The position numbers and the translations under genes are program-made. Shown here piece by piece: positions 1-64,000 of a DNA stretch of 64,000 bases. Under the pieces are notes generated by a model. It did not search any database. It was given only the letters and a program-made list of their open reading frames with translations, and was not told the DNA's origin. Within the stretch, counting starts at the first letter, position 1. Every line of letters begins with the position of its first letter. This stretch comes from Cerrena zonata (Eukaryota > Basidiomycota > Agaricomycetes > Polyporales > Cerrenaceae): positions 1,116,001 to 1,180,000 of the forward strand of contig JASBNA010000003.1 of NCBI GenBank assembly GCA_038087015.1. Direction: 5' to 3'.

Positions 1-1114
1 CCCTTGCTGAATGCGGGTCAAAGTAACAACGTGGCCCGCTGAGCCTAGCGCATGTCCGAGTTCATGCGCGACAGAGCGTACGTATGTCCCACCGGAAACA
101 CGCATACGGAGGACAAAAGCAGTTGGTACGTCCTCCGTTTCCTGATCCGCGCCAGCGGTGTCTTCTACTTTGGCTGTCTCGTCTACACTTCTCAGTGTTT
201 TCTCAAGTAGCTTCTTCTCATCTTCCGTAAGTTTCTTTTCTGGCCAACTCCAGCTATGGTCGTTCCCCAACCATTCGACGAGCTCGAGGGAATGTATGGT
301 GACATTACGTGGTTCTATGGGGCGGGGGAGTGGTATTCCCTTCCGTGCGTATTCATAGAGCGGCTTCCCGTCCATTTTCAGGGCAGAGAAACTGAATGAA
401 ACGGTTAGAAATAAAGATAATTAATAAAGAGACAGTGGGTATGCGAACATCGGCGGTGTTTGAGTGATTTCACCTCTGAATTGCTGCAAGGCTTCTTCGA
501 CCTTCTCGCGAGTTACATGCTTCCACGGGGATATCCGAACTTGTGCACCGTCAGTATCATAGGAATCGGTTTCGCACCCCAACAGACATGTGGTTTCGTA
601 TTCCTACAATTGCAAAGTTAAGGTCTTGATATTTGACACATATATCTGCCGAAATGAGATGCATGACGTACCTTCACACAATCGAGAAATTGGGACAGAT
701 CTTTCGTGGCTTTACCGATACCAATGACTAGAGAGTGCTTGCTCTTAGAAAGCGAGTTTTAGGGCATAGGTGAGCAACATTACCCAGGACGCCATCTGCC
801 AGGGGATCAAGAGTTCCACCTTGTCCAATCTTTACAGGTCCTTTTGCGAACCTTCCCCTTTTCTTCTTTCCTTGATTGCCGAGTTTAGACTTCTCTACAA
901 ACACAGGTGAGCACGATACAAGCTCTTTCACTTTATTGACTAAAGCCATTGACGTCGGTCCAGAAGGTTTGTTGACTCCAAAGAGCCCGGAAAGGGGTTC
1001 TTCTTTTGTAGAGTCCTTCGGCATCTTGAGTCGATGAAGGACGTGACTAGAAAGCAAACGTTTTACGCCGTGCAACCTAGGATACTGAGAGAACGAAGCA
1101 AAGACGCGGAGCAT
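1..1114 (-). CDS. PUS4: tRNA pseudouridine-55 synthase, TruB/Pus4 family (3' end beyond window)
   Basis: Makes pseudouridine 55 in the T-loop of tRNAs. The TruB signature GGTLDPLADG is visible with catalytic Asp at about residue 103, followed after a 56-bp intron (728-783) by VIGIGKATK. Downstream exons carry the conserved SALKMDGKPLYEYARKG block and, at the left edge, SGGTYVRSVAHELG, which lies near the end of the catalytic domain, so only the C-terminal tail is missing. The first Met at 1114 gives a basic, Ser/Arg-rich leader that could be a mitochondrial presequence; a second Met 30 codons in would give a nuclear or cytosolic form. That fits the known dual location of yeast Pus4, but the dual use is inference. 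The family assignment is firm; one inner splice (about 430-380) was chosen by reading frame only. Confidence 0.93.
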
Positions 1115-1671
1115 GTACTTTACCAGTGGCGGCCTGAGGTCGTGGACTGGAAGTTCAAGCTGAAATGAAATGATGATCGTATAATGATCGAGATATTCCC
1201 ACGCATGATATTCATTTCTAGTCGATGTATTATAATTGTAGTAAGTTTGTAAATACCTGGCACCGTCGAAGTGTGTGAACGTTCAATGACGGCTTAAGAA
1301 AGAGGCCATGATTAGTTTCCAATCTCGAAGGGTGGTTTAACACTTACGCTAACCGTTCGTTTAACTACTCTGCCACTTGTGAGGAGCTCAGCACCCCCAA
1401 GAAATACACGTACTACTTGTTAGAAATCATATTATCTCTCGTAAAGGTGGTGAGCAAGTCTTTTGACGGGGAGGGCGAAGGAGACCACGAAAGACATGTT
1501 GCATTTCTGGGACCAAAAAGGAAAGTCTCTTAGGTCAGACTGTCAGCCCTCGATCGGTCGATCAGCCTCAGAGCCATAAAACCAACCCGCCAGCCTATGT
1601 TCAACTTCACCCCGCTCTTGCTCTCTAACCACTACCATCTCCCCTCTTCCTTATTTTCAACATCACATCTC
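1115..1671. other. intergenic, upstream of PUS4
   Basis: No convincing coding exon. It holds the PUS4 promoter side and, towards 1570-1671, a CT-rich stretch with an A/T-rich TATA-like patch (CATAAAACC near 1574) leading to an ATG at 1672. That layout resembles a fungal promoter and 5' leader for the small candidate gene that follows. Confidence 0.4.
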
Positions 1672-2233
1672 ATGTCACCCGCAAGTGTCGAGGACATCCA
1701 ACACCCTCTGGTGGACACTGAGACAACAGGTGAGTACTTAATAACTCGGCATCTGAACCTGGGGAGGGCATGCATCAATCTGGTGTCCTGTGCCGACCTC
1801 TACGTGGTCCCTGGGACGAGTACTCTCTGGCCTGCGCGGTGACGAAACCAACGGCACAAACCTCAAGCTCCGCCCATCTCTTGCTACTTACGCTTTGCTT
1901 TACAGGACCTGGGGAGGGTGCCCAACAAGATGGGTGTCCAGTGCCGACCTTTTCGTGGTCCTCGGGATAAGTACCCTTCGGGGGAAACCAACGGCACAAA
2001 CATCAAGCCATCAAGATGATTCGCCTCAAGTCACATCAAGGATAGACATGTTTGTGTTTCTCGTTCTCCAAATTTGTGTGCTGACGTTCTCGGGGAGGGC
2101 AAGCAAGATGTCCAGCGCCGGCCTTTTCGTGGCCCCCGGGATAAGTACCTCTCGTCTTCGGGCGAGGGCGAAACCAACGGCGCGAACTTCAAATGTTAAC
2201 AAACTTCGAATGGAATGGGCAAATTTGCACTAG
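1672..2233 (+). other. possible small gene overlapping a repeat array, unrecognised
   Basis: An ATG at 1672 sits in a good leader context and opens a 19-codon exon that ends in a consensus donor (CAG/GTGAGT at 1730). From there the sequence runs into three diverged copies of a roughly 100-bp unit. In one frame of each unit a short motif recurs (C-P-V/A-P, then two or three residues and W), followed by GGA TAA in units 2 and 3. Splicing from 1729 to an acceptor near 1904 would give a peptide of about 40 residues ending in that motif. The units do not share one frame throughout, so a repeat protein is not supported. I do not recognise the product, and a non-coding repeat is equally possible. 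Confidence 0.2.
1761..2193 (+). repeat. three diverged direct copies of a ~100-bp unit
   Basis: Units lie at about 1761-1867, 1911-2007 and 2092-2193. Each starts GGGGAGGG, has a core around TGTCC-GTGCCG-CC, a GGGA-AAGTACC block, and ends near GAAACCAACGGC-C-AAC. The units differ by small indels and substitutions, so this is an old local duplication. Spacing is about 150 and 181 bp and the spacers are unrelated. Confidence 0.75.
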
Positions 2234-2551
2234 GGCTTGAAGGATTGTATGGTAGAACAGCTCGCATAGTGTTACTCTTAGTCGTTTCAAAGCAGAAGAC
2301 AGATTGAAATGCACCAGATTTCTATAGCACGATCCAGAAACCAGAGTTATTGTCAGTGAGCTGAGTATCGGTGCCCCCTAAGATTCACTGTTAAATGAAT
2401 TCGAGGAATTGGAGTACGAGAATAATTCCATGCAAGCCTCACGTTCAGAGGTACATTCTTCATTTATCATCGACATCTTCTGCTGTATCTACATGTTGAA
2501 CAATTTCTCTTTCCTGCTGCGTTTGGACAAGTCAGATATTTCGTATGTGAG

Positions 2552-3602
2552 TTAGAGCTTCGCATCGTCATCAATCCATTTCATCTATATAATAGCAAAA
2601 GTGATCAGTACGCATGCAGCGATCAGCTCAACCCATAAGTATCACATACAAATACTCGGTGATGGACCTTGGAGCCTTCCGCGTTGATCTCCTCGATTTC
2701 TTCCGTTGTAAGATCGGGGAGCGTTTCGACATCGAGATACTCCTGGAGGCGCTCTGCCTTGCTAGTAGTACTGAGGGTAGCTAGCGTTGAGTGCCTAGTT
2801 TTATACGAATATTTGTTTACTCACCTAACAGCGACCACGCCTTGCTGGCGTAGCCAAACCTGGAGAACCTGACCCTCTGTGACTGGCTTGCCTCGGCTCT
2901 CTCCCAACCTCTTAGCAATCTTCTTCAAGACAGGATCCAAGGGTCCATCCTTGAACCTGAATGCCGGAGTTAAACCTCCATAAGAAGCAACCGTAATATT
3001 ATGCTTCTTGAGGAAGTCGAGGAGAGGCTTAGTAGCTTTGAAAACGTAAGGGTGGTATTCGATCTATATCGGATACAGGAACGATAAACTTGGAACTCAG
3101 AATCTCAGTGTTGATGACGTACTTGGTTGACTGCAGGCACAAACTCCGCGCCCGGAAGGATCGCTTCGAGATCCACGATACGGAAGTTGGATACGCCAAT
3201 ACTTTTAGCCTTTCCTTCCTTCTTGAATGCTTCAAGCTCCTTCCACACAGATTTCAAGTCCTGATGATTCTGGGGACTGTGGATGAGGAACAGATCAACA
3301 TAGTCCAACTTCAGTTTCCGAAGCGACTCCTCAAAGCTCTCTCGAACAGTTTGACCTGCAGGTACTGTCCACAGCTTCGTAGTCACGAATAAGGTAGACC
3401 TATCTACCCCAGATTCTACGATGGCATCACCAATGGATTCCTCATTGCCATAAACCTGGGCACCATCGAGATGGGTGACGCCATGCTTGATTGCTTGGAT
3501 AACAGCATCTTTAGCTTCCTTGTTATACAACGCCGTCCCAGTGCCAAAGGCGAGCCATGGAAATTTGTTGCCGTCATTGAGAGTGAACGAGAGTCTAACC
3601 AT
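2552..3602 (-). CDS. aldo/keto reductase, NADPH-dependent
   Basis: A 288-residue protein in four exons (3602-3123, 3063-2825, 2770-2656, 2584-2552), normal for the AKR family, which reduces aldehydes and ketones in the cytosol. The tetrad is in place: Asp46 and Tyr51 (LDGAQVYGN), Lys76 (TTKLW) and His108 (LFLIHSPQ). Further AKR blocks are GVSNF and SYGGLTPAF; the C-terminal exon encodes MKWIDDDAKL. I chose the Met at 3602 because it starts directly at the beta-hairpin of the barrel; an in-frame upstream Met at 3797 would add an unrelated leader. The substrate cannot be told from sequence. The GST at 22.4 kb and the SDR at 52.3 kb are the other redox or detoxification enzymes here, but they are not clustered with it. 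Confidence 0.93.
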
Positions 3603-4131
3603 TGAATATTGAATAGCGGTATATGGATGTCTATGAGTTGGGCGTGAGGGGTAAAGGCTTTCTGGGAAACCCGGGAGAGCCCATGTGCTTTTATGTAGTT
3701 TCCACGTCTGACGAAGATGAGGCGGCGATCTGCATGATCCACTTATCGGTATCGCCTGAAAGAAGGTTATTTTCGTACGGGGAACGTCATTATCCAAATG
3801 CGTTTGTAAGCGTCACCATTACGAGTAGTATTATAGGATATTTCACCATTGTTGGCGATTATTGCACACCTGAACATGCCGCATATGTACATGTTTGCGT
3901 GAGGGAGTTAGTCTCCGTCAAACGATATAAGGTGCGTATTGGGTTGACATGATTCAATCCATGGCGTAAGCTGCAGAACAGAAGTCATACGCAAAACCAG
4001 GACGGTCCGTCGAACCAACGTTAGGGAGGCGCTTGGTATTCATTTAAGCGAACCTGCCCTAAGTAAGCTGTTTATACCATTACTACGCCACGTTTCGTTC
4101 TTTATCTTTTAACAACTACGTAGACACCCAC
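3603..4131. other. intergenic, upstream of the aldo/keto reductase
   Basis: Promoter side of the minus-strand reductase. Open frames here are short and without recognisable motifs. Confidence 0.4.
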
Positions 4132-4939
4132 ATGAAGGCTCATCTAATATTTGGTGTGTCTTTATCTAATTGTGTCTTAGAGGGAAGGTTCACCCTTTGG
4201 CCGTATATCCTCAATTCAGTGGATTGTCGGTCACCTGGTGTTCCGACACTTGTTACACCCACCGATGTAGCTACTGATTATTGTGATCTTTCTTCGATTA
4301 GTTATAACATTATCTACGAATGCAATCTCTCTTGTGGCTCATCTATATTGTGTTGTGCTGAATACATAGTGTGCAGGGCACTCTACAGGATCCCTTCCTG
4401 CTCAATGAGCTGGAGTCCAAATGACAAATGTACACCTTGAATTTGGATGGGCCTTACTAAGTCATCCTTTGCATTGACTATCTCATGTTGTTCCGTGACT
4501 GGATCCAGAACGCATAGTATCTCCAGTGTGATTAGGTTGCTTGGTGAGAATCAACGATGGCTTTCTGTGTCAACGTGTCCAGTGTTGTACCCCGCCAATT
4601 TCAAGGCGCCATGCGGAACCCCACATCATCAGGTGCGTAGTTTCTTAAAACGCTCTCACGAGCCGAAACCACTCATATGCGATATGTAGCTGAATGAAGG
4701 CATGAAATCAACCAAATACATGTCCGTGGGGCTTATGCCGTGTGCAGCTCACTTGCATCTGTCAATTTCGGGATCAAGATGTCCCTGGACTGTTATGTGG
4801 GAGGCCGTGCTGGTCAAACCAGTACCAACTACTACCTTTCGTCGAGGGGGAATCTTCAATCTGTCAACAACAGCTACTTCTATTATCATTGGCACACTAT
4901 GTCGTTGCTCCTCGCCAATATTGAATCCTTTGCGTCTTG
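4132..4939 (+). other. possible unrecognised multi-exon gene, weak
   Basis: Short open blocks on the plus strand could be exons of one gene: a Met at 4132 with a hydrophobic start and several Cys, a Cys-containing block ending at 4440, and a C-terminal block from about 4740 to 4939 rich in Tyr, Asn and Ser. Donor- and acceptor-like sites are present, but I could not build one consistent frame and recognise no domain. It may be a decayed gene or non-coding sequence. Confidence 0.15.
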
Positions 4940-5528
4940 AGGCGGATCTTTAAAGTTCTCCATCTCGAATTTAGATACTGGAATTCGATGACCGAACCAG
5001 CTTCTCGATTTCATTATGCTAATATGCCTTCACACCCTTCAGTAGATGATCATGATGTTGCGTAATGTAATTTATTGGTCCTCCTTACTATCGAAGTGAT
5101 GTATGAAGAACCTCTAACAGGCTCGATTCAACAGTCTGTCTATTGTATGGTAACATCGAATAATTGAACATGGGATTGATTACACTTTGTCCTCCGCCTC
5201 TACTCGATGTAATCACATTTAAATTATAGTGGTCTATTCTCCGAATCAGTCGCCTTCGTCTGTCACATTTTCACATCGCACCTGACGTCGGTGTGGCGGT
5301 GCACATCACGTGACCGTGTCGCGTAAGTGGCCTCGGAAGTAGTTTGAGTTCATGGCGCGTTATGGGTCCGTTCTGTTCGTATTTGTCACACTCTTTCATC
5401 ACACTCTCGGCCACCTCAACCTCTTCACGACAGTCCGAAACTAGTTACAACTTCTTTCTCTGATCCAATCTCTTGTTCTCTTCTGGGCTGGTGCCCGTGA
5501 ACGTCATTCCTTCTGCCTAACCGCAAAG
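4940..5528. promoter_or_regulatory. promoter region of the DUF7918-type gene with CRE-like and E-box sites
   Basis: No coding potential seen. A CRE-like TGACGTC at 5283-5289 and a palindromic TCACGTGA (E-box) at 5306-5313 lie about 220-245 bp before the ATG at 5529. A CT-rich leader follows. These are sequence matches only; the bound factors are unknown. Confidence 0.4.
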
Positions 5529-6684
5529 ATGCTCAACCATCGTGGCTTTTCGGCATGGATTGTATCCGACGGCAGGATACCCTTCGAGTTCAAAACCACT
5601 ATTGATCACTCGAGGAACGTGGTCACATGCTGGATTCCATGCGAAGTTGGCAAGGTACTGCTAAACTAAACCCTACTAGAAGTAGTGTGACTAACACTGG
5701 CTCATAACAGAAGTTTACAGTCCATTGGCGCGATGGTGGTGGCTTAGTCGATACTGCTGGCTATATCTTCTTGGATGGCTTTGAAGTTCCTGGGTACTTC
5801 CTTTTTGGGTTCGGAGAAGCACACCGTGGTGCAGCTCGTGTTAGTCCTACGCTTCAAAGGCCCTTTGTCTTTGCTCAGGTGGATGAGGGTACGTACGAAC
5901 AGTCCGTTGAGTGCACTTCATGATGTTTCTGACACGCTGGCAGATGTTGGACCCTACCCATTCTCTCCTAAAAGCGGTGGGCTCATTCAACTATCTATAA
6001 AGCGAATCAAAAGGGTGGGTGCTTCTGCACCTAACGCACCGAGGCAGCCTCCTAAGCCAGTTACCGATGAGAAAGGCCATCCTGTCAGCAGGTATGTACA
6101 TCGAAAAGACTTTCAAGCGAAATGGTTAACTGACTTTGAAATACAGTTTGGGGTTCCCACAAGCTGCGCCACCTCAATTGGGATCCACTTGGAACGTTGA
6201 GCCGTATGACCCCGACCACCCAGAGCCATATGTGACGTTTGAATGGCGCTATCGCTCACTTCGTGAGTTTATTCTCAGTTACTATTCCTTCCACTGACCC
6301 TTGACTCCCATTTAGACTACCTAGTGCAAAACGAGTTGGCTACATTGGCTGAAATAGATCCAGAAGCAGCTGCTGAAGAGGATACTCCTCCAATGACACC
6401 CGCTTCTTCCACCAAGCCTTCTTCCCTAATGACACCTAGCCCCAGCCCTCCGGGTGTTAACAAGATTCGTAGGGTTAGCCATATTCCGTTATTTAATAAC
6501 CTTGTTACAAACTCACAAGCTACAGCTCCCTTCATACGGCACTCCCGGAGGGTCCAGCCAGGAGGGTATGAACTATGATTTATACAAGTTTCAGCATTTC
6601 GATCCCTCTGGTATCCTAACACCGCCCAACTCTCAACCCTACGTGGAAACACCCGAATTCAAACCTAACGTCAATCTTGAATGA
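5529..6684 (+). CDS. DUF7918-type basidiomycete protein, function unknown
   Basis: A 288-residue protein from six exons (5529-5654, 5711-5888, 5944-6091, 6147-6262, 6316-6455, about 6526-6684). The N-terminal half (GFSAWIVSDG, a WRDGG block, GYIFLDGFEVPGYFLFG, an RPFVFAQ block and a strand ending in IQLSIKRIKRVG) matches the beta-rich domain annotated as DUF7918, a family expanded in mushrooms and of unknown role. The C-terminal third is Pro/Ser-rich and looks disordered. The last acceptor could be at 6520 or 6526; both keep the frame. There is no signal peptide or membrane segment. The family call rests on remembered pattern similarity, not on a search. Confidence 0.75.
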
Positions 6685-7802
6685 TTTTGCTATCGACCTC
6701 CAGAACCGCGCACCCAGGTTGGTGCTGTGACCTGACTCTTGTGATTGCTCTCTTGCTGCCCTTTTGATTTGATTGTTTTCTTGTCCTTGCTCTCCGTATC
6801 ACGCGCTACCTACTATCGTCGATCTCCCTTGTTTTCTCGTCTTTCATGAATTTGTTGGCTCAGTCGATTGTTACTAGCTGCTTGAGTCCTCCGGACATTT
6901 GCTACTCGTCTGCTTTGTATACGTTTTGTTTGTGTATATGCTGTTTGCCCTTCTGTAATATATGATTATGCTTGCTTGAAAGAAAATCGGCCTTGTCTAC
7001 ACTCTGGCTCGGAGTCTAACACTATACCTGCCTAATTGGGATATACCACTCACTACCAGCGCACCAACCGACACCAACCTGAAAGTTTGCCAGATGACCC
7101 CTAACATGCACGGATGTTTCCACTGAACATGGAGCCGTTGTTACAATACTTCCAAGCTCTCCGCTTGAATTATAATACGGTCTAACTATGCACTTTCTGG
7201 TGCGACGTCCGAGAGGGCTGACTTGAGCAACCGTAAACTTTGCGTCGGACTTCCCAATATGTATGCAAGCGCAAGTCAGCCGCTACCAGAGGTTCAGGTT
7301 CCGCCAAATGATCTTAGACAGTACAACATCCGGATACTGTCTTCATTATCCGCGTCTTTGGTTGGCGGGATGGATCCGGCAGGACTCAGACTTTGTTTAC
7401 CCCTAGAACAATGGGTCCTCGAATGTTATTCCTCTCACTACTAGATGAATACGGTGGTGCGTTATGAGTTGTGCTTCGTGATATCAATAATAGCTTCTTG
7501 TGACCAGTGCGTTCCAAGTCTCTCCATGGGCGATCTTTTTTGGATCAGCATGCCAAATGGACATCCGGAACGGGGTCAAGTTCGGCCTACACTGACATCA
7601 TAACAGCTAGCTCTACTGTACTTCCTGTCAACCACATCCGGATCCGCGTTGTTCATGACATCATCCCCTCTATTGAATGTCCGCCTCTTGCACGCCCTGG
7701 CTAGACCTATAAAACGGGCGATATTCTTTCCGTCAGCCAGCATTCCATCTTTGTTCTGCCCACAACACATCACTATCTCACAATCTCTTTACTCTCTACA
7801 AT
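6685..7802. other. intergenic between the DUF7918-type and opsin-related genes
   Basis: About 1.1 kb with no convincing exon. The first 280 bp are T-rich and suit a 3' UTR; the last 100 bp carry the TATA box of the opsin-related gene. Short open frames near 7223-7831 have no recognisable motif. Confidence 0.5.
7708..7714 (+). promoter_or_regulatory. TATA box of the opsin-related gene
   Basis: TATAAAA lies 89 bp before the ATG at 7803. A canonical TATA box fits a strongly or stress-regulated gene, as is known for Hsp30/Yro2-type genes in yeasts; regulation here is inference. Confidence 0.55.
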
Positions 7803-8851
7803 ATGGGAGGAAACCAAGCGTTAGACGTTAATCCTCCGAATGCCAATATCAACCTGTCAAAGCATGGCTCTGACTGGCTTTGGGCCCTGTTCGCAGTCTT
7901 CGGACTGTCCCTCCTGATCACAGTTTTCTTTGATCGCAAGGTTCGTATTCACCTCCTATATATCCTCCCAATATAATGACACTAAACGTAAATTCAGCGT
8001 GCACGTGGAACTCGACTATTCCACCAAATCGCAGTAGTCGTTTTGGCTACCATGAGTATCTCGTACTTTTCCATGGCTTCCGATCTTGGTTCCACTCCTG
8101 TCGCGGTTGAGTTCCGGGATATAGGTTCAACTCGTCAGATTTGGGTATGTTCAATTCAACATAGACAGTTCGCGACCAGTAGGCTAATCCCGCGATACAG
8201 TTCGTCCGATACATTCAATGGTTTATTACCTTCCCCTTGCTGCTTCTTCAACTCCTCCTCCTCACTGGGTTCGTTGCCTCCGACATCCTCACTGTCATGT
8301 TCATGGGCATTGTTTTCGTCGTCTCTGGCCTCGTCGGTTCCCTCGTGCCATCCAGCTACAAGTGGGGTTACTATACATTTGGGCTCCTCGCTTTGTTCTA
8401 TATCTGGTACGTGCATTCGCCCTGCATATTCTACCTTTACCTGATCCCCAATCTTAGGTATGCGCTGCTCTTCCGCGCCCCACGCACAACATTCGCGGCG
8501 GACGGATTCTTGAGAGGTGGCTATATGCGCTTGGCGGGATGGTTGTCGTTCGTGCTCGCACTCTATCCCATCTGCTGGGCTGTCTCAGAAGGTGCCAATG
8601 TCATCAGGCCGACGTCAGAGATGATATTCTATGGCATTCTTGATCTCCTCGCTGGACCAGTCTTTTTGTTCGCTCTCCTCTGGCATCTCAAGGACGTTGA
8701 CTACAACACCTTCGGTTTTGCCCAATGGAAATACACCGACCCAACCTACGTCAACGGTGCTGTGGCTCCACGAACTGTTGTTGCTCCTGTCACCACAGTC
8801 CCCGTGACCACCACATACCCAATCGCCCAAGACACCACCCGCATTGTATAG
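7803..8851 (+). CDS. opsin-related seven-helix protein (Hsp30/Yro2/Mrh1-like), not retinal-binding
   Basis: A 294-residue membrane protein from four exons (7803-7940, 7998-8144, 8201-8406, 8458-8851) with seven hydrophobic helices of the microbial-rhodopsin fold. Helix C reads RYIQWFITFPLLLLQ, which aligns with RYADWLFTTPLLLLD of bacteriorhodopsin, so the proton acceptor Asp85 and donor Asp96 are both Gln here (Q101, Q112). In helix G the aspartate is kept (D226 in LDLLAG), but the retinal Schiff-base lysine is Gly230. It therefore should not bind retinal covalently or pump protons. It belongs with fungal opsin-related proteins such as yeast Hsp30 and Mrh1, plasma-membrane proteins linked to stress and to H+-ATPase control. 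The tail is Thr/Val/Pro-rich. Confidence 0.9.
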
Positions 8852-9086
8852 ACTCGACCTGAACGACGATCTTGGACTTTTCATTATCATATATCCACAT
8901 TGTACATTATCGATCCATTGTAGAACATATTCTATACATTACCATTACGCTGAGCTGATTGAGTGGTTTCTGCAACCTTGCCCTTTCGTAGTGCATTAAG
9001 CTGACTGAGACTTGGAGTAAAACAATGAGGTGGTGGCGCACTAGATTAGAAAATAAGCTGTATCCCAGATAATATTGTACGTGTAC

Positions 9087-10811
9087 TTACGTCTCTTGCG
9101 TGCGTTTCGCTCTCCATAGCGCACGTCGTACAAACTCAAAATCATCCTGCAGTGGGATAACGGTTCATTACATCAGACATCAGACAAGCCGACGGCTCAG
9201 AAACCTACAGAATGCCTGCGATTTGATTCACCAAGCCGCGCTTTACGGAGGTTTGCAAAAGAGTGCGATGCTAAACCTTACAGGTGAGTAAAGAACGCTC
9301 GGGGGGGTGTGGACTTACGAGACAAAGGGCTTCCCGCTTCTGCTTCATGGATCTTCTTGTTATAAGACAGCCAATCTGATAGAAGCATCAGCTACATGGA
9401 CAGTGTTATTGACTTGACTAATGCCAATACCTTTGAATTCCTCATAATCGCCTGCGTAGCCTACAGAAAAGCCTCAGTTGATTGACCGACAGAGTAACAT
9501 CGTGTCATACCCGAAGCTCTCTTCAACTTGTAGAGAACCTCCGTCATTTCATCCATTTCATCATGTAGCTCAGGCTGTACTACATTTCTCGCCACCTTCT
9601 TCTTGTCCTATGGTATATGTTTAAGAATGCATTCTACGTTCAAAACTGTGAATTACGTTCTTACCTGGGGATGGAAAATATATTTCCGTCCATGAGCCTT
9701 CTGCATCCCTCCCTTTCTCTTAACCTCGTTCTCCAGTTTTTCAAATGCGGCATCTAGGTCGGACCGTATTGTAGTTGCGTCTGATAATGAGGGTGTTGTT
9801 AAAAATCCCGAAGATGTCCTTGAGCTAGGAGCTGATGGCAGACCTGCGAAGAACCTCGACTCAGGCACTCTTTTCTCCTTGCTACTACTCGCTTTGTTAT
9901 TGTCGTTGGAATTAAACAACGGAATTGAGCGAGTGGAGATGTTCGATGATCGTTCTAATGGTGGACTGGAACGTTTGGACCATTGCGGTGGTGGTTGGGA
10001 AGGCCCAGCAAAGGGCTGTTGCGTACATGGTTTGGTTGGACGGTTTGGGAAGATGGGTCGGTTTGGAAGTGGTGAGGGCATGTCAGAGACTGTAGGGCGT
10101 GTTGAGTTTAAAGGCGAAACGCCGTTGACGGGATTTGGAACATGCGAACGCGGATCAACTTCTGAAGCAGATCGGTCTAGGGACGTTGAGAGATAGAGAC
10201 GAGAGAGAAAACACACACTCTTCCTTCCTCGTTTTGGGTCACGTTTCGCAGTAAAGCTTGGGCTCCAGGCATCCAAGACGGTCAATCTCGCACTATTATT
10301 GCAATAATAAGGCGAGTCAACACGTCCAGGAAATCTGGTGCGTGAGAGGCGTGCTTTAAATGACCATTCACCTACCTCATGGTGAATGCGTATATCGAGC
10401 TGTTTCCTTTTGCGTGTTTCATCCGATATAGAAATGGTTGAGGGTTTTAAGGTGGGTCGTTTTGAAGGTAGTGCAGGTGAGGGCATGTGCGTCGGATTCG
10501 AAGGCGGAGCCCGTGTTTGCGTGTTGCTGTTACTATCGTCTGCGCACTTCCAACCTTGTGGTTGTCAAATGTTGGGACACTTGAATATTTACTTCAAATA
10601 GTAGGTCACACATAGACATACCTTGAGTGAGAGCATTGCAGACTTCCTTGACGAGATTTAGTCCCGTGATTGCTAGTGCGTTCCAACGTTCAAAAAGGGT
10701 TTCAAGTTCGACTTCCTCTACAGGGTGCCGGGTAACGTAAGATCTACGTGCTACTTTACGTGCACGTAGCGGAAGAAGTTCCTCAGTTGCTGGTCTTTTC
10801 AAGGGGTTCAT
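9087..10811 (-). CDS. unrecognised protein, basic and low-complexity with a conserved-looking C-terminus
   Basis: Eight exons join to 449 codons in one frame: 10811-10622, 10554-10219, 10176-9665, 9607-9511, 9460-9431, 9375-9319, 9276-9209 and 9146-9087. The start is MNPLKRPATEE, a basic nuclear-type N-terminus, followed by a short predicted helix around residues 34-60 (EVELETLFERWNALAITG). The middle is Pro/Ser/Arg-rich and probably disordered. The last about 170 residues are charged and helical (a DLDAAFEKLENEVKRKGG block, KKVARNV, EVLYKLKRA) and look like a folded or coiled-coil part. One exon is only 30 nt. I do not recognise the family; a nuclear or chromosome-associated role is only a guess from composition. 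Confidence 0.7.
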
Positions 10812-11056
10812 GAATGAGATTACAACGTGACAGCGTAGGGTCTGAACTCTGTATGAAACAGGCTGATAGAAAGTTGGTTTAGTATAGTGAGGAGTCGGAC
10901 TTGCCTTTTGAAGCTTGTGTACGTCAAGCAATTTCGAGGACGCGCCGTGGCGACACGCCTCAGACACGCGACTGATCGAGGCCACGTGCAAATTCTGGAT
11001 CCATTTCTCGAGCTTCGGGCTACTGTCCTAACTTACCTTGTACTTGTTTCTTGATT

Positions 11057-12732
11057 ATGACTTCTCCAGGACCTTCTCAGTCTCGTCTGTTTACGCTTGC
11101 AACATACAAATCAACATCTAATGCTCGTCTGAAGTCGCTCTACTCCGACTTTCTTCGCCAGAAGCATTCAAACCCTACGTCATATGCCTCTAACCTTGAG
11201 TGGTGGAGACAAACTATCGAATCCGTTGTCGCGAATGGGTCCCAATCCACAGATTCTGCATCTCCAGATAGACTGGTACTTCACGCAGACCGAACGACAC
11301 TCCTTGATCTATTCAAAGTCGAGGGCGTTGGCAAACCTCTGAGTTTATCTGGAGTAATCGTAAGCTTTCTTGTCTATATCTACATACACCGCCGTCATGA
11401 CCGTTGACATTCCTAATGCATAGCAAAGGCGGACCTCACTGAGAGCAAAGCATACTATCCGATATCTCAGTTCCTGAATAGCACCCAATCGATATACGAC
11501 CCGGGCTGGCTGCCTTATCGCATTGCATCTTTTGTTCTTGGCAAACCGTTATGGTGGGCCTTACAGCAGCTTAATGTCGTACCGGAAGAAACTGCCGGTG
11601 GTCACGAGAGCGATTCTGAGAGATGGAATAAGGTCAAGGGTGATTACGTCTTGCGAAGTCTTGTTGAGAAAGCTGGTGAGAGAATTCTGGAGCTCCAAAA
11701 GCTTTCGCCAGGGCTCTCTCTTGCGGACTCGTTGTACTCTCTTGAGTCTTTCAAAAGGAAGTTCGCCTCTTGTGGAGTAGAGAATGGTGTCCTTTCGGAT
11801 CTTGATCTCAAAGTGGCTTTGAAATATCTGGAGAGGGATAAGAGGGTCATTGCTGTTCAAGGCGATGTACGTATTCCTGTCTGTCGAGAAACGCGTACGA
11901 CCACTGATATTGTTATTGTTCTTTAGGTGATCAAATTTGTAGACATTCGCGATTTTTCCGAACCGGAAATTACTGTCGTCGACACTGGTCTCTTAGCATT
12001 AAAGACAGCCATTCAGAATCTTCAGTCACAACTGGATATTCTGCAGACTCGAATTGAGCAGTTAGTTTCCATTTGATCTCCCTATGGTGAACATATGCTG
12101 AAATCCTTCTAGAGAGACGGAGAAAGTTTCAATTGCTCTTCGGCGTAAACAGAGGGAGGTTGCATTAAGCCACCTTCGCACCCAGAAGCTACTAGAAGAC
12201 ATTGTGAAGAAACGCGCTTCATCTCTTGAGACTCTCCAAGCTACAATGCTCCGTGTTGAAACAGCTGCTGGTGATGTTGAGGTACGTTGTTCGATCTTTT
12301 AATCAACGAGCGATAGTTTACCTCTTGGGATAGATCATGAAATCGTATGAAACATCGACAGAAGCACTCCGAGCCATCCTTGCTCATCCATCTCTACAAC
12401 GAGAAAAGATCGACGAGACCATGGACGCTATGTCTGCGGCCACCGCCGACGCTCGCGAAATTGACTCAGCTATTCAAATGGGTAGTGCCATGACTCAGGC
12501 TGAGGCAGGCATTGATGAATCCGATTTGGCCGACGAGCTTCAGGCTTTGGTACAAGAGGCAGAGGCGGCAGAGGAACGCGAGAAATTGGAGAGGCTGACT
12601 GCTGAGAAACTTCGTGCACCTGGCCATTCACCCAATGCTTCAGAGGAGGCTGAGTCTTGGACGGACCACGAGACCGACGAAGTTTTCAGGGAATCAAGGA
12701 CGGCTCTTAATGCTCGGAGGGTTGCGGTTTAG
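11057..12732 (+). CDS. CHM7: ESCRT-III-like protein CHMP7/Chm7
   Basis: A 480-residue protein in five exons (11057-11359, 11429-11866, 11927-12060, 12113-12281, 12334-12732). The N-terminal half (a YSDFLRQKHSNP block, EWWRQTIES, a DRTTLLDLF block and later SLESFKRKFA) fits the tandem winged-helix, ESCRT-II-like domain that sets CHMP7 apart from other ESCRT-III proteins. The second half is an Snf7 domain: basic helix alpha-1/2 (LKTAIQNLQSQLDILQTRIE, then KVSIALRRKQREVALSHLR), then acidic helices with AMSAATADAREIDSAI. In fungi and animals the protein works in nuclear-envelope surveillance and sealing, recruited by Heh1/LEM2. The first Met with a normal context is 11057. Its divergent neighbour is about 245 bp away. 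Confidence 0.9.
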
Positions 12733-12884
12733 TTTAGAGTAGGGATGTGGATTATATGACCGTGATGACTATGATGATACATGCTATGATACACAACTCT
12801 AACGCTACAAATCAAGTCCGTGATTCAAAGTCCATACAATATTATAAAATTTAGTTAGAGGGTAAGTCTGAACGTCAAAAAGAA

Positions 12885-14757
12885 TCAAAATGCCATTTTA
12901 CTTCTTCTATCAGCAGTACTCTTCCTATCTGATTCATAGAATCCGTAGATACTATACGTCGGACTTCTATAATCCGCAAAATCACCAGGATTTGCGTGTT
13001 CCATCGCCATCTGGGCTAAAGAAGGCATCGGTGGAGGTGAAGGAACCCGAGGGGGTTTGTCATCGGCTCGCTTTTTGATAGCGGGCTTCGGTCGAGGAGG
13101 TAAGCCACCTGTTGGAGGCTGACTACTAGGATTTAGAGACAGGGAGCTCTGGAAGGTTTCAAGCATAAGGTTGCCTAGGCGTGCCGTTGCGTCTACCGTG
13201 GGACTAAGGGCTTGACCTTGACTGCGCATACGACTATGACTGAATGCCCGACTGCGTCTACGGTCACCAGCTAACGTAATCGAGTCGTCTGGATAGAGAG
13301 TGGTTGGAGGAGAAACCGGAAGAGGTGGTGTCTCGAGACCAAGGGCAGATGTCAAGGCTCTGGTGTCCCGTTCACGGCTCTCAGAAGTCTTGCTGGCTGA
13401 AGGTAGAGGTGGTAGAACATATTGCGATGATTCGAATGGGTTTCCACCACGGTCTGACATGGAGAAGCGCGAAGAGGCAAGACCACCAACAGATGCAGAA
13501 GTACGCATGGAGGTAGTTGAAGTGTACGGTCCTTGTACTCTAGCACGTCCACCGGATGAGGAGGCGGGTATACTGGTGGCCGGCGGAGGTCGAGTGGGGA
13601 TGAAGTAATCCGTATCGTTTATGGGCCCGGTGAGCATGTCAAATCCAGCGATGCTCTGTCGTGCGGCTTTCGGAGTTCTAGATTGCCGGCGAGCAGAGGC
13701 TTTGGACGGGTTCCGTTGCAACATTGACGTACCATCAGCAGTCAAAGGTGAATTATCTCCGCCGATAGCGAGACCGATGCCAGAGTAACCATGGGACGGT
13801 TGAGGCGAGACTGGGTAAATGGAGGCGGAAAGAGCGGAGACACGGTTGACAGCACGGGAGACGGCACTGTGAAGCTGCTGCAAGGGAGGGGATGAAGCAG
13901 GAGAAGGGCTTGCGACAGTGCCTTGACCTTTGAAGGGATACGAAGACTTGTCGTCTGGGTGAAGCGATTGCCTCGTACTCATTCTTTTAGCTGTATCAGT
14001 AGTCTTAGGTTGTATGACCGAGGTGTGTGGATATGGCGTCCAGTTATAGAGCACAGGACCAGTACCAGGCTGAGCAGATACGCGTTCTTTGCCTCCAAAC
14101 AACGATTCTTCGTCCACGCTGACCTTTTCATCCATATATTCATCCTGCAAGATCGGTAAAGAGGGAGTAGGAGTAGTCCGCTTCTTTGGACGGGTGTAGA
14201 CCCAGCAAGCAGCGATCAAGCCAAACAGAATGAAAGCGGCCACAATGGACAGAACGATGATGACCACAGTCGACGGATGTTTAGAACTGGGGGAGTGATC
14301 AGGGGCACTCGCAGCATTTAGGATAGGCGACGTAGAAGAGGGGATAGCAGAAGATAACACGCTGGTTGCTGCGACTCCAAGAACAGTAGCGATTGGGGTC
14401 GACCCAGAAGTATGCAGCCTGCACAGGAAGCAACCCAGAACGAGATAATGGCGCTGTAGCATAGAACGTTGTTCTAGTAGAGAGGCCGGGATCAGGGGCA
14501 ACGTTGGGAATAGCATCTGCATCTATTTCTGGTATTGGTTTCCTGTCCTTAGACTTGTCCTTCGTGTCTGGTTTTGATTTTTCATCGCCATCCTTTTTAT
14601 TTGACGCCTTGGATGACTTTTCTTTGTCGTCGTTCGAGTCCTTGTGGGACTCCTCTGCAAAGTTGACCGGACGCGTTTTTTGCTTGGTTTTACGTGTCTT
14701 TGAGCCTTCCTTGCTTTTTGCTTTGGTTTTCTCGGACTCGGTCGAGGTGTGTGCCAT
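12885..14757 (-). CDS. single-pass transmembrane protein with long Ser/Pro-rich tail, unrecognised
   Basis: Two exons (14757-14468 and 14418-12885, a 49-bp intron) give 607 residues. The N-terminal about 80 residues are Lys/Glu/Ser/Asp-rich and strongly charged, with no signal peptide. A Ser/Thr-rich stretch follows, then one clear membrane helix (STVVIIVLSIVAAFILFGLI) closed by the stop-transfer YTRPKKR. The remaining about 420 residues are Ser/Pro/Arg-rich and probably disordered. The arrangement (Ser/Thr-rich region, one helix, long low-complexity tail) is shared by many basidiomycete membrane proteins of unknown role and recalls cell-wall sensors, but no known sensor domain is visible. 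The Met at 14757 has an ideal Kozak context (ACCATGG); an in-frame Met at 14820 would add 21 residues. Confidence 0.8.
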
Positions 14758-15356
14758 GGTAGGATTAAGGAAGGTGTTTGCGAAATGAATGTGGTGTTCG
14801 AGATGATCTGCACTGTTCATAGAGCCTGCTCGAGCTCTGACGACGGCCAGCGCAGTAAAGAGTGTATATGCGTGTAAGTGACTGTCTGTGCCTAGAAAAA
14901 GAAAGGAATGAAGCGGGAGCCTAGGTCCAGTTCCGCTTGGTAGTTGATATTGAACAAGGTTCAAGTTTGGGTCGCGATTAAGCGCCAGATGTAACCGCGT
15001 CTCTAGACGCCCGGGAAATTAGTGCAGTCGTCTGTGGGTCCCGGCCAAGACGATGGACCTTGGTATTGACCTTCTCTCCCACTGACCACTTTGCCCTCAT
15101 TGTCTGATAGTTGCTGTCCTCAGTGCCCTCCCCAACCTCGAGACTGCCCTTATTATCTGGACAATCTATTCTGGAATTCTGGCCTCGATACGTATATATA
15201 GGCGATACCTGTGAATGATATCGCCCCCTCATCTTCATCCCCACCATCCCCCCAATTTCTCTTTGTCTATTGGCACTATCTGGCCCGTTTCCTTCTTTGA
15301 AATTTCCCGATAACATATCTCATCGTTTCCAGTGTCCACGTCCGATATAGTGCTCC
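14758..15356. promoter_or_regulatory. divergent promoter region with TATA-like box before the Crb2-like gene
   Basis: This 600-bp gap separates two divergent genes. TATATATA at 15193-15200 lies 157 bp before the ATG at 15357. CT-rich leaders occur on the plus side. No exon is supported here. Confidence 0.45.
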
Positions 15357-18300
15357 ATGATGCGTATAGGGGAGCAGTCTGCGTGAGTCCGTTTGACTGT
15401 ATCATTTATCAGGACAGCTAAACATACGTTTAGAAACGATGATTCGCAACCTTCGCTCGTGGTGGAGAATGTGCTACGGCGCCATACACCAGTGACCAAG
15501 GGCGCATCCTCTACTCGAGAAGCTTGCAGACCTTCAACACCCTCTACTTTTGGCGCCAACTTGCGATCGGCTGCTCCTCAATATCACTTTCATGGATTAG
15601 CAGCCACACAAACTGATTCACAGCTGGAAGATTCACAGCTTCCGCCTGGTCTGGATAACCCACCTCGAACATCTGTCAGCCCAGAGAAGAACAGGTCTAA
15701 GTCAAATAATGATCCTGTCGATTTTTCACGACAGATTGGAAATGAAACACGAAGGTCGCTTAGCCCAGATAGCACACGTGTGAAGCGTGGTAGGGACGAC
15801 GTGAAGAGAACATCTCGATATGCGCCCCATAGACAAACATCACTTTCTCCCGTTTCTCAGGATTCCTTTGCTGAGCCTCTACCTCCGGTGGATCGAGCGC
15901 GATTATATGCGGGTGATTCACGACCCTTTAACATTCCTGCTAATCGGCTCGATGATTCTCAGGATTCCGCTGGTAGTGATAATGTTATGTCCTCCATCTT
16001 TAGTCCTGCAAATCGTTCACAGTCTATTGAGCCCCCAAATGGCCAACCCAGCGACTCTCAGAGCTATGGCCTTAATGATGACTCCATTTATGGCAATATG
16101 GCCTTTGCTCAGGCTCAGGATATTGATGAAGTCCCTCCAAATTATGTGCCACCTCGTCGCGTCCATTCACCTACTTCTGAACACTCGTCCTCAGCCCCTT
16201 CTTCGTCATATTATCGACTTATCGACGGCCATCGCGATGATGACACGAATAGGCATACCCCCGACGTTCAGTCATTCCAAGAATCTCAACCTACCCAACC
16301 TTCCACCCCAGTCGCTACTCAGCCCACTTCAGATGAACCATCACAGCCTTCTGCCTATCGTGATAATCCGGTGTTCAAGTCTGATGCCCCACCTGTACAG
16401 GCAGCAGCTTCTATTATGACGGGTACTAGTACAACTACCGGTAGGGGTCTACTCGGCCTCGTGGACCCTGCGAAGCGGTGGCGAGTACAGACCTATCTTA
16501 AACAACAGGACACTATCACTGCTGATACCCAGCCTAATACGAGTGCTGTTGCCACGTTTGGTGATACGATCATGGAAGAGACACAGATGGTGGACGAGAG
16601 GCCGGGAACGCCGGTAATGGAGGAGACACAAATTTCGGAAGAATCACAACCTATGGTAGAAACCCAACCTACAGAAGAAACTCAGCCCTCTGAAGAGCCT
16701 TCTATGTACCCCAGGCGGCAGCTACCTCCTGCTCAACCCTCAGCTGTTAGCAGCACACCGATGGAAGTGATACCAGATTCCGAGCCTGACGATGTGGCCC
16801 CGCCCCCTCGTTCCTCTCCACGAACTCCTGTCACCGAGACCAGAACAAAGTTCAGAGCTTTGTCCGTCTCGACGGTATCAGAGGGTGATTGCTCCACCAT
16901 ACCCGGACTTGCCGTACCAGATAATATTCCTTCTAGCTCGGCCTTGAGGCAGGAGGTGGAAGAGTCCAGCGACGACGAAGACACTCCCCTGGTTGTGACT
17001 ACGGGTATTAAGCCAGTGTCTAAAGCGGGTAAACCAAGTAGCTCGAAGGTCACGCAAGTCCCCGCTGTAGCGATGCCTCCTCCTCAAACCACTGGTCGTA
17101 GTGCAGCTGCCACTCGGGTCCGTCGACTACCTAAGAAGTCGACGGAAGAGGTCCACAATCGATCCTGGGATACAACTGTTGTCCCTTCTTCCGAACCCAA
17201 CGAAAGTGTAGCTCAGCCGCCCGTTGTTCCTGCCCCTGTTCCAGTTGCAGAAGTTGTCAAACAAAACAGCAAACCCCCTTCTCGTCCACGCTCGACACGC
17301 AAGATTATCGGTTCCGCATCTACCTTGAGCTCGGTGACACCTACTCGCCGCTTCCCCACTCACTCTACCGTCGAGACGGATATAGAATCCGTGAATAGCG
17401 ATGAAGTGATACCCCCTCCATCAGATACGGCGGATCAAATCACAGAGAATGGGGATGAAGACGCTATGGACATCGAGTCTGATCTTGAGGCCCAGAATAC
17501 GCGCTCTCGTAAACGAAGACGTGTCGCTTCTGCGGCCAAAGTCAAGAAAGAACCCAAATCGGGAACCAAGCGGAAAGCGTCACCTACTCCTTCTCGTGCA
17601 CCCAAACGAATCAAGTCCGAACCTAATACCACGCAGGCCACACGAGTATTTGCGCTCTGGAGGGCTGAAAATGTTTACTATTCTGGGGTCGTTCACGAGA
17701 TCTCCAAGACTTCTTCTAAACGTTTCCTCATTAAATTCGACGATGGAGACCAGGAGTGGACCAGTTTGTCGAAAATGCGACGTTGTCAACTCAATCCGGG
17801 GGATCATGTTCTGTTTGAAAATGGCGAGATGGGTACAGTCGTGGAGTACGGTGGCGACGATCCAGATGACTACACCACTTTTGAACTCAACGACGGTACC
17901 ACCCGGAGGGTGAAGATGAGTGGGGTGAGGGTTGCGGGTCGTTCGCTTCTCTCTCAGTGGGATGATCGCGTCCTGGACATTGACAACATAGTACCCGTCA
18001 TCCGTCCGAAATCTGCGAAACCCTCACCTGCGCCGTCGAGGATGTCCGTAGCCAGTGTAGGATCAATCAAGTCAATCAGGAGCAGAGTACTCGGTCGAAC
18101 AGGATTTGTCGTTACGATATGTCCGGGGAACAACAAAGGGGATCAAGATAAGAACAAGGCCATGCAATCTGTTAAGCTTTCTGGGGGTCAGGTTTTCGAC
18201 GACTGGAGCAATATCTTCAAAATGGAGGGGAAGACATCACAGAACGGCAAGCGTTGGGTCATCAACGACAAGGATGTGATTACTGCAAAGCTTGACGTGG

Positions 18301-18988
18301 ATCGAGTATTCCTTCTCGCTGATCAGTTCAATCATAAACCCAAGTTCCTCATGGCACTTGCACTTGGTATTCCTTGTTTGTCGTTCAAGTGGCTGGACGC
18401 TTGTATACGAGAGGTATGTTTGTATTTGTACGATGCCTTCTGGTGGCTTATGCGTATTCGTGTTCCAGCAACAGGACGTTCCATGGTATCCTTACCTACT
18501 TCCCGCCGGCATGAGCGAAATCCTGGATGCACGTGTTTCACAATTCGTTGACTTGGATTGGGGAAACAGTCCAGCGCATCTAACGGATATCATGTCGTAT
18601 AACGTCCCACCCAAAGTTTTCCGGGATAAATCCCTTCTTTGCCTGTCAGCTGACTACCTCCCCAAAATGACCAAGACCAAAGGGGTGCGTGTTTCTCTTT
18701 TAACGGCAGATTCGGTGGTGACTGATTGACCGAATTGTATATCAGCTGGGAGCGAAAGAATCGAATGCCCTAGTGCCTCGAATCTTGCTATGCATGGGTG
18801 CCTCCCGTGTCGAAGCTGTTGCCGAAGTTCGTAATACTTCTCACTCCCTAGAAAAGTATGACTATGTCATCGTGAAGGAGGAAAAAGACGTAGGTCCTTT
18901 ACGAAGTCAACGCGCGAAGTGTGTCCACTTTGGTTGGGTCAAGGAGTGTTTAGTTGCTGGTCGTATACTAGATTATGATTGGGAATAA
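15357..18988 (+). CDS. CRB2: DNA-damage checkpoint mediator, Crb2/Rad9/53BP1 family (SQ/TQ cluster, Tudor, BRCT)
   Basis: Four exons (15357-15382, 15434-18413, 18469-18684, 18746-18988) give 1154 residues. The N-terminal two thirds is disordered with many SQ/TQ sites, dense around 16255-16700 (EETQ, SEESQ, ETQPTEETQPSEE), the targets of ATM/ATR-type kinases. A Tudor module lies at about residues 744-843 (FALWRAENVYYSGVV, then FDDGDQEWTSL); in relatives it reads methylated H4K20. The C-terminal about 260 residues form two BRCT repeats (TGFVVTI to FKWLDACIRE, and ILLCMGAS to HFGWVKECLVAGRI), which bind phosphorylated H2A. This order is that of fission-yeast Crb2 and animal 53BP1, which bring Chk1/Chk2-type kinases to DNA breaks. 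The frame is unbroken. The short first exon is inferred from an ATGATG with a consensus donor. Confidence 0.9.
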
Positions 18989-19451
18989 GTTTCTCTCGCC
19001 TTTTTTCTTGGTTATTTCTTGAACGTTGATTTTATTTTCCTTTGCTTTTGCTTTCCTATGCTTTCGCATTATCCTACGTTGTTTCTTGAATTCTCTCTGT
19101 ACTCTGACTCTGCACACTATCGACCATGATATTGGTCAACCACATATACTGTACATGTACATACAATTTCTTGGAAATCTAAATCAGACTCGCGTTATCT
19201 AGTGATTTCGTGACATAGACACGTTTGTAGTGCTTCTCACACTTTGGACGATTCTGCGTAAACGCCTGTAAGCGCAACGCGTTTACAGGCGCGCATTTCT
19301 CTACCTCATATTCCCTTCTGCACTTGCGGTGGTCGCGTTTGCTTCAGTGTGTAACTGATTGAGTACGTCTCACCTACCTGAAACTCACTCATTTGGTTGC
19401 ACTCAACTTATGAACCATTTACTACTAGCCGCTTAATTCATTCAAGCAAAC
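18989..19451. other. intergenic; 3' UTR of the Crb2-like gene and promoter of the chromodomain gene
   Basis: The T-rich first half suits a 3' end. The second half contains a nested inverted repeat (19257-19291) that includes an ACGCGT hexamer, listed separately. No coding exon seen. Confidence 0.5.
19257..19291. repeat. hairpin-forming inverted repeat containing an MCB-type ACGCGT
   Basis: CGCCTGTAA at 19263-19271 is repeated inverted as TTACAGGCG at 19283-19291, and GTAAACGC (19257-19264) is inverted as GCGTTTAC (19279-19286), so two alternative stems overlap. ACGCGT is at 19277-19282, about 170 bp before the ATG of the chromodomain gene. It could be an operator-like site or chance; no factor is proved. 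Confidence 0.5.
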
Positions 19452-22048
19452 ATGTCTGACGTTGAAGAAGAATATGAAGTCGGTATGTACTCTAAATTGA
19501 TATACAACGTGTATTGCGCGTTCATTGACACAACGGGGCCTTCAGAGAAAATAGTCCAAGCTAGAGTTGTAAAGAAAGGTGGAAAGAAAGCTTGGGTGCG
19601 TTTCTGTGAACATTGCTACTCGCGTCCATATGCTGACTGACGGTATACAGCAATACCGCGTGAAAGTAAGCCTTCATTATTTTTAACGACCGAAGCTCGG
19701 ACGACCCACTGAGTACCGACTCTTAGTGGAAGGGATATGATAACGACAGCGACAATACGTGAGCTTATCTCCCGCCTTGCCCAAGACGTGGTCTAAACTC
19801 TCACTAGCTGGGAACCCACCGATTCATTCGAGAATGGCTCGCAACATTTCATCGAAACTTTCTGGGCTACTACAAGCGAAAGCAGGGACTATTCAGAAAT
19901 CTCGTTATTCAAGGTAAACGAAGTAATTGCACCTGTAGGACCGCCTGGCAGTACGTATTATAATTATCTCAATCTTTTACTCATTCTCAAATCATGATCC
20001 AGAACGCCGCAATCTGAACAAGAAGCCAGTCTTAACACTGAAGGACCCAGAACCAGAACCCGAACCCAGAAATCGCTCAGTCAAGATTGGACCTCCAGGC
20101 CGTGGTGCCAAACGTCCAAACAACGAAATCGACGAACCTACTATTTCTCCTTCAACAAAACGTAAGAAAGCTGGCCGGAAACCTGTTGGATCGGATGAAC
20201 CTTCCTCTGCTATCAAAATTGGCAAACCATCCTTATCAAGTCGACAACAATCAGTTGCTGGACCTTCGCAGACCAAACGTCGCGGACCACCAGGTATACG
20301 TGCTGAAACTCTGGATTCTCCTCGCGTTGCTTCCTCTTCACGACAGAAACTGCCGCCTGCAGATCTTAGTGAAGATGAACTGATCACTGCGGAGGTGGAA
20401 GATCTTGTTCGTCCCACAGACCGTACCTCGTTATTTGGTTCCGACCCTGCTGAAGACTCAGCATCGGCCAAACCTTCTGTACCTATTGGTCCACCGAAGA
20501 GGAGGACTAGTATGCGTAATCTAAACTCCCCGAAGAAGCCAAGCAAGGAGCTTGAGCCTGAGCCGATACATATTGGCCCACCGAAACGCAAGGCTAGCGA
20601 GAAAGCCAAGGACGCGATACCTGCCCATCGTGCACGGAAGGCTAATCCGCGAGTAAAACTCATGGAAGATCATATTGTACCAGAGAGTTTCAATGGAGGT
20701 CTCTCGACTAAGGCAAGATTCCTTACGGGTGGAGGTAAGTGATATTTAAACCATTTTCGTCTTTTGTATACATATGTGCTCATCGAATGTCCCCTGCAGC
20801 TCCGAACCCCGCAGCAAAGGCTAGAGCGAACGCCGATGTGACTACTGGTAGTACCTCCCTCCTGACCGCAGCCAAAGGCAAGCTCCAAACCGTCTCCGGG
20901 AAAGTTAGAGGTTTGTTTAGAGTTCCTACTCCACCAGAACCCGAACTTGAAGCACCTGTTGAGGACACATCGAATGATGTGCAGATGGTCGACGAAACGA
21001 TTCCACCCTCTGAAGAGGAGGATGCCGAACTCTCTGCTACGAACCTTCCCACAGGTAAAGAACTTCTAGACATGGCCGGCTTCGATACAACAGCTGCTCA
21101 GGAATTATCTGATTTCGAGGGCGACGATGCTGAGGAGGCACCCAAACCCGCAGAAGAACCTCAGACTAACGGCGCAGAGTAGGTTTTTATATTACCTACT
21201 GTGTATTTCTATTCGCTCATCTGTGTAGACCGACTGAAGATAATGTCGTAGCTACCCCAGCCCCACCAGTTGAACTAGAATCACTAAGCCATGGCCCATC
21301 TTCAAACTGGAATCTCAAAAGTTTCGTCCCTAATTCTACCATCTTCGGACCACTGTAAGTGTATCCAAAATATTCGAAGCTCATGTAGGACTCATTTGAT
21401 CATTTTGTAGGGGCTTTAGTCGCAGTGTTGCTGCTGGTCCTGCCGAGTAAGTCAAAACTGTTTGTCATTGCTGTCAGATACTTATTGGTAAATCCAGAGA
21501 AAATACCACATCGACCAAGAATGTGCTCTCTATCAAGCTAGATGCCACTGTAACTGTTCCTGTCATTCTCAAAGACGTTCAACCTCCAAGAGATCCCAAA
21601 ATGAAACCTCTTAATGAGGTTATTTCGAGTATTTCGGGGGGTCCGACAACAGGAAAGTTTTACAAAGGCGACAGTGCACCTGCACTCATCACAACTCTAC
21701 GAGTAGAAGGCTCGTGTGCTCGCATTGCTCTTGAAGATGAAGCTTCCGATACTCAAAAAAGCGATCTTGAACGTTTCCGCTCTCGATTACAAGCCGGTCA
21801 ATTGGTGAGTTATTGATTATTCACATCAGGGTAATGATTCATGACTTACTCCGGGTTAGTTCGTCATTACGATGGGAACCATCATGCTTGCTCTTTGCTC
21901 TTCGGAGAATCAAGATTTATGTACGAGGCTTGGAATGTCGCCAAAACTCATCGGGTTGGGAGGCAACGTTCTCGTCACTGAGGTTGCGATCGCCGATGAA
22001 CTGGCATTCTGCGACGCGGTTCAAGGTGCTGCTGACGAACGTTGGTAA
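19452..22048 (+). CDS. chromodomain protein with long disordered tail
   Basis: Eleven exons give 679 residues. The chromodomain is at residues about 8-60: EYEVEKIVQARVVKKGGKKAW, QYRVKWKGYD, then NTWEPTDSFENG. The aromatic-cage positions are there (Tyr in EYEVE, Trp and Tyr in WKGYD), so it should bind methylated histone H3 tails. Exon 3 (19651-19665) is a 15-nt microexon coding QYRVK, a core strand. The middle is Pro/Arg/Lys/Ser-rich with several IGPPK-type repeats. The C-terminal part (about 21500-22048) looks folded (SIKLDATVTVPVILKDVQPP, a GSCARIAL block, LIGLGGNVLVTEVAIADELA). No chromoshadow domain is evident, so it is not a plain HP1. A heterochromatin or silencing role is inference. 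Confidence 0.87.
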
Positions 22049-22391
22049 TTTCTTATCCTATCACTGATATATTTCTTGAGACCTATGCTAGTTTTTCATG
22101 TTCATTATGTCGTTATTTGCTGTATTCCCGCCTTACTTAACACAATATCTTGGATCTCCGAATAGTTGGTTGTGGTACAGCTAAGTATCTTACAACATCG
22201 GTCTTGACAAATAAATAGGTATCTATTTCGCATATTGATACTCTCCGCCCTTCTCGATGGACTGACAAGGTTTCACTAATATCAGTATGATTACTTATTA
22301 GGTGCAGGCTAGCTTACCCTCTTATACGCAGGTCTAAGAAATGAAAGGTGATATTAGTCGATATCCAGGTAGAATAGGTATGGGAGTATAT
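22049..22391. other. convergent 3' region between the chromodomain and GST genes
   Basis: A/T-rich 343-bp gap between two stop codons pointing at each other. Nothing else seen. Confidence 0.5.
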
Positions 22392-23268
22392 TTACCGGTC
22401 GTGCATTCGCTGGATGTATGCCTTCGTCTTTGGACCGAGGGATTCTGGAGACTTGGCATGCCATGCTTCCAAAGCAAAGCCCATCATGATGTCAGAAGCA
22501 GTGGGTTCCTTCCCACCAGCGAACCATTCTCGGTCGTCCTTGGACAGATGGCTCTCAATCTATACAATGTTGAATTCCAATTGAGATATGGAGATATTCA
22601 TTTAACTTACAAGCTCTGAATGCTTCTTCAAGCGGACGTCTAGCATTTTGGCTCGCACATTTGCAAAGACGCTTCTCAAAAGAGGCCTGAGAAGGAACGG
22701 GGCACGTTCGGGAATAATGCTGAAGATAAGCGAGTTAACGAGCAAAGGCATCAGGGAGCCTTCGCAATAATGAACATCTGTGGCAGATTGACCTGTCAGT
22801 TCCTTGACGTAACTCAGTATGACCCAATACATACAGAATAATTCATCTATCTTGCCAGCCTCAGGAGGGACAGCTTTTCCTCCGCCGTATTTCTGAATAA
22901 TGTATTCTTGTATCACAATAAATCAATGAACATGAAGGATAACAAAGATAATGTATTATCTCACCTACGATTGCACCACTTTCAGCAAGGGTGACTTCAC
23001 CATCGGTGATCACAGGGGCACCTCCAAGTGGGTGGATGGCCGAGAGCTCGGCCGGTGCCACCATTTCGGGAGTACGTTGATACTTCTTGATCTCATACGG
23101 GACCTCAAGCTCTTCCTATATTATGCCATAGCTCATGAGCCTGTTGTATGAGTTCGAGGAGGGAAATTGAGAGCTTACTAAGAGCCACAAAATCCGCTGT
23201 GACCGGGAATCATTTAAATGATGGACAACAAGAGTACTGGCCGTCGGGGTACCTTCAGAAGCTGACAT
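22392..23268 (-). CDS. glutathione S-transferase, cytosolic type
   Basis: Four exons (23268-23179, 23115-22965, 22906-22611, 22559-22392) make 234 residues, the standard GST length. The thioredoxin-like N-domain has a Ser-rich first strand (HHLNDSRSQRILWLLEEL), VPYEIKKYQR, a cis-Pro motif GGAPVITDGE and the glutathione-contact LAESGAIVEYI. The all-helical C-domain follows and ends KTKAYIQRMHDR. It conjugates glutathione to electrophiles; the fungal GTT/FuA-type classes are the closest by eye. Introns fall at usual positions and the frame is intact. The gene is divergent from KAR5 with a 372-bp spacer. Confidence 0.93.
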
Positions 23269-23640
23269 ATTGAGGTACTAGAGGGATTCGCTGACGTAGA
23301 GAATACTTATCTCCTTGTCGGTGTCGCCTGCGGGGATGAAAGGGAATGGGATTGCTCAACTTTCCCGGGTCGAGTATTACTAGTACCGGTAACCAAGGCG
23401 CCGTCGGTCTCCCCATTACCGAGTTGGACCAATAGGTCCAAATAAGAGCAAATAATATATATCTCTAGCTCGGGCATTTCGGACATCTTAGCAGCTTGTT
23501 TTCCGCTTGCACGCTCGACCTTATACGACTCCTTGGCTAAACCTTGCACATTGAGGTCACATCTCAACGCACCTCAAGATATAATATATCGAAGCCGCCA
23601 GACGCCACCTTCTCCCTCTCCTTGTATTGACACGTCGAAA
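23269..23640. other. divergent promoter between GST and KAR5 genes
   Basis: No exon supported. An 86-codon open frame on the minus strand (23307-23567) has no recognisable motif and lies where both promoters must be. Confidence 0.45.
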
Positions 23641-26105
23641 ATGACGAGAACGTCGAGGTTCACCGTGATCATATCGTTAATATCCGCCGCCTCTGCAGGT
23701 CTCTCATGGTCTAGTGCCCCTTCGAAATCGAATCAGAAACTAGAGGTGTGTATCAAGACTCTCATTTCTTAAGCTTTGATCACACACTCATCCATAATAA
23801 GTCCAATGAGCTCGAGGTCAATCACCTATATCGCTTAACAGGTGAGAATAAGAGCTCTATACACTTGACTATTAGATTCCTAGACATAAACTTAGATAAT
23901 CTCGATGCATATATGCGTCGGCCTGACTGTTTTCGAACCGTCGCATCGTCTATCCGCTCTCAATGTACAAATATGGAAACTCAACAAAACGAAAGGGTCC
24001 AAGGTAGTCCTCCTATATAAATCATTGTACACACATCTGAACTACTGCAGCCGCTATCTCTTTGACACTTTGTGAACTCGCAACCGCAAAACAACATTCT
24101 ACACCAATGGAATGTACTCCCTTCGATTCACGGCTAGGAAGCGTTTCGTTCGACCAGTCTGAGGGCATACAAGGACAATGCGTCGAGTAATTAATGCACA
24201 TTGCGTTCATTGACTTACGTATCTAATACCATATTTATTCTACAGAGCACTGTCCCGAAGTGCACAACATTGGTCTAGTTATTCTGGCTACCTTCGTGAA
24301 ATCCGTGAGTCGATATTCAGGAAGTACATCCGTCTTAATAACATGAATTCCAGCGCAACTATGTTTCGCTTTTCTGAGATGGAATGAGATAGGTATGATG
24401 CGTTGTGAATGGCTTTATAATCACTTCTAACTTTTCAATATACAGATACAGCGAGGGAGGTCTACAAAAATACGACCGTAGAGCATCTATCCTTCTTGAT
24501 GGAGCTCAAACGGTCGCAAAACATCAGAGATAATAGTGATGCAGTCGCTTCTGAAATAATCCAGGTCAGTTCTTCGTTACAGCCAAAAGGTCCCACATAA
24601 CACAACGACGTTAGGATATCAAACGAGCTATGTCACAATTCGAGTCTTCTTCAATCGGGTTCCAACAGGCCTTTGATGAGTCCATAGTGTCTAGAAGGAC
24701 ACGAGAAGAGGAGGTAGCTAAATGATGTTTCATTTTCTTGTACAATATACTAACCACCGTTAGACAATTGACATGCTTCAACACACCATCCTCGATTTAC
24801 AGGCATATAACGAACTTATCCTTCAAAGCTGGCGTGAAACAGTACATCTCATCTATATCATGCCCATATTGCTTACGTTTAACTGAGATATTGATAGATG
24901 AATGACACGGCGACCGCCCTCGCTACTCAGGTAGGTTTTACATGAAATGTACAGATATACAAATCATCATTTTTGAGTAGCACGCCTCGTCTACGATGTC
25001 TGTAGTATCCTCTCTCGAAGCAGAGGTACTGGCTCGTGTCGACATATGGTTCTCAGAGGCCCATGAACATTATTCAAGAGCTCTACAGGTCGCTGTAAGC
25101 ACTGGATAATATACTACAATTCGTCTAATAAACTTCTTTCAGAGTCTTGTCGACCAAACGTTGACACATCTCCGACAAGATGTCGATATTGTACACCAGG
25201 TGAGTCACGATCTTACAATACCACAATACTCTCATATTTTACTCTCTCTACAGTCTGTCAAAGAACTCTCGACTAGTACTGCCGTGGTTGCTTCCCATCT
25301 GCAGACACAAGTGCAGGAATCGCTACGAATACAAGATATACAAAAGGACACTGCGGAAACAGCGGAGTCTCTTGCTGGGACGCTTTCTGAACTGTCTGAA
25401 CGAGCTCAAGAAGAACTGAACAATATCAACGAGACTGCCTCTGCAATGATTGTCGACCTTCGTGCTCAGAAGCTGCTGTCTGTCAATGGTCTCGAGATGT
25501 GGAAGGACTGGAGCCGGTCGGCGATTTTCTGGCTTCTCGAAATGGTGCTTCGAATTCATGGTACGTTTCTTTTATGTTGCATGTACATGTTCACCATAAT
25601 CTGGGATGAACGTTGGACTTACGAACTTCATCTCATAACAGTGGATCCGGAAAACTTTGATTACCTGGCGCAGCTTCCAGTCTTTCGATTCATCGGAGTG
25701 CTGTCGCGGGTTGCCTGGTACTTACTTCAAGGATGTTTCTCGTCCGTCATGGTATGTGAACGCAATTTGATATTGTCAAAACAACCTTATTCAATCCAAT
25801 GTGTCGCTCCAGGGAATGATACTGTGTCTCTTCTCAGCAAGACGTTGGTTATCCGACATTTTTATCCGTACCCAGAGCCCAAGGTAAGCTTTCTTCTTGA
25901 ATATTGTCTCTAAATTATATGTGTACTCTGTAGTAAAAGCAAACACGAAGAACCTCTATCGTTCACCTATGAACCTCAAATCTCTATTCAGAATCCGAAG
26001 TATCGCCGTGCACCTTCAGCTATTCCAACTACTCGAACACGCCCTCGAATGTCTCGCATCCCTCAACGGCTCGTCGATGGCTCTCAATACTCTCTAAAGC
26101 TCTGA
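23641..26105 (+). CDS. KAR5: nuclear fusion (karyogamy) protein Kar5/Tht1
   Basis: A gene split into a dozen or more small exons. The N-terminus is a signal peptide (MTRTSRFTVIISLISAASA). The cysteine-rich luminal part follows: RRPDCFRTVASSIRSQC, then AISLTLCELATAKQ and, after further introns, the conserved WSSYSGYLREIPQLCFAFLRW. Long coiled-coil exons (24430-25560) lead to two hydrophobic segments near the C-terminus (about 25690-25760 and 25815-25850) and a basic tail ending near 26105. This is the layout of Kar5/Tht1/Brambleberry, an ER and nuclear-envelope protein needed to fuse nuclear membranes after mating, or before meiosis in basidiomycetes. Boundaries between 23744 and 24020 are uncertain because a 42-nt stretch can be read as exon or intron. 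The family call is strong. Confidence 0.87.
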
Positions 26106-26350
26106 TTTTACCTGCCTCTTACCATACCCATCGCTGTACTATATCGTCTCCGGAATTCTCTCGCCCGACGCTCTGGAACTCTTCTCTGGTCACTTCTGCA
26201 ATGTTCTGCTCTCGCTTCCTTCGCTCAGACTGGTCATTAATGTGTTTTCTATTGATACATGTAATTTTATCTGACTGTCAATATACTTTCAATGTCCCTG
26301 ATGTGCATATAACGGCTGTTAGTTCATTTATTTCATTTCAAGTATACGTA

Positions 26351-26375
26351 GCACGTGATAAACGCGATCACGTGC
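26351..26375. promoter_or_regulatory. perfect 9-bp inverted repeat of two CACGTG E-boxes
   Basis: GCACGTGAT (26351-26359) and ATCACGTGC (26367-26375) flank a 7-bp spacer, AAACGCG. Each arm holds a palindromic CACGTG, the site of bHLH factors such as Cbf1. It lies 116-141 bp before the RAD54 ATG. Cooperative binding of two dimers is an inference. Confidence 0.6.
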
Positions 26376-26403
26376 AGGCATGGTAATTTGAGTCACCATG
26401 TAT

Positions 26404-26409
26404 ACGCGT
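26404..26409. promoter_or_regulatory. MCB element (ACGCGT) before RAD54
   Basis: ACGCGT lies 82 bp before the proposed ATG. MCB boxes are bound by MBF in ascomycete yeasts and drive G1/S expression, which is also known for budding-yeast RAD54. Confidence 0.5.
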
Positions 26410-26491
26410 TGGAAGGCGCGTCTAAAGACGATTCTTACACTCTCTTACTCATCATCACCCTTGCTGCTATAACATCTAAGGGTCTGACTAT

Positions 26492-29400
26492 ATGCTCAAA
26501 CGACTACCAGTCACCTCCGATGGAAAAGTCGTTGACAGACTACAAGAAAGCGTTCGTGTTAATAAACCTTTCAAACCACCAACTCCCGTAGTACAAAGAG
26601 AACAGCCCCAACGGAAGCGGAAACGTGTATCGTACAAAGGTGCGGATGTTGGGAATGACTCTGACTCTGAGGCAGAGTCCGGTCGTAAGTCCAAGAAGAA
26701 GAAAACAGGGAGAGATGGATTCGAGAGTCCTCGAGACAATAATGTCAAAGAATATCCGGTTTTCAAGGTCAAGCCATTTGAACAGGTTTCCAAGAAGTTC
26801 GCTATTCCTGGTATACGCACCTCCGACGGAGAGATCGTTCATAAAGTAGCAAGCAATGTCGCGCTTGGCATTCGCCCTCTGTGTAACATTATCCCTCGTC
26901 CTCTACACGATCCGATGGAAGATCATGCTATTGTGCTCTACGACCCCGACTATTGACGATCGAGAGAACGGATGAAGAACGAAAGAAAGAGAGAAGGAAG
27001 AGGCGAAGGAAAAGGCTGCTAAGGAAGCACAGGAGAAGAATGCTGGACTGTATAATCCGCATAAGAGCCTGAAGGAGTTGCTTGGTGGTGGGAAGGACAA
27101 GCGGAGGAAGGGTAACAAAGTGCCTGTTGTCATCGACCCACGTCTATGCAAGGTCTTCGACCGCATCAAGTGGAAGGTGTCAAGGTACGTTCCTTATGGA
27201 TTCTAATGCTGGGAATACCTGCTCTAACACTCTGATAGTTCTTGTACAAATGTACGACAGGTGCCATGGTCGAAAACCAATACGGGTGTATCATGGCAGA
27301 CGAAATGGGTCTCGGAAAGACATTACAGTGCATCGCCCTAATGTGGACACTCATCAAGCAATCTCCACATGCAGGCAGACCTACTATAGAGAAGTGTATC
27401 ATCGCGTGCCCTGCGAGTTTGGTCAGGAATTGGGCGAACGAACTTAGTTCGTATTTACTGGCTCTTCATAAGCACCAACAAACCTAACCTTTCATGTATT
27501 CTAGTAAAGTGGCTGGGTAAAGACGCCATCAACCCGCTTGTGGCGGATGGTAAGCTCTCCAAAGCTGAGTTGGCCCAGAAAGTCTGCATGTGGTCGGCTG
27601 CAAGCGGGCGTAACGTTGCTCAGCCAGGTTCGTCTCCCAATTCCATGCGCCTAGTATCTGTGTTGAAACTAAATGTTATTTAGTCTTGATTGTATCCTAC
27701 GAGACACTCCGAACCCTTGAAGTCTCGCTGCAAGGATGTGAGATTGGGCTTCTTTTGTGTGATGAAGGGCATCGGTTGAAAAACTCTGGTAAAGATACAA
27801 AATTGTTGCTCTTTTTGTTGCTCCAACTAACGTAGCGTAGGATCTGATACATTCAAGGCTCTGAACAGACTGAGAGTCAAACGCCGAGTTATTCTTTCCG
27901 GAACACCTATCCAGGTTCGTCGTAAATATCATGAATCGCCTCGTTGTACTAATACATAGTCTCGTAGAATGATCTCTCGGAGTATTTCTCATTGCTGGAC
28001 TTCGCTAACCCGAACTACCTTGGAACGAGGGAGGACTTCAGGAAGAACTTCGAGAACGTAATTATCAGAGGTCGAGATGCCGATGCTACCGATGCTGCCA
28101 AAGCCAAGTGCGAGGAGAAACTCAAAGAATTGGGTGGTCTCGTCTCCAAATTCATCATCCGACGAACAAACGACCTACTCACTAAATACTGTAAGGAACT
28201 TCATTTGATTCTCGTGTCTTGCTCCTTATTCATTGACTATTCTCAACAGTGCCGGTCAAGTACGAACAAGTCGTATTCTGCAATCTTTCCGAGTTCCAGC
28301 TCAAACTATACCAACTCTTCATCAAATCACCCGTCATTCAGGCTTTACTTCGTGGCCAGAATTCTCAACCCTTGAAAGCCATTAATATTCTTAAGAAACT
28401 TTGCAATCACCCGGAGCTTCTTGATCTGCCGAATGACCTGCGAGGATCAGATCACCTTATACCAGAGGATTTCAATGGGGCAGGATCAAGTTCTAAGAGT
28501 CGTGGACGTGATCAAAATGTTCATTGCGAATGGGGTGGCAAGTTCTTGGTTTTGGAGAGGTAAGCAAATATCATTCTACCTTTCTTCTCCTTTGTGCTCA
28601 TGAGGATTGTTAGGTTCCTGCACCGTCTTAGGATGGAAACGAACGACAAGATCGTACTAATTAGTAACTATACCCAAACCCTCGATATATTCGAAAGAAT
28701 GTGTCGCAGTAAGAAGTACGTCTTCCTTTCTCCTTCTTTCTGTTTGCTTGGAGGCTCATTGTTGTTAGATATGGCTTCTTCCGGCTCGACGGAACAATGG
28801 GTATCAAACAACGACAGAAACTGGTGGATCAGTTTAATAATCCGGAAGGCAAGGAATTCGTGTTCCTGCTGAGTAGTAAGGCCGGAGGATGCGGTATCAA
28901 TTTGATTGGTGCTAATCGTCTAATTCTATTTGATCCTGGTATGACTCATCCCAGGCGTGCTATTAGAGATATTTGCTAACATGCAATTTATAGATTGGAA
29001 TCCTGCTGCCGACCAACAAGCCCTTGCTCGTGTATGGCGTGACGGTCAAAAGAAAGAATGTAAGTCAAGTTTCCACCCTCAATATTAGGTCCAATGTTCA
29101 TCAGTCTATAGGCTTTGTCTACCGATTCATTTCTACTGGAACGATCGAGGAAAAAATCTTCCAACGTCAAGCGTCGAAACAGGCTTTGTCATCTGCTGTC
29201 GTCGATGAGAAGGAGGATGCTGAACGACATTTCTCCGTCGACGCTCTCCGGAAATTGTTCCTACTAAATGAGAATACTATCTCCGAAACGCATGAGACTT
29301 TCAAGTGCAAACGTTGCAAGAACGGGAAGCAGACTATCAAGTCATCGGCGTTGTTGTATGGTGATGCTAGCACGTACGTGATCCGTCTTCTCACTTGATA

Positions 29401-29541
29401 CGTGGAGATCGTTCAACTCAACACTTCTTTAGGTGGAATCATTATACCAATATGGAATTGAAGAATAATCATGACGACCTTCTTCGAGCGGAGGTTGGAC
29501 TTCCCGAGGTCTCTTTTGTTTTCCAATACATTAGTCACTAG
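26492..29541 (+). CDS. RAD54: Rad54 DNA translocase (Swi2/Snf2 family), reading frame broken in this sequence
   Basis: Twelve exons encode a Rad54 that matches the yeast family closely: [18 protein letters not shown], helicase motif [13 protein letters not shown], motif [11 protein letters not shown], motif [19 protein letters not shown], motif [14 protein letters not shown], motifs [18 protein letters not shown] and [13 protein letters not shown], and the C-terminal zinc-site motif CKRCKNGKQ to the end at 29541. It drives Rad51-dependent strand invasion and chromatin remodelling in homologous recombination. From exon 2 (27239) on, splices keep frame. In exon 1 the frame is lost after YDP (26947, one base too many in CCCC), again within 26960-27003, and at 27153-27157, where [10 protein letters not shown] is one frame off [10 protein letters not shown]. 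No intron signals explain this. The start at 26492 is the first Met of the conserved frame. Confidence 0.92.
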
Positions 29542-29755
29542 AAGCTTGATTCTACTCACAAATACTTTATCGCATTCAATTGGGTTTGTTTGGACTACAT
29601 CTGTATCATAGCTAACACACGTCATTGTAACATACCACACATTGCGTATACCATAATATGCATAAATGGGACTAGAAATACAACTAGATCGTACAGAATC
29701 AACCAAACAATCCTATCAGACTAGTGAAACAGATCCGTAGAAATGGACAACCTTT

Positions 29756-31036
29756 TTATGTGACAACATCGTCCCAACCTCCCCATTCCCCACCAACAGT
29801 ACGTATTTTGATCTTCTCACCAGCAACTCCAAAGTAAGCGGCTTTATGCCATGACTTCATCTCCTCCTCGCTATATGGACCGAATATTTGTCCCTCTTGC
29901 GCTGAGGCATTAGGTACGTCCCATTTGTACTCATACTTGACGTCTGCAGACGGAGGATCCCAGTCCTCGGGAACATTTCCCGACCGTCTAACGGAACGAA
30001 CGAGCTCTTCATACGTTTTCGAGTAGATGTCTGTATCGCCTAGAGTCATCATTGTCGAGGCGAGATGGGTGATTTGGTCAATATCCGAAGGGCCTTTCGA
30101 TGGCTCTGGTTTAGAGTCTACCACCATTTCCGGGTTCGCTTTAGTCTTGTTATTCGGTCTAACAATATCAAATACACATAATGTCAATAAATACACATCC
30201 TCAACGTGAATCAGCTTGTACAAGCCCACCTTTTCTTAGATGCTGCATTCTTCTTGGTCTTCGCCCCAAGACGTTGAAGAGCCTCCAATACCGACTCACC
30301 CTTCTTCAACATTGCAACCAACTGTTTCTCGACTTGATCCTTCCCACCTAGTTGCTTCAGTTCTTCCTCCTCCGCCCTCATCTTCTCTTTCTGCGCACGC
30401 TCCTGTTGCTTACGGCTCTTCCGTGCCTTCTTGATCTCTTTGTCGTCCAAACCTTCCATCCACCGGTCATGGACAACGTGAGGATCGAAGGTTCGCACAT
30501 AAGTGCCATCCGCCGCAAACTTCCCCTCTTCCATCTCTTCTCGCATGTTGAACGAAGAGAGTTCAAAGCCCATACCAGCTTTCTTCCTCCGTTCGGCGTC
30601 GTCTTCATCTTCTGGCTCGTCCTCCGACTCCGACTCATCATCAGATGCTTCACCCGCCTTACCACCAAACTCCTGACCTTCAATATCCCCCAGCCTCAAA
30701 TACTCCGTCTTCTTTTTCTTCCCCACATCCTCCTCCGTCTTCTCTTCCTTCTCACCCACGGCGAACATATCATCATCGTCATCGTTCGCCGCACTAACTC
30801 CTGGTCTCCGACTAAGCGCAACACCCTCTCCATCATCACTAGAATCAGAATCGTATCCCTCAGCTTTAAAACGACCCTTTCCGTTGTGCCGAGGGATTCT
30901 CGAGTTGTGCGTCTACTTCCTCGGCGAAGTTGACAGGATCATCTACAGGTTCGACGAAACGAGTCTTCTTTTGTGATGGTCCTGCATTGTTATCATGAGT
31001 GCTGGCTGAGCGTTTGGTAGCTGGTCGTGGAGGCAT
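29756..31036 (-). CDS. LIN1: Lin1/CD2BP2-like GYF-domain protein of the U5 snRNP, one frame break
   Basis: Starts MPPRPATKRSAS at 31036. The conserved CD2BP2 block KKTRFVEPVDDPVNFAEEVDAQLE is followed by RKG, and then, one base out of frame at 30874, by RFKAEGYDSDSSDD, which is the normal continuation in the family. After an acidic, Lys/Glu-rich middle, the protein ends with a GYF-type domain in the last exon (30158-29756): YEYKWDVP, then GPYSEEEMKSWHKAAYF. An intron spans 30229-30159. Homologues bind Prp6/Dib1 and act in assembly of the U5 and U4/U6.U5 snRNPs. The extra base lies in AAAGGGT on the coding strand, so an assembly indel is likely. The gene converges on RAD54 with about 215 bp between the stops. 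Confidence 0.88.
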
Positions 31037-31333
31037 TTGAAAGTGCTTAACGGCAAAGGATGCCTGAGGGTGATGGTAATGAGTGTAAGTGAGACGTGAC
31101 GATCGTAATGATTGAATATTGAATTGGAATGGGCGCTCTCGTGGGTCATATTCAAATTCAGAAGAGTCGGACATCTAACAAAAACACAAGACCAATTCAC
31201 AAGGACCCTGACGTACCTCACACTCGGATTTGATTGAGTCTATAGAGCCTAAATAACAAATTGTATGATACACAGCTTGTATCTAATTGACGCAAAACCC
31301 AGGCTACTGTACAGCAAGTGAAATAGTCCAAGT

Positions 31334-33252
31334 CTATGAGTCTGCTACAGTGTCCGATTCATTATTGGCTAATCGCCGTCGAGAAGGAGTGGTAGGATCT
31401 TCAGCACCCGTCGCTCCTGCACTGAGTAAACCGGCTTCTTCCTCATTGACTGTACGAGATGTTCGACGACCTCGTGCGAACGCTTTTGGTCGATAGATGA
31501 AGGACTGAGTGACAATCGTAACGTCGAACATGAGAGTACCGCCACTTCCAAGGAGGTAACTATAGTGCATATCGATTGATCAGTACACGGAATATGGTGT
31601 ATGAAAGAAAAGCAAGCGTACGGGATACTCTCACGGAGGAAGGCGGATGCCTCGTGTGGAGGGAGGGATAGTTTTGGGGATGTGAGGATCGATGAAACGT
31701 AGAAGAAATTGCCCAGGAATGCGAAGACGAATAAATACATTGAGAGACCCTAAAAATAAATTATTAATTGGGTTTAAATTCAATATGATATTGGGGAATG
31801 AAACATTACCTCTACAGACTTCCTAACGAACTGACGAGAAAATTTCAGTCGGCCGAACACAAGCAAAACCCACAAAATGGACTTACGTTCTTCCAAATTT
31901 GAGGCAGACGTGATGTAAGATACATTGTTGTGCATATCCAGGCCGAGATTCGACCAATAGTATATTCGGTTGATGGTGAAGATGGCTCATCAGGGTCATG
32001 AGGTTCATGGTGCCTGTCGTTCTCGTGTGATGACGAGAGCGGATGTATATCGATGGGAGATGTGACGTGAGCTTTCGGGGGGAGTTCAACGATGGGTGTG
32101 GGTATGGTGTTGGCGAAGCCAGGTATCGCATGTTCTTCCCTCCCGAAGACTCGCCCTATACGTATAGCACTGCTGGTTGGTAGACCACGACCGCTTCCAG
32201 CAAGTGTACCGATACCGAATAAAGCCCATACACCTAAGAAAACCATTCCTGCACCTTTCCGGCTTGCTCGAGAATTTCGCCGTTGAGACGACCAGTTAGA
32301 CGAAGTGGGTTCGTCCGCTGAAGGGCGAGACGCAGACCTTCCTCGCTGAACGAAGTCGACATCTTCGGCAGAAGGGATAGTAGGGGAAGTCATATGCAGA
32401 GCTTGGTGTAGTCGATTCGCTCCTGCAGACACTGTGGATTGTCGACTTCGGCCCAAACTACCTGAACGGCGCTCTTTGCTCCATGAAACATGTTTCCGAC
32501 GCCCTGAAGATGGCCCAAGTTCCGAGTGAAAACTCTCTGTGAGACGAGCCAATGCCTGCTCGTCTACTTCATCGTCTTCAAGCCCGGGGTCTCGATCGGT
32601 GGCTGGACGGGAATGGTGTGAGTCAATGCTCGTACGATGCCACCGCATTTGCTCCTCCTGTTCCGCTGCTCGAGCGGCTGCTACTGCTACGTGAGCAGCA
32701 ACATTAGACAGAGTGCGGTATCGTGCTGGCCGTTCAACTGAGAGACGGCGAGTGACAGAGGACGTTCCCCGAGATCGGATGGGTACATACCCCGCAGTTT
32801 TGCTAGACTGGCGATAGTAAAAGAATTGACCGAAAAGTGTGAGGTCAACAAAGCAGAAATAGACCGCCAGATAGGTTTGAAACGGTAGTTGGTGTGTCAA
32901 AGAGACACCCTACAAGATTCGAGAGGTCGCCTGCATCGAGTCATTTTGTGTTTAGCGAAAACCCCTCAAGCAACGTGGTCGAAGTGATCGACGCTTACCT
33001 AGTAGCCAATTTGCAAGAAATGGCAAAGCTAGACCTTCTACGGACTGTCTACGGATGTTCTCGAGAACTTGACTGAGGACGTCATTGACACATGTCGTAG
33101 TGAATGGTGCAATGAGCGTGATCAAAAGCAATTGAGACCGTCGGTATAATCATGACGCGATAAGTCGAAGTCACTCACGGAAATTGTGCGCCCAGCCAGC
33201 AAGCGATAGAAGTGTAGCCCAAAAGTTCACTGAAAGAAATAGCACCGAACAT
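31334..33252 (-). CDS. PQ-loop membrane transporter (vacuolar basic amino-acid type, Ypq-like), one frame break
   Basis: Begins MFGAISFSELLGYTSIACWLG at 33252. The first PQ loop (FPQVLENIRRQSVEGLA) sits in exon 2, and the second (LTSRLPQIWKN, then FVRKSVEGLSMYLF) before the last exons. Seven membrane segments are split by a long Ser/Arg-rich cytosolic loop (about 32150-32800), as in fungal Ypq1-3, which export Lys/Arg/His across the vacuolar membrane. In exon 3 GDLSNLVGCL ends one frame away from LTHQLPFQTYLAVYFCFVD, the usual next residues. The cause is one extra T (AAA on the plus strand, 32899-32901). The tail after the last helix is short and charged. The specific paralogue (Ypq1, 2 or 3) cannot be told. 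Confidence 0.87.
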
Positions 33253-33647
33253 GGTCGAGGTATGAAGAGAACAGTACGAGAGACCGTTTGCCGCTTCTAG
33301 TTAGATGAGGCAGTATGCGGGGTAACAGAACAACCCATATCCGCCCTTGCATTCCGTATCTCTTATCTCCCGGGGCGCCCACAACCAAGAGGCACACGCT
33401 CAACATATCGAATCTGGGAACGCAAATCAATCTTCTTTGCACAGAAGGCTCGCTTGGCCAACTTAGGAATGCGTAGTGTTCAGTTGCTCCATTTTCAGGC
33501 CTGTGGAATCACACGACTCGCACGAGCAGATTAGACATGGGGAGCCCCCCTCAAAGTCGTATGCATTAATAAGTGAAGCTGCTACAATCTACAAAGTCCA
33601 CACTAAATATTCATTACAAGAGTCGTTAAAGTCGGTCGTTAAAGAGT

Positions 33648-35378
33648 TTACTGTTGGGAAGCACTGGAAGTAAAGTTAGCATTGGACAGTAGACATGAAG
33701 ATATTGGAACTTACGCAATGCCGTTGGTGACAATGCCGGAGACACCGTCAGCAATGCCGACAGCGTTGTTGATGTTCTCAAGAGTCTTTCCGCTGGACTT
33801 GCGGACTCGGCGAGCCTCGAGGTCACGGGCGTGGGCAGCGCTGTAGACGTTGGTAGCAATACCGGTGGCACCATCAACGATGCCGACAGCGTTGTTGATG
33901 TTCTCGAGGGTCTTTCCACTGGACTTGCGGACACGACGGGCCTCGAGGTCACGGCTGTGGACGGCACTGTAGATGTTGGTGGCAATTCCAGAGAGACCGT
34001 CGGCGATACCAGCAGCGTTGTTCAAGTTCTCGAGGGTCTTTCCGCTGGACTTGCGAACACGGCGAGCCTCAAGATCCTCGAAGTCACGGCGTTGCTTGGT
34101 GGCACCGTAGATGTTGGTAGCAATACCGGTCGCGCCATCAACGATACCGACGGCGTTGTTGATGTTCTCGAGACGGTTGCCGCTAGACTTGCGGACACGG
34201 CGGGCTTCGAGGTCACGGGCGTGAGCAGCGCTGTAGATGTTGGTAGCAATACCAGTGGCACCGTCAGCGATTCCAACAGCGTTGTTGATGTTCTCGAGGG
34301 TCTTTCCGCTGGACTTGCGTACACGACGGGCCTCGAGGTCACGAGCCAGGACCTGAGCAACATGGTGGGCAACACGATCGTTGAACAATTTGTGGCTGAA
34401 GGGAATGCAGTTAGTCAACCGTCGAGTTCTGAAAGGCAGTCAAACTCACTTGAAAGCCCTCTTCTGCTTGGTAGTACCGTAGATGTTGGTGGCAATACCA
34501 GTGGCACCATCGACAATGCCGACAGCGTTGTTGATGTTCTCAAGAGTCTTGCCGCTGGACTTGCGGACCCGACGAGCTTCGAGGTCCTCGAAGTCACGGC
34601 TGTGAACTGCGCCGTAAATGTTGGTAGCAATTCCAGAGAGACCGTCGGCAATACCAGCAGCGTTGTTCAAGTTCTCGAGGGTCTTGCCGCTGGATTTGCG
34701 AACACGGCGAGCCTCGAGGTCACGGCTGTGGACGGCACCGTAGATGTTGGTAGCGATACCAGAGAGACCGTCAGCAATGCCTGCGGCATTGTTCAAGTTC
34801 TCAAGGGTCTTTCCGCTGGACTTGCGGACACGACGGGCCTCGAGCTCCTCGAAGTCGCGGCGTTGCTTGGCAGCAGCAGCGATGTTGGTAGCAACACCAG
34901 TTGCACCGTCAACAATACCGACGGCGTTGTTGACGTTGTCGAGGATCTTGCTCAAAGAGTGCTTTCGGCGACGAGCCTCGAGCTCCTGGTAGTCACGGCG
35001 CTGTTTAGCAGCAGCAGCGATGTTGGTGGCGACACCAGTTGCACCATCGACGATGCCAACAGCGTTGTTAACATTGTCGAGGATCTTGCTCAAAGAGTGC
35101 TTGCGGCGACGAGCCTCAAGCTCCTGGTAGTCACGAGCGGTGACACTATGACAATCCGAAGATTAATATCGACGTCATTGAGAATTTAATTATGTGAAAG
35201 CAACGTACCTATAGACGTTGGTGGCAATACCAGACAAACCGTCAGCAATGCCTGCGACGTTTTTGGCTTTCTCGAGACGGCTACCGCCGGATCGGACACG
35301 TCTGGCCTCATGGGGAGACGCAAACGCGGGGATAGAACAGGCGAGAACAGCAAGGACGACGGAGGTGGAGAAACGCAT
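33648..35378 (-). CDS. secreted tandem-repeat protein with dibasic sites (candidate Kex2-processed repeat protein)
   Basis: Four exons (35378-35209, 35145-34450, 34395-33715, 33663-33648) give 520 residues. A signal peptide (MRFSTSVVLAVLACSIPAFA) is followed by eleven repeats of about 40-46 residues. Each unit has a basic cleavage-type start (LEARR, then VRKSSGK or RKHSLSK), a short helix-forming stretch (TLENINNAVG), a Gly/Ala-rich hydrophobic core (GIVDGATGIATNIY or GIADGLSGIATNIY) and a linker, in some units ending KQRR or KQKR. Kexin cuts after RR and KR, so maturation would release a set of near-identical peptides. This is the layout of fungal KEP proteins, which include Ustilago Rep1 repellents, pheromone-like peptides and some RiPP precursors. 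No homology to a named KEP is claimed. No UstYa/DUF3328 or methyltransferase gene is nearby. The last exon of five codons rests on a strong donor, a CTAAC branch site and a CAG acceptor. Confidence 0.88.
33716..35340 (-). repeat. eleven-unit coding tandem repeat
   Basis: Units of about 120-140 bp on the minus strand, inside the secreted repeat protein. The first unit is degenerate (EARRVRSGGSRLEKAKN). Units 2 and 3 are of the RKHSLSK type and nearly identical to each other; units 4-11 are of the VRKSSGK type. Two core versions alternate (VDGATG and ADGLSG), and larger blocks of units repeat, so expansion was by unequal exchange of multi-unit blocks. The similarity extends past the stop codon: KLFNDR-coding sequence at the start of exon 3 has a relative in the 3' UTR (about 33620-33650). 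Confidence 0.9.
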
Positions 35379-36777
35379 CTTGTTTCGTAAAAATGAAGTG
35401 ATTTAGAGTGGATGAGTTGGAGTTGTCGTGAAAGAGTTGTGGACACGAAACGTGGATGAAAAGGGTCGTAAAAAGAAGCAGCTAAACAAAAGAAAATGCA
35501 ATGAAGAACGAAAACAAATCAAGGCTAGAGTAGAACGACATCAGTATGGAATGTTACAAGTCAAAGTTAAGAGTGCGAATGTCACTCACCGACCGGCACC
35601 GAGATTTGGAGCTGACTTAGAAGGGGTGGGGGGCTGAGGAACAACGAAGGATTCCCCCGTGCTTAAATACCTCTGGATCGTGGCGTTAATGATCCTACTA
35701 AGCAGGTCTCGTGAAGCCCACGCGGACGATGCCCCAGGTCGTAACCCAAAGTCTTCTGCACCCCGGAAAGACTGGGCATCAGGAAGTAGTCAAGGCGGTA
35801 ATTCCGCATTCCTGCAGATGATTGAAGTAATTGCGATGTCATTAAGGGAACATCAGTTTGATGGGATTCGTCAATCTTACAACAACGCCATATTGGTAGT
35901 TGCTGCAAAATCGAAAATGGATCCCAGGATAAACCTTTCTTCGAGAGCAATGTGGTCACCATCTCCCGTCCATTCAACGAAATTTTTCGATATCACCCCC
36001 AAAGATTGGGCAAGGTGTTTTCCTGTGTTTTCAAGTGCCCTGTTTGCGGCCGGTACTCTTTTGCGCCTTCCAGCATCAGGACGGTATAAGTGGCGCCATC
36101 TGGTTCGTAACGGTTGTCGTTTCGATCAGGAAAATGGGAGCATTCGACTCCCGACCATCAGTTCTAGCATTAGACAGCATTGAACTTGACAGATTAGGCT
36201 TACGGTGCACATAGGTTTCAGAGGTCGGCTACTTGAACCGGGTCGATGGAGGACAGCCTAAAGAGCCAAGGATACGACTGGGAATGACGCTGAGTATGAA
36301 AGTTGCATTGTACAATTAGTGGTGATCCGACAGAAGTGCGACGTCGACGTTGCAATGTTGATGCTTTCGCATTCTCGCCGTTCAATAGCGTTCGATCGTT
36401 GATTCGTAGGACAGCCTCCTGACATTTCAATAACTCGGCGATAGTCGTTCGGCCACATGCTAGCATACCGTAAATGAAGTGGCCTCTAGCATGTTCCGGT
36501 AGCAATTTTAAGACCCCAAGATGTGTTACAAAGAGAAAACACAACGAGTACTCTCGTCCCGTTACGCCTGTGTGCAGAGCTCAGTGCCAGTGACGGTCGG
36601 TGCTCAAGCCGCGCTCCTTCTCTGCGGCGTTTGTTGAATCGAACTCAATCATGTCAAAATAAGGCAAGAGTCCGAAGCCAGAGATGATTACAGTACAGCA
36701 CCTCTCGGCCCTGAGTGTATCGTCCTACCTCACGACCTCCACCACCGAATCCGATTTCAATTCTTATTCTTACTGTC
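35379..36777. other. 1.4-kb intergenic region between the repeat protein and the LisH-CTLH gene
   Basis: No gene supported. On the minus strand a TATTTAAG-type box at about 35661-35671 could be the promoter element of the repeat protein, some 285 bp before its ATG. Open frames of up to 174 codons on the plus strand (35659-36183) lack an early ATG and any motif. Confidence 0.45.
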
Positions 36778-38130
36778 ATGCCTCTAGTATCCTGGCGACC
36801 GAAGGAGCAACCGGTGGAGACAGAAGGACGTTCTATGCCAACACCGGATGGACTCGTAAGCACCCATTCATGCTGTGATCCGCACGAAACAAAGGACTTG
36901 AGACGCTGACGAGTATGGAATTAGCGTGCCCTCGTTCTTGACTTTCTGTGTCATAATGGATACTCAGAGACAGCTAGAGCTTTCGTACGCGACAGCGCAG
37001 TCAGACATCTGGATGCCGACGGTGATGAGGTTATGTCCGCATCCGACGGTCAGGAAGCACCAGTAGACGTTCTAGCTTCAACTCTCGATGAAAGACTTGC
37101 TTTAGGAGAGCGAAGAAAAGGTTCATTGCTCTTGGCTATATCGTTCGTAATGCTTCTATTAATGGTGACATTACAGAAGTGCGCATGCACATACTGTCAG
37201 GCAACATTGAGGAAGCCACTATTCTGCTCAATCGCTACTTCCCTACTGTTTTGTCACCAGACAATGAGACTCTTGATGAAACGCCAAATTCTATGAAACC
37301 AAAGCCTTGTTTGCGATATATTCCCTCAACCAGCGTTGATCCAGACCATCTGGCCCTGAATTTACGCATACAATCATTTATTGAAGCCAGTCGAACGGTG
37401 CCTTTACCGTTTTCTTGTCCACTGCGGACCTCTACTTTGTTTTCACCACCGGCTTCACCTCAATCTCTCAAGTCAAGTCCCAAACTTTCGAAGAGCGATG
37501 TACAGTCTGAGCCTAACGAGGAATTATTGTCTCGTGCCCAAAGTCTCCATGCGGAGGCTCACTGTTTGCCCAAGCCTGAGGACCGATCGAAATACATCGA
37601 GGAAATCACGTCCAGACTATGTGCGTTATTGGCGTATCCCATCCCCGAAGAACAGCCAGAACTCGAAGGTTACCTTTCCTTCCAACACAGAGAGGCTGTT
37701 GCGGACCAGATTGACAGTGCTATTTTGTGTAAGTGTAAGCGGATTTAGTTGCTCTATTGTTTCCGATTTGTTGCTGAACAGTCCAACAGATAGATTGAAA
37801 CAGCTTCCTATATCAAAGATCGAACTAGCTGTTCGATACACGTCGACGTTGTTTGCCGCCCCCGCCGCATACAATTTAGATGTCAAGTTGCCTCCTAAGG
37901 CGCATCGCCCAGCTGACACACAAGTCCTACAGTCATGGCTGGATTCTGTATCGAAGCCAGAGGCCTTCCCCGTGAGTGTAGGCGTGAAGAAGTCAGTCTT
38001 ACATGAAAGGGACTCTACCGAGGTGAATATGAGTCGATTCATTTTCTATATTCTGAAGTACTGATGCAATATGCACTAGGCCCCCTTTCCGGCCTTCGAT
38101 CTGACGCAGTTTTTGGATGTCAAGTCCTAG
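36778..38130 (+). CDS. LisH-CTLH-CRA protein (RanBPM/GID-complex type)
   Basis: Five exons (36778-36855, 36925-37120, 37177-37728, 37790-38022, 38080-38130) give 369 residues. A LisH dimerisation motif (LVLDFLCHNGYSETARAFV) lies at residues about 28-46, followed by a CTLH motif (EVRMHILSGNIEEATILLNRYFP) and, after a Ser/Pro-rich insert, the CRA domain (CLRYIPSTSV earlier, then EEITSRLCALLAYPIPEEQP and PISKIELAVRYTSTLF). This is the C-terminal module of Ran-binding protein 9/10 and of the GID/CTLH ubiquitin-ligase scaffold (Gid1, Gid8). The SPRY domain found upstream in Gid1/RanBPM is absent, and no exon for it is seen in the preceding 1.4 kb. It is therefore either a short CTLH protein or a truncated RanBPM. 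It converges with the next gene, 202 bp between stops. Confidence 0.87.
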
Positions 38131-38332
38131 TTATTATTTGTGTTATATCTTCATTCTCAAATTGGATTTACTCCCCGGATTTTCATACATGTTTGTATCG
38201 TTTAGGAACTTCATATTGTATCACATTTCAAACTTCACGAGAGACATTCCACGACTATTATTTATACACCATTCCGGACAGAAAATATATAGAATTACAG
38301 TTTATTTTCTACGTTGTGTGGTTGAAAAACCG

Positions 38333-39655
38333 TCAGCGTAAAATGGGTTCCCCTGGGCCAATTATTTGTACATCCGTCCACCTGCCTCTATTGACTTTCG
38401 CGACAACATTTTCTCCAACGTTGCATTCCCTTAAACCAAGCACCCGCAACCTCGTCCATCGTGACCACTCTACCCGCTCAATCATCCTTTCCCCGCCCTT
38501 CCCATCTCCCTGCACAGAAACAAACCGGCCAGACTCTTCCGAACTGACAACCTGGACGTAACTTAACCACAGGTTGTAAGATAGATCCAAAACCTCTAAA
38601 AGAGGACATATTCGAGGTAGTCGATGGATCGGAACAGGTGCAGGAAGCGCGAGCAACGCAAGGTGAGTGATGGTCGGAGGGAGAGAGAATAACATATTCG
38701 CAGGCAGTGGGGTTGTGACTAGTGCGAGGGTGTGCAACGATAATTCTGAATCACCAGAGCCCGTGGATTCCCAAGACTCTTCATCAGATTCCGTTTCCGG
38801 GATTAGGGTATCGTTATCGTCGTTTTCTATTTCCCCATCGGCTTGTTCATCATCCCGCTGTTCATCTGTAGAGAAGAAGTCGGATGGTAAGGACGCCTGT
38901 GGTCCAACAACAATGAGTTCGCCATTAACGTGACCCTCAGGTTCACATAGGGCAAACAGTTTGGTGGTTGGGAGAGGCGAATGAACGGCTGTCCAACGTA
39001 ATAGTACCCTTCGTAAATGAGGAGGTAGACATGGCACAAGTATCTCTGCAAAGTAGCGACCACGACAGTAGTCTAGCAGGACTTCAAGACATAACTCTAC
39101 CAAGGAAGGTACCCCCACCCGGGGAGATGCACTCCCCTGAGGTTTCTGTCTGTTCTGATCCGGCAGGCGAGGAGTGTCATTTTCTGAGTCCGACCCGTTG
39201 GCTAGGTCATCCTCACGTAAAGGAGACTGCTTGAACAGTACGGATAAGACTTTGTCCCGCCATTCGGGAGTGTTCTTCTCATTCTCTTCAGTATCCGTCG
39301 AAGAGGGATCTGAAGCGTGCTTGTTTTGAGACCCTTTCACAGTATATCGAGTGGTCTCATCAGAGCTGGCTGGTGAATTGTCCTTCAGGTTCAAGGTGCC
39401 AAATAATTGCGAAATTGGGATCGTACTCCTATTAGGTACCTCTCCGGAGAGTGTCCTGAGGACTCGAGCTTGAGCTCCACGAACGTTTCGTTCATGTCTA
39501 TAATGTTCCCCTCTAGTAATTCCAAGTCGATCATTAGTATAGTCAAGAGAGTTTGAAGCTGTATTTTCGTACCGTAAAGAATGCAATAAAGTGTTCACTT
39601 GCCTCGATTGTGGCGTCGACGTTGAACTAGATAGTGGCGTATTGCGATTCGGCAT
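38333..39655 (-). CDS. intron-free protein with leucine-rich C-terminal segments, unrecognised
   Basis: A single 440-codon exon, unusual in this intron-dense region. Residues 1-180 are polar and probably disordered. From about residue 185 the chain is folded (SLVELCLEVLLDYCRGRYFAE, then LPPHLRRVLLRWTAVHSP). An acidic insert interrupts it, and short leucine-rich strands follow (THLALLALPAPVP, LLEVLDLSYN, RLRVLGLRECNVGEN), like irregular LRRs of F-box-type fungal proteins. No F-box is visible at the N-terminus. Function unknown. Confidence 0.8.
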   Translation of the reverse strand: MPNRNTPLSSSTSTPQSRQVNTLLHSLRYENTASNSLDYTNDRLGITRGEHYRHERNVRGAQARVLRTLSGEVPNRSTIPISQLFGTLNLKDNSPASSDETTRYTVKGSQNKHASDPSSTDTEENEKNTPEWRDKVLSVLFKQSPLREDDLANGSDSENDTPRLPDQNRQKPQGSASPRVGVPSLVELCLEVLLDYCRGRYFAEILVPCLPPHLRRVLLRWTAVHSPLPTTKLFALCEPEGHVNGELIVVGPQASLPSDFFSTDEQRDDEQADGEIENDDNDTLIPETESDEESWESTGSGDSELSLHTLALVTTPLPANMLFSLPPTITHLALLALPAPVPIHRLPRICPLLEVLDLSYNLWLSYVQVVSSEESGRFVSVQGDGKGGERMIERVEWSRWTRLRVLGLRECNVGENVVAKVNRGRWTDVQIIGPGEPILR

Positions 39656-40288
39656 ACGCTAGGTGATGGTGCTGACTGAAGCAAAGGGTCGGGTGTCTAT
39701 AGAAACACCGTATGGAAACAGAAGTACTCTGGCGGATGATCAGGTATATCGAACTTCTGTTTGGTGAGGTGTAGGTATGTTCAACAAGTCGTTAGTCTAT
39801 TGATGACCTTTTCATCGTTGAATGGGGATCTGCAGAAATACTATTTGCCGAATATTGATGGGTAAGTCAATGCCGTCATAACACCTTACTCACGACGGGC
39901 CCGCTTTGTACCTTAGCATTCTCAAATTGAACGAATGCATATCATATCATTTTAGACCAAAACGTCGTACTTCCAAGAGATGCCAGGTTGAGTATTTTCA
40001 AGCTGTTAGAGAATAATTAAGGAAGGACAGGTTATCTCGATCTCGCACACTGAATCACACGTGGTTTCCTCGAGAAAGACACTGCATAATGAATTGGAGA
40101 AGCATGCTCAGCAGTATGTTTTGTGTGAGTCGTCATACGGGCATACAGGATACAATAATAGCGGGATCAAAGACGCATGCCAAGCATACTCCCCTCATAG
40201 TATAGAAAAAAGTATAACCCTGCGACATCGATCCCGCCTCGAATAGGTGCAACATCATCAACCCCACATCCTACCAGAGAAACCCCGC
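39656..40288. other. intergenic between the leucine-rich gene and RPL7
   Basis: About 630 bp, both flanking genes on the minus strand. It should hold the RPL7 3' UTR and the promoter of the leucine-rich gene. I see no exon and no RNA gene I can support. Confidence 0.45.
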
Positions 40289-41442
40289 TTAGTTCATCTG
40301 TCGGATAAGCTTGTTGATGTTGGTCTCGCGGTTACCGAAGTCACCACCCTGGACGTAGTGCTTGAATTTCCTTTGTCTCCAGCCACCGGTGGGGTTGGAG
40401 AGTTTGAATGGCCAAAGGAAGTTGGAGGCTTGCTTGAAGTTGGGGCCGACGGTGAAGATTTCGTGGACAAGGTCTTCTACCGAAAGAATGTCGTATTTGC
40501 CAAGTGCCTGCTCAATGACACTGTTGTTGGCGAGAGGAATGCGCTGCTTGTCGACTTTGCCGTAACCGCGCTTGTAGATGAGCTCACGAACGGTCTTAAG
40601 GTTAGGCTCGCTATATGAAAATCAGCATCCGAGCCTTAAGAAAGAGGTGTCATGCATACCCGTAAGTGACATATGGCTCAACGAGACGGAGCATTTGCTC
40701 AGTAGCCCTGGTGACCTTAACGAAGACACCGTTGTTGATCTGGAGCAAACGGAGGAGCTGGAGGATCTTTCGGGGCTTGGGTGCGATCTCGTTGATACCA
40801 CGGATACGGACAACGAAGTAAACCTTCGCCTGTGAGGGAACGTAGAAGTTGCCCGCAGCACGGGCAGCCCGCTTCAGCCTAATCTCCTCCTTCTCCTTGG
40901 AAAGATACTCCTTCACATGAGCCTCGGCACGCTTGAAGATGACTTTGCGGTTAGCCTTGGCAGCCTATTCAAAGTCAATATGATTAGTATTTTGACTTTT
41001 CAGGGGTAAGGCGTATAAATAAATGTAAAAAGTCGAAGAGTCAGTCCCGAAAGATGGTATTTCTGGCAACATTGACGAAACGTGAAGTCCCAGCTAGCCG
41101 CGAAAGTAGTAGTTATGCATCATACAAAAGCAAGCAAAAATGCACGCATAGATTAGCTGAGTCAAGGGACCGAATCTCACCTTGCGGGCAGCCAAGGTGG
41201 CAGTAAGACGCTCCTCCCGAGCCTTTTCGTTTTGTTTACGCTTCTTGAGGAGGGTCTCTGGGACCTCGATGTCCTGTGTAACATGAAACAGCCAAAGTCA
41301 GAACTTTTGTATAGATTTTCTTCAGAACTTCGGGATACGGACCACAACGGACGGGACGCTACAGAGAAAGCAAGAGCATAATGTCAGCCTAGAGCCTGCC
41401 AACAAGAGAGACAACGAGGACGCACGTAGTGTGGGGGGCCAT
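40289..41442 (-). CDS. RPL7: 60S ribosomal protein L7 (uL30)
   Basis: Five exons (41442-41426, 41358-41343, 41273-41181, 40964-40660, 40610-40289) add up to 250 residues, the normal length. Eukaryotic L7 blocks are unmistakable: [91 protein letters not shown] and [21 protein letters not shown]. It binds the 60S subunit next to 5S rRNA. Exon 2 is only 16 nt. The long third intron (41180-40965) hosts a C/D snoRNA, as RPL7 introns do in budding yeast. The first two small exons were chosen by splice consensus and frame. Confidence 0.95.
41036..41128 (-). ncRNA. intronic C/D-box snoRNA, guide for 25S rRNA 2'-O-methylation (snR39B-like)
   Basis: Inside the RPL7 intron on the coding strand. A C-box-like ATGATGC is at 41123-41117 and a D box CTGA at 41044-41041. 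Directly before the D box lies the 13-nt guide ACCATCTTTCGGG plus one A. It is exactly complementary to the conserved 25S rRNA segment CCCGAAAGATGGT. By the rule of the fifth nucleotide upstream of box D, the target is the G of CCCG, equivalent to yeast Gm805, the target of snR39B. Yeast RPL7 introns host the related snR39/snR59, which guide the neighbouring A807. The C box is one base off consensus and the terminal stem is weak, so the ends are approximate. Confidence 0.78.
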
Positions 41443-41633
41443 TAGGAGGGTCTTGAGGATTGTCGTACTTACCGCCTTGTACACCGTAGCTCAGTCGTGA
41501 GCACGGGCGCTCGGTGGCTGCACTGACTATGCAGTTCGTTCCCACGCAGATGGGAGTCTGGCGAACCGCCGTCCGTTCCCCTTTTGGCAACCGCTCAAGT
41601 TCATAGACACTGTACTTCTACATCATGAATACA

Positions 41634-44600
41634 TTACGAATTGCCAGAAAATGTCCATAGACCGCCACAGATACACCCGTACACCCATCTTCTTTCCCAA
41701 GCACGCCAGCACAGAGAGGAGTGCCCACCCACACTACTTTCACCTATCTCAAACTTGCCGCCGCAGCGAATGCAAGTAAATACGGCACCCCGGCGCAACA
41801 AACTACCTTTTGTAACAACGTCCCCAACTTTATCCTTGTCCTTTCTTGAGTCACTGAGAGATATCTGAGACAAGTCATCTATAAGATCAGGGGATTTGAT
41901 AAAGAGCTTTGGTCTGTCGACGGCCTTCGAGGTTAGCAGCTTGTTGAGGATTTCCGTGACATTTGGCCGGAGATTCGCGATGGGCACAAAGCTTGCCAAA
42001 CATTGACGGAGGTCCGACGCTGTTTTTGGTAGCAGATCAGCTCATTATTCTGATATTCATACCAGGCCTACAACTTACCAGATATCGCTGAGACAGCGGG
42101 AGAGTCTTTCAACTCTCCCAAAACCTGACTGAGCGCATCGATGTTTATACCTGCGCAATTGAATGCATCCATAAGGACCTCCTTGGCCATATGTGCATTC
42201 TCGGCCTTCGGAGTGAGATTTCCTAACTCATCCCGGAGGCCCTTCACGTGGTTCACCACAATATATAGATTGTTCAGAGCATAGCGATGAACTAGGTGTA
42301 GTAGATTTGCGCTGGCTGGGTCTGTCTTACTCGCTATCCGAGGAAAATATTAGCCATGAATCAAGGAGTGGTTCGCAATACACTCACGTAGAGATCCATC
42401 GTTTGCGCTGGTCGTCAGATTGTCACCGATGGAAACACAATCCCTGATCACCCTTTCCAAGAAGTCTAAGACCCAGACGCACAGGGCAATCAATTGCCAT
42501 ACTGCCTCTAGAATGACGTAGACAGAAGATGTTACCAAAGATTGATGAATCATGTCATTAAGACACTCACCTAAGTCGTAAGAATCTCCCTCACGACAGT
42601 CAGCGAATGCGGTATTGATGACGGCGATAGAGCACATGTCATGAACGGTAGTCCACTGAGCTTTTAGGACGGCCTTTTCTGCAGGCTCTTTTGTACGTTG
42701 TAGTTTAGTGCTGTGGAAGAATATTAATATATATTTATGCCACTGAACAGTCAAATAGCCTCACCGAGCAACCTCTGTCAAAACCCCTAAGAGTTCGTGC
42801 ATCCACATATCACCCAACCCGCCTGCATTCCCCTCAATCAGAGCAATTGCTATCGCAAGAGCAGTTTCCTGTACTCCCTCGGAGGTTGATTTCGCGGTCA
42901 AGACATCAATCACATCTACAGATGACTTGCGTGCGAATACTGAGGCAGCTAGACTCCTACCAAGGTCCATACTGATGTTCGACCCCTGTGTAGGGGGCGG
43001 GAGAGAGGCATGATTACGTCGTGGAAGGTGGGAGAGTGTACGTGACTCGGAGGGCGAATTTATGAGAAGGAGACTGTTAGGCGAAATCGCGTAACATGTT
43101 GGCAAATCTCTCCCAGCAGAGTCTATAGGTGATAAGATTGGAACAGTTTCCCAGCGCTCGTCGGTGGTAAGATCAGGTCTTTGGCAAAGTCAATATTTTG
43201 TTCAGAATTAGGTAGCGCAGAGCATATCACTCACAAGTTCAGAACTGAGACATTTCCAACATGCGCTACGCGAGACTTCGTTCTGCGATAGGAACCGGAA
43301 GTGTCCAGTTGTCCAACGAATACACCTGTCCTCGTGGGTACAGGAAACAAATATGCGACAACTGTTTTATCAAATGTTTTCGCAGATTCTCTTTGAAAAC
43401 TCTATTAATGTTATAGTCAGCGCTGTTGGCTTGTATTGGGAAAGCGAGATGAGGATAACATACCCATTTCGGTGACACGGCTGCAATACGACCAAATGTA
43501 TACACGTTCACTTCTGATTGCGGAGGAGCCGTATCTGATACAAAGGCAAGGTTATGATCTACCCTAATGAATTGAGAGAGACGAGTACGTACAATCACTA
43601 GTATTCAGAAAATTAGCAACCAAGTAAAGATGTCCTCTTTTCTCAGCTTGCTCCTTGGCTTGACGCCTGGGATCCTTTGTTGCTATAGGAGACGTGCTTC
43701 CCGGAGGCTCTGGTGGAGTACAGAAGAATTTCATATCCACCAACTGACCTCCTGCCCGTAGTATAGAGGGTAGGGGTCTACTGGAAATAACTATACGAAG
43801 TGCAAGCACTTTTCAGATTTCAATGATGCAACTAGTAATAAAGGCGCATACTTATAGGTAGACCGGGTTTATTTAGCCATACCTCACATAGCTCAATGAT
43901 GGAATCCTCACTCCAGGAATCCCAGGAATTGGCATGAGCGGTAGACAATGGGTTTGTCAGCGATTGTTCTAAGTTTAGAACTATATCCATGTTATCATCT
44001 GGGTTTGCACCGAAGTCATCTGGAGGCAAGAAACGCGAACGTGTGGCGACCAGAATTGATCCATCTATGGTGATTTGAGATTAGGTTCGTTGCTTGCAAT
44101 CATATTCAGGGGTTTCGTACCGTTATAGCTCAGACCAATTGAGGCAGCGACGCAGACACGTCTACCACCAACAGAATTATCGAGCAAGGGATCCTTATAG
44201 AGACCATCTATCGGAACATTGATGATGGTCGTTTGCACCAAAGAAATTCTGAGGACCTTAGCTTTCAAGTTAAGCTTGGGAGGGAATAAAATCACGTGAA
44301 ATTCCCGAGATTGGGTCACTAGTAAGAGTATTGGGTCGCTTATGGGTAACTGAAGTCCTAGTGGTGGCATTCTAGCTGCATTCCCTGCATCATTGATGAT
44401 CCACTAGTAGGGTAGGGGAAACGTGAGTACAAGCATACTATTGGCATTCATGAAATAAATGGCTTAATGGAAATACGTACATCCCTGTTAGAAGCGGACC
44501 ATTCACAAGCGACGATGCCGGTCCCATGAATGTATCTCCATTCATCTTGGATAGTCCATGCATCAAGTTGGATACCTCGGCGCCACACACAACCGATGTT

Positions 44601-45005
44601 GTCTTTGATACCAGGGAAGTAAGCAAACAAGTAATCTTCCTTCGGAGAGACACTAATAATAGATGGGGGGCTATATGAATCGGGGTCTTTCTCGATACCC
44701 GGAGGCGTATTGAGTGTGAACTCTTTCGATGAGTTGTGGTGGTGCGCGAGGACATGGGGTTTGGTTGGGTGTCCGGAGAATATGACAGATGATCTAGACC
44801 AAGCTACGGGTCTATTATAATTTGATCGTTATTGTGCGAATGATCTTGTGCTTGATAATATAGTCACGTACTTGTGTGTTCGATCGAGGATTGGAGATAG
44901 CTCCCACCAACCTAGTTGCCAATGAACATCCTCCTTCCCCTTCCCTTTCGCAGACGCCAGGCGAGTGTTTTCGTCGTTGTTGGGATAATGTACTCCGGGG
45001 AGCAT
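41634..45005 (-). CDS. MED16: Mediator complex subunit 16 (Med16/Sin4)
   Basis: A multi-exon gene. The N-terminal part is a WD40-type propeller (QLGWWELSPILDRTHK, AWSRSSVIFSGHPTKPHVLA, LFAYFPGIKDNIGCVWRRG, GIVACEWSASNRDW), and the C-terminal half is helical. The very end carries the zinc-site signature seen in fungal Med16: CIRCGGKFE, then about 20 residues on CWRAWERRWVYGCICGGLW. Med16 sits in the Mediator tail and contacts activators. I took the first Met at 45005, which leads straight into the propeller; no earlier exon is evident before the divergent PAC3-like gene 220 bp away. Inner boundaries were followed by homology and splice signals, not all tested for frame. Confidence 0.85.
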
Positions 45006-45228
45006 GCTGGACACTTGATCACAGTGTGATATATGTTAACGTCATGAACGAGCGCAAGAGTCATTGGCGTCAATTGAAGTCAAGCAAAGCCGTTGCCATT
45101 TCTGGATGCATATGGATTTATTTGGAAACACATAATTAACGCTTCAAGTTTCGTTCAGGTGTCTTTATCTTGGAGCCATCGACTTACTTCTAGATCTGAC
45201 CCATATATACAGTAACATCTGACCGAAA

Positions 45229-45778
45229 ATGATACAAACAAAGCAACTTGCTCGGGAGATCGACGGTGTCAATACTGAAGTTGTCATACAACGATTTGCC
45301 GACTGCACCCTTCTATTGATTACGCAACTGGGGAAAGTGGGTAACCTTGTAAGTATCATTATCCGGTATATAAAGGCGCTCTGACGCTGATCTTGCGTTT
45401 TGCTATTATGTCTAGATACGTGCCAGAATACCTGATACCGCCCAACTGGCTCCAGCACCTCCACCCAATCCAGATGAGCCTAACATCACACCATTGCCTC
45501 CACCCCCTGCTGCCATCGAACTTGCACCACTCCTCGGTACAGCATCAACAGAACATATCAGAACATTACATTCCCTGTATGCTTCACAAGCGGCAACACT
45601 AGTTTGGGCCTCTTCGGAGACAGCAGGCTTGCTCGAAATTGACAGAAAAGATGTCATTGTAGGCATAGCTCTTCGTCAAGACCCCGGAACCCACATTGGA
45701 CATGGCCTGACTGAGTATGAGAGAAGGGTGTTTCATGGTGCAATGGGTGTCGTGAAAGAAGTCTTGTTGCAGGAGTAG
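45229..45778 (+). CDS. proteasome assembly chaperone 3-like protein (PAC3/PSMG3)
   Basis: Two exons (45229-45348, 45416-45778) give 160 residues. The N-terminal strand pair REIDGVNTEVVIQRFADCTLLLITQLGKVGNL is typical of PAC3/Poc3-type chaperones, which with PAC4 help to assemble the 20S alpha ring. A Pro-rich loop (APPPNPDEPN) separates it from the C-terminal part with the hydrophobic helix and strands of the fold (IRTLHSLYASQAATLVW, then VIVGIALR). The family is very divergent, so the assignment is by pattern of the first 40 residues and length. It shares a 220-bp divergent promoter with MED16 and converges on NCE101 with 57 bp between stops. Confidence 0.75.
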
Positions 45779-45835
45779 AGTTCGGGTCGAGTTGTCATGA
45801 TGAGGATAGGGAAAGGGCGTCGTCAAATCTGCGAA

Positions 45836-46128
45836 TTACTTCTTTTCTTCAGCAACAGCTGCGAGAGCTTTCCAGTCAATGACTTCATCTTCGGCACCCA
45901 ACGCAGCCTCTCGCTCCTTCCTACCCTTCTCCAATTTCCATTTCAATAGTGGTAAAAGTCGGTCTTGTTCGGGCAGGGCAGTTCGTGGGTGGGATTCGTA
46001 AAGATAATAGGCAAAGATGCCAGTACAAACACCAAGAACGGGGTCAAGCGTCCTGTGTAAAAATGCAAGGTTAATGATAGACTGAAATTGAATGATCGGT
46101 TGTCTCACCGAGAAAGGAGTGGTGCCAT
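45836..46128 (-). CDS. NCE101: Nce101-like small membrane protein
   Basis: Two exons (46128-46109, 46052-45836) encode 78 residues. The Nce101 core is clear: RTLDPVLGVCTGIFAYYLYESHPRT, which is one membrane helix followed by the YYLYE motif. The short basic helix LLPLLKWKLEKGRKERE and a charged tail follow. Yeast Nce101 was found in a screen for export of leaderless proteins; its mechanism is unknown. The first exon codes only MAPLLS plus two bases, chosen because its ATG has an ideal context (ACCATGG on the coding strand: GCCATGG-like) and a consensus donor. Confidence 0.88.
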
Positions 46129-46428
46129 GGAAGAGTTTGTGTGTTTACAAGGTTGCTATTTGTCTCTACAACTTCTAGTCCTGGGGAAGTATGTTTCGGA
46201 AAGAGAACGGTGGTCGTCAGAGGGAGTGTGTCATAGATCTGTCTCCGAGTTCAGACGCGGCGCGGGGATAGACTTTCCCGAAAAAGTCCGGAATGCATCG
46301 AAATATTACAAGCGCGAAGCACGCTCAGGCTCTGTGTCCTTCCCTTCCCACTCCGTGTCTTTCTTCAAGGACACTCCCCTCAAAAGTATTCTGTCAGACG
46401 TTGTAATTTGCTGAGAGAGCATTCACTC

Positions 46429-49400
46429 ATGTCTTCTGCTTTGGATCGTCAAATACGCCCCATTTATGGTATGACATGGACCAGCTGGCCTGTCAATTGA
46501 TATGTATTAACCGTCATTGGGTTATTAGATGCTCTGGACACTCAGTCGAACAAGTCTGCTGTATTAGCATGCAACAAGGTACTCAAGAAACATCCTAATA
46601 ATGTATTGGTCAAGGTAATACACTCTTCCAATGCATTTAATTCCAATGTCATTTAGGTTAACCACGGAATTTCCTCAAACAGTCATTGAAAGCACTTGCT
46701 CTCGTGCGACTGCAAAAAGTAGAGGAGTCGCTGGTGCTGGCCGATGAAGTATTAGCTACAAAGCCTATCGATGACGGAGTTCTCACTGCAATGATGCATG
46801 TCTTGAGGGGGCTCGGTCGACGTACGTCCCTAGGCATCCTCTTCAGAATATACCGGCGTACTTACTGTTTATCAGACTTGGATATTGTAACGATGTTCGA
46901 AACCGCTTACAAACAGCATCCCCCAGAACGAAGACCTCGGTACTCAAACATTCTTTGCAAACGTCCGGGTGGGCAACTGGAAAGCTGCACAACAGGTTGC
47001 TACGAAAATGCACAAACAATTTACAACAGACGACCGATATCTCTACTGGAGTGTCTTCAGTGCCGTTCTTCAAGCTAATGACGTGGCGACACCAGAGACT
47101 ATGCGCCCCATTCTGTACAAGCTCGCTCTCAGGCTCATTGCAGCTGGAAGCACACCGTCTTACGTTAACCCTGATCGGTTCTTTGTGCACCTTCTTGTCC
47201 TCCGTGAATTGGAACAATTCGATGATGCTGCAAAGTTGCTTGACCACGAAATTGGCCAACGCATATGTCAAACAAGCTTAGTTTGCGACGAACTCCGACG
47301 GGATATCGCAAAATTAAGGGGGAGGTCAAAGGATGAGGGTGAACTAGCGTTGAAACGTATTTCAGAAAAGAAGTGCGTACATATAACCTATTTCCGTCCT
47401 CGTCCTCTGGAATTAACATGACCACAGGGATCGCAATTGGTTGGAATTCCTTTCGGTTTTGGATGCAACTTTCTACGATATCACGTCCTCTTCAGACACT
47501 GCCAGTGACGAAATCAAAGCATCTGTCTCCGAGCAGATCACGAAAGCTCGACAGGTGTTTACAGATGCTGCCACTGAGGATGGGCCCAAAGACCGTTCTG
47601 GCCTTCTAGCGCTTTTAGAACTTGAGAAGCGTACTAAGAGTCACGGACTTACGTCTGGTACGTTATGATTTATATCTGTCTTATCGTTACGAGCTGACTC
47701 CCAGTTTCGTCAAGATGCTCCTGATCTTCGTTCACAGGCTGAGAACTATTTCACACAGTTTGGCGACAAGGCATGCTGCTATGAGGATTTACAACCTTAT
47801 GTCGCATTCGAAGGTGATGACCGTACCCAGTGGACGTCTTTCTTGGAAGCTTTCAAACCCTTCGTCAGTTTATTTGTGTTCCTGTCCCCATTTGCTACTA
47901 AGTGTTTGCGACTAGACTCACACTGAAAGTCTACAACGCTCCATCAACGTCCACAAACTCATCCGTTACACTTTGTCTTCTGACGAACTCACACCAGAGT
48001 TGGAGACCGTTCGGGCAGAAGAATACGTGAAGAACTATCTTGAAGCTCTAAAGTTTAGCGCTGATCTCCCTGATACTGAGCTCCAACCTGCAGACGATTT
48101 CGCTCTCCTAGCTGGTCATGCTTATGTCTCACTATGGAAACTCACTAACGAAGAATCACACTTGCAAAGTGCGGTTGCTATTCTGGAGTATGCTTCTGCA
48201 CGTAGCAAACAGTCGTACAAAATCCGGCTATTGCTGATCCGACTTTACCATCTCCTTGGCGCACCATCACTAGCTCTTGAGATATATAGACTAATGAACA
48301 TCAAGCAAGTGCAAACGGATACTTTGTCTCACTTGGTTTTGTCGAGAGCTGCTATGTGGTCACTTGCCCCACTCGGTGATATCACATACATGTCTGAATG
48401 TATGGAGTCTAGTCAGATTTACATGGCCAACTCGACGGAGGTGCGTCACTATTCGCTTTGTTATATCAATTATATCAATAATAAGTATATTATTCGGAAA
48501 GACTGCCGAATACATTGCTCGTGCATTCTCCACTGAGCGATACTCGCAAGTAGGCAATCTTCATCAATTCACACCAGTGCCTCCCTCATGATACGGCCTT
48601 TCGTAGATCATAGATTTCATCGAATTCGAAGATCGACTAGACAACTCGCTACAACGAGACTTGATGAAAGTTGAGCATGTTCGAATGCGTGTCGCTCACG
48701 AAGTTCTCAACGCAGAACTCGTCGACATGGAGTTGATCGAACTAAAATTCATCTTCGACCGAAGTGAGTTATTATTCTTTATTTCTGAATACTAAATAGC
48801 TAAGATTATCGGCACAGTTCATCATGACAACCGAGACTTCGAAATCATCCCCAACTACCAACCTCAAGGTCAACCGTCATTGAACGATCAAACGTTATCG
48901 TTCAAGCTACCAGGGGTATATTTGCAACTTTACTTCATGCTTCCTTTTTACTGAATGTCTGAATAGGCGGGGTGGTTGAGTGCCTACCTCAAGATGTATA
49001 TTCGGGTATTCCAGCAGGCATCTGATTTGGATGACTCAGTTGAGGACAAACTCCTTATTGGTGATAGACCAAAACCGAGTAACGATCCTGAAAATCAGCA
49101 GCCCCTCCGGGAACGGTTAGTGAAGAAGAGAGATGATGAGATTGAAGATGTGAGTTGCCGAAAATAATTGTCTGATATCTCACAGTCGCTGATCGCCTTT
49201 TCATTAGCTCACCGAAGACGAGAAACTCTTCTACGAGTACGCATCGGCTCTTGCGGAGTGGCTTAGTCCTTACCACGACTATGTCCGACCACCACCTTCT
49301 GCTTTGTTGGCAGAGGCTGCTAAAGCCAATGACTTGAAGCCTGGACACCCACTGAAGACTCTGGCTCAAGAAGCCAACGGTTCAACCAATGGTCATTCGA

Positions 49401-50037
49401 AGAAGACCGAAGAACCCCCTGCGATCAAGGAGCCACCAGAGCTTGTTACTAAGTTCTTCGATGGTAAGGATGATACTTCCACCTGCTGGCCGATATTTAC
49501 CATGCCATGTAGACATAAAGGCTCGCTTCGACAAGGCGGTCACAGACAAGGCGCTACCCTCGGAACTGCTACACATTGTAGCCATCGCCCAGGAAGCTTA
49601 TCTCCTGTTCGCTCTTGAAACCATTCGTTTCAAGCAGAGTTCAGTCATCAAGCAACACAGGCTCGGACAGGTTTGTTTAATCCCATCTTTCACAGATTAT
49701 CATCTAAATGTATCGTAACAGCTTGCCCAAAGTTTCAAGGATATTCGCACCAAGGCCTCATCCGCTCTTACTGATGTGTCGGCAGTGCTTGCGAAGATGG
49801 GCCAGCAACTAGGTACAGCTGATGGACGAAAGGCCTTCGTTGAAGCGTCCTCGTCGATCCAGACCTCATCTGGGGTGAGCTCTTATTTCATATTTCTATT
49901 CAAAATATTCGCTGAGCTGTATACAGTTTGATCACGACTTCGTTCTGAACGTAGCTAAAAAGGCGACTGATGCTCGAAAACAAGTCTTCGATGGTATCGC
50001 AAAAGGGCTTGCGAAAGTCGTCAAAAACCACTCATAG
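46429..50037 (+). CDS. MDM20: NatB N-terminal acetyltransferase auxiliary subunit Naa25/Mdm20, one frame break
   Basis: A long multi-exon TPR-type protein. It starts MSSALDRQIRPIYDALDTQ, with TPR-like helices (SAVLACNKVLKKHPNNVLVK, LKALALVRLQKVEES, ADEVLATKPIDDGVL). The family hallmark NEDLGTQTFFANVRVGNWK follows, then RFFVHLLVLRELEQF and a C-terminal helical region ending KGLAKVVKNHS. Naa25 anchors the catalytic Naa20 to ribosomes and acetylates Met-Asp/Glu/Asn/Gln starts; in yeast it is needed for actin cables and mitochondrial inheritance. Between TMFETAYKQHP and NEDLGTQ the frame shifts by one extra C in CCCCC (46920-46924). Both sides are conserved, so an intron does not explain it. Confidence 0.9.
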
Positions 50038-50368
50038 TTCTAAGAGGCTTAGAGGTTTTGAGTCATGATTTCTACTTACATTAGAACACATTCATTCTAT
50101 CATTGTTATCATGCTGTCTTTGTTGCTCTACACAACTGCTATATTAATGTCCTCCACTCAGATGTATACTTACTATTTCAAGTTCCACTCCATTCAAATT
50201 GTGACGCTTTTGGATATTGTGTGACAAGAACGCGTGAGGTCACAATCGGTCACAACGCGTGCAATAATTAGCGCGACGCGTCTTGCCACACGTAACTCAT
50301 CTCTTGCCTTTGATTTAACCTTATCCTCATTGAGCATTTTGTTTCTGAAGAAGCTTACTTTCACAAAA
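50038..50368. promoter_or_regulatory. RFA2 promoter with three MCB (ACGCGT) elements
   Basis: ACGCGT occurs at 50230-50235, 50255-50260 and 50276-50281, that is 88-139 bp before the ATG, 21-25 bp apart (about two helical turns). In ascomycete yeasts MCB boxes are bound by MBF and give G1/S transcription of replication genes including RPA subunits. Three copies in 52 bp of promoter are very unlikely by chance. Confidence 0.75.
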
Positions 50369-51496
50369 ATGAGCCAATGTAAGACTAAATATTCCTTATA
50401 CACCATATCCTTAACAAAGACCTCTTTGTAGTCAGTCAAAACCCCTATTACAAAGGCGGAGGTGGAGGTGGAGGATTCATGGCAGGAGACTCGCCATTTG
50501 GTAGTAACTCCGGGACCCCTGGAAGTGGACATAAGGTGAAGCTTGTGAAGTCTACCTGCACCTTTGGTTTCTAACTGGTATCATAGCGGAATAATAGCCC
50601 GTCAGTCCGTCCAGTAACGATCAAGCAGATCTTGACTGCAACGCAAGTGCATTCTGAAGCGGATTGGGTGATCGACAATGCAGAGGTTGGGACGGTATGT
50701 ACTCAACTTTCTTATGTAGACCTCGACCTTATGCAATCTGTAGGTAACGGTAGTCGCTCAAGTCATCTCAATTCAAAAACAAGCTACCAATATTGTGTAC
50801 AACTTGGATGACGGAACCGGTCGATTAGAAGCGCGTCACTGGGTAGATCCATCTGCAATGGAGGAAGATGAAGAGGAACCTGTCACGTAAGTATATACAT
50901 GTACTACCCATTGAACCTACTGACGATACTACAGAGAAGGCGTAGTGATCTATATGATGGGCAATATCAAGGCATTTTCCAATAAACGATACATCAACAC
51001 TTCGCAAAAACGGGTTTCAAAGGATCCCCATGAGATATATTTCCATCTCTTGAATGCAATGACTACCAAGCTTCAGTTGGAACGTGGCCCGGTATGCTAT
51101 CGCTTTTTTTATTGCAACATTTATCTCATTTTCCCCTAGCCAAATGGATCCGGCGTCCCAACTGTTTCGTCCAGCACCAAAACAGAAAGAGGGGACGCGT
51201 CTGCCTACACAGCGCAGGCTACCATTTCCACCAATAATCAATGGGCTTCATTGCCAGCCTTCCATCAACAAGTACTCAACGCGATCCTCTCGCACCCCGC
51301 ATCAGAACTAGGCGTGGATGTTGGTGCCATCGCTAAAATAGTGGGAGGCCAAGCTGCGCATCTCAGGTCCGTGTTTCTTGTCAGAATGTATTCAGTATAC
51401 TGACTCAAATCAAATAGTGCTACATTGGATAGTCTTCTGGACGGTGGCCATATCTATACAACAGTCGATGAATCTCACTTCGCTGTGTCTCAGTAA
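50369..51496 (+). CDS. RFA2: replication protein A 32-kDa subunit (RPA2/Rfa2)
   Basis: Seven exons (50369-50378, 50432-50535, 50587-50694, 50744-50886, 50935-51091, 51140-51366, 51418-51496) give 275 residues. The N-terminus is short, Gly/Ser-rich and phosphorylatable (YYKGGGGGGGFMAGDSPFGS). The OB-fold follows: RPVTIKQILTATQVH, VTVVAQVISIQKQATNIVYN, LDDGTGRLEARHW, MMGNIKAFSNKRYINTS and DPHEIYFHLLNAM. The C-terminal winged helix is about residues 210-275 (FHQQVLNAILSHPASELGVD). RPA32 is the middle subunit of the single-strand-binding heterotrimer for replication, repair and recombination. The first exon codes only MSQ plus one base. The frame is intact, unlike its paralogue 2.3 kb downstream. 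Confidence 0.95.
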
Positions 51497-52309
51497 ATTC
51501 CACTGTGATCCTCTTCCTATCCCCTGTATTTTGCTATGTTGCTCTGTATTCTAAATGCTTTGAGACTATCTGTACAGCCATAACTACTAAATCGTTCTTG
51601 AACACTTGAATAGTGTGCTTCAACAGTATTTGCTGTTTCATGATAACCAAGGCTGTTATTCGGCAAGTACACCCTCGCTTAAAACAGATAATCGACTAAT
51701 GATATCATCAACAGGGAAATATACTATGTGGACCCACAACTCTAACATAATGTTCTTAAAACCCTAGCATTTGCTTGAGTCAGCGGATCAGTTCCGAGAG
51801 AGAGAGCTCTCGAGAGATCCTGCAAACGCCGATATCCATCGGAATCGGTACAGGTAAATTCGAGTCGTCATGTCCTTCAGCAGTTGACGCGTTCCCCACA
51901 CGGCAACAAAACCTAACAAAACCCGGTCTGGTACGGTCTCATATCATATATGGGACAAGACCATAGTACAACGTCACCCATTCACGGAATAAACGGCTAT
52001 CACGGCTTTCTCTTTTCAGGGGCCATAACCCACGAAGTCCAGTCAATTCAACGATTTCAATGGATCTCAGTTTTAGAACCCGATATTGCCGTGATTCCAA
52101 CTCTAACTGCTCTTTCTCGATCGGTATTTACCACGTAAGGAAGGATGTCGGAGTCCTCAAGTTGACGAGTTAACAATGACGATGCCTATGGTACGCGTCT
52201 GAATCAGTCCTGAGGGGGTAGAGCTTAACAGGTATATAAAGGCAGAAAGAGACAGCGAATTCTTCATTGACCCGAACATTTACCCCTCTTATCCAGAGCT
52301 TGAACTGTC
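51497..52309. other. intergenic between RFA2 and the SDR gene
   Basis: About 800 bp. I see no exon. The last 80 bp carry the TATA box of the SDR gene. Confidence 0.45.
52233..52240 (+). promoter_or_regulatory. TATA box of the SDR gene
   Basis: TATATAAA lies 70 bp before the ATG at 52310, a usual distance in fungi. Confidence 0.6.
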
Positions 52310-53361
52310 ATGTCTTCCCCCAGAGTATGGTTTAGTAAGTGCTCGTCCTGGGATGATATTAGAGATGCTCTCTGACCTTGTCTCGTTCTATAGTTACCGG
52401 TGCATCTTCCGGGTTCGGAAGAAAGATGACCGAGCTTGCTCTCAGTATGGGAGAAATTGTTGTTGCGACAGCGCGAAAGCCCGAACGTCTCAGCGATCTA
52501 CAAGCAAAATACAACACCGAAAAGCTTGCTATTGTTAGTCTTGAGGTTTCCAAGAAAGACGAGATCGTTGCAGCCTTTAGCAAGGCCAAGGATATTTTTG
52601 GGAGGATCGATGTTGTGTTCAACAATGCTGGCCAGGGTATGATCGGAGAAGTGGAGGGGACTGATGAAGAGGTCGCTCGCAGGAATTTCGACACGAACTT
52701 CTGGGGCGCGACGAACGTCAGTCGCGAGGCCTTAAAATACTTCAGGGAGGTAAACCCTAAGGGTCAGGGCGGACGTTTGATAGTCACTAGCTCTGAGACT
52801 GGGATTCAGGGCTATCCCGCCTATGGCTATTATTCTGCCTCTAAGCATGGTATGTCCGCTATCATTCTTACTCAAATAACCAAGCTAATGCCCTGTGCAA
52901 CATAGCACTTGAAGGTGTTCATGACGCTTTGGTTAAAGAGATTGATCCCGAGTGGAATATCAAGGTGAGTACCGTGCACGTCTTTAGATATGTCTGAGGT
53001 TGACACATTCTTGTCACAGATTACACTTGTCGAGCCTGGATACTTCGCTACCGAAGCTACCCCTAACATGGGTCCCAACGGTGCTAGAATGCCAGTGCAT
53101 CCGGCTTATACCAAGCCTACCTTGCCAGGAAACGTCATGCGAGACTGGCAGGCTAATGGCGGAACCGCTGGCGCAGATCCTGCCTTAGCTGTTGCAAAGA
53201 TCTTTGAACTTTCCTTACTCCCAGACCCCCCTTTTAGGTTGCCGATTGGAGCAGATTGCTTAGATGCATTCAGGACCAAGGCCAAGCAATATACCGAAAC
53301 GGTTGAAAAGTATGGGTCTTGGTCTGACTCTCTGGAACAAGTTACCGTGGCGATGAAGTGA
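52310..53361 (+). CDS. short-chain dehydrogenase/reductase, classical type
   Basis: Four exons (52310-52334, 52394-52849, 52906-52964, 53020-53361) give 293 residues. The dinucleotide-binding TGASSGFG motif is at residues 10-17, NNAG follows RIDVVF, the catalytic Ser is in VTSSETG, and the active-site Tyr155-x3-Lys159 is in YYSASKH. After the catalytic helix comes VEPGYFATEA. The Arg-containing ATARKPERL motif after strand 2 suggests preference for NADP(H). Closest by eye are the fungal SDRs annotated as oxidoreductases of unknown substrate. It lies between RFA2 and its paralogue on the same strand, with no functional link visible. Confidence 0.92.
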
Positions 53362-53818
53362 TGTGGACGAATTGGCAGTGAGATTCAATTATCTCAGGTG
53401 TTAGCGAAGTTGTACAATGTAAACCATGATAACCATAGATGGAAGTTCTCCAATTACATTGATGTCGATCATATTTGTCGATCGCATAGCCTTACTTGAA
53501 GTTCGTGTTTTCTTCTGAGTGAGTCTCCCTATCATGATCATCGACGTGAATTAGAATAAATTAGCGGGTTTCTGCTGTTTTCCAAGGTATTGTTTGCCAT
53601 GATGCCGTTGTGATAAGATGTTGACTGTAGGACATCTCTGTTCCCATGCCAAGATCGGTCACCGAAGGGCTTTCATTTGACAGATATCTTGTTTGTGTGA
53701 ACAGAAGGGCGTTACATTTCAAGCCATAGGTCGATATTTATAACATCAGAGAAGTACAGGATCTCACCTTCGAACCGTGTTATAGGCCTCGCTAGCTTTG
53801 AAGACTTATTCGACGAAG
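53362..53818. other. intergenic between the SDR and the RPA32-like gene
   Basis: Nothing supported. No ACGCGT element was seen here, unlike the RFA2 promoter. Confidence 0.4.
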
Positions 53819-55087
53819 ATGGATTCGGAGATACCTGTCCCCACCGAAACCAACTCGGTATGTCTTTGCAATCAATCTCAGCTACTGTAAGGCTACCTTG
53901 GTGTACTGATGTAGTCCACTATGTCTATCACAATAGCTTACTATGGCCCGTGACACCGCCATTCGACCTGTAACCATTCGTCAAGCACTCAGCGCTGAAA
54001 TGCCTCGTATTGATGCAGATTTCAAAATCGATGGTCATTTAGTGCGCACTGTAAGTCTATGTTATCAATACTCTTCTTAGATATCTAATAACGGAAAGAT
54101 CGGCATCGTTGCTAATGTTGTTCAAGTTATACATCTTCCTGTGGCCGAGCATATCCGGCGAGATCGCTATGTTCTGGATGATGGTACGAGTCGCGGTCGA
54201 ATCACTGCCTCACATACCGTAGCAGTTGAAGTGCCCATGCTGGAACCTCCTCCCGACTATGTTCATGTGGCCGGAACTTTATTCAACTATCGTGGTACCA
54301 ACTTCATTCGGGTTACAAGGATTCGTGTTGTCAAGGATCCCCATCAAATATACTTCCATCTTCTAGAGGCAATGATGGTCACAACAGCCTTTCGCAAGGG
54401 TGCATATGTAGGTCGTGATTTTCTCCCCGTGACAGTAAACAGTTCATCTTAGGTTACACTCCTAAAGCCTGTTACATCACGAAGAACAGAACAGCCTGCT
54501 ATAGCATCTCAAAATGTAGATGAGTCAAAAGAAGAAAATGTAGCTTTGCCCATCAATCAACCCATTGGCGGTGCATCGTCTCCTCTAGTCGACCACTCTG
54601 ACCGTGATAACGACTCAGAGGATGAGGTATCTTCTAATGCGTCACATTCAACATATCGGACAGCTACATCTGGCTCGGAAGACGTCGACGAATTACGCAT
54701 TGTTTCTTCTCTGTCCGCCCTTGACATCGATGTAACAGTACACAGAACTATCACTGGTGCAATTGAGCACCCAGTGATTGGACGAGATCCTTACTCTCAT
54801 CTCAGCCCCTTAGCAAAGGGATATTTTACTGCAACTCTTCAATGCTGCAGATCAGCCTGGCGCGGAGCGTCTTCATGTGACTATGATTAGGGATGGAATA
54901 AGGCCGGGACTTCGGTCAAGTGCAGAGGAGATAGAGTAGGTACATTGTTTCTGAACATTAGAGTTTTACTGAGTCGAATATCAGGGAGTCTCTGGATGAG
55001 CTTTTGAGAGAACAATATCTCGCTACCGATAAGGACTTTTTGCATTACTGGCTAAAACCACTTGGATGGAAGTATACTATGCTGTAA
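53819..55087 (+). CDS. divergent RPA32 (Rfa2) paralogue, one frame break near the winged helix
   Basis: Starts MDSEIPVPTETNS, then follows the RPA32 plan: IRPVTIRQALSAEMPRID, GIVANVVQVIHLPVAEH, LDDGTSRGRI, GTLFNYRGTNFIRVTRIRVV and DPHQIYFHLLEAMM (compare DPHEIYFHLLNAM in RFA2). A longer, acidic Ser-rich linker leads to a winged-helix-like end (ILLQLFNAADQPGAERLHV, then ESLDELLREQYLATDKDFLHYW). The frame is lost at AAAGGG (54815-54820), where one base too many separates SPLAK from DILLQLF. It lacks the Gly-rich phosphorylated N-terminus. A second RPA32 that replaces the main one in special complexes is known from human RPA4 and some plants; whether this one is active, meiotic or decaying is open. 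Confidence 0.83.
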
Positions 55088-55214
55088 TATATCCAAACCA
55101 ATAAAACACCCCAGTCCTCATGATTTTTGAACGTTTGGACGGAATGGCACACAGTGTGAAAGGTCAAACAACTTAAGGGTGTCTGAAGTGATAACCACTA
55201 CGCTATAGCACGCC

Positions 55215-55391
55215 CAAGGGTCGTTCGAAACTGTAATCCATGAAATGTACCCCCTCCAACTGTCGAACAGGACCCCGGGTAGTCACCAACCCTGGAACCC
55301 TCGAGGCGCGCAAACCACACGCTGCTATTGGTCAGAGCAATCGCTACGTCATGTCAAGAAAATACGAGTACGATACAATGTATAGTAGTAG
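55215..55391 (+). repeat. 177-bp direct repeat X, left copy
   Basis: Starts CAAGGGTCGTTCGAAACTG and ends ATGTATAGTAGTAG. It matches the copy at 61659-61835 over 177 bp with one difference seen (C versus T at the 24th base). The two copies bracket transposon copy A. Near its start it holds an imperfect inverted repeat (GGGTCGTTCGAAACTG against CAACTGTCGAACAGGACCC). Confidence 0.9.
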
Positions 55392-55830
55392 CAAGGGTCG
55401 TTCGAAACTGTAATCCATGAAATGGACACCCCCCGGGTTAACCCTAGTGAGTACGCGGGGTCCTGAAATTCAGAGCGGGAAGCAGTTTCATGCACAGTTT
55501 CATGTAATGTCATGTTCTGCTTTTTCAAGGTTGGCCTTAAAGTAGCGGAATAGGTGTCAATATATATTATTTGTGTTCTAGGAATATTGTTCGAGTGTAT
55601 ACTTTTGTCCGTCTTCCAAAATGCGATGTTTTATAATCGATGTCCGAAAAAGGTGAATGATGGATTATCTAAGAAAGACTCAGGTAAGCGTGTTTTGTCA
55701 TTCAATATTCCGTATGGAAGTGTAAACGCAATCACATTGAATTCACATTCAACGCAGTCTCATATCCGAGTCCCTCATTTCATCTAGATTCAGTCCTGTT
55801 AATCTCTGTAGAGTGGCAGGTCCACACCCA

Positions 55831-58800
55831 ATGCCATCTACTACCAATGAACCGAGCTTCTCTATGAGCTCATTTGTTGGTAATAATCACGGTCCTCCGA
55901 GTCTTGTTTCTGAACGCGACTTGGACATTTCAGACCGTCTGATTCAGTCGGCTGAATTAGAAAAAGAGAATATCCCACCTTTTGACTCGGCATGGCTTGA
56001 CGATCATGTGGATGGAATACAACCACTAGACCAGACTGGACTCGGAACCAACTGGGCTTTCACCAATTGGAGGTCGGCGGAGCCAGCTATTTCAGAGTTT
56101 AATGGCTGGCCATCCATTCAAAATGAACCCAGAAATATGGTATGATGAGTACTCGCATTTATGAGACCACACATAGAGCTTATTCCGATTACGACAGGGA
56201 CATACCTCCACTCTGAGCACACCCGCTGAGAGTAGCAACAGCTTGCAAGTGCCGAGTCCCGCTTCCGTACTATTGTCATTTCCGGAGCTACCTCAGACCA
56301 TTCAATCTGGTATCATCACCTCTAGTAACACTGAAAGCTCACCTGCTGGTATAACATCTGGGAACTTGCAACAACCAGCTCTTCCCGCAACAGGATATCG
56401 ACATGTTATCTGTCCCTTTTGTTACGCAGCTGTTCAAGTCGGTATCAAGAATGATTTCCACTTGCGAAAGCATACCAACAGCGTAGCGTGTTCGCGTGCT
56501 CGAGACAAGCACCTGATGCTTGAATCACAGCAGGACGTCTCGCAATGTGCAGAGATTGCACGTCGTGAGCTGATATCTCGGGAAAGGACACATGCCGCTT
56601 TGTTTCCCCTGAGTCAGACTCAGACCATACCGGTTGAAATAGTCGAGGTATGGATTATAGTATTTACCTCTTGTGATATAGACTGAAATTGCTACTAGAC
56701 GGGGGGTTTAGTGGGAGGTAGCTTGATCGAGTCAACACTAGGTGAACCTTGCCAAATGGAATCAGTTGGTGATGACTCCGTTTGTCATGGATATCCAGTG
56801 GTTTGGGAAACCAATAAACTGCTTATTGGTTCCGTCCCATGGCAGGCCTTCGAGCAGCAGACACTTGAGCTAGGTTGTACTCTTGTCCGTGCTGATATTG
56901 GAACTCGGAAATTATGGTTACAATCTATGTCATGTCAGAAAGTTGTTGACTGTGAAGATGGCAAGCAGAGTTGTCGATCATGTTATGCTGTTGTAAACTC
57001 GGGAGTAATCCATCGACTCATGTCAAGATCTTCCCTACCGTGGGATCCCCATACATCCTATGACTGGTTAACTCCCAATCAGCTGAGAGAAGCATTAGAG
57101 AAAAAGAATGAGGACTTAGCTCGACTGAGAACTAAGGTAATCTAATTAATATGTACACTATATTTGGTAATAACGAGATAATATCTAGACATCAAATAAC
57201 ATCCGAAAGGTTGCTCGCATGACAATCAAGATTGACGACAATACTCGTCTTATTAGCGCAATTGCTACCTCAGACGGCCCCCGTATTACTCGAGTTGTAC
57301 ATACTGCCCTTAAGCAGAATGTTAGTATTCGGGAGATCCTCAACCGAGTGGTTCGAGCAACCGAGGGAACATACCATGTTAAGGGGTACACCAAACAGGA
57401 CGTTGACCTTGCCCGTATATTCAAAATCTTGGGACATAGTGCAGGTGCATATGTCGCGTCGCATGCCCTTGGCTTACCTTCGATCAGCACGACTCGCCAG
57501 AGATCTAATCCACCGGTTATCTTACCATCTGCATCATCGAAAACAATGTCATCTGACATCCCCCTAAACCTTCGAGCATTCTTCCCTAGTCCACCTCCCC
57601 TTCATCATTCAAAACGAGGTCACAACATCGAAATCGACAATATTGCTGTCAAGCAAGGTGTTCAATGGATACGGGGTACAAACACCATGGTTGGACCCTG
57701 TCGTGAACACTGTAGTACCTATGACCTGAGCTTAAATGAGTTTGATGTAGCTCTAAAGCTGGCCCATGCAATGCATGGTGACAATGCTGCAGTTCATTAT
57801 GCATCCGAAGCTACAGTGGTCGCTATAGCACCATATGACTCAGACAACTACCACCCCCTTCCTATTTGTGTCTCAGGATCGTGCAAGGCGGAGTGTGGGA
57901 ATGAGCTTGCCATATTACTCACCCAGGTGATAAACGACTGGCATAGTTGCTGCGAGGATGAATATGGGCCGTTATGGACAGTGGACACTGATGGCGGAAC
58001 AGCTCTTCGCGGTGGATGTTACAAGGTATTGATGGTCAGAAAGTTTCAGACTTCATCAGAGATCTATCGTAAACTCTCACCGCTTAAAGGACTGAACCTT
58101 GAGTGTGGTGTTTATGATATCGTAATGGGACCTGATGGTAAACATGTTTTAAAACGTGAGTAGATTGTAAATCTCGATAGTAGTACAGCAACTTACCACC
58201 TAATGGCATATTTCAATAGGAATTGCAACACATTCACGTAGCCCGGAAGGTTCATTCATCAATGGAGTGGCGATGAATCGTCAACTATTGACACGGTGGT
58301 TGCGTCGGCTGCCTATCTTGGCTGAAGCTGATATAGAAAAACTCCTTGACCCTGCAGATCATCAGAACGTACCAAATGCTGTCAAACTCCTTCGTGCAAT
58401 CATCCTCCTTGGAAGCATCAACACTGCAGGTATGACTGCACTCGATATTTCGACTCATCATGCCTTCTGCCTGCAAGCGGAGTTATGGAACACACTTCTG
58501 GACGTACATATCAACCCTAAACTCTCGTTGCCAGAACAGCTGACACTTCTATCGAAGCACGCTCACCTATTGTTTGCCCTCTACCGCCTGCATGGGTCTT
58601 CCTTTCTCTCCAATCAGCTCTACAGCGATATCCAAGCGATGGTCAAGGCTGCATTTGTTTGTGTCGCACAACAACAAATTCTTGACCCTTCACAGCCCTT
58701 TTATCTATATCAGATTGCAAGCGATCGTCTAGAGGAGATGTTTGCTGAAGTACGCACTCAAACTCATGATTCAAATTGTGACATCTCACAGCTCGCACAA

Positions 58801-61548
58801 CGGCTCTCAACCGCGGGAGATCTTGTACAGCTCTATGACGAATACCCAGAGTGGTCTCGTGGACATCGGAGACTGAAGTACGCGGAGGGAGAAGGAATTG
58901 ACCATGTTAGTCCAACGTTCTTCAAGGGGGACATGGTGGTCGAGAGAGTACATCTCAACAACGTATGGAACTCTGGCTGTGTTGCTGCCCAACAGTGTCT
59001 CAAGAAGTTCAATGTCAAATTTGACATTAACACAGCCTTGGACGAACAAGGAGTGGACTTCTTGCTACCCAATGGAGGTGGGAAGTATCCAGGTGTATCT
59101 GCGGAGCCAGACCGTTCAATACCTGTTGAAGAAGCTGAGGCGAACGTACCAGAACTGGATACAGTGCAAACCTTGGACTCACTGGCAGGTGATCCTTTCG
59201 GGTTTTCCCCCAATAATCTTATTGTTGGATTTGATAAGAACGGTCAGCTCAAGACTGCGGACGAGAGCAATGAGGATTGGCTTGAGGTTCCTAGCGAAGA
59301 TGGAAGACGATCAAAGCCTGTGCACAAGTCCTCGATCATGTCTTATCTATTCTGTTCAAAACTTCCTAAGTTATGTGTTGATCGCCTTCTTCGTGTTCGT
59401 GGCTATACACGAGACTTCCGCAAACCCACCTCGACTAGTTCTTGCACCCCTGGAGAAGGCACAATCGTGATCGGCGACACTGCAATTGCACCATTCCGCT
59501 CTGGCGATTTGGTTGCACTAGGCGTCATGAAGGTCACAACACTCACCTACAAGAATGCGAGAGTGGAAGAAGTCAGTCTCGATAAGCTAGAAGATAAGGA
59601 GTCAGATGTGGTCGTGACAGGACAGATGCTTTGTATGGAGCAAATTGTACCGGTCAGTGAAAGTGATTTGGGCACCGACTCAGACAATCCAGAGATAGGT
59701 ATGTCTACAAGTCTCTTGAGATATTACTTCATAAATTTAAATTATCTATATTAATTAGAGCCATCGATTCCGAGCCCAAGTCAACCCGAATGGGTTTGGA
59801 CGGGAAAGTTTGTACAACTACAAAGACCCGCAAACTCACCGCAGCTGGGAACACGAACCTCACTCTTGGTTCGAGCTCCTGGCCACCTTGTTCACGCCCT
59901 CAATATGCCTCCCATCGCTGCATCAATTTTGCCGAAGAATATTCAAGAATCATTACTAGCACTGGATCGTAGCCCAAATTTTAGGCTTCATAAAAGTAAG
60001 GTCAAATTTTATAAAAAGTCTCTTACAAAAGATAATTTTAAGCACCTAAAAATTGTCAAAAAATGTAGAATTTCAGCAGAATTTGATGAATCATAAAATC
60101 CTTGGTTAATTCAGACTTTTGTATCTAATTTTTAGACTTTAGAAATATTAAATTTTTGCCTATTTTTTATTAGAGAAAAGTTTAGTATGCAAAATTCAAA
60201 ATTTTGATATGCTTTTATTTCTCTAGAAATCATAATATAATTGTATATATCAAAATAAAGTGTTATAAATAGAGAGCCTAGAGAGAAGATATAGACTACT
60301 ATTGTTGGTAAATCATAGTCTCTGTCAATTATACTATCTGATAAAGATATTTAAGCATGCAATATCACTGATCTTTCCAAATTAGCAGTTTAAATTTTAT
60401 ATTACTTTTGGAGAAACAAAAGCATATCAAAATTTTGAATTTTGCATACTAAACTTTTCTCTAATAAAAAATAGGCAAAAATTTAATATTTCTAAAGTCT
60501 AAAAATTAGATACAAAAGTCTGAATTAACCAAGGATTTTATGATTCATCAAATTCTGCTGAAATTCTACATTTTTTGACAATTTTTAGGTGCTTAAAATT
60601 ATCTTTTGTAAGAGACTTTTTATAAAATTTGACCTTACTTTTATGAAGCCTAAAATTTGGGCTACGGTCCAGTGTAGCCCAAGCACTCCCTGCATCGCTA
60701 TCAGTCAGCCAGGACTGCTTCCAACAACTATTATCTATGCTCTTTGCTGGTGAGGATACTCCTCTCTTGCCAAATGTGCTTGATAAGCACGGATGTACTG
60801 AGAAAAATGCATTCCCCTACCGGTCCCAAACCCGTCAACCATGTTTCATTCTCGAGAATGCGTCTCGATCAATTGCCACAAAGCTAGCATCCGGTTCCGA
60901 AGGCAAATACCAATGCCACCAGTGCCATGCTTCCATCGAGATCGACCGAATGCGAAGTCACGTAGGCCAGCACATCTTGTGCCGTCTTCTCGGGGTACCG
61001 GAGAATTCACTACATGAGCAGGTACGTGTCGTCTACTATTTGTCAGATTATTTCCTAAGTTACGGTTCCCATATTAGATACAACATTGCCAGCCATGCGG
61101 GTTTTGTGGTCGTGACACATGCACAATCGACCTCAAGAAATCCCGCAATGCCTTCAAAGTCATCTCGTCTTGTCCCTACGCATCTGAGTTCAAACTCGGA
61201 AATGCCAAGAAGTCATCTAAGCGACAGCCGTGCACCAATGTTCCAATACATTGCTCAATATGTGATATCGACCCAAAAACTAAGTGTCGACCTGTATTCT
61301 GGAAATTCAATATCTTCCATCACATACAAACAGTGCATCCGGCACACTGGAGCAACTCATCCCAACGCACTCAGAACCTTCCATCTTCCTTTGTTGATGT
61401 CCTCTCGGTCTCTGACTTCGAGCTTCAGGAGATTGTACCACTTCGCTCCCGACCATACCCAGTTCCAGCCACGACCACTCTCCTTTCACAATGTGAACCC
61501 GTTCACAACGATAATCCTCATGCTCGCAAGCGCATTAGAGTTTCATAA
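55831..61548 (+). pseudogene. zinc-finger, P-element-like transposase gene of copy A, interrupted by a MITE
   Basis: Exons on the plus strand encode a protein of well over 1000 residues. The N-terminal part has a zinc-finger-like CPFCYAAVQ, FHLRKHTNSVAC. The core keeps the spacing of P-type RNase-H transposases: EIDNIAVKQGVQW (57636, first Asp) followed by MVGPCREH, WTVDTDGGTALRG (57984-57992, second Asp), PDGKHVLKR (58132-58155; compare D-P-x-H-x-x-K in P transposase) and SDRLEEMFAEVR (58720-58755; compare D-x-L-E-x-x-F). The C-terminal part has two Cys/His clusters (YQCHQCHAS, SHVGQHILC; CGFCGRDTC and CSICDIDPKTKC). The MITE at 59960-60674 splits the exon after KNIQESLLA. The start is uncertain: the first ATG of the long frame is 55831, but an acceptor at 55810 suggests an upstream exon. 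The same protein type is known to me from many mushroom genomes as hypothetical proteins. The P relationship is inference. Confidence 0.7.
59957..60677 (+). mobile_element. 715-bp CACTA-type MITE with 3-bp target duplication
   Basis: Element 59960-60674, flanked by TAG (59957-59959 and 60675-60677). The ends read CACTGGATCG and, inverted, CACTGGACCG; the terminal inverted repeats are 257 bp (59960-60216 and 60418-60674) with one mismatch seen. The 201-bp centre is very A/T-rich and has no coding capacity, so it depends on a transposase elsewhere. The empty site ATTACTAGCCCAAGC is preserved in inverted copy B (about 62809), which fixes boundaries and duplication exactly. CACTG ends and a 3-bp duplication fit the CACTA/EnSpm (CMC) superfamily. 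Confidence 0.9.
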
Positions 61549-61658
61549 GTTTGTATTGTCCTATCTAATTCTTGGAATCATACTTCTTGCTGTATAATGA
61601 ACACTGTTTTTACGGACATATTGCTTATAATATGTATTTCTTCGATGTATCTACTACT

Positions 61659-61835
61659 CAAGGGTCGTTCGAAACTGTAATTCATGAAATGTACCCCCTC
61701 CAACTGTCGAACAGGACCCCGGGTAGTCACCAACCCTGGAACCCTCGAGGCGCGCAAACCACACGCTGCTATTGGTCAGAGCAATCGCTACGTCATGTCA
61801 AGAAAATACGAGTACGATACAATGTATAGTAGTAG
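61659..61835 (+). repeat. 177-bp direct repeat X, right copy, in the loop of the palindrome
   Basis: Same as 55215-55391 with one substitution seen. Its last 8 bp (AGTAGTAG) are also the start of the right arm, so X2 lies exactly between the 3' ends of copies A and B. Confidence 0.9.
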
Positions 61836-64000
61836 ATACATCGAAGAAATACATATTATAAGCAATATGTCCGTAAAAACAGTGTTCATTATACAGCAAG
61901 AAGTATGATTCCAAGAATTAGATAGGACAATACAAACTTATGAAACTCTAATGCGCTTGCGAGCATGAGGATTATCGTTGTGAACGGGTTCACATTGTGA
62001 AAGGAGAGTGGTCGTGGCTGGAACTGGGTATGGTCGGGAGCGAAGTGGTACAATCTCCTGAAGCTCGAAGTCAGAGACCGAGAGGACATCAACAAAGGAA
62101 GATGGAAGGTTCTGAGTGCGTTGGGATGAGTTGCTCCAGTGTGCCGGATGCACTGTTTGTATGTGATGGAAGATATTGAATTTCCAGAATACAGGTCGAC
62201 ACTTAGTTTTTGGGTCGATATCACATATTGAGCAATGTATTGGAACATTGGTGCACGGCTGTCGCTTAGATGACTTCTTGGCATTTCCGAGTTTGAACTC
62301 AGATGCGTAGGGACAAGACGAGATGACTTTGAAGGCATTGCGGGATTTCTTGAGGTCGATTGTGCATGTGTCACGACCACAAAACCCGCATGGCTGGCAA
62401 TGTTGTATCTAATATGGGAACCGTAACTTAGGAAATAATCTGACAAATAGTAGACGACACGTACCTGCTCATGTAGTGAATTCTCCGGTACCCCGAGAAG
62501 ACGGCACAAGATGTGCTGGCCTACGTGACTTCGCATTCGGTCGATCTCGATGGAAGCATGGCACTGGTGGCATTGGTATTTGCCTTCGGAACCGGATGCT
62601 AGCTTTGTGGCAATTGATCGAGACGCATTCTCGAGAATGAAACATGGTTGACGGGTTTGGGACCGGTAGGGGAATGCATTTTTCTCAGTACATCCGTGCT
62701 TATCAAGCACATTTGGCAAGAGAGGAGTATCCTCACCAGCAAAGAGCATAGATAATAGTTGTTGGAAGCAGTCCTGGCTGACTGATAGCGATGCAGGGAG
62801 TGCTTGGGCTAGTAATGATTCTTGAATATTCTTCGGCAAAATTGATGCAGCGATGGGAGGCATATTGAGGGCGTGAACAAGGTGGCCAGGAGCTCGAACC
62901 AAGAGTGAGGTTCGTGTTCCCAGCTGCGGTGAGTTTGCGGGTCTTTGTAGTTGTACAAACTTTCCCGTCCAAACCCATTCGGGTTGACTTGGGCTCGGAA
63001 TCGATGGCTCTAATTAATATAGATAATTTAAATTTATGAAGTAATATCTCAAGAGACTTGTAGACATACCTATCTCTGGATTGTCTGAGTCGGTGCCCAA
63101 ATCACTTTCACTGACCGGTACAATTTGCTCCATACAAAGCATCTGTCCTGTCACGACCACATCTGACTCCTTATCTTCTAGCTTATCGAGACTGACTTCT
63201 TCCACTCTCGCATTCTTGTAGGTGAGTGTTGTGACCTTCATGACGCCTAGTGCAACCAAATCGCCAGAGCGGAATGGTGCAATTGCAGTGTCGCCGATCA
63301 CGATTGTGCCTTCTCCAGGGGTGCAAGAACTAGTCGAGGTGGGTTTGCGGAAGTCTCGTGTATAGCCACGAACACGAAGAAGGCGATCAACACATAACTT
63401 AGGAAGTTTTGAACAGAATAGATAAGACATGATCGAGGACTTGTGCACAGGCTTTGATCGTCTTCCATCTTCGCTAGGAACCTCAAGCCAATCCTCATTG
63501 CTCTCGTCCGCAGTCTTGAGCTGACCGTTCTTATCAAATCCAACAATAAGATTATTGGGGGAAAACCCGAAAGGATCACCTGCCAGTGAGTCCAAGGTTT
63601 GCACTGTATCCAGTTCTGGTACGTTCGCCTCAGCTTCTTCAACAGGTATTGAACGGTCTGGCTCCGCAGATACACCTGGATACTTCCCACCTCCATTGGG
63701 TAGCAAGAAGTCCACTCCTTGTTCGTCCAAGGCTGTGTTAATGTCAAATTTGACATTGAACTTCTTGAGACACTGTTGGGCAGCAACACAGCCAGAGTTC
63801 CATACGTTGTTGAGATGTACTCTCTCGACCACCATGTCCCCCTTGAAGAACGTTGGACTAACATGGTCAATTCCTTCTCCCTCCGCGTACTTCAGTCTCC
63901 GATGTCCACGAGACCACTCTGGGTATTCGTCATAGAGCTGTACAAGATCTCCCGCGGTTGAGAGCCGTTGTGCGAGCTGTGAGATGTCACAATTTGAATC
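61836..64000 (-). mobile_element. P-like DNA transposon, copy B (inverted, 5' part beyond window)
   Basis: Inverted copy of element A, 3' end at about 61836, continuing past the right edge. It lacks the MITE. Only the 3' part is visible, corresponding to 58768 onward in copy A. Confidence 0.85.
61938..64000 (-). CDS. transposase-like protein of copy B, C-terminal part, frame uninterrupted
   Basis: Visible exons: 64000 down to the GT donor near 63069, about 63010-62464, and about 62407-61938 with stop at 61938. They read the same as copy A (VERVHLNNVWNSGCVAAQQC, WVWTGKFVQLQRPA), but NIQESLLA continues without a break into QALPASLSVSQDCFQQ. The C-terminal zinc-binding clusters follow (YQCHQCHASIEIDRMRSH; QPCGFCGRDTC). 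The DDE-like core lies beyond the window, so activity cannot be judged, but this copy is the better candidate for an intact gene. Confidence 0.75.

Follow-up and report, generated by a model that had tools for sequence, protein, structure and literature searches.

The window analyzed here, a 64,000-nucleotide stretch of the Cerrena zonata genome, contains a series of large frames (positions 55831–61548) that raise the question of whether they belong to a mobile element and, if so, to which superfamily; the original prediction read them as a transposase gene with a P-element-like DDE core. We find that these frames constitute the transposase gene of a 5.7 kb transposon bounded by terminal inverted repeats (TIRs), of which there are four copies in the host assembly. 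With a probability of roughly 90%, the element belongs to the P superfamily of cut-and-paste DNA transposons and is autonomous, representing a lineage from mushroom-forming fungi. The support in hand comprises the terminal repeats, the duplicated target sites, the near identity of the copies and a spliced gene that is intact, together with DDE residues in the expected order and a homologue whose predicted fold resembles that of P transposase.

The copies have defined ends formed by 33 bp inverted repeats, and all four insertions are flanked by exact 8 bp target duplications, which bears out the expectation that family copies would have both. That these are not mobile elements but one or more host genes domesticated from a transposase is extremely unlikely: it would be consistent with the low copy number (four), the two intact frames and the numerous homologues in other fungi (similar unnamed proteins are common in mushrooms, as had been expected), but these TIRs and exact duplications argue against it, as do the nine single-position differences between the C71 and C3 copies and the insertion of one copy into another.

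The arrangement at the window locus is complex, and the coordinates are collected in Table 1. Together with its rearranged ends, the window copy exceeds the 55831–61548 span given earlier. It adjoins a second copy head-to-head, and the pair on C3 is a nested insertion that was afterwards inverted or else mis-assembled; at 61651–61658 lies CTACTACT, the reverse complement of the duplication made by the inner copy. Whether the transposon alone is real and the head-to-head pair an assembly error deserves consideration, as the second copy is 100% identical to the window copy across the 5553 bp aligned, and assemblers can flip or duplicate such arms. We regard this as doubtful, given that both of the target duplications expected from nested insertion plus inversion are present and exact, and that the MITE is found in just one of the C3 arms, so that a single read cannot have given rise to both. 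In the window, the copy is dead: the MITE is situated in exon 6 and the frame stops at 1326 aa.

Table 1. Coordinates of the transposon copies and their features in the window (amino acid positions as in the text).
Feature	Position	Strand	Remarks
8 bp target duplication AGCACGCC of outer copy	55207..55214	.	Partner at C3:1183377-1183384, beyond the window
Right end of outer copy, 177 bp	55215..55391	-	Separated from the rest of that copy where the inner one inserted
8 bp target duplication AGTAGTAG of inner copy	55384..55391	.	Within outer copy
Window copy: left end, gene, 3′ part to rearranged junction	55392..61658	+	
Left TIR, 33 bp	55392..55424	+	
Exon 1	55831..56139	+	
Exon 2	56198..56647	+	N-terminal CCHC finger C175, C178, H195, C201
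Exon 3	56699..57136	+	C282/C332/C345/C348 cluster; weakly predicted coiled coil
Exon 4	57189..58155	+	Pre-RNase H region; initial portion of RNase H (D549, D667); D(2)H motif (D715, H718)
Catalytic Asp 1, D549	57636..57638	+	Asp of IDN
Catalytic Asp 2, D667	57990..57992	+	Second Asp of VDTDGG
Exon 5	58220..59698	+	Helical GTP-binding-like (predicted) insertion domain; catalytic helix (D890, E893; putative); start of beta-rich domain
D890-R-L-E893	58723..58734	+	Assigned by analogy to D528 and E531 in P transposase
Exon 6	59759..61021	+	Interrupted by MITE; C2H2 module C1361-C1364-H1376-H1380 (numbering of unbroken copies)
Foldback MITE, 715 bp	59960..60674	.	CACTGG...CCAGTG; arms of about 287 bp; TAG duplication; breaks the gene
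Exon 7 to stop	61078..61548	+	Zinc modules C1403/C1406/C1411/C1428 and C1455/C1458/H1478/H1483
Right end of second (head-to-head) copy, 177 bp	61659..61835	-	
Second copy	61836..64000	-	Runs past the window to C3:1183376; gene intact

In the C71 copy, comparison of the outermost 700 bp at either end shows no inverted matches of at least 10 bp besides the TIR; subterminal inverted repeats of 11–12 bp, as in animal P elements including that of Drosophila, were not found at this level of matching, which counts against the P assignment. A direct 10 bp repeat, CGGGGTCCTG, is located near both transposon ends, but was set aside as a meaningful feature because its frequency is about that expected by chance. 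One target duplication, GTCCAGAC, shares seven of eight letters with GGCCAGAC, the target of the fly P element; the remaining three match it at 5, 4 and 2 letters in the better orientation, and no target preference is therefore proposed.

Removal of six short GT-AG introns yields an unbroken protein of 1552 aa in two of the four copies, so that the spliced product can be assembled, albeit not from the broken copy in the window. The protein of the second C3 copy is, letter for letter, database protein P0001 and, unlike it, the window copy is not intact; the C31 copy has three premature TGA codons in the 1552 aa reading. Cys/His clusters are conserved at both ends of the protein, with the N-terminal finger having the pattern C-x2-C-x16-H-x5-C, and the THAP model is not listed for the window protein or for the 27, 8 and 28 family members, in keeping with the proposal that such clusters stand in place of a THAP domain. 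The coiled coil in exon 3 is weakly predicted (Pfam coiled-coil model, E 0.3), and a beta-rich domain is present, with weak likeness to chromatin-reader barrels.

The motifs IDN, VDTDGG, PDGKHVLKR and DRLEEMF occur in the order and at the coordinates originally claimed, and their conservation within the family is as follows. First, both aspartates of VDTDGG had been put forward, but only the second (57990, D667) is well conserved, being D in 43 of 44 alignment rows with a gap in the other, whereas the first (57984) is not conserved among the 15 rows listed. Second, the Glu of DRLE (E893, 58732–58734) is present in 42 of 44 rows, the others having one different letter and one gap. D528 of P corresponds by spacing to D890 (conserved in 43 of 44 rows), and by this analogy D890 is the putative GTP-contact Asp and E893 the putative catalytic Glu. 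Third, PDGKH provides D715 (58134) and H718 (58143), each found in 40 of the 41 rows with letters and aligned to D339-T-P-H342 of 6p5a; the [C/D](2)H motif, placed after strand 5 in the P superfamily, with D339 in P (PMC8230255), is therefore present here. Finally, the GTP contacts of P are given as D528, K385, K400, V401, S409, F443, D444 and N447 (PMC7776569); D528 fits as above, and so does V401, which corresponds to V772, conserved in 43 of 44 rows, but the window protein has Asn at the position of K400, which counts against the P assignment.

The predicted fold, computed on a homologue that is 42–46% identical to the window protein and not on that protein itself, is RNase-H, and the clearly closest solved structure is that of Drosophila P transposase, as the proposed P-like core implied. 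In the model, one D lies on strand 1, a second ends strand 4, and the E is on a helix past the insertion domain; it is through the fold match with P transposase that these acidic residues may be placed in one site, as had been suggested. Helices at 265–402, between D190 and E419 (model numbering), are predicted to form an all-helical insertion domain, located after strand 5 and before the catalytic helix. Of the 452 model residues spanned, 365 align to residues 168–565 of 6p5a, with 13% identity over the structural alignment, and most of the insertion domain must therefore be included; by predicted fold alone, this domain would be GTP-binding-like. Next in the structural ranking come Transib, RAG1, the bacterial ISCth4 transposase and Hermes, and this order lends something to the idea of a divergent hAT or RAG/Transib-like transposon, in which the likeness to P reflects just an RNase-H fold that contains an inserted helical domain. 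hAT elements usually also make 8 bp duplications (PMC12730594). This is nonetheless very unlikely, and the hAT dimerization domain (PF05699) is not listed for the 27, 8 or 28 members although it has 26 matches elsewhere in the genome.

Among the points against the P assignment are the profile searches. A PDB profile search aligned two stretches of 6p5a at E values of 19 and 66, neither significant alone. P transposase was not found by the second-clade profile A6 against PDB, nor in single-member PDB searches with P0064 and P0026; the window protein or its pieces gave nothing useful against Pfam, NCBIfam and PDB, with no P-model match, and P0028, P0064 and P0036, included in one of these searches, had no matches. 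In the first alignment (27 members, E ≤ 1) PF21787 was matched by two members and PF21789 by one; among eight members scanned singly (E ≤ 1) a P model was matched in three and unmatched in five; and 16 of the 28 second-clade members match Pfam TNP-like models at E ≤ 0.1. The best Pfam TNP-like score is 23.8 bits against a curated cut-off of 24.6, which no family member reaches. A genome scan with PF21787 gave no match, and control genomes were silent too.

The abundance of Kyakuja-Dileera-Zisupton (KDZ) transposons in mushrooms calls for their consideration as well; they are plentiful in this genome (141 PF18758 matches, which serve as a positive control for the model), and Zisupton makes 8 bp duplications (PMC12730594). 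That the element belongs to this group is highly improbable, however, as none of the listed PF18758 matches lies within the four copies, and KDZ is absent from the families listed for the 27 (E ≤ 1), 8 (E ≤ 1) and 28 (E ≤ 0.1) members. Moreover, P transposase is the closest solved fold found, although we know of no solved KDZ structure.

For a P-superfamily transposon, we infer a mechanism in which the zinc fingers at both protein ends would recognize the transposon ends instead of a THAP domain, the coiled coil would pair two subunits, the insertion domain would hold GTP, and the RNase-H core would cut the transposon out and join it to target DNA with an 8 bp stagger.

Weaker relatives are present elsewhere in the genome: a relict on C97 that is 35% and 29% identical and has stops, and fragments on C26 and C162 with 51% identity over 95 residues. 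No convincing ends or 8 bp duplications were found for any of them. The best C97 end candidate has 8 of 12 letters and was rejected as no better than the background of the same scan, in which the C71 control scored 12 of 12. The C26 and C162 loci share more than 10 kb, and therefore look like larger duplications rather than clean elements.

Among animal transposons, P elements are the textbook case. The Drosophila transposase (6p5a, 6pe2) shares with this family an RNase-H core interrupted by an insertion domain made up entirely of helices (predicted here), the DDE order, the D(2)H motif, an Asp that precedes the catalytic Glu by three residues, 8 bp duplications and TIRs of similar length (about 31 bp, versus 33 bp here), and possibly the order of DNA-binding part, coiled coil and pre-RNase H region. 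It is only 751 aa long, about half the 1552 aa seen here, and has a THAP domain where the fungal protein has a CCHC finger and C4 cluster on its N side; on its C side the latter has three zinc modules and a further, beta-rich domain. THAP9 and zebrafish P-like elements likewise have a P-type transposase, with 8 bp duplications in zebrafish, but differ in having a THAP domain and TIRs that are shorter, at 13 bp in zebrafish (PMC7776569). KDZ elements share the 8 bp duplications (Zisupton) and their commonness in mushrooms, and differ in that their model is not listed for the family members scanned and that the KDZ matches listed for this genome lie elsewhere. The rust fungi, also Basidiomycota, are hosts from which P elements with 8 bp duplications were reported in 2011 (PMC3164196); the Repbase elements P-1_PSt, P-1_MLP and P-2_MLP belong to the P superfamily and were compared by description only, and no rust fungi are among the names listed in three protein searches with the family. 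No description of P elements in mushroom-forming fungi was found in the literature searched. On that literature, to call the lineage little-described is fair for mushrooms, but 'new system' is too strong because of the rust elements; the element is a new variant within the known P superfamily and not a new kind.

The family has the same predicted core with other DNA-binding ends, and some of its host fungi can be grown and transformed. P transposase is described as the only member of its superfamily to bind GTP as a cofactor (PMC7776569), and such a family would make it possible to ask whether the use of GTP, like the unusual chemistry at the ends, goes back to an early stage of the superfamily. 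The assignment would name many mushroom 'hypothetical proteins', and, if the C-terminal domain does read chromatin, it would raise the question of targeted insertion.

Splicing six short GT-AG introns out of the transposase region yields a seven-exon gene. An unbroken protein of 1552 amino acids is encoded by both the copy on contig C71 and the second copy on C3 (the contig that holds the window), and the latter product is identical, letter for letter, to a database protein (P0001), which makes it probable that others have arrived at this exon model too. The window copy is disrupted by a foldback element inside exon 6, and its reading ends at 1326 amino acids. Introns and homologues together suggest that the host is a fungus close to the mushrooms.

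DNA searches of the 55.5-Mb host assembly revealed four copies of the transposon, all with CAAGGG...CCCTTG ends; in C71 the inverted repeats match perfectly over 33 bp. A 28-base pattern of these ends, scanned genome-wide with up to three mismatches, gave eight matches (none for the reversed control), precisely the eight ends of the four copies, and thus no short derivatives sharing these ends were seen. Diverged transposase relatives, also tabulated, are present on three further contigs.

Features and their locations (plain coordinates refer to the window)
Feature	Location	Length	Remarks
Solitary copy	C71	5718 bp	GTCCAGAC at either flank
Solitary copy (L006)	C31:405326-411103	5778 bp	flanked by GACTCGAC
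Window copy	55392-61658
Transposase gene, window copy	55831-61548
Isolated right end	55215-55391	177 bp	precedes left end of window copy
Right end	61659-61835		wrong orientation for window copy
Outer element duplications	55207-55214; C3:1183377-1183384		AGCACGCC on both sides
Foldback MITE (exon 6)	59960-60674	715 bp	CACTGG...CCAGTG; arms ~287 bp; TAG duplication
Diverged relative (L030)	C97:59829-61680		no recognisable ends
Diverged relatives (L031-L036)	C26, C162		no recognisable ends; within near-identical duplications >10 kb
Clustered direct repeats	33723-35256		diverged, mostly 77-89% alike
Open frames	54081-54890		directly upstream of outer insertion; resemble an RPA32-type OB-fold gene by eye; zero Pfam matches at E <= 0.01

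The two C3 copies lie head-to-head, and the odd arrangement of their ends is explained by the flanking duplications of a nested insertion, with the inner element inserted 177 bp from the right end of the outer one and AGTAGTAG duplicated. We infer that this insertion was followed either by inversion between the opposite bodies or by an assembly flip. The two arms are 100% identical across the 5553 bp aligned, with the foldback element in one arm only. The left 281 bp of this MITE has 362 candidates in the genome, and 40 of these, when scored, gave 42 matches, 40 of them at 94–100% identity (including the window MITE's own two arms); the MITE family is therefore large and fairly young.

The transposon copies differ in their state of decay. 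Nine single positions distinguish the C71 copy from the C3 copy. At sites where these two share a letter, C31 departs from them by 54 C-to-T changes, counting both strands, of which 50 fall at CpG, plus nine changes of other kinds; its reading contains three premature TGA codons. These differences suggest that some copies moved recently and that another has decayed in connection with methylation. Intron 3 of the C31 copy also holds a 60-bp insertion of extra copies of a 30-bp unit.

Single-sequence searches gave no Pfam match worth naming and found no PDB relative. Iterated searches of 5.8 billion proteins gathered 132 proteins (three overlapping searches of 36, 59 and 64 hits), nearly all of those listed being annotated as hypothetical or uncharacterised; those listed with organism names come from Agaricomycetes, the mushroom-forming fungi broadly defined. 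In an arbitrarily rooted FastTree core tree of 115 of the 132 rows (17 with <70% coverage left out), the window protein belongs to one well-delimited group of 34 rows with branch support, and another supported clade, with 64 rows, stands apart from it; support is weak at 29 of the 112 inner branches.

The link to P-type transposases at the sequence level comes from this second clade. PF21787, which models the RNase-H half at the N-terminus of these transposases, is matched by 16 of its 28 scanned members at E <= 0.1 (best 5.8e-5, slightly short of the curated cut-off), and one member, P0064, is 34–36% identical to the four copies across two exons. In the wider family, P0028 has a match to PF21787 (0.046) and P0026 one to the model of the C-terminal half, PF21789 (0.0075), where the predicted catalytic residues D549 and E893 sit in the alignment. 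A 44-member profile places the Drosophila P transposase second among six PDB hits (E 0.2) through two collinear stretches, neither significant alone (E 19 and 66), one of which aligns its D339-x-x-H342 on D715-x-x-H718 of the family. Against the link, PDB searches with a second-clade profile and with two single members failed to retrieve P transposase. The rival assignments, both unlikely, are to the KDZ or hAT elements, which can each yield 8-bp duplications (as described for them in PMC12730594) and are common in the same 55.5-Mb genome (141 KDZ (PF18758) and 26 hAT dimer matches). None of the matches listed lies inside the four copies, and neither of these models was matched by the scanned members of the family.

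The key residues were counted over 44 rows with gaps excluded: D549 (41/41), D667 (43/43), D715 and H718 (40/41 each), D890 (43/44) and E893 (42/43). The spacing of D890 and E893 equals that of D528 and E531 in P transposase, described in PMC7776569 as GTP-contacting and catalytic, respectively, whereas K400 of P transposase corresponds to Asn in the window protein. The transposase would thus be likely to use GTP.

Rust fungi were reported in 2011 to contain P-superfamily elements that make 8-bp duplications, as until then unknown in any Dikarya (PMC3164196), and a 2014 survey lists Amoebozoa and Chromalveolata among the groups with distant homologues of P (PMC3985635). A literature search, with Repbase outside its reach, found no description of P elements of mushroom-forming fungi. 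The original prediction had both observed the transposase and interpreted it as P-like correctly; its proposal of a new system was too high, and what it had seen is a new and widespread variant of the P superfamily that has no THAP domain.
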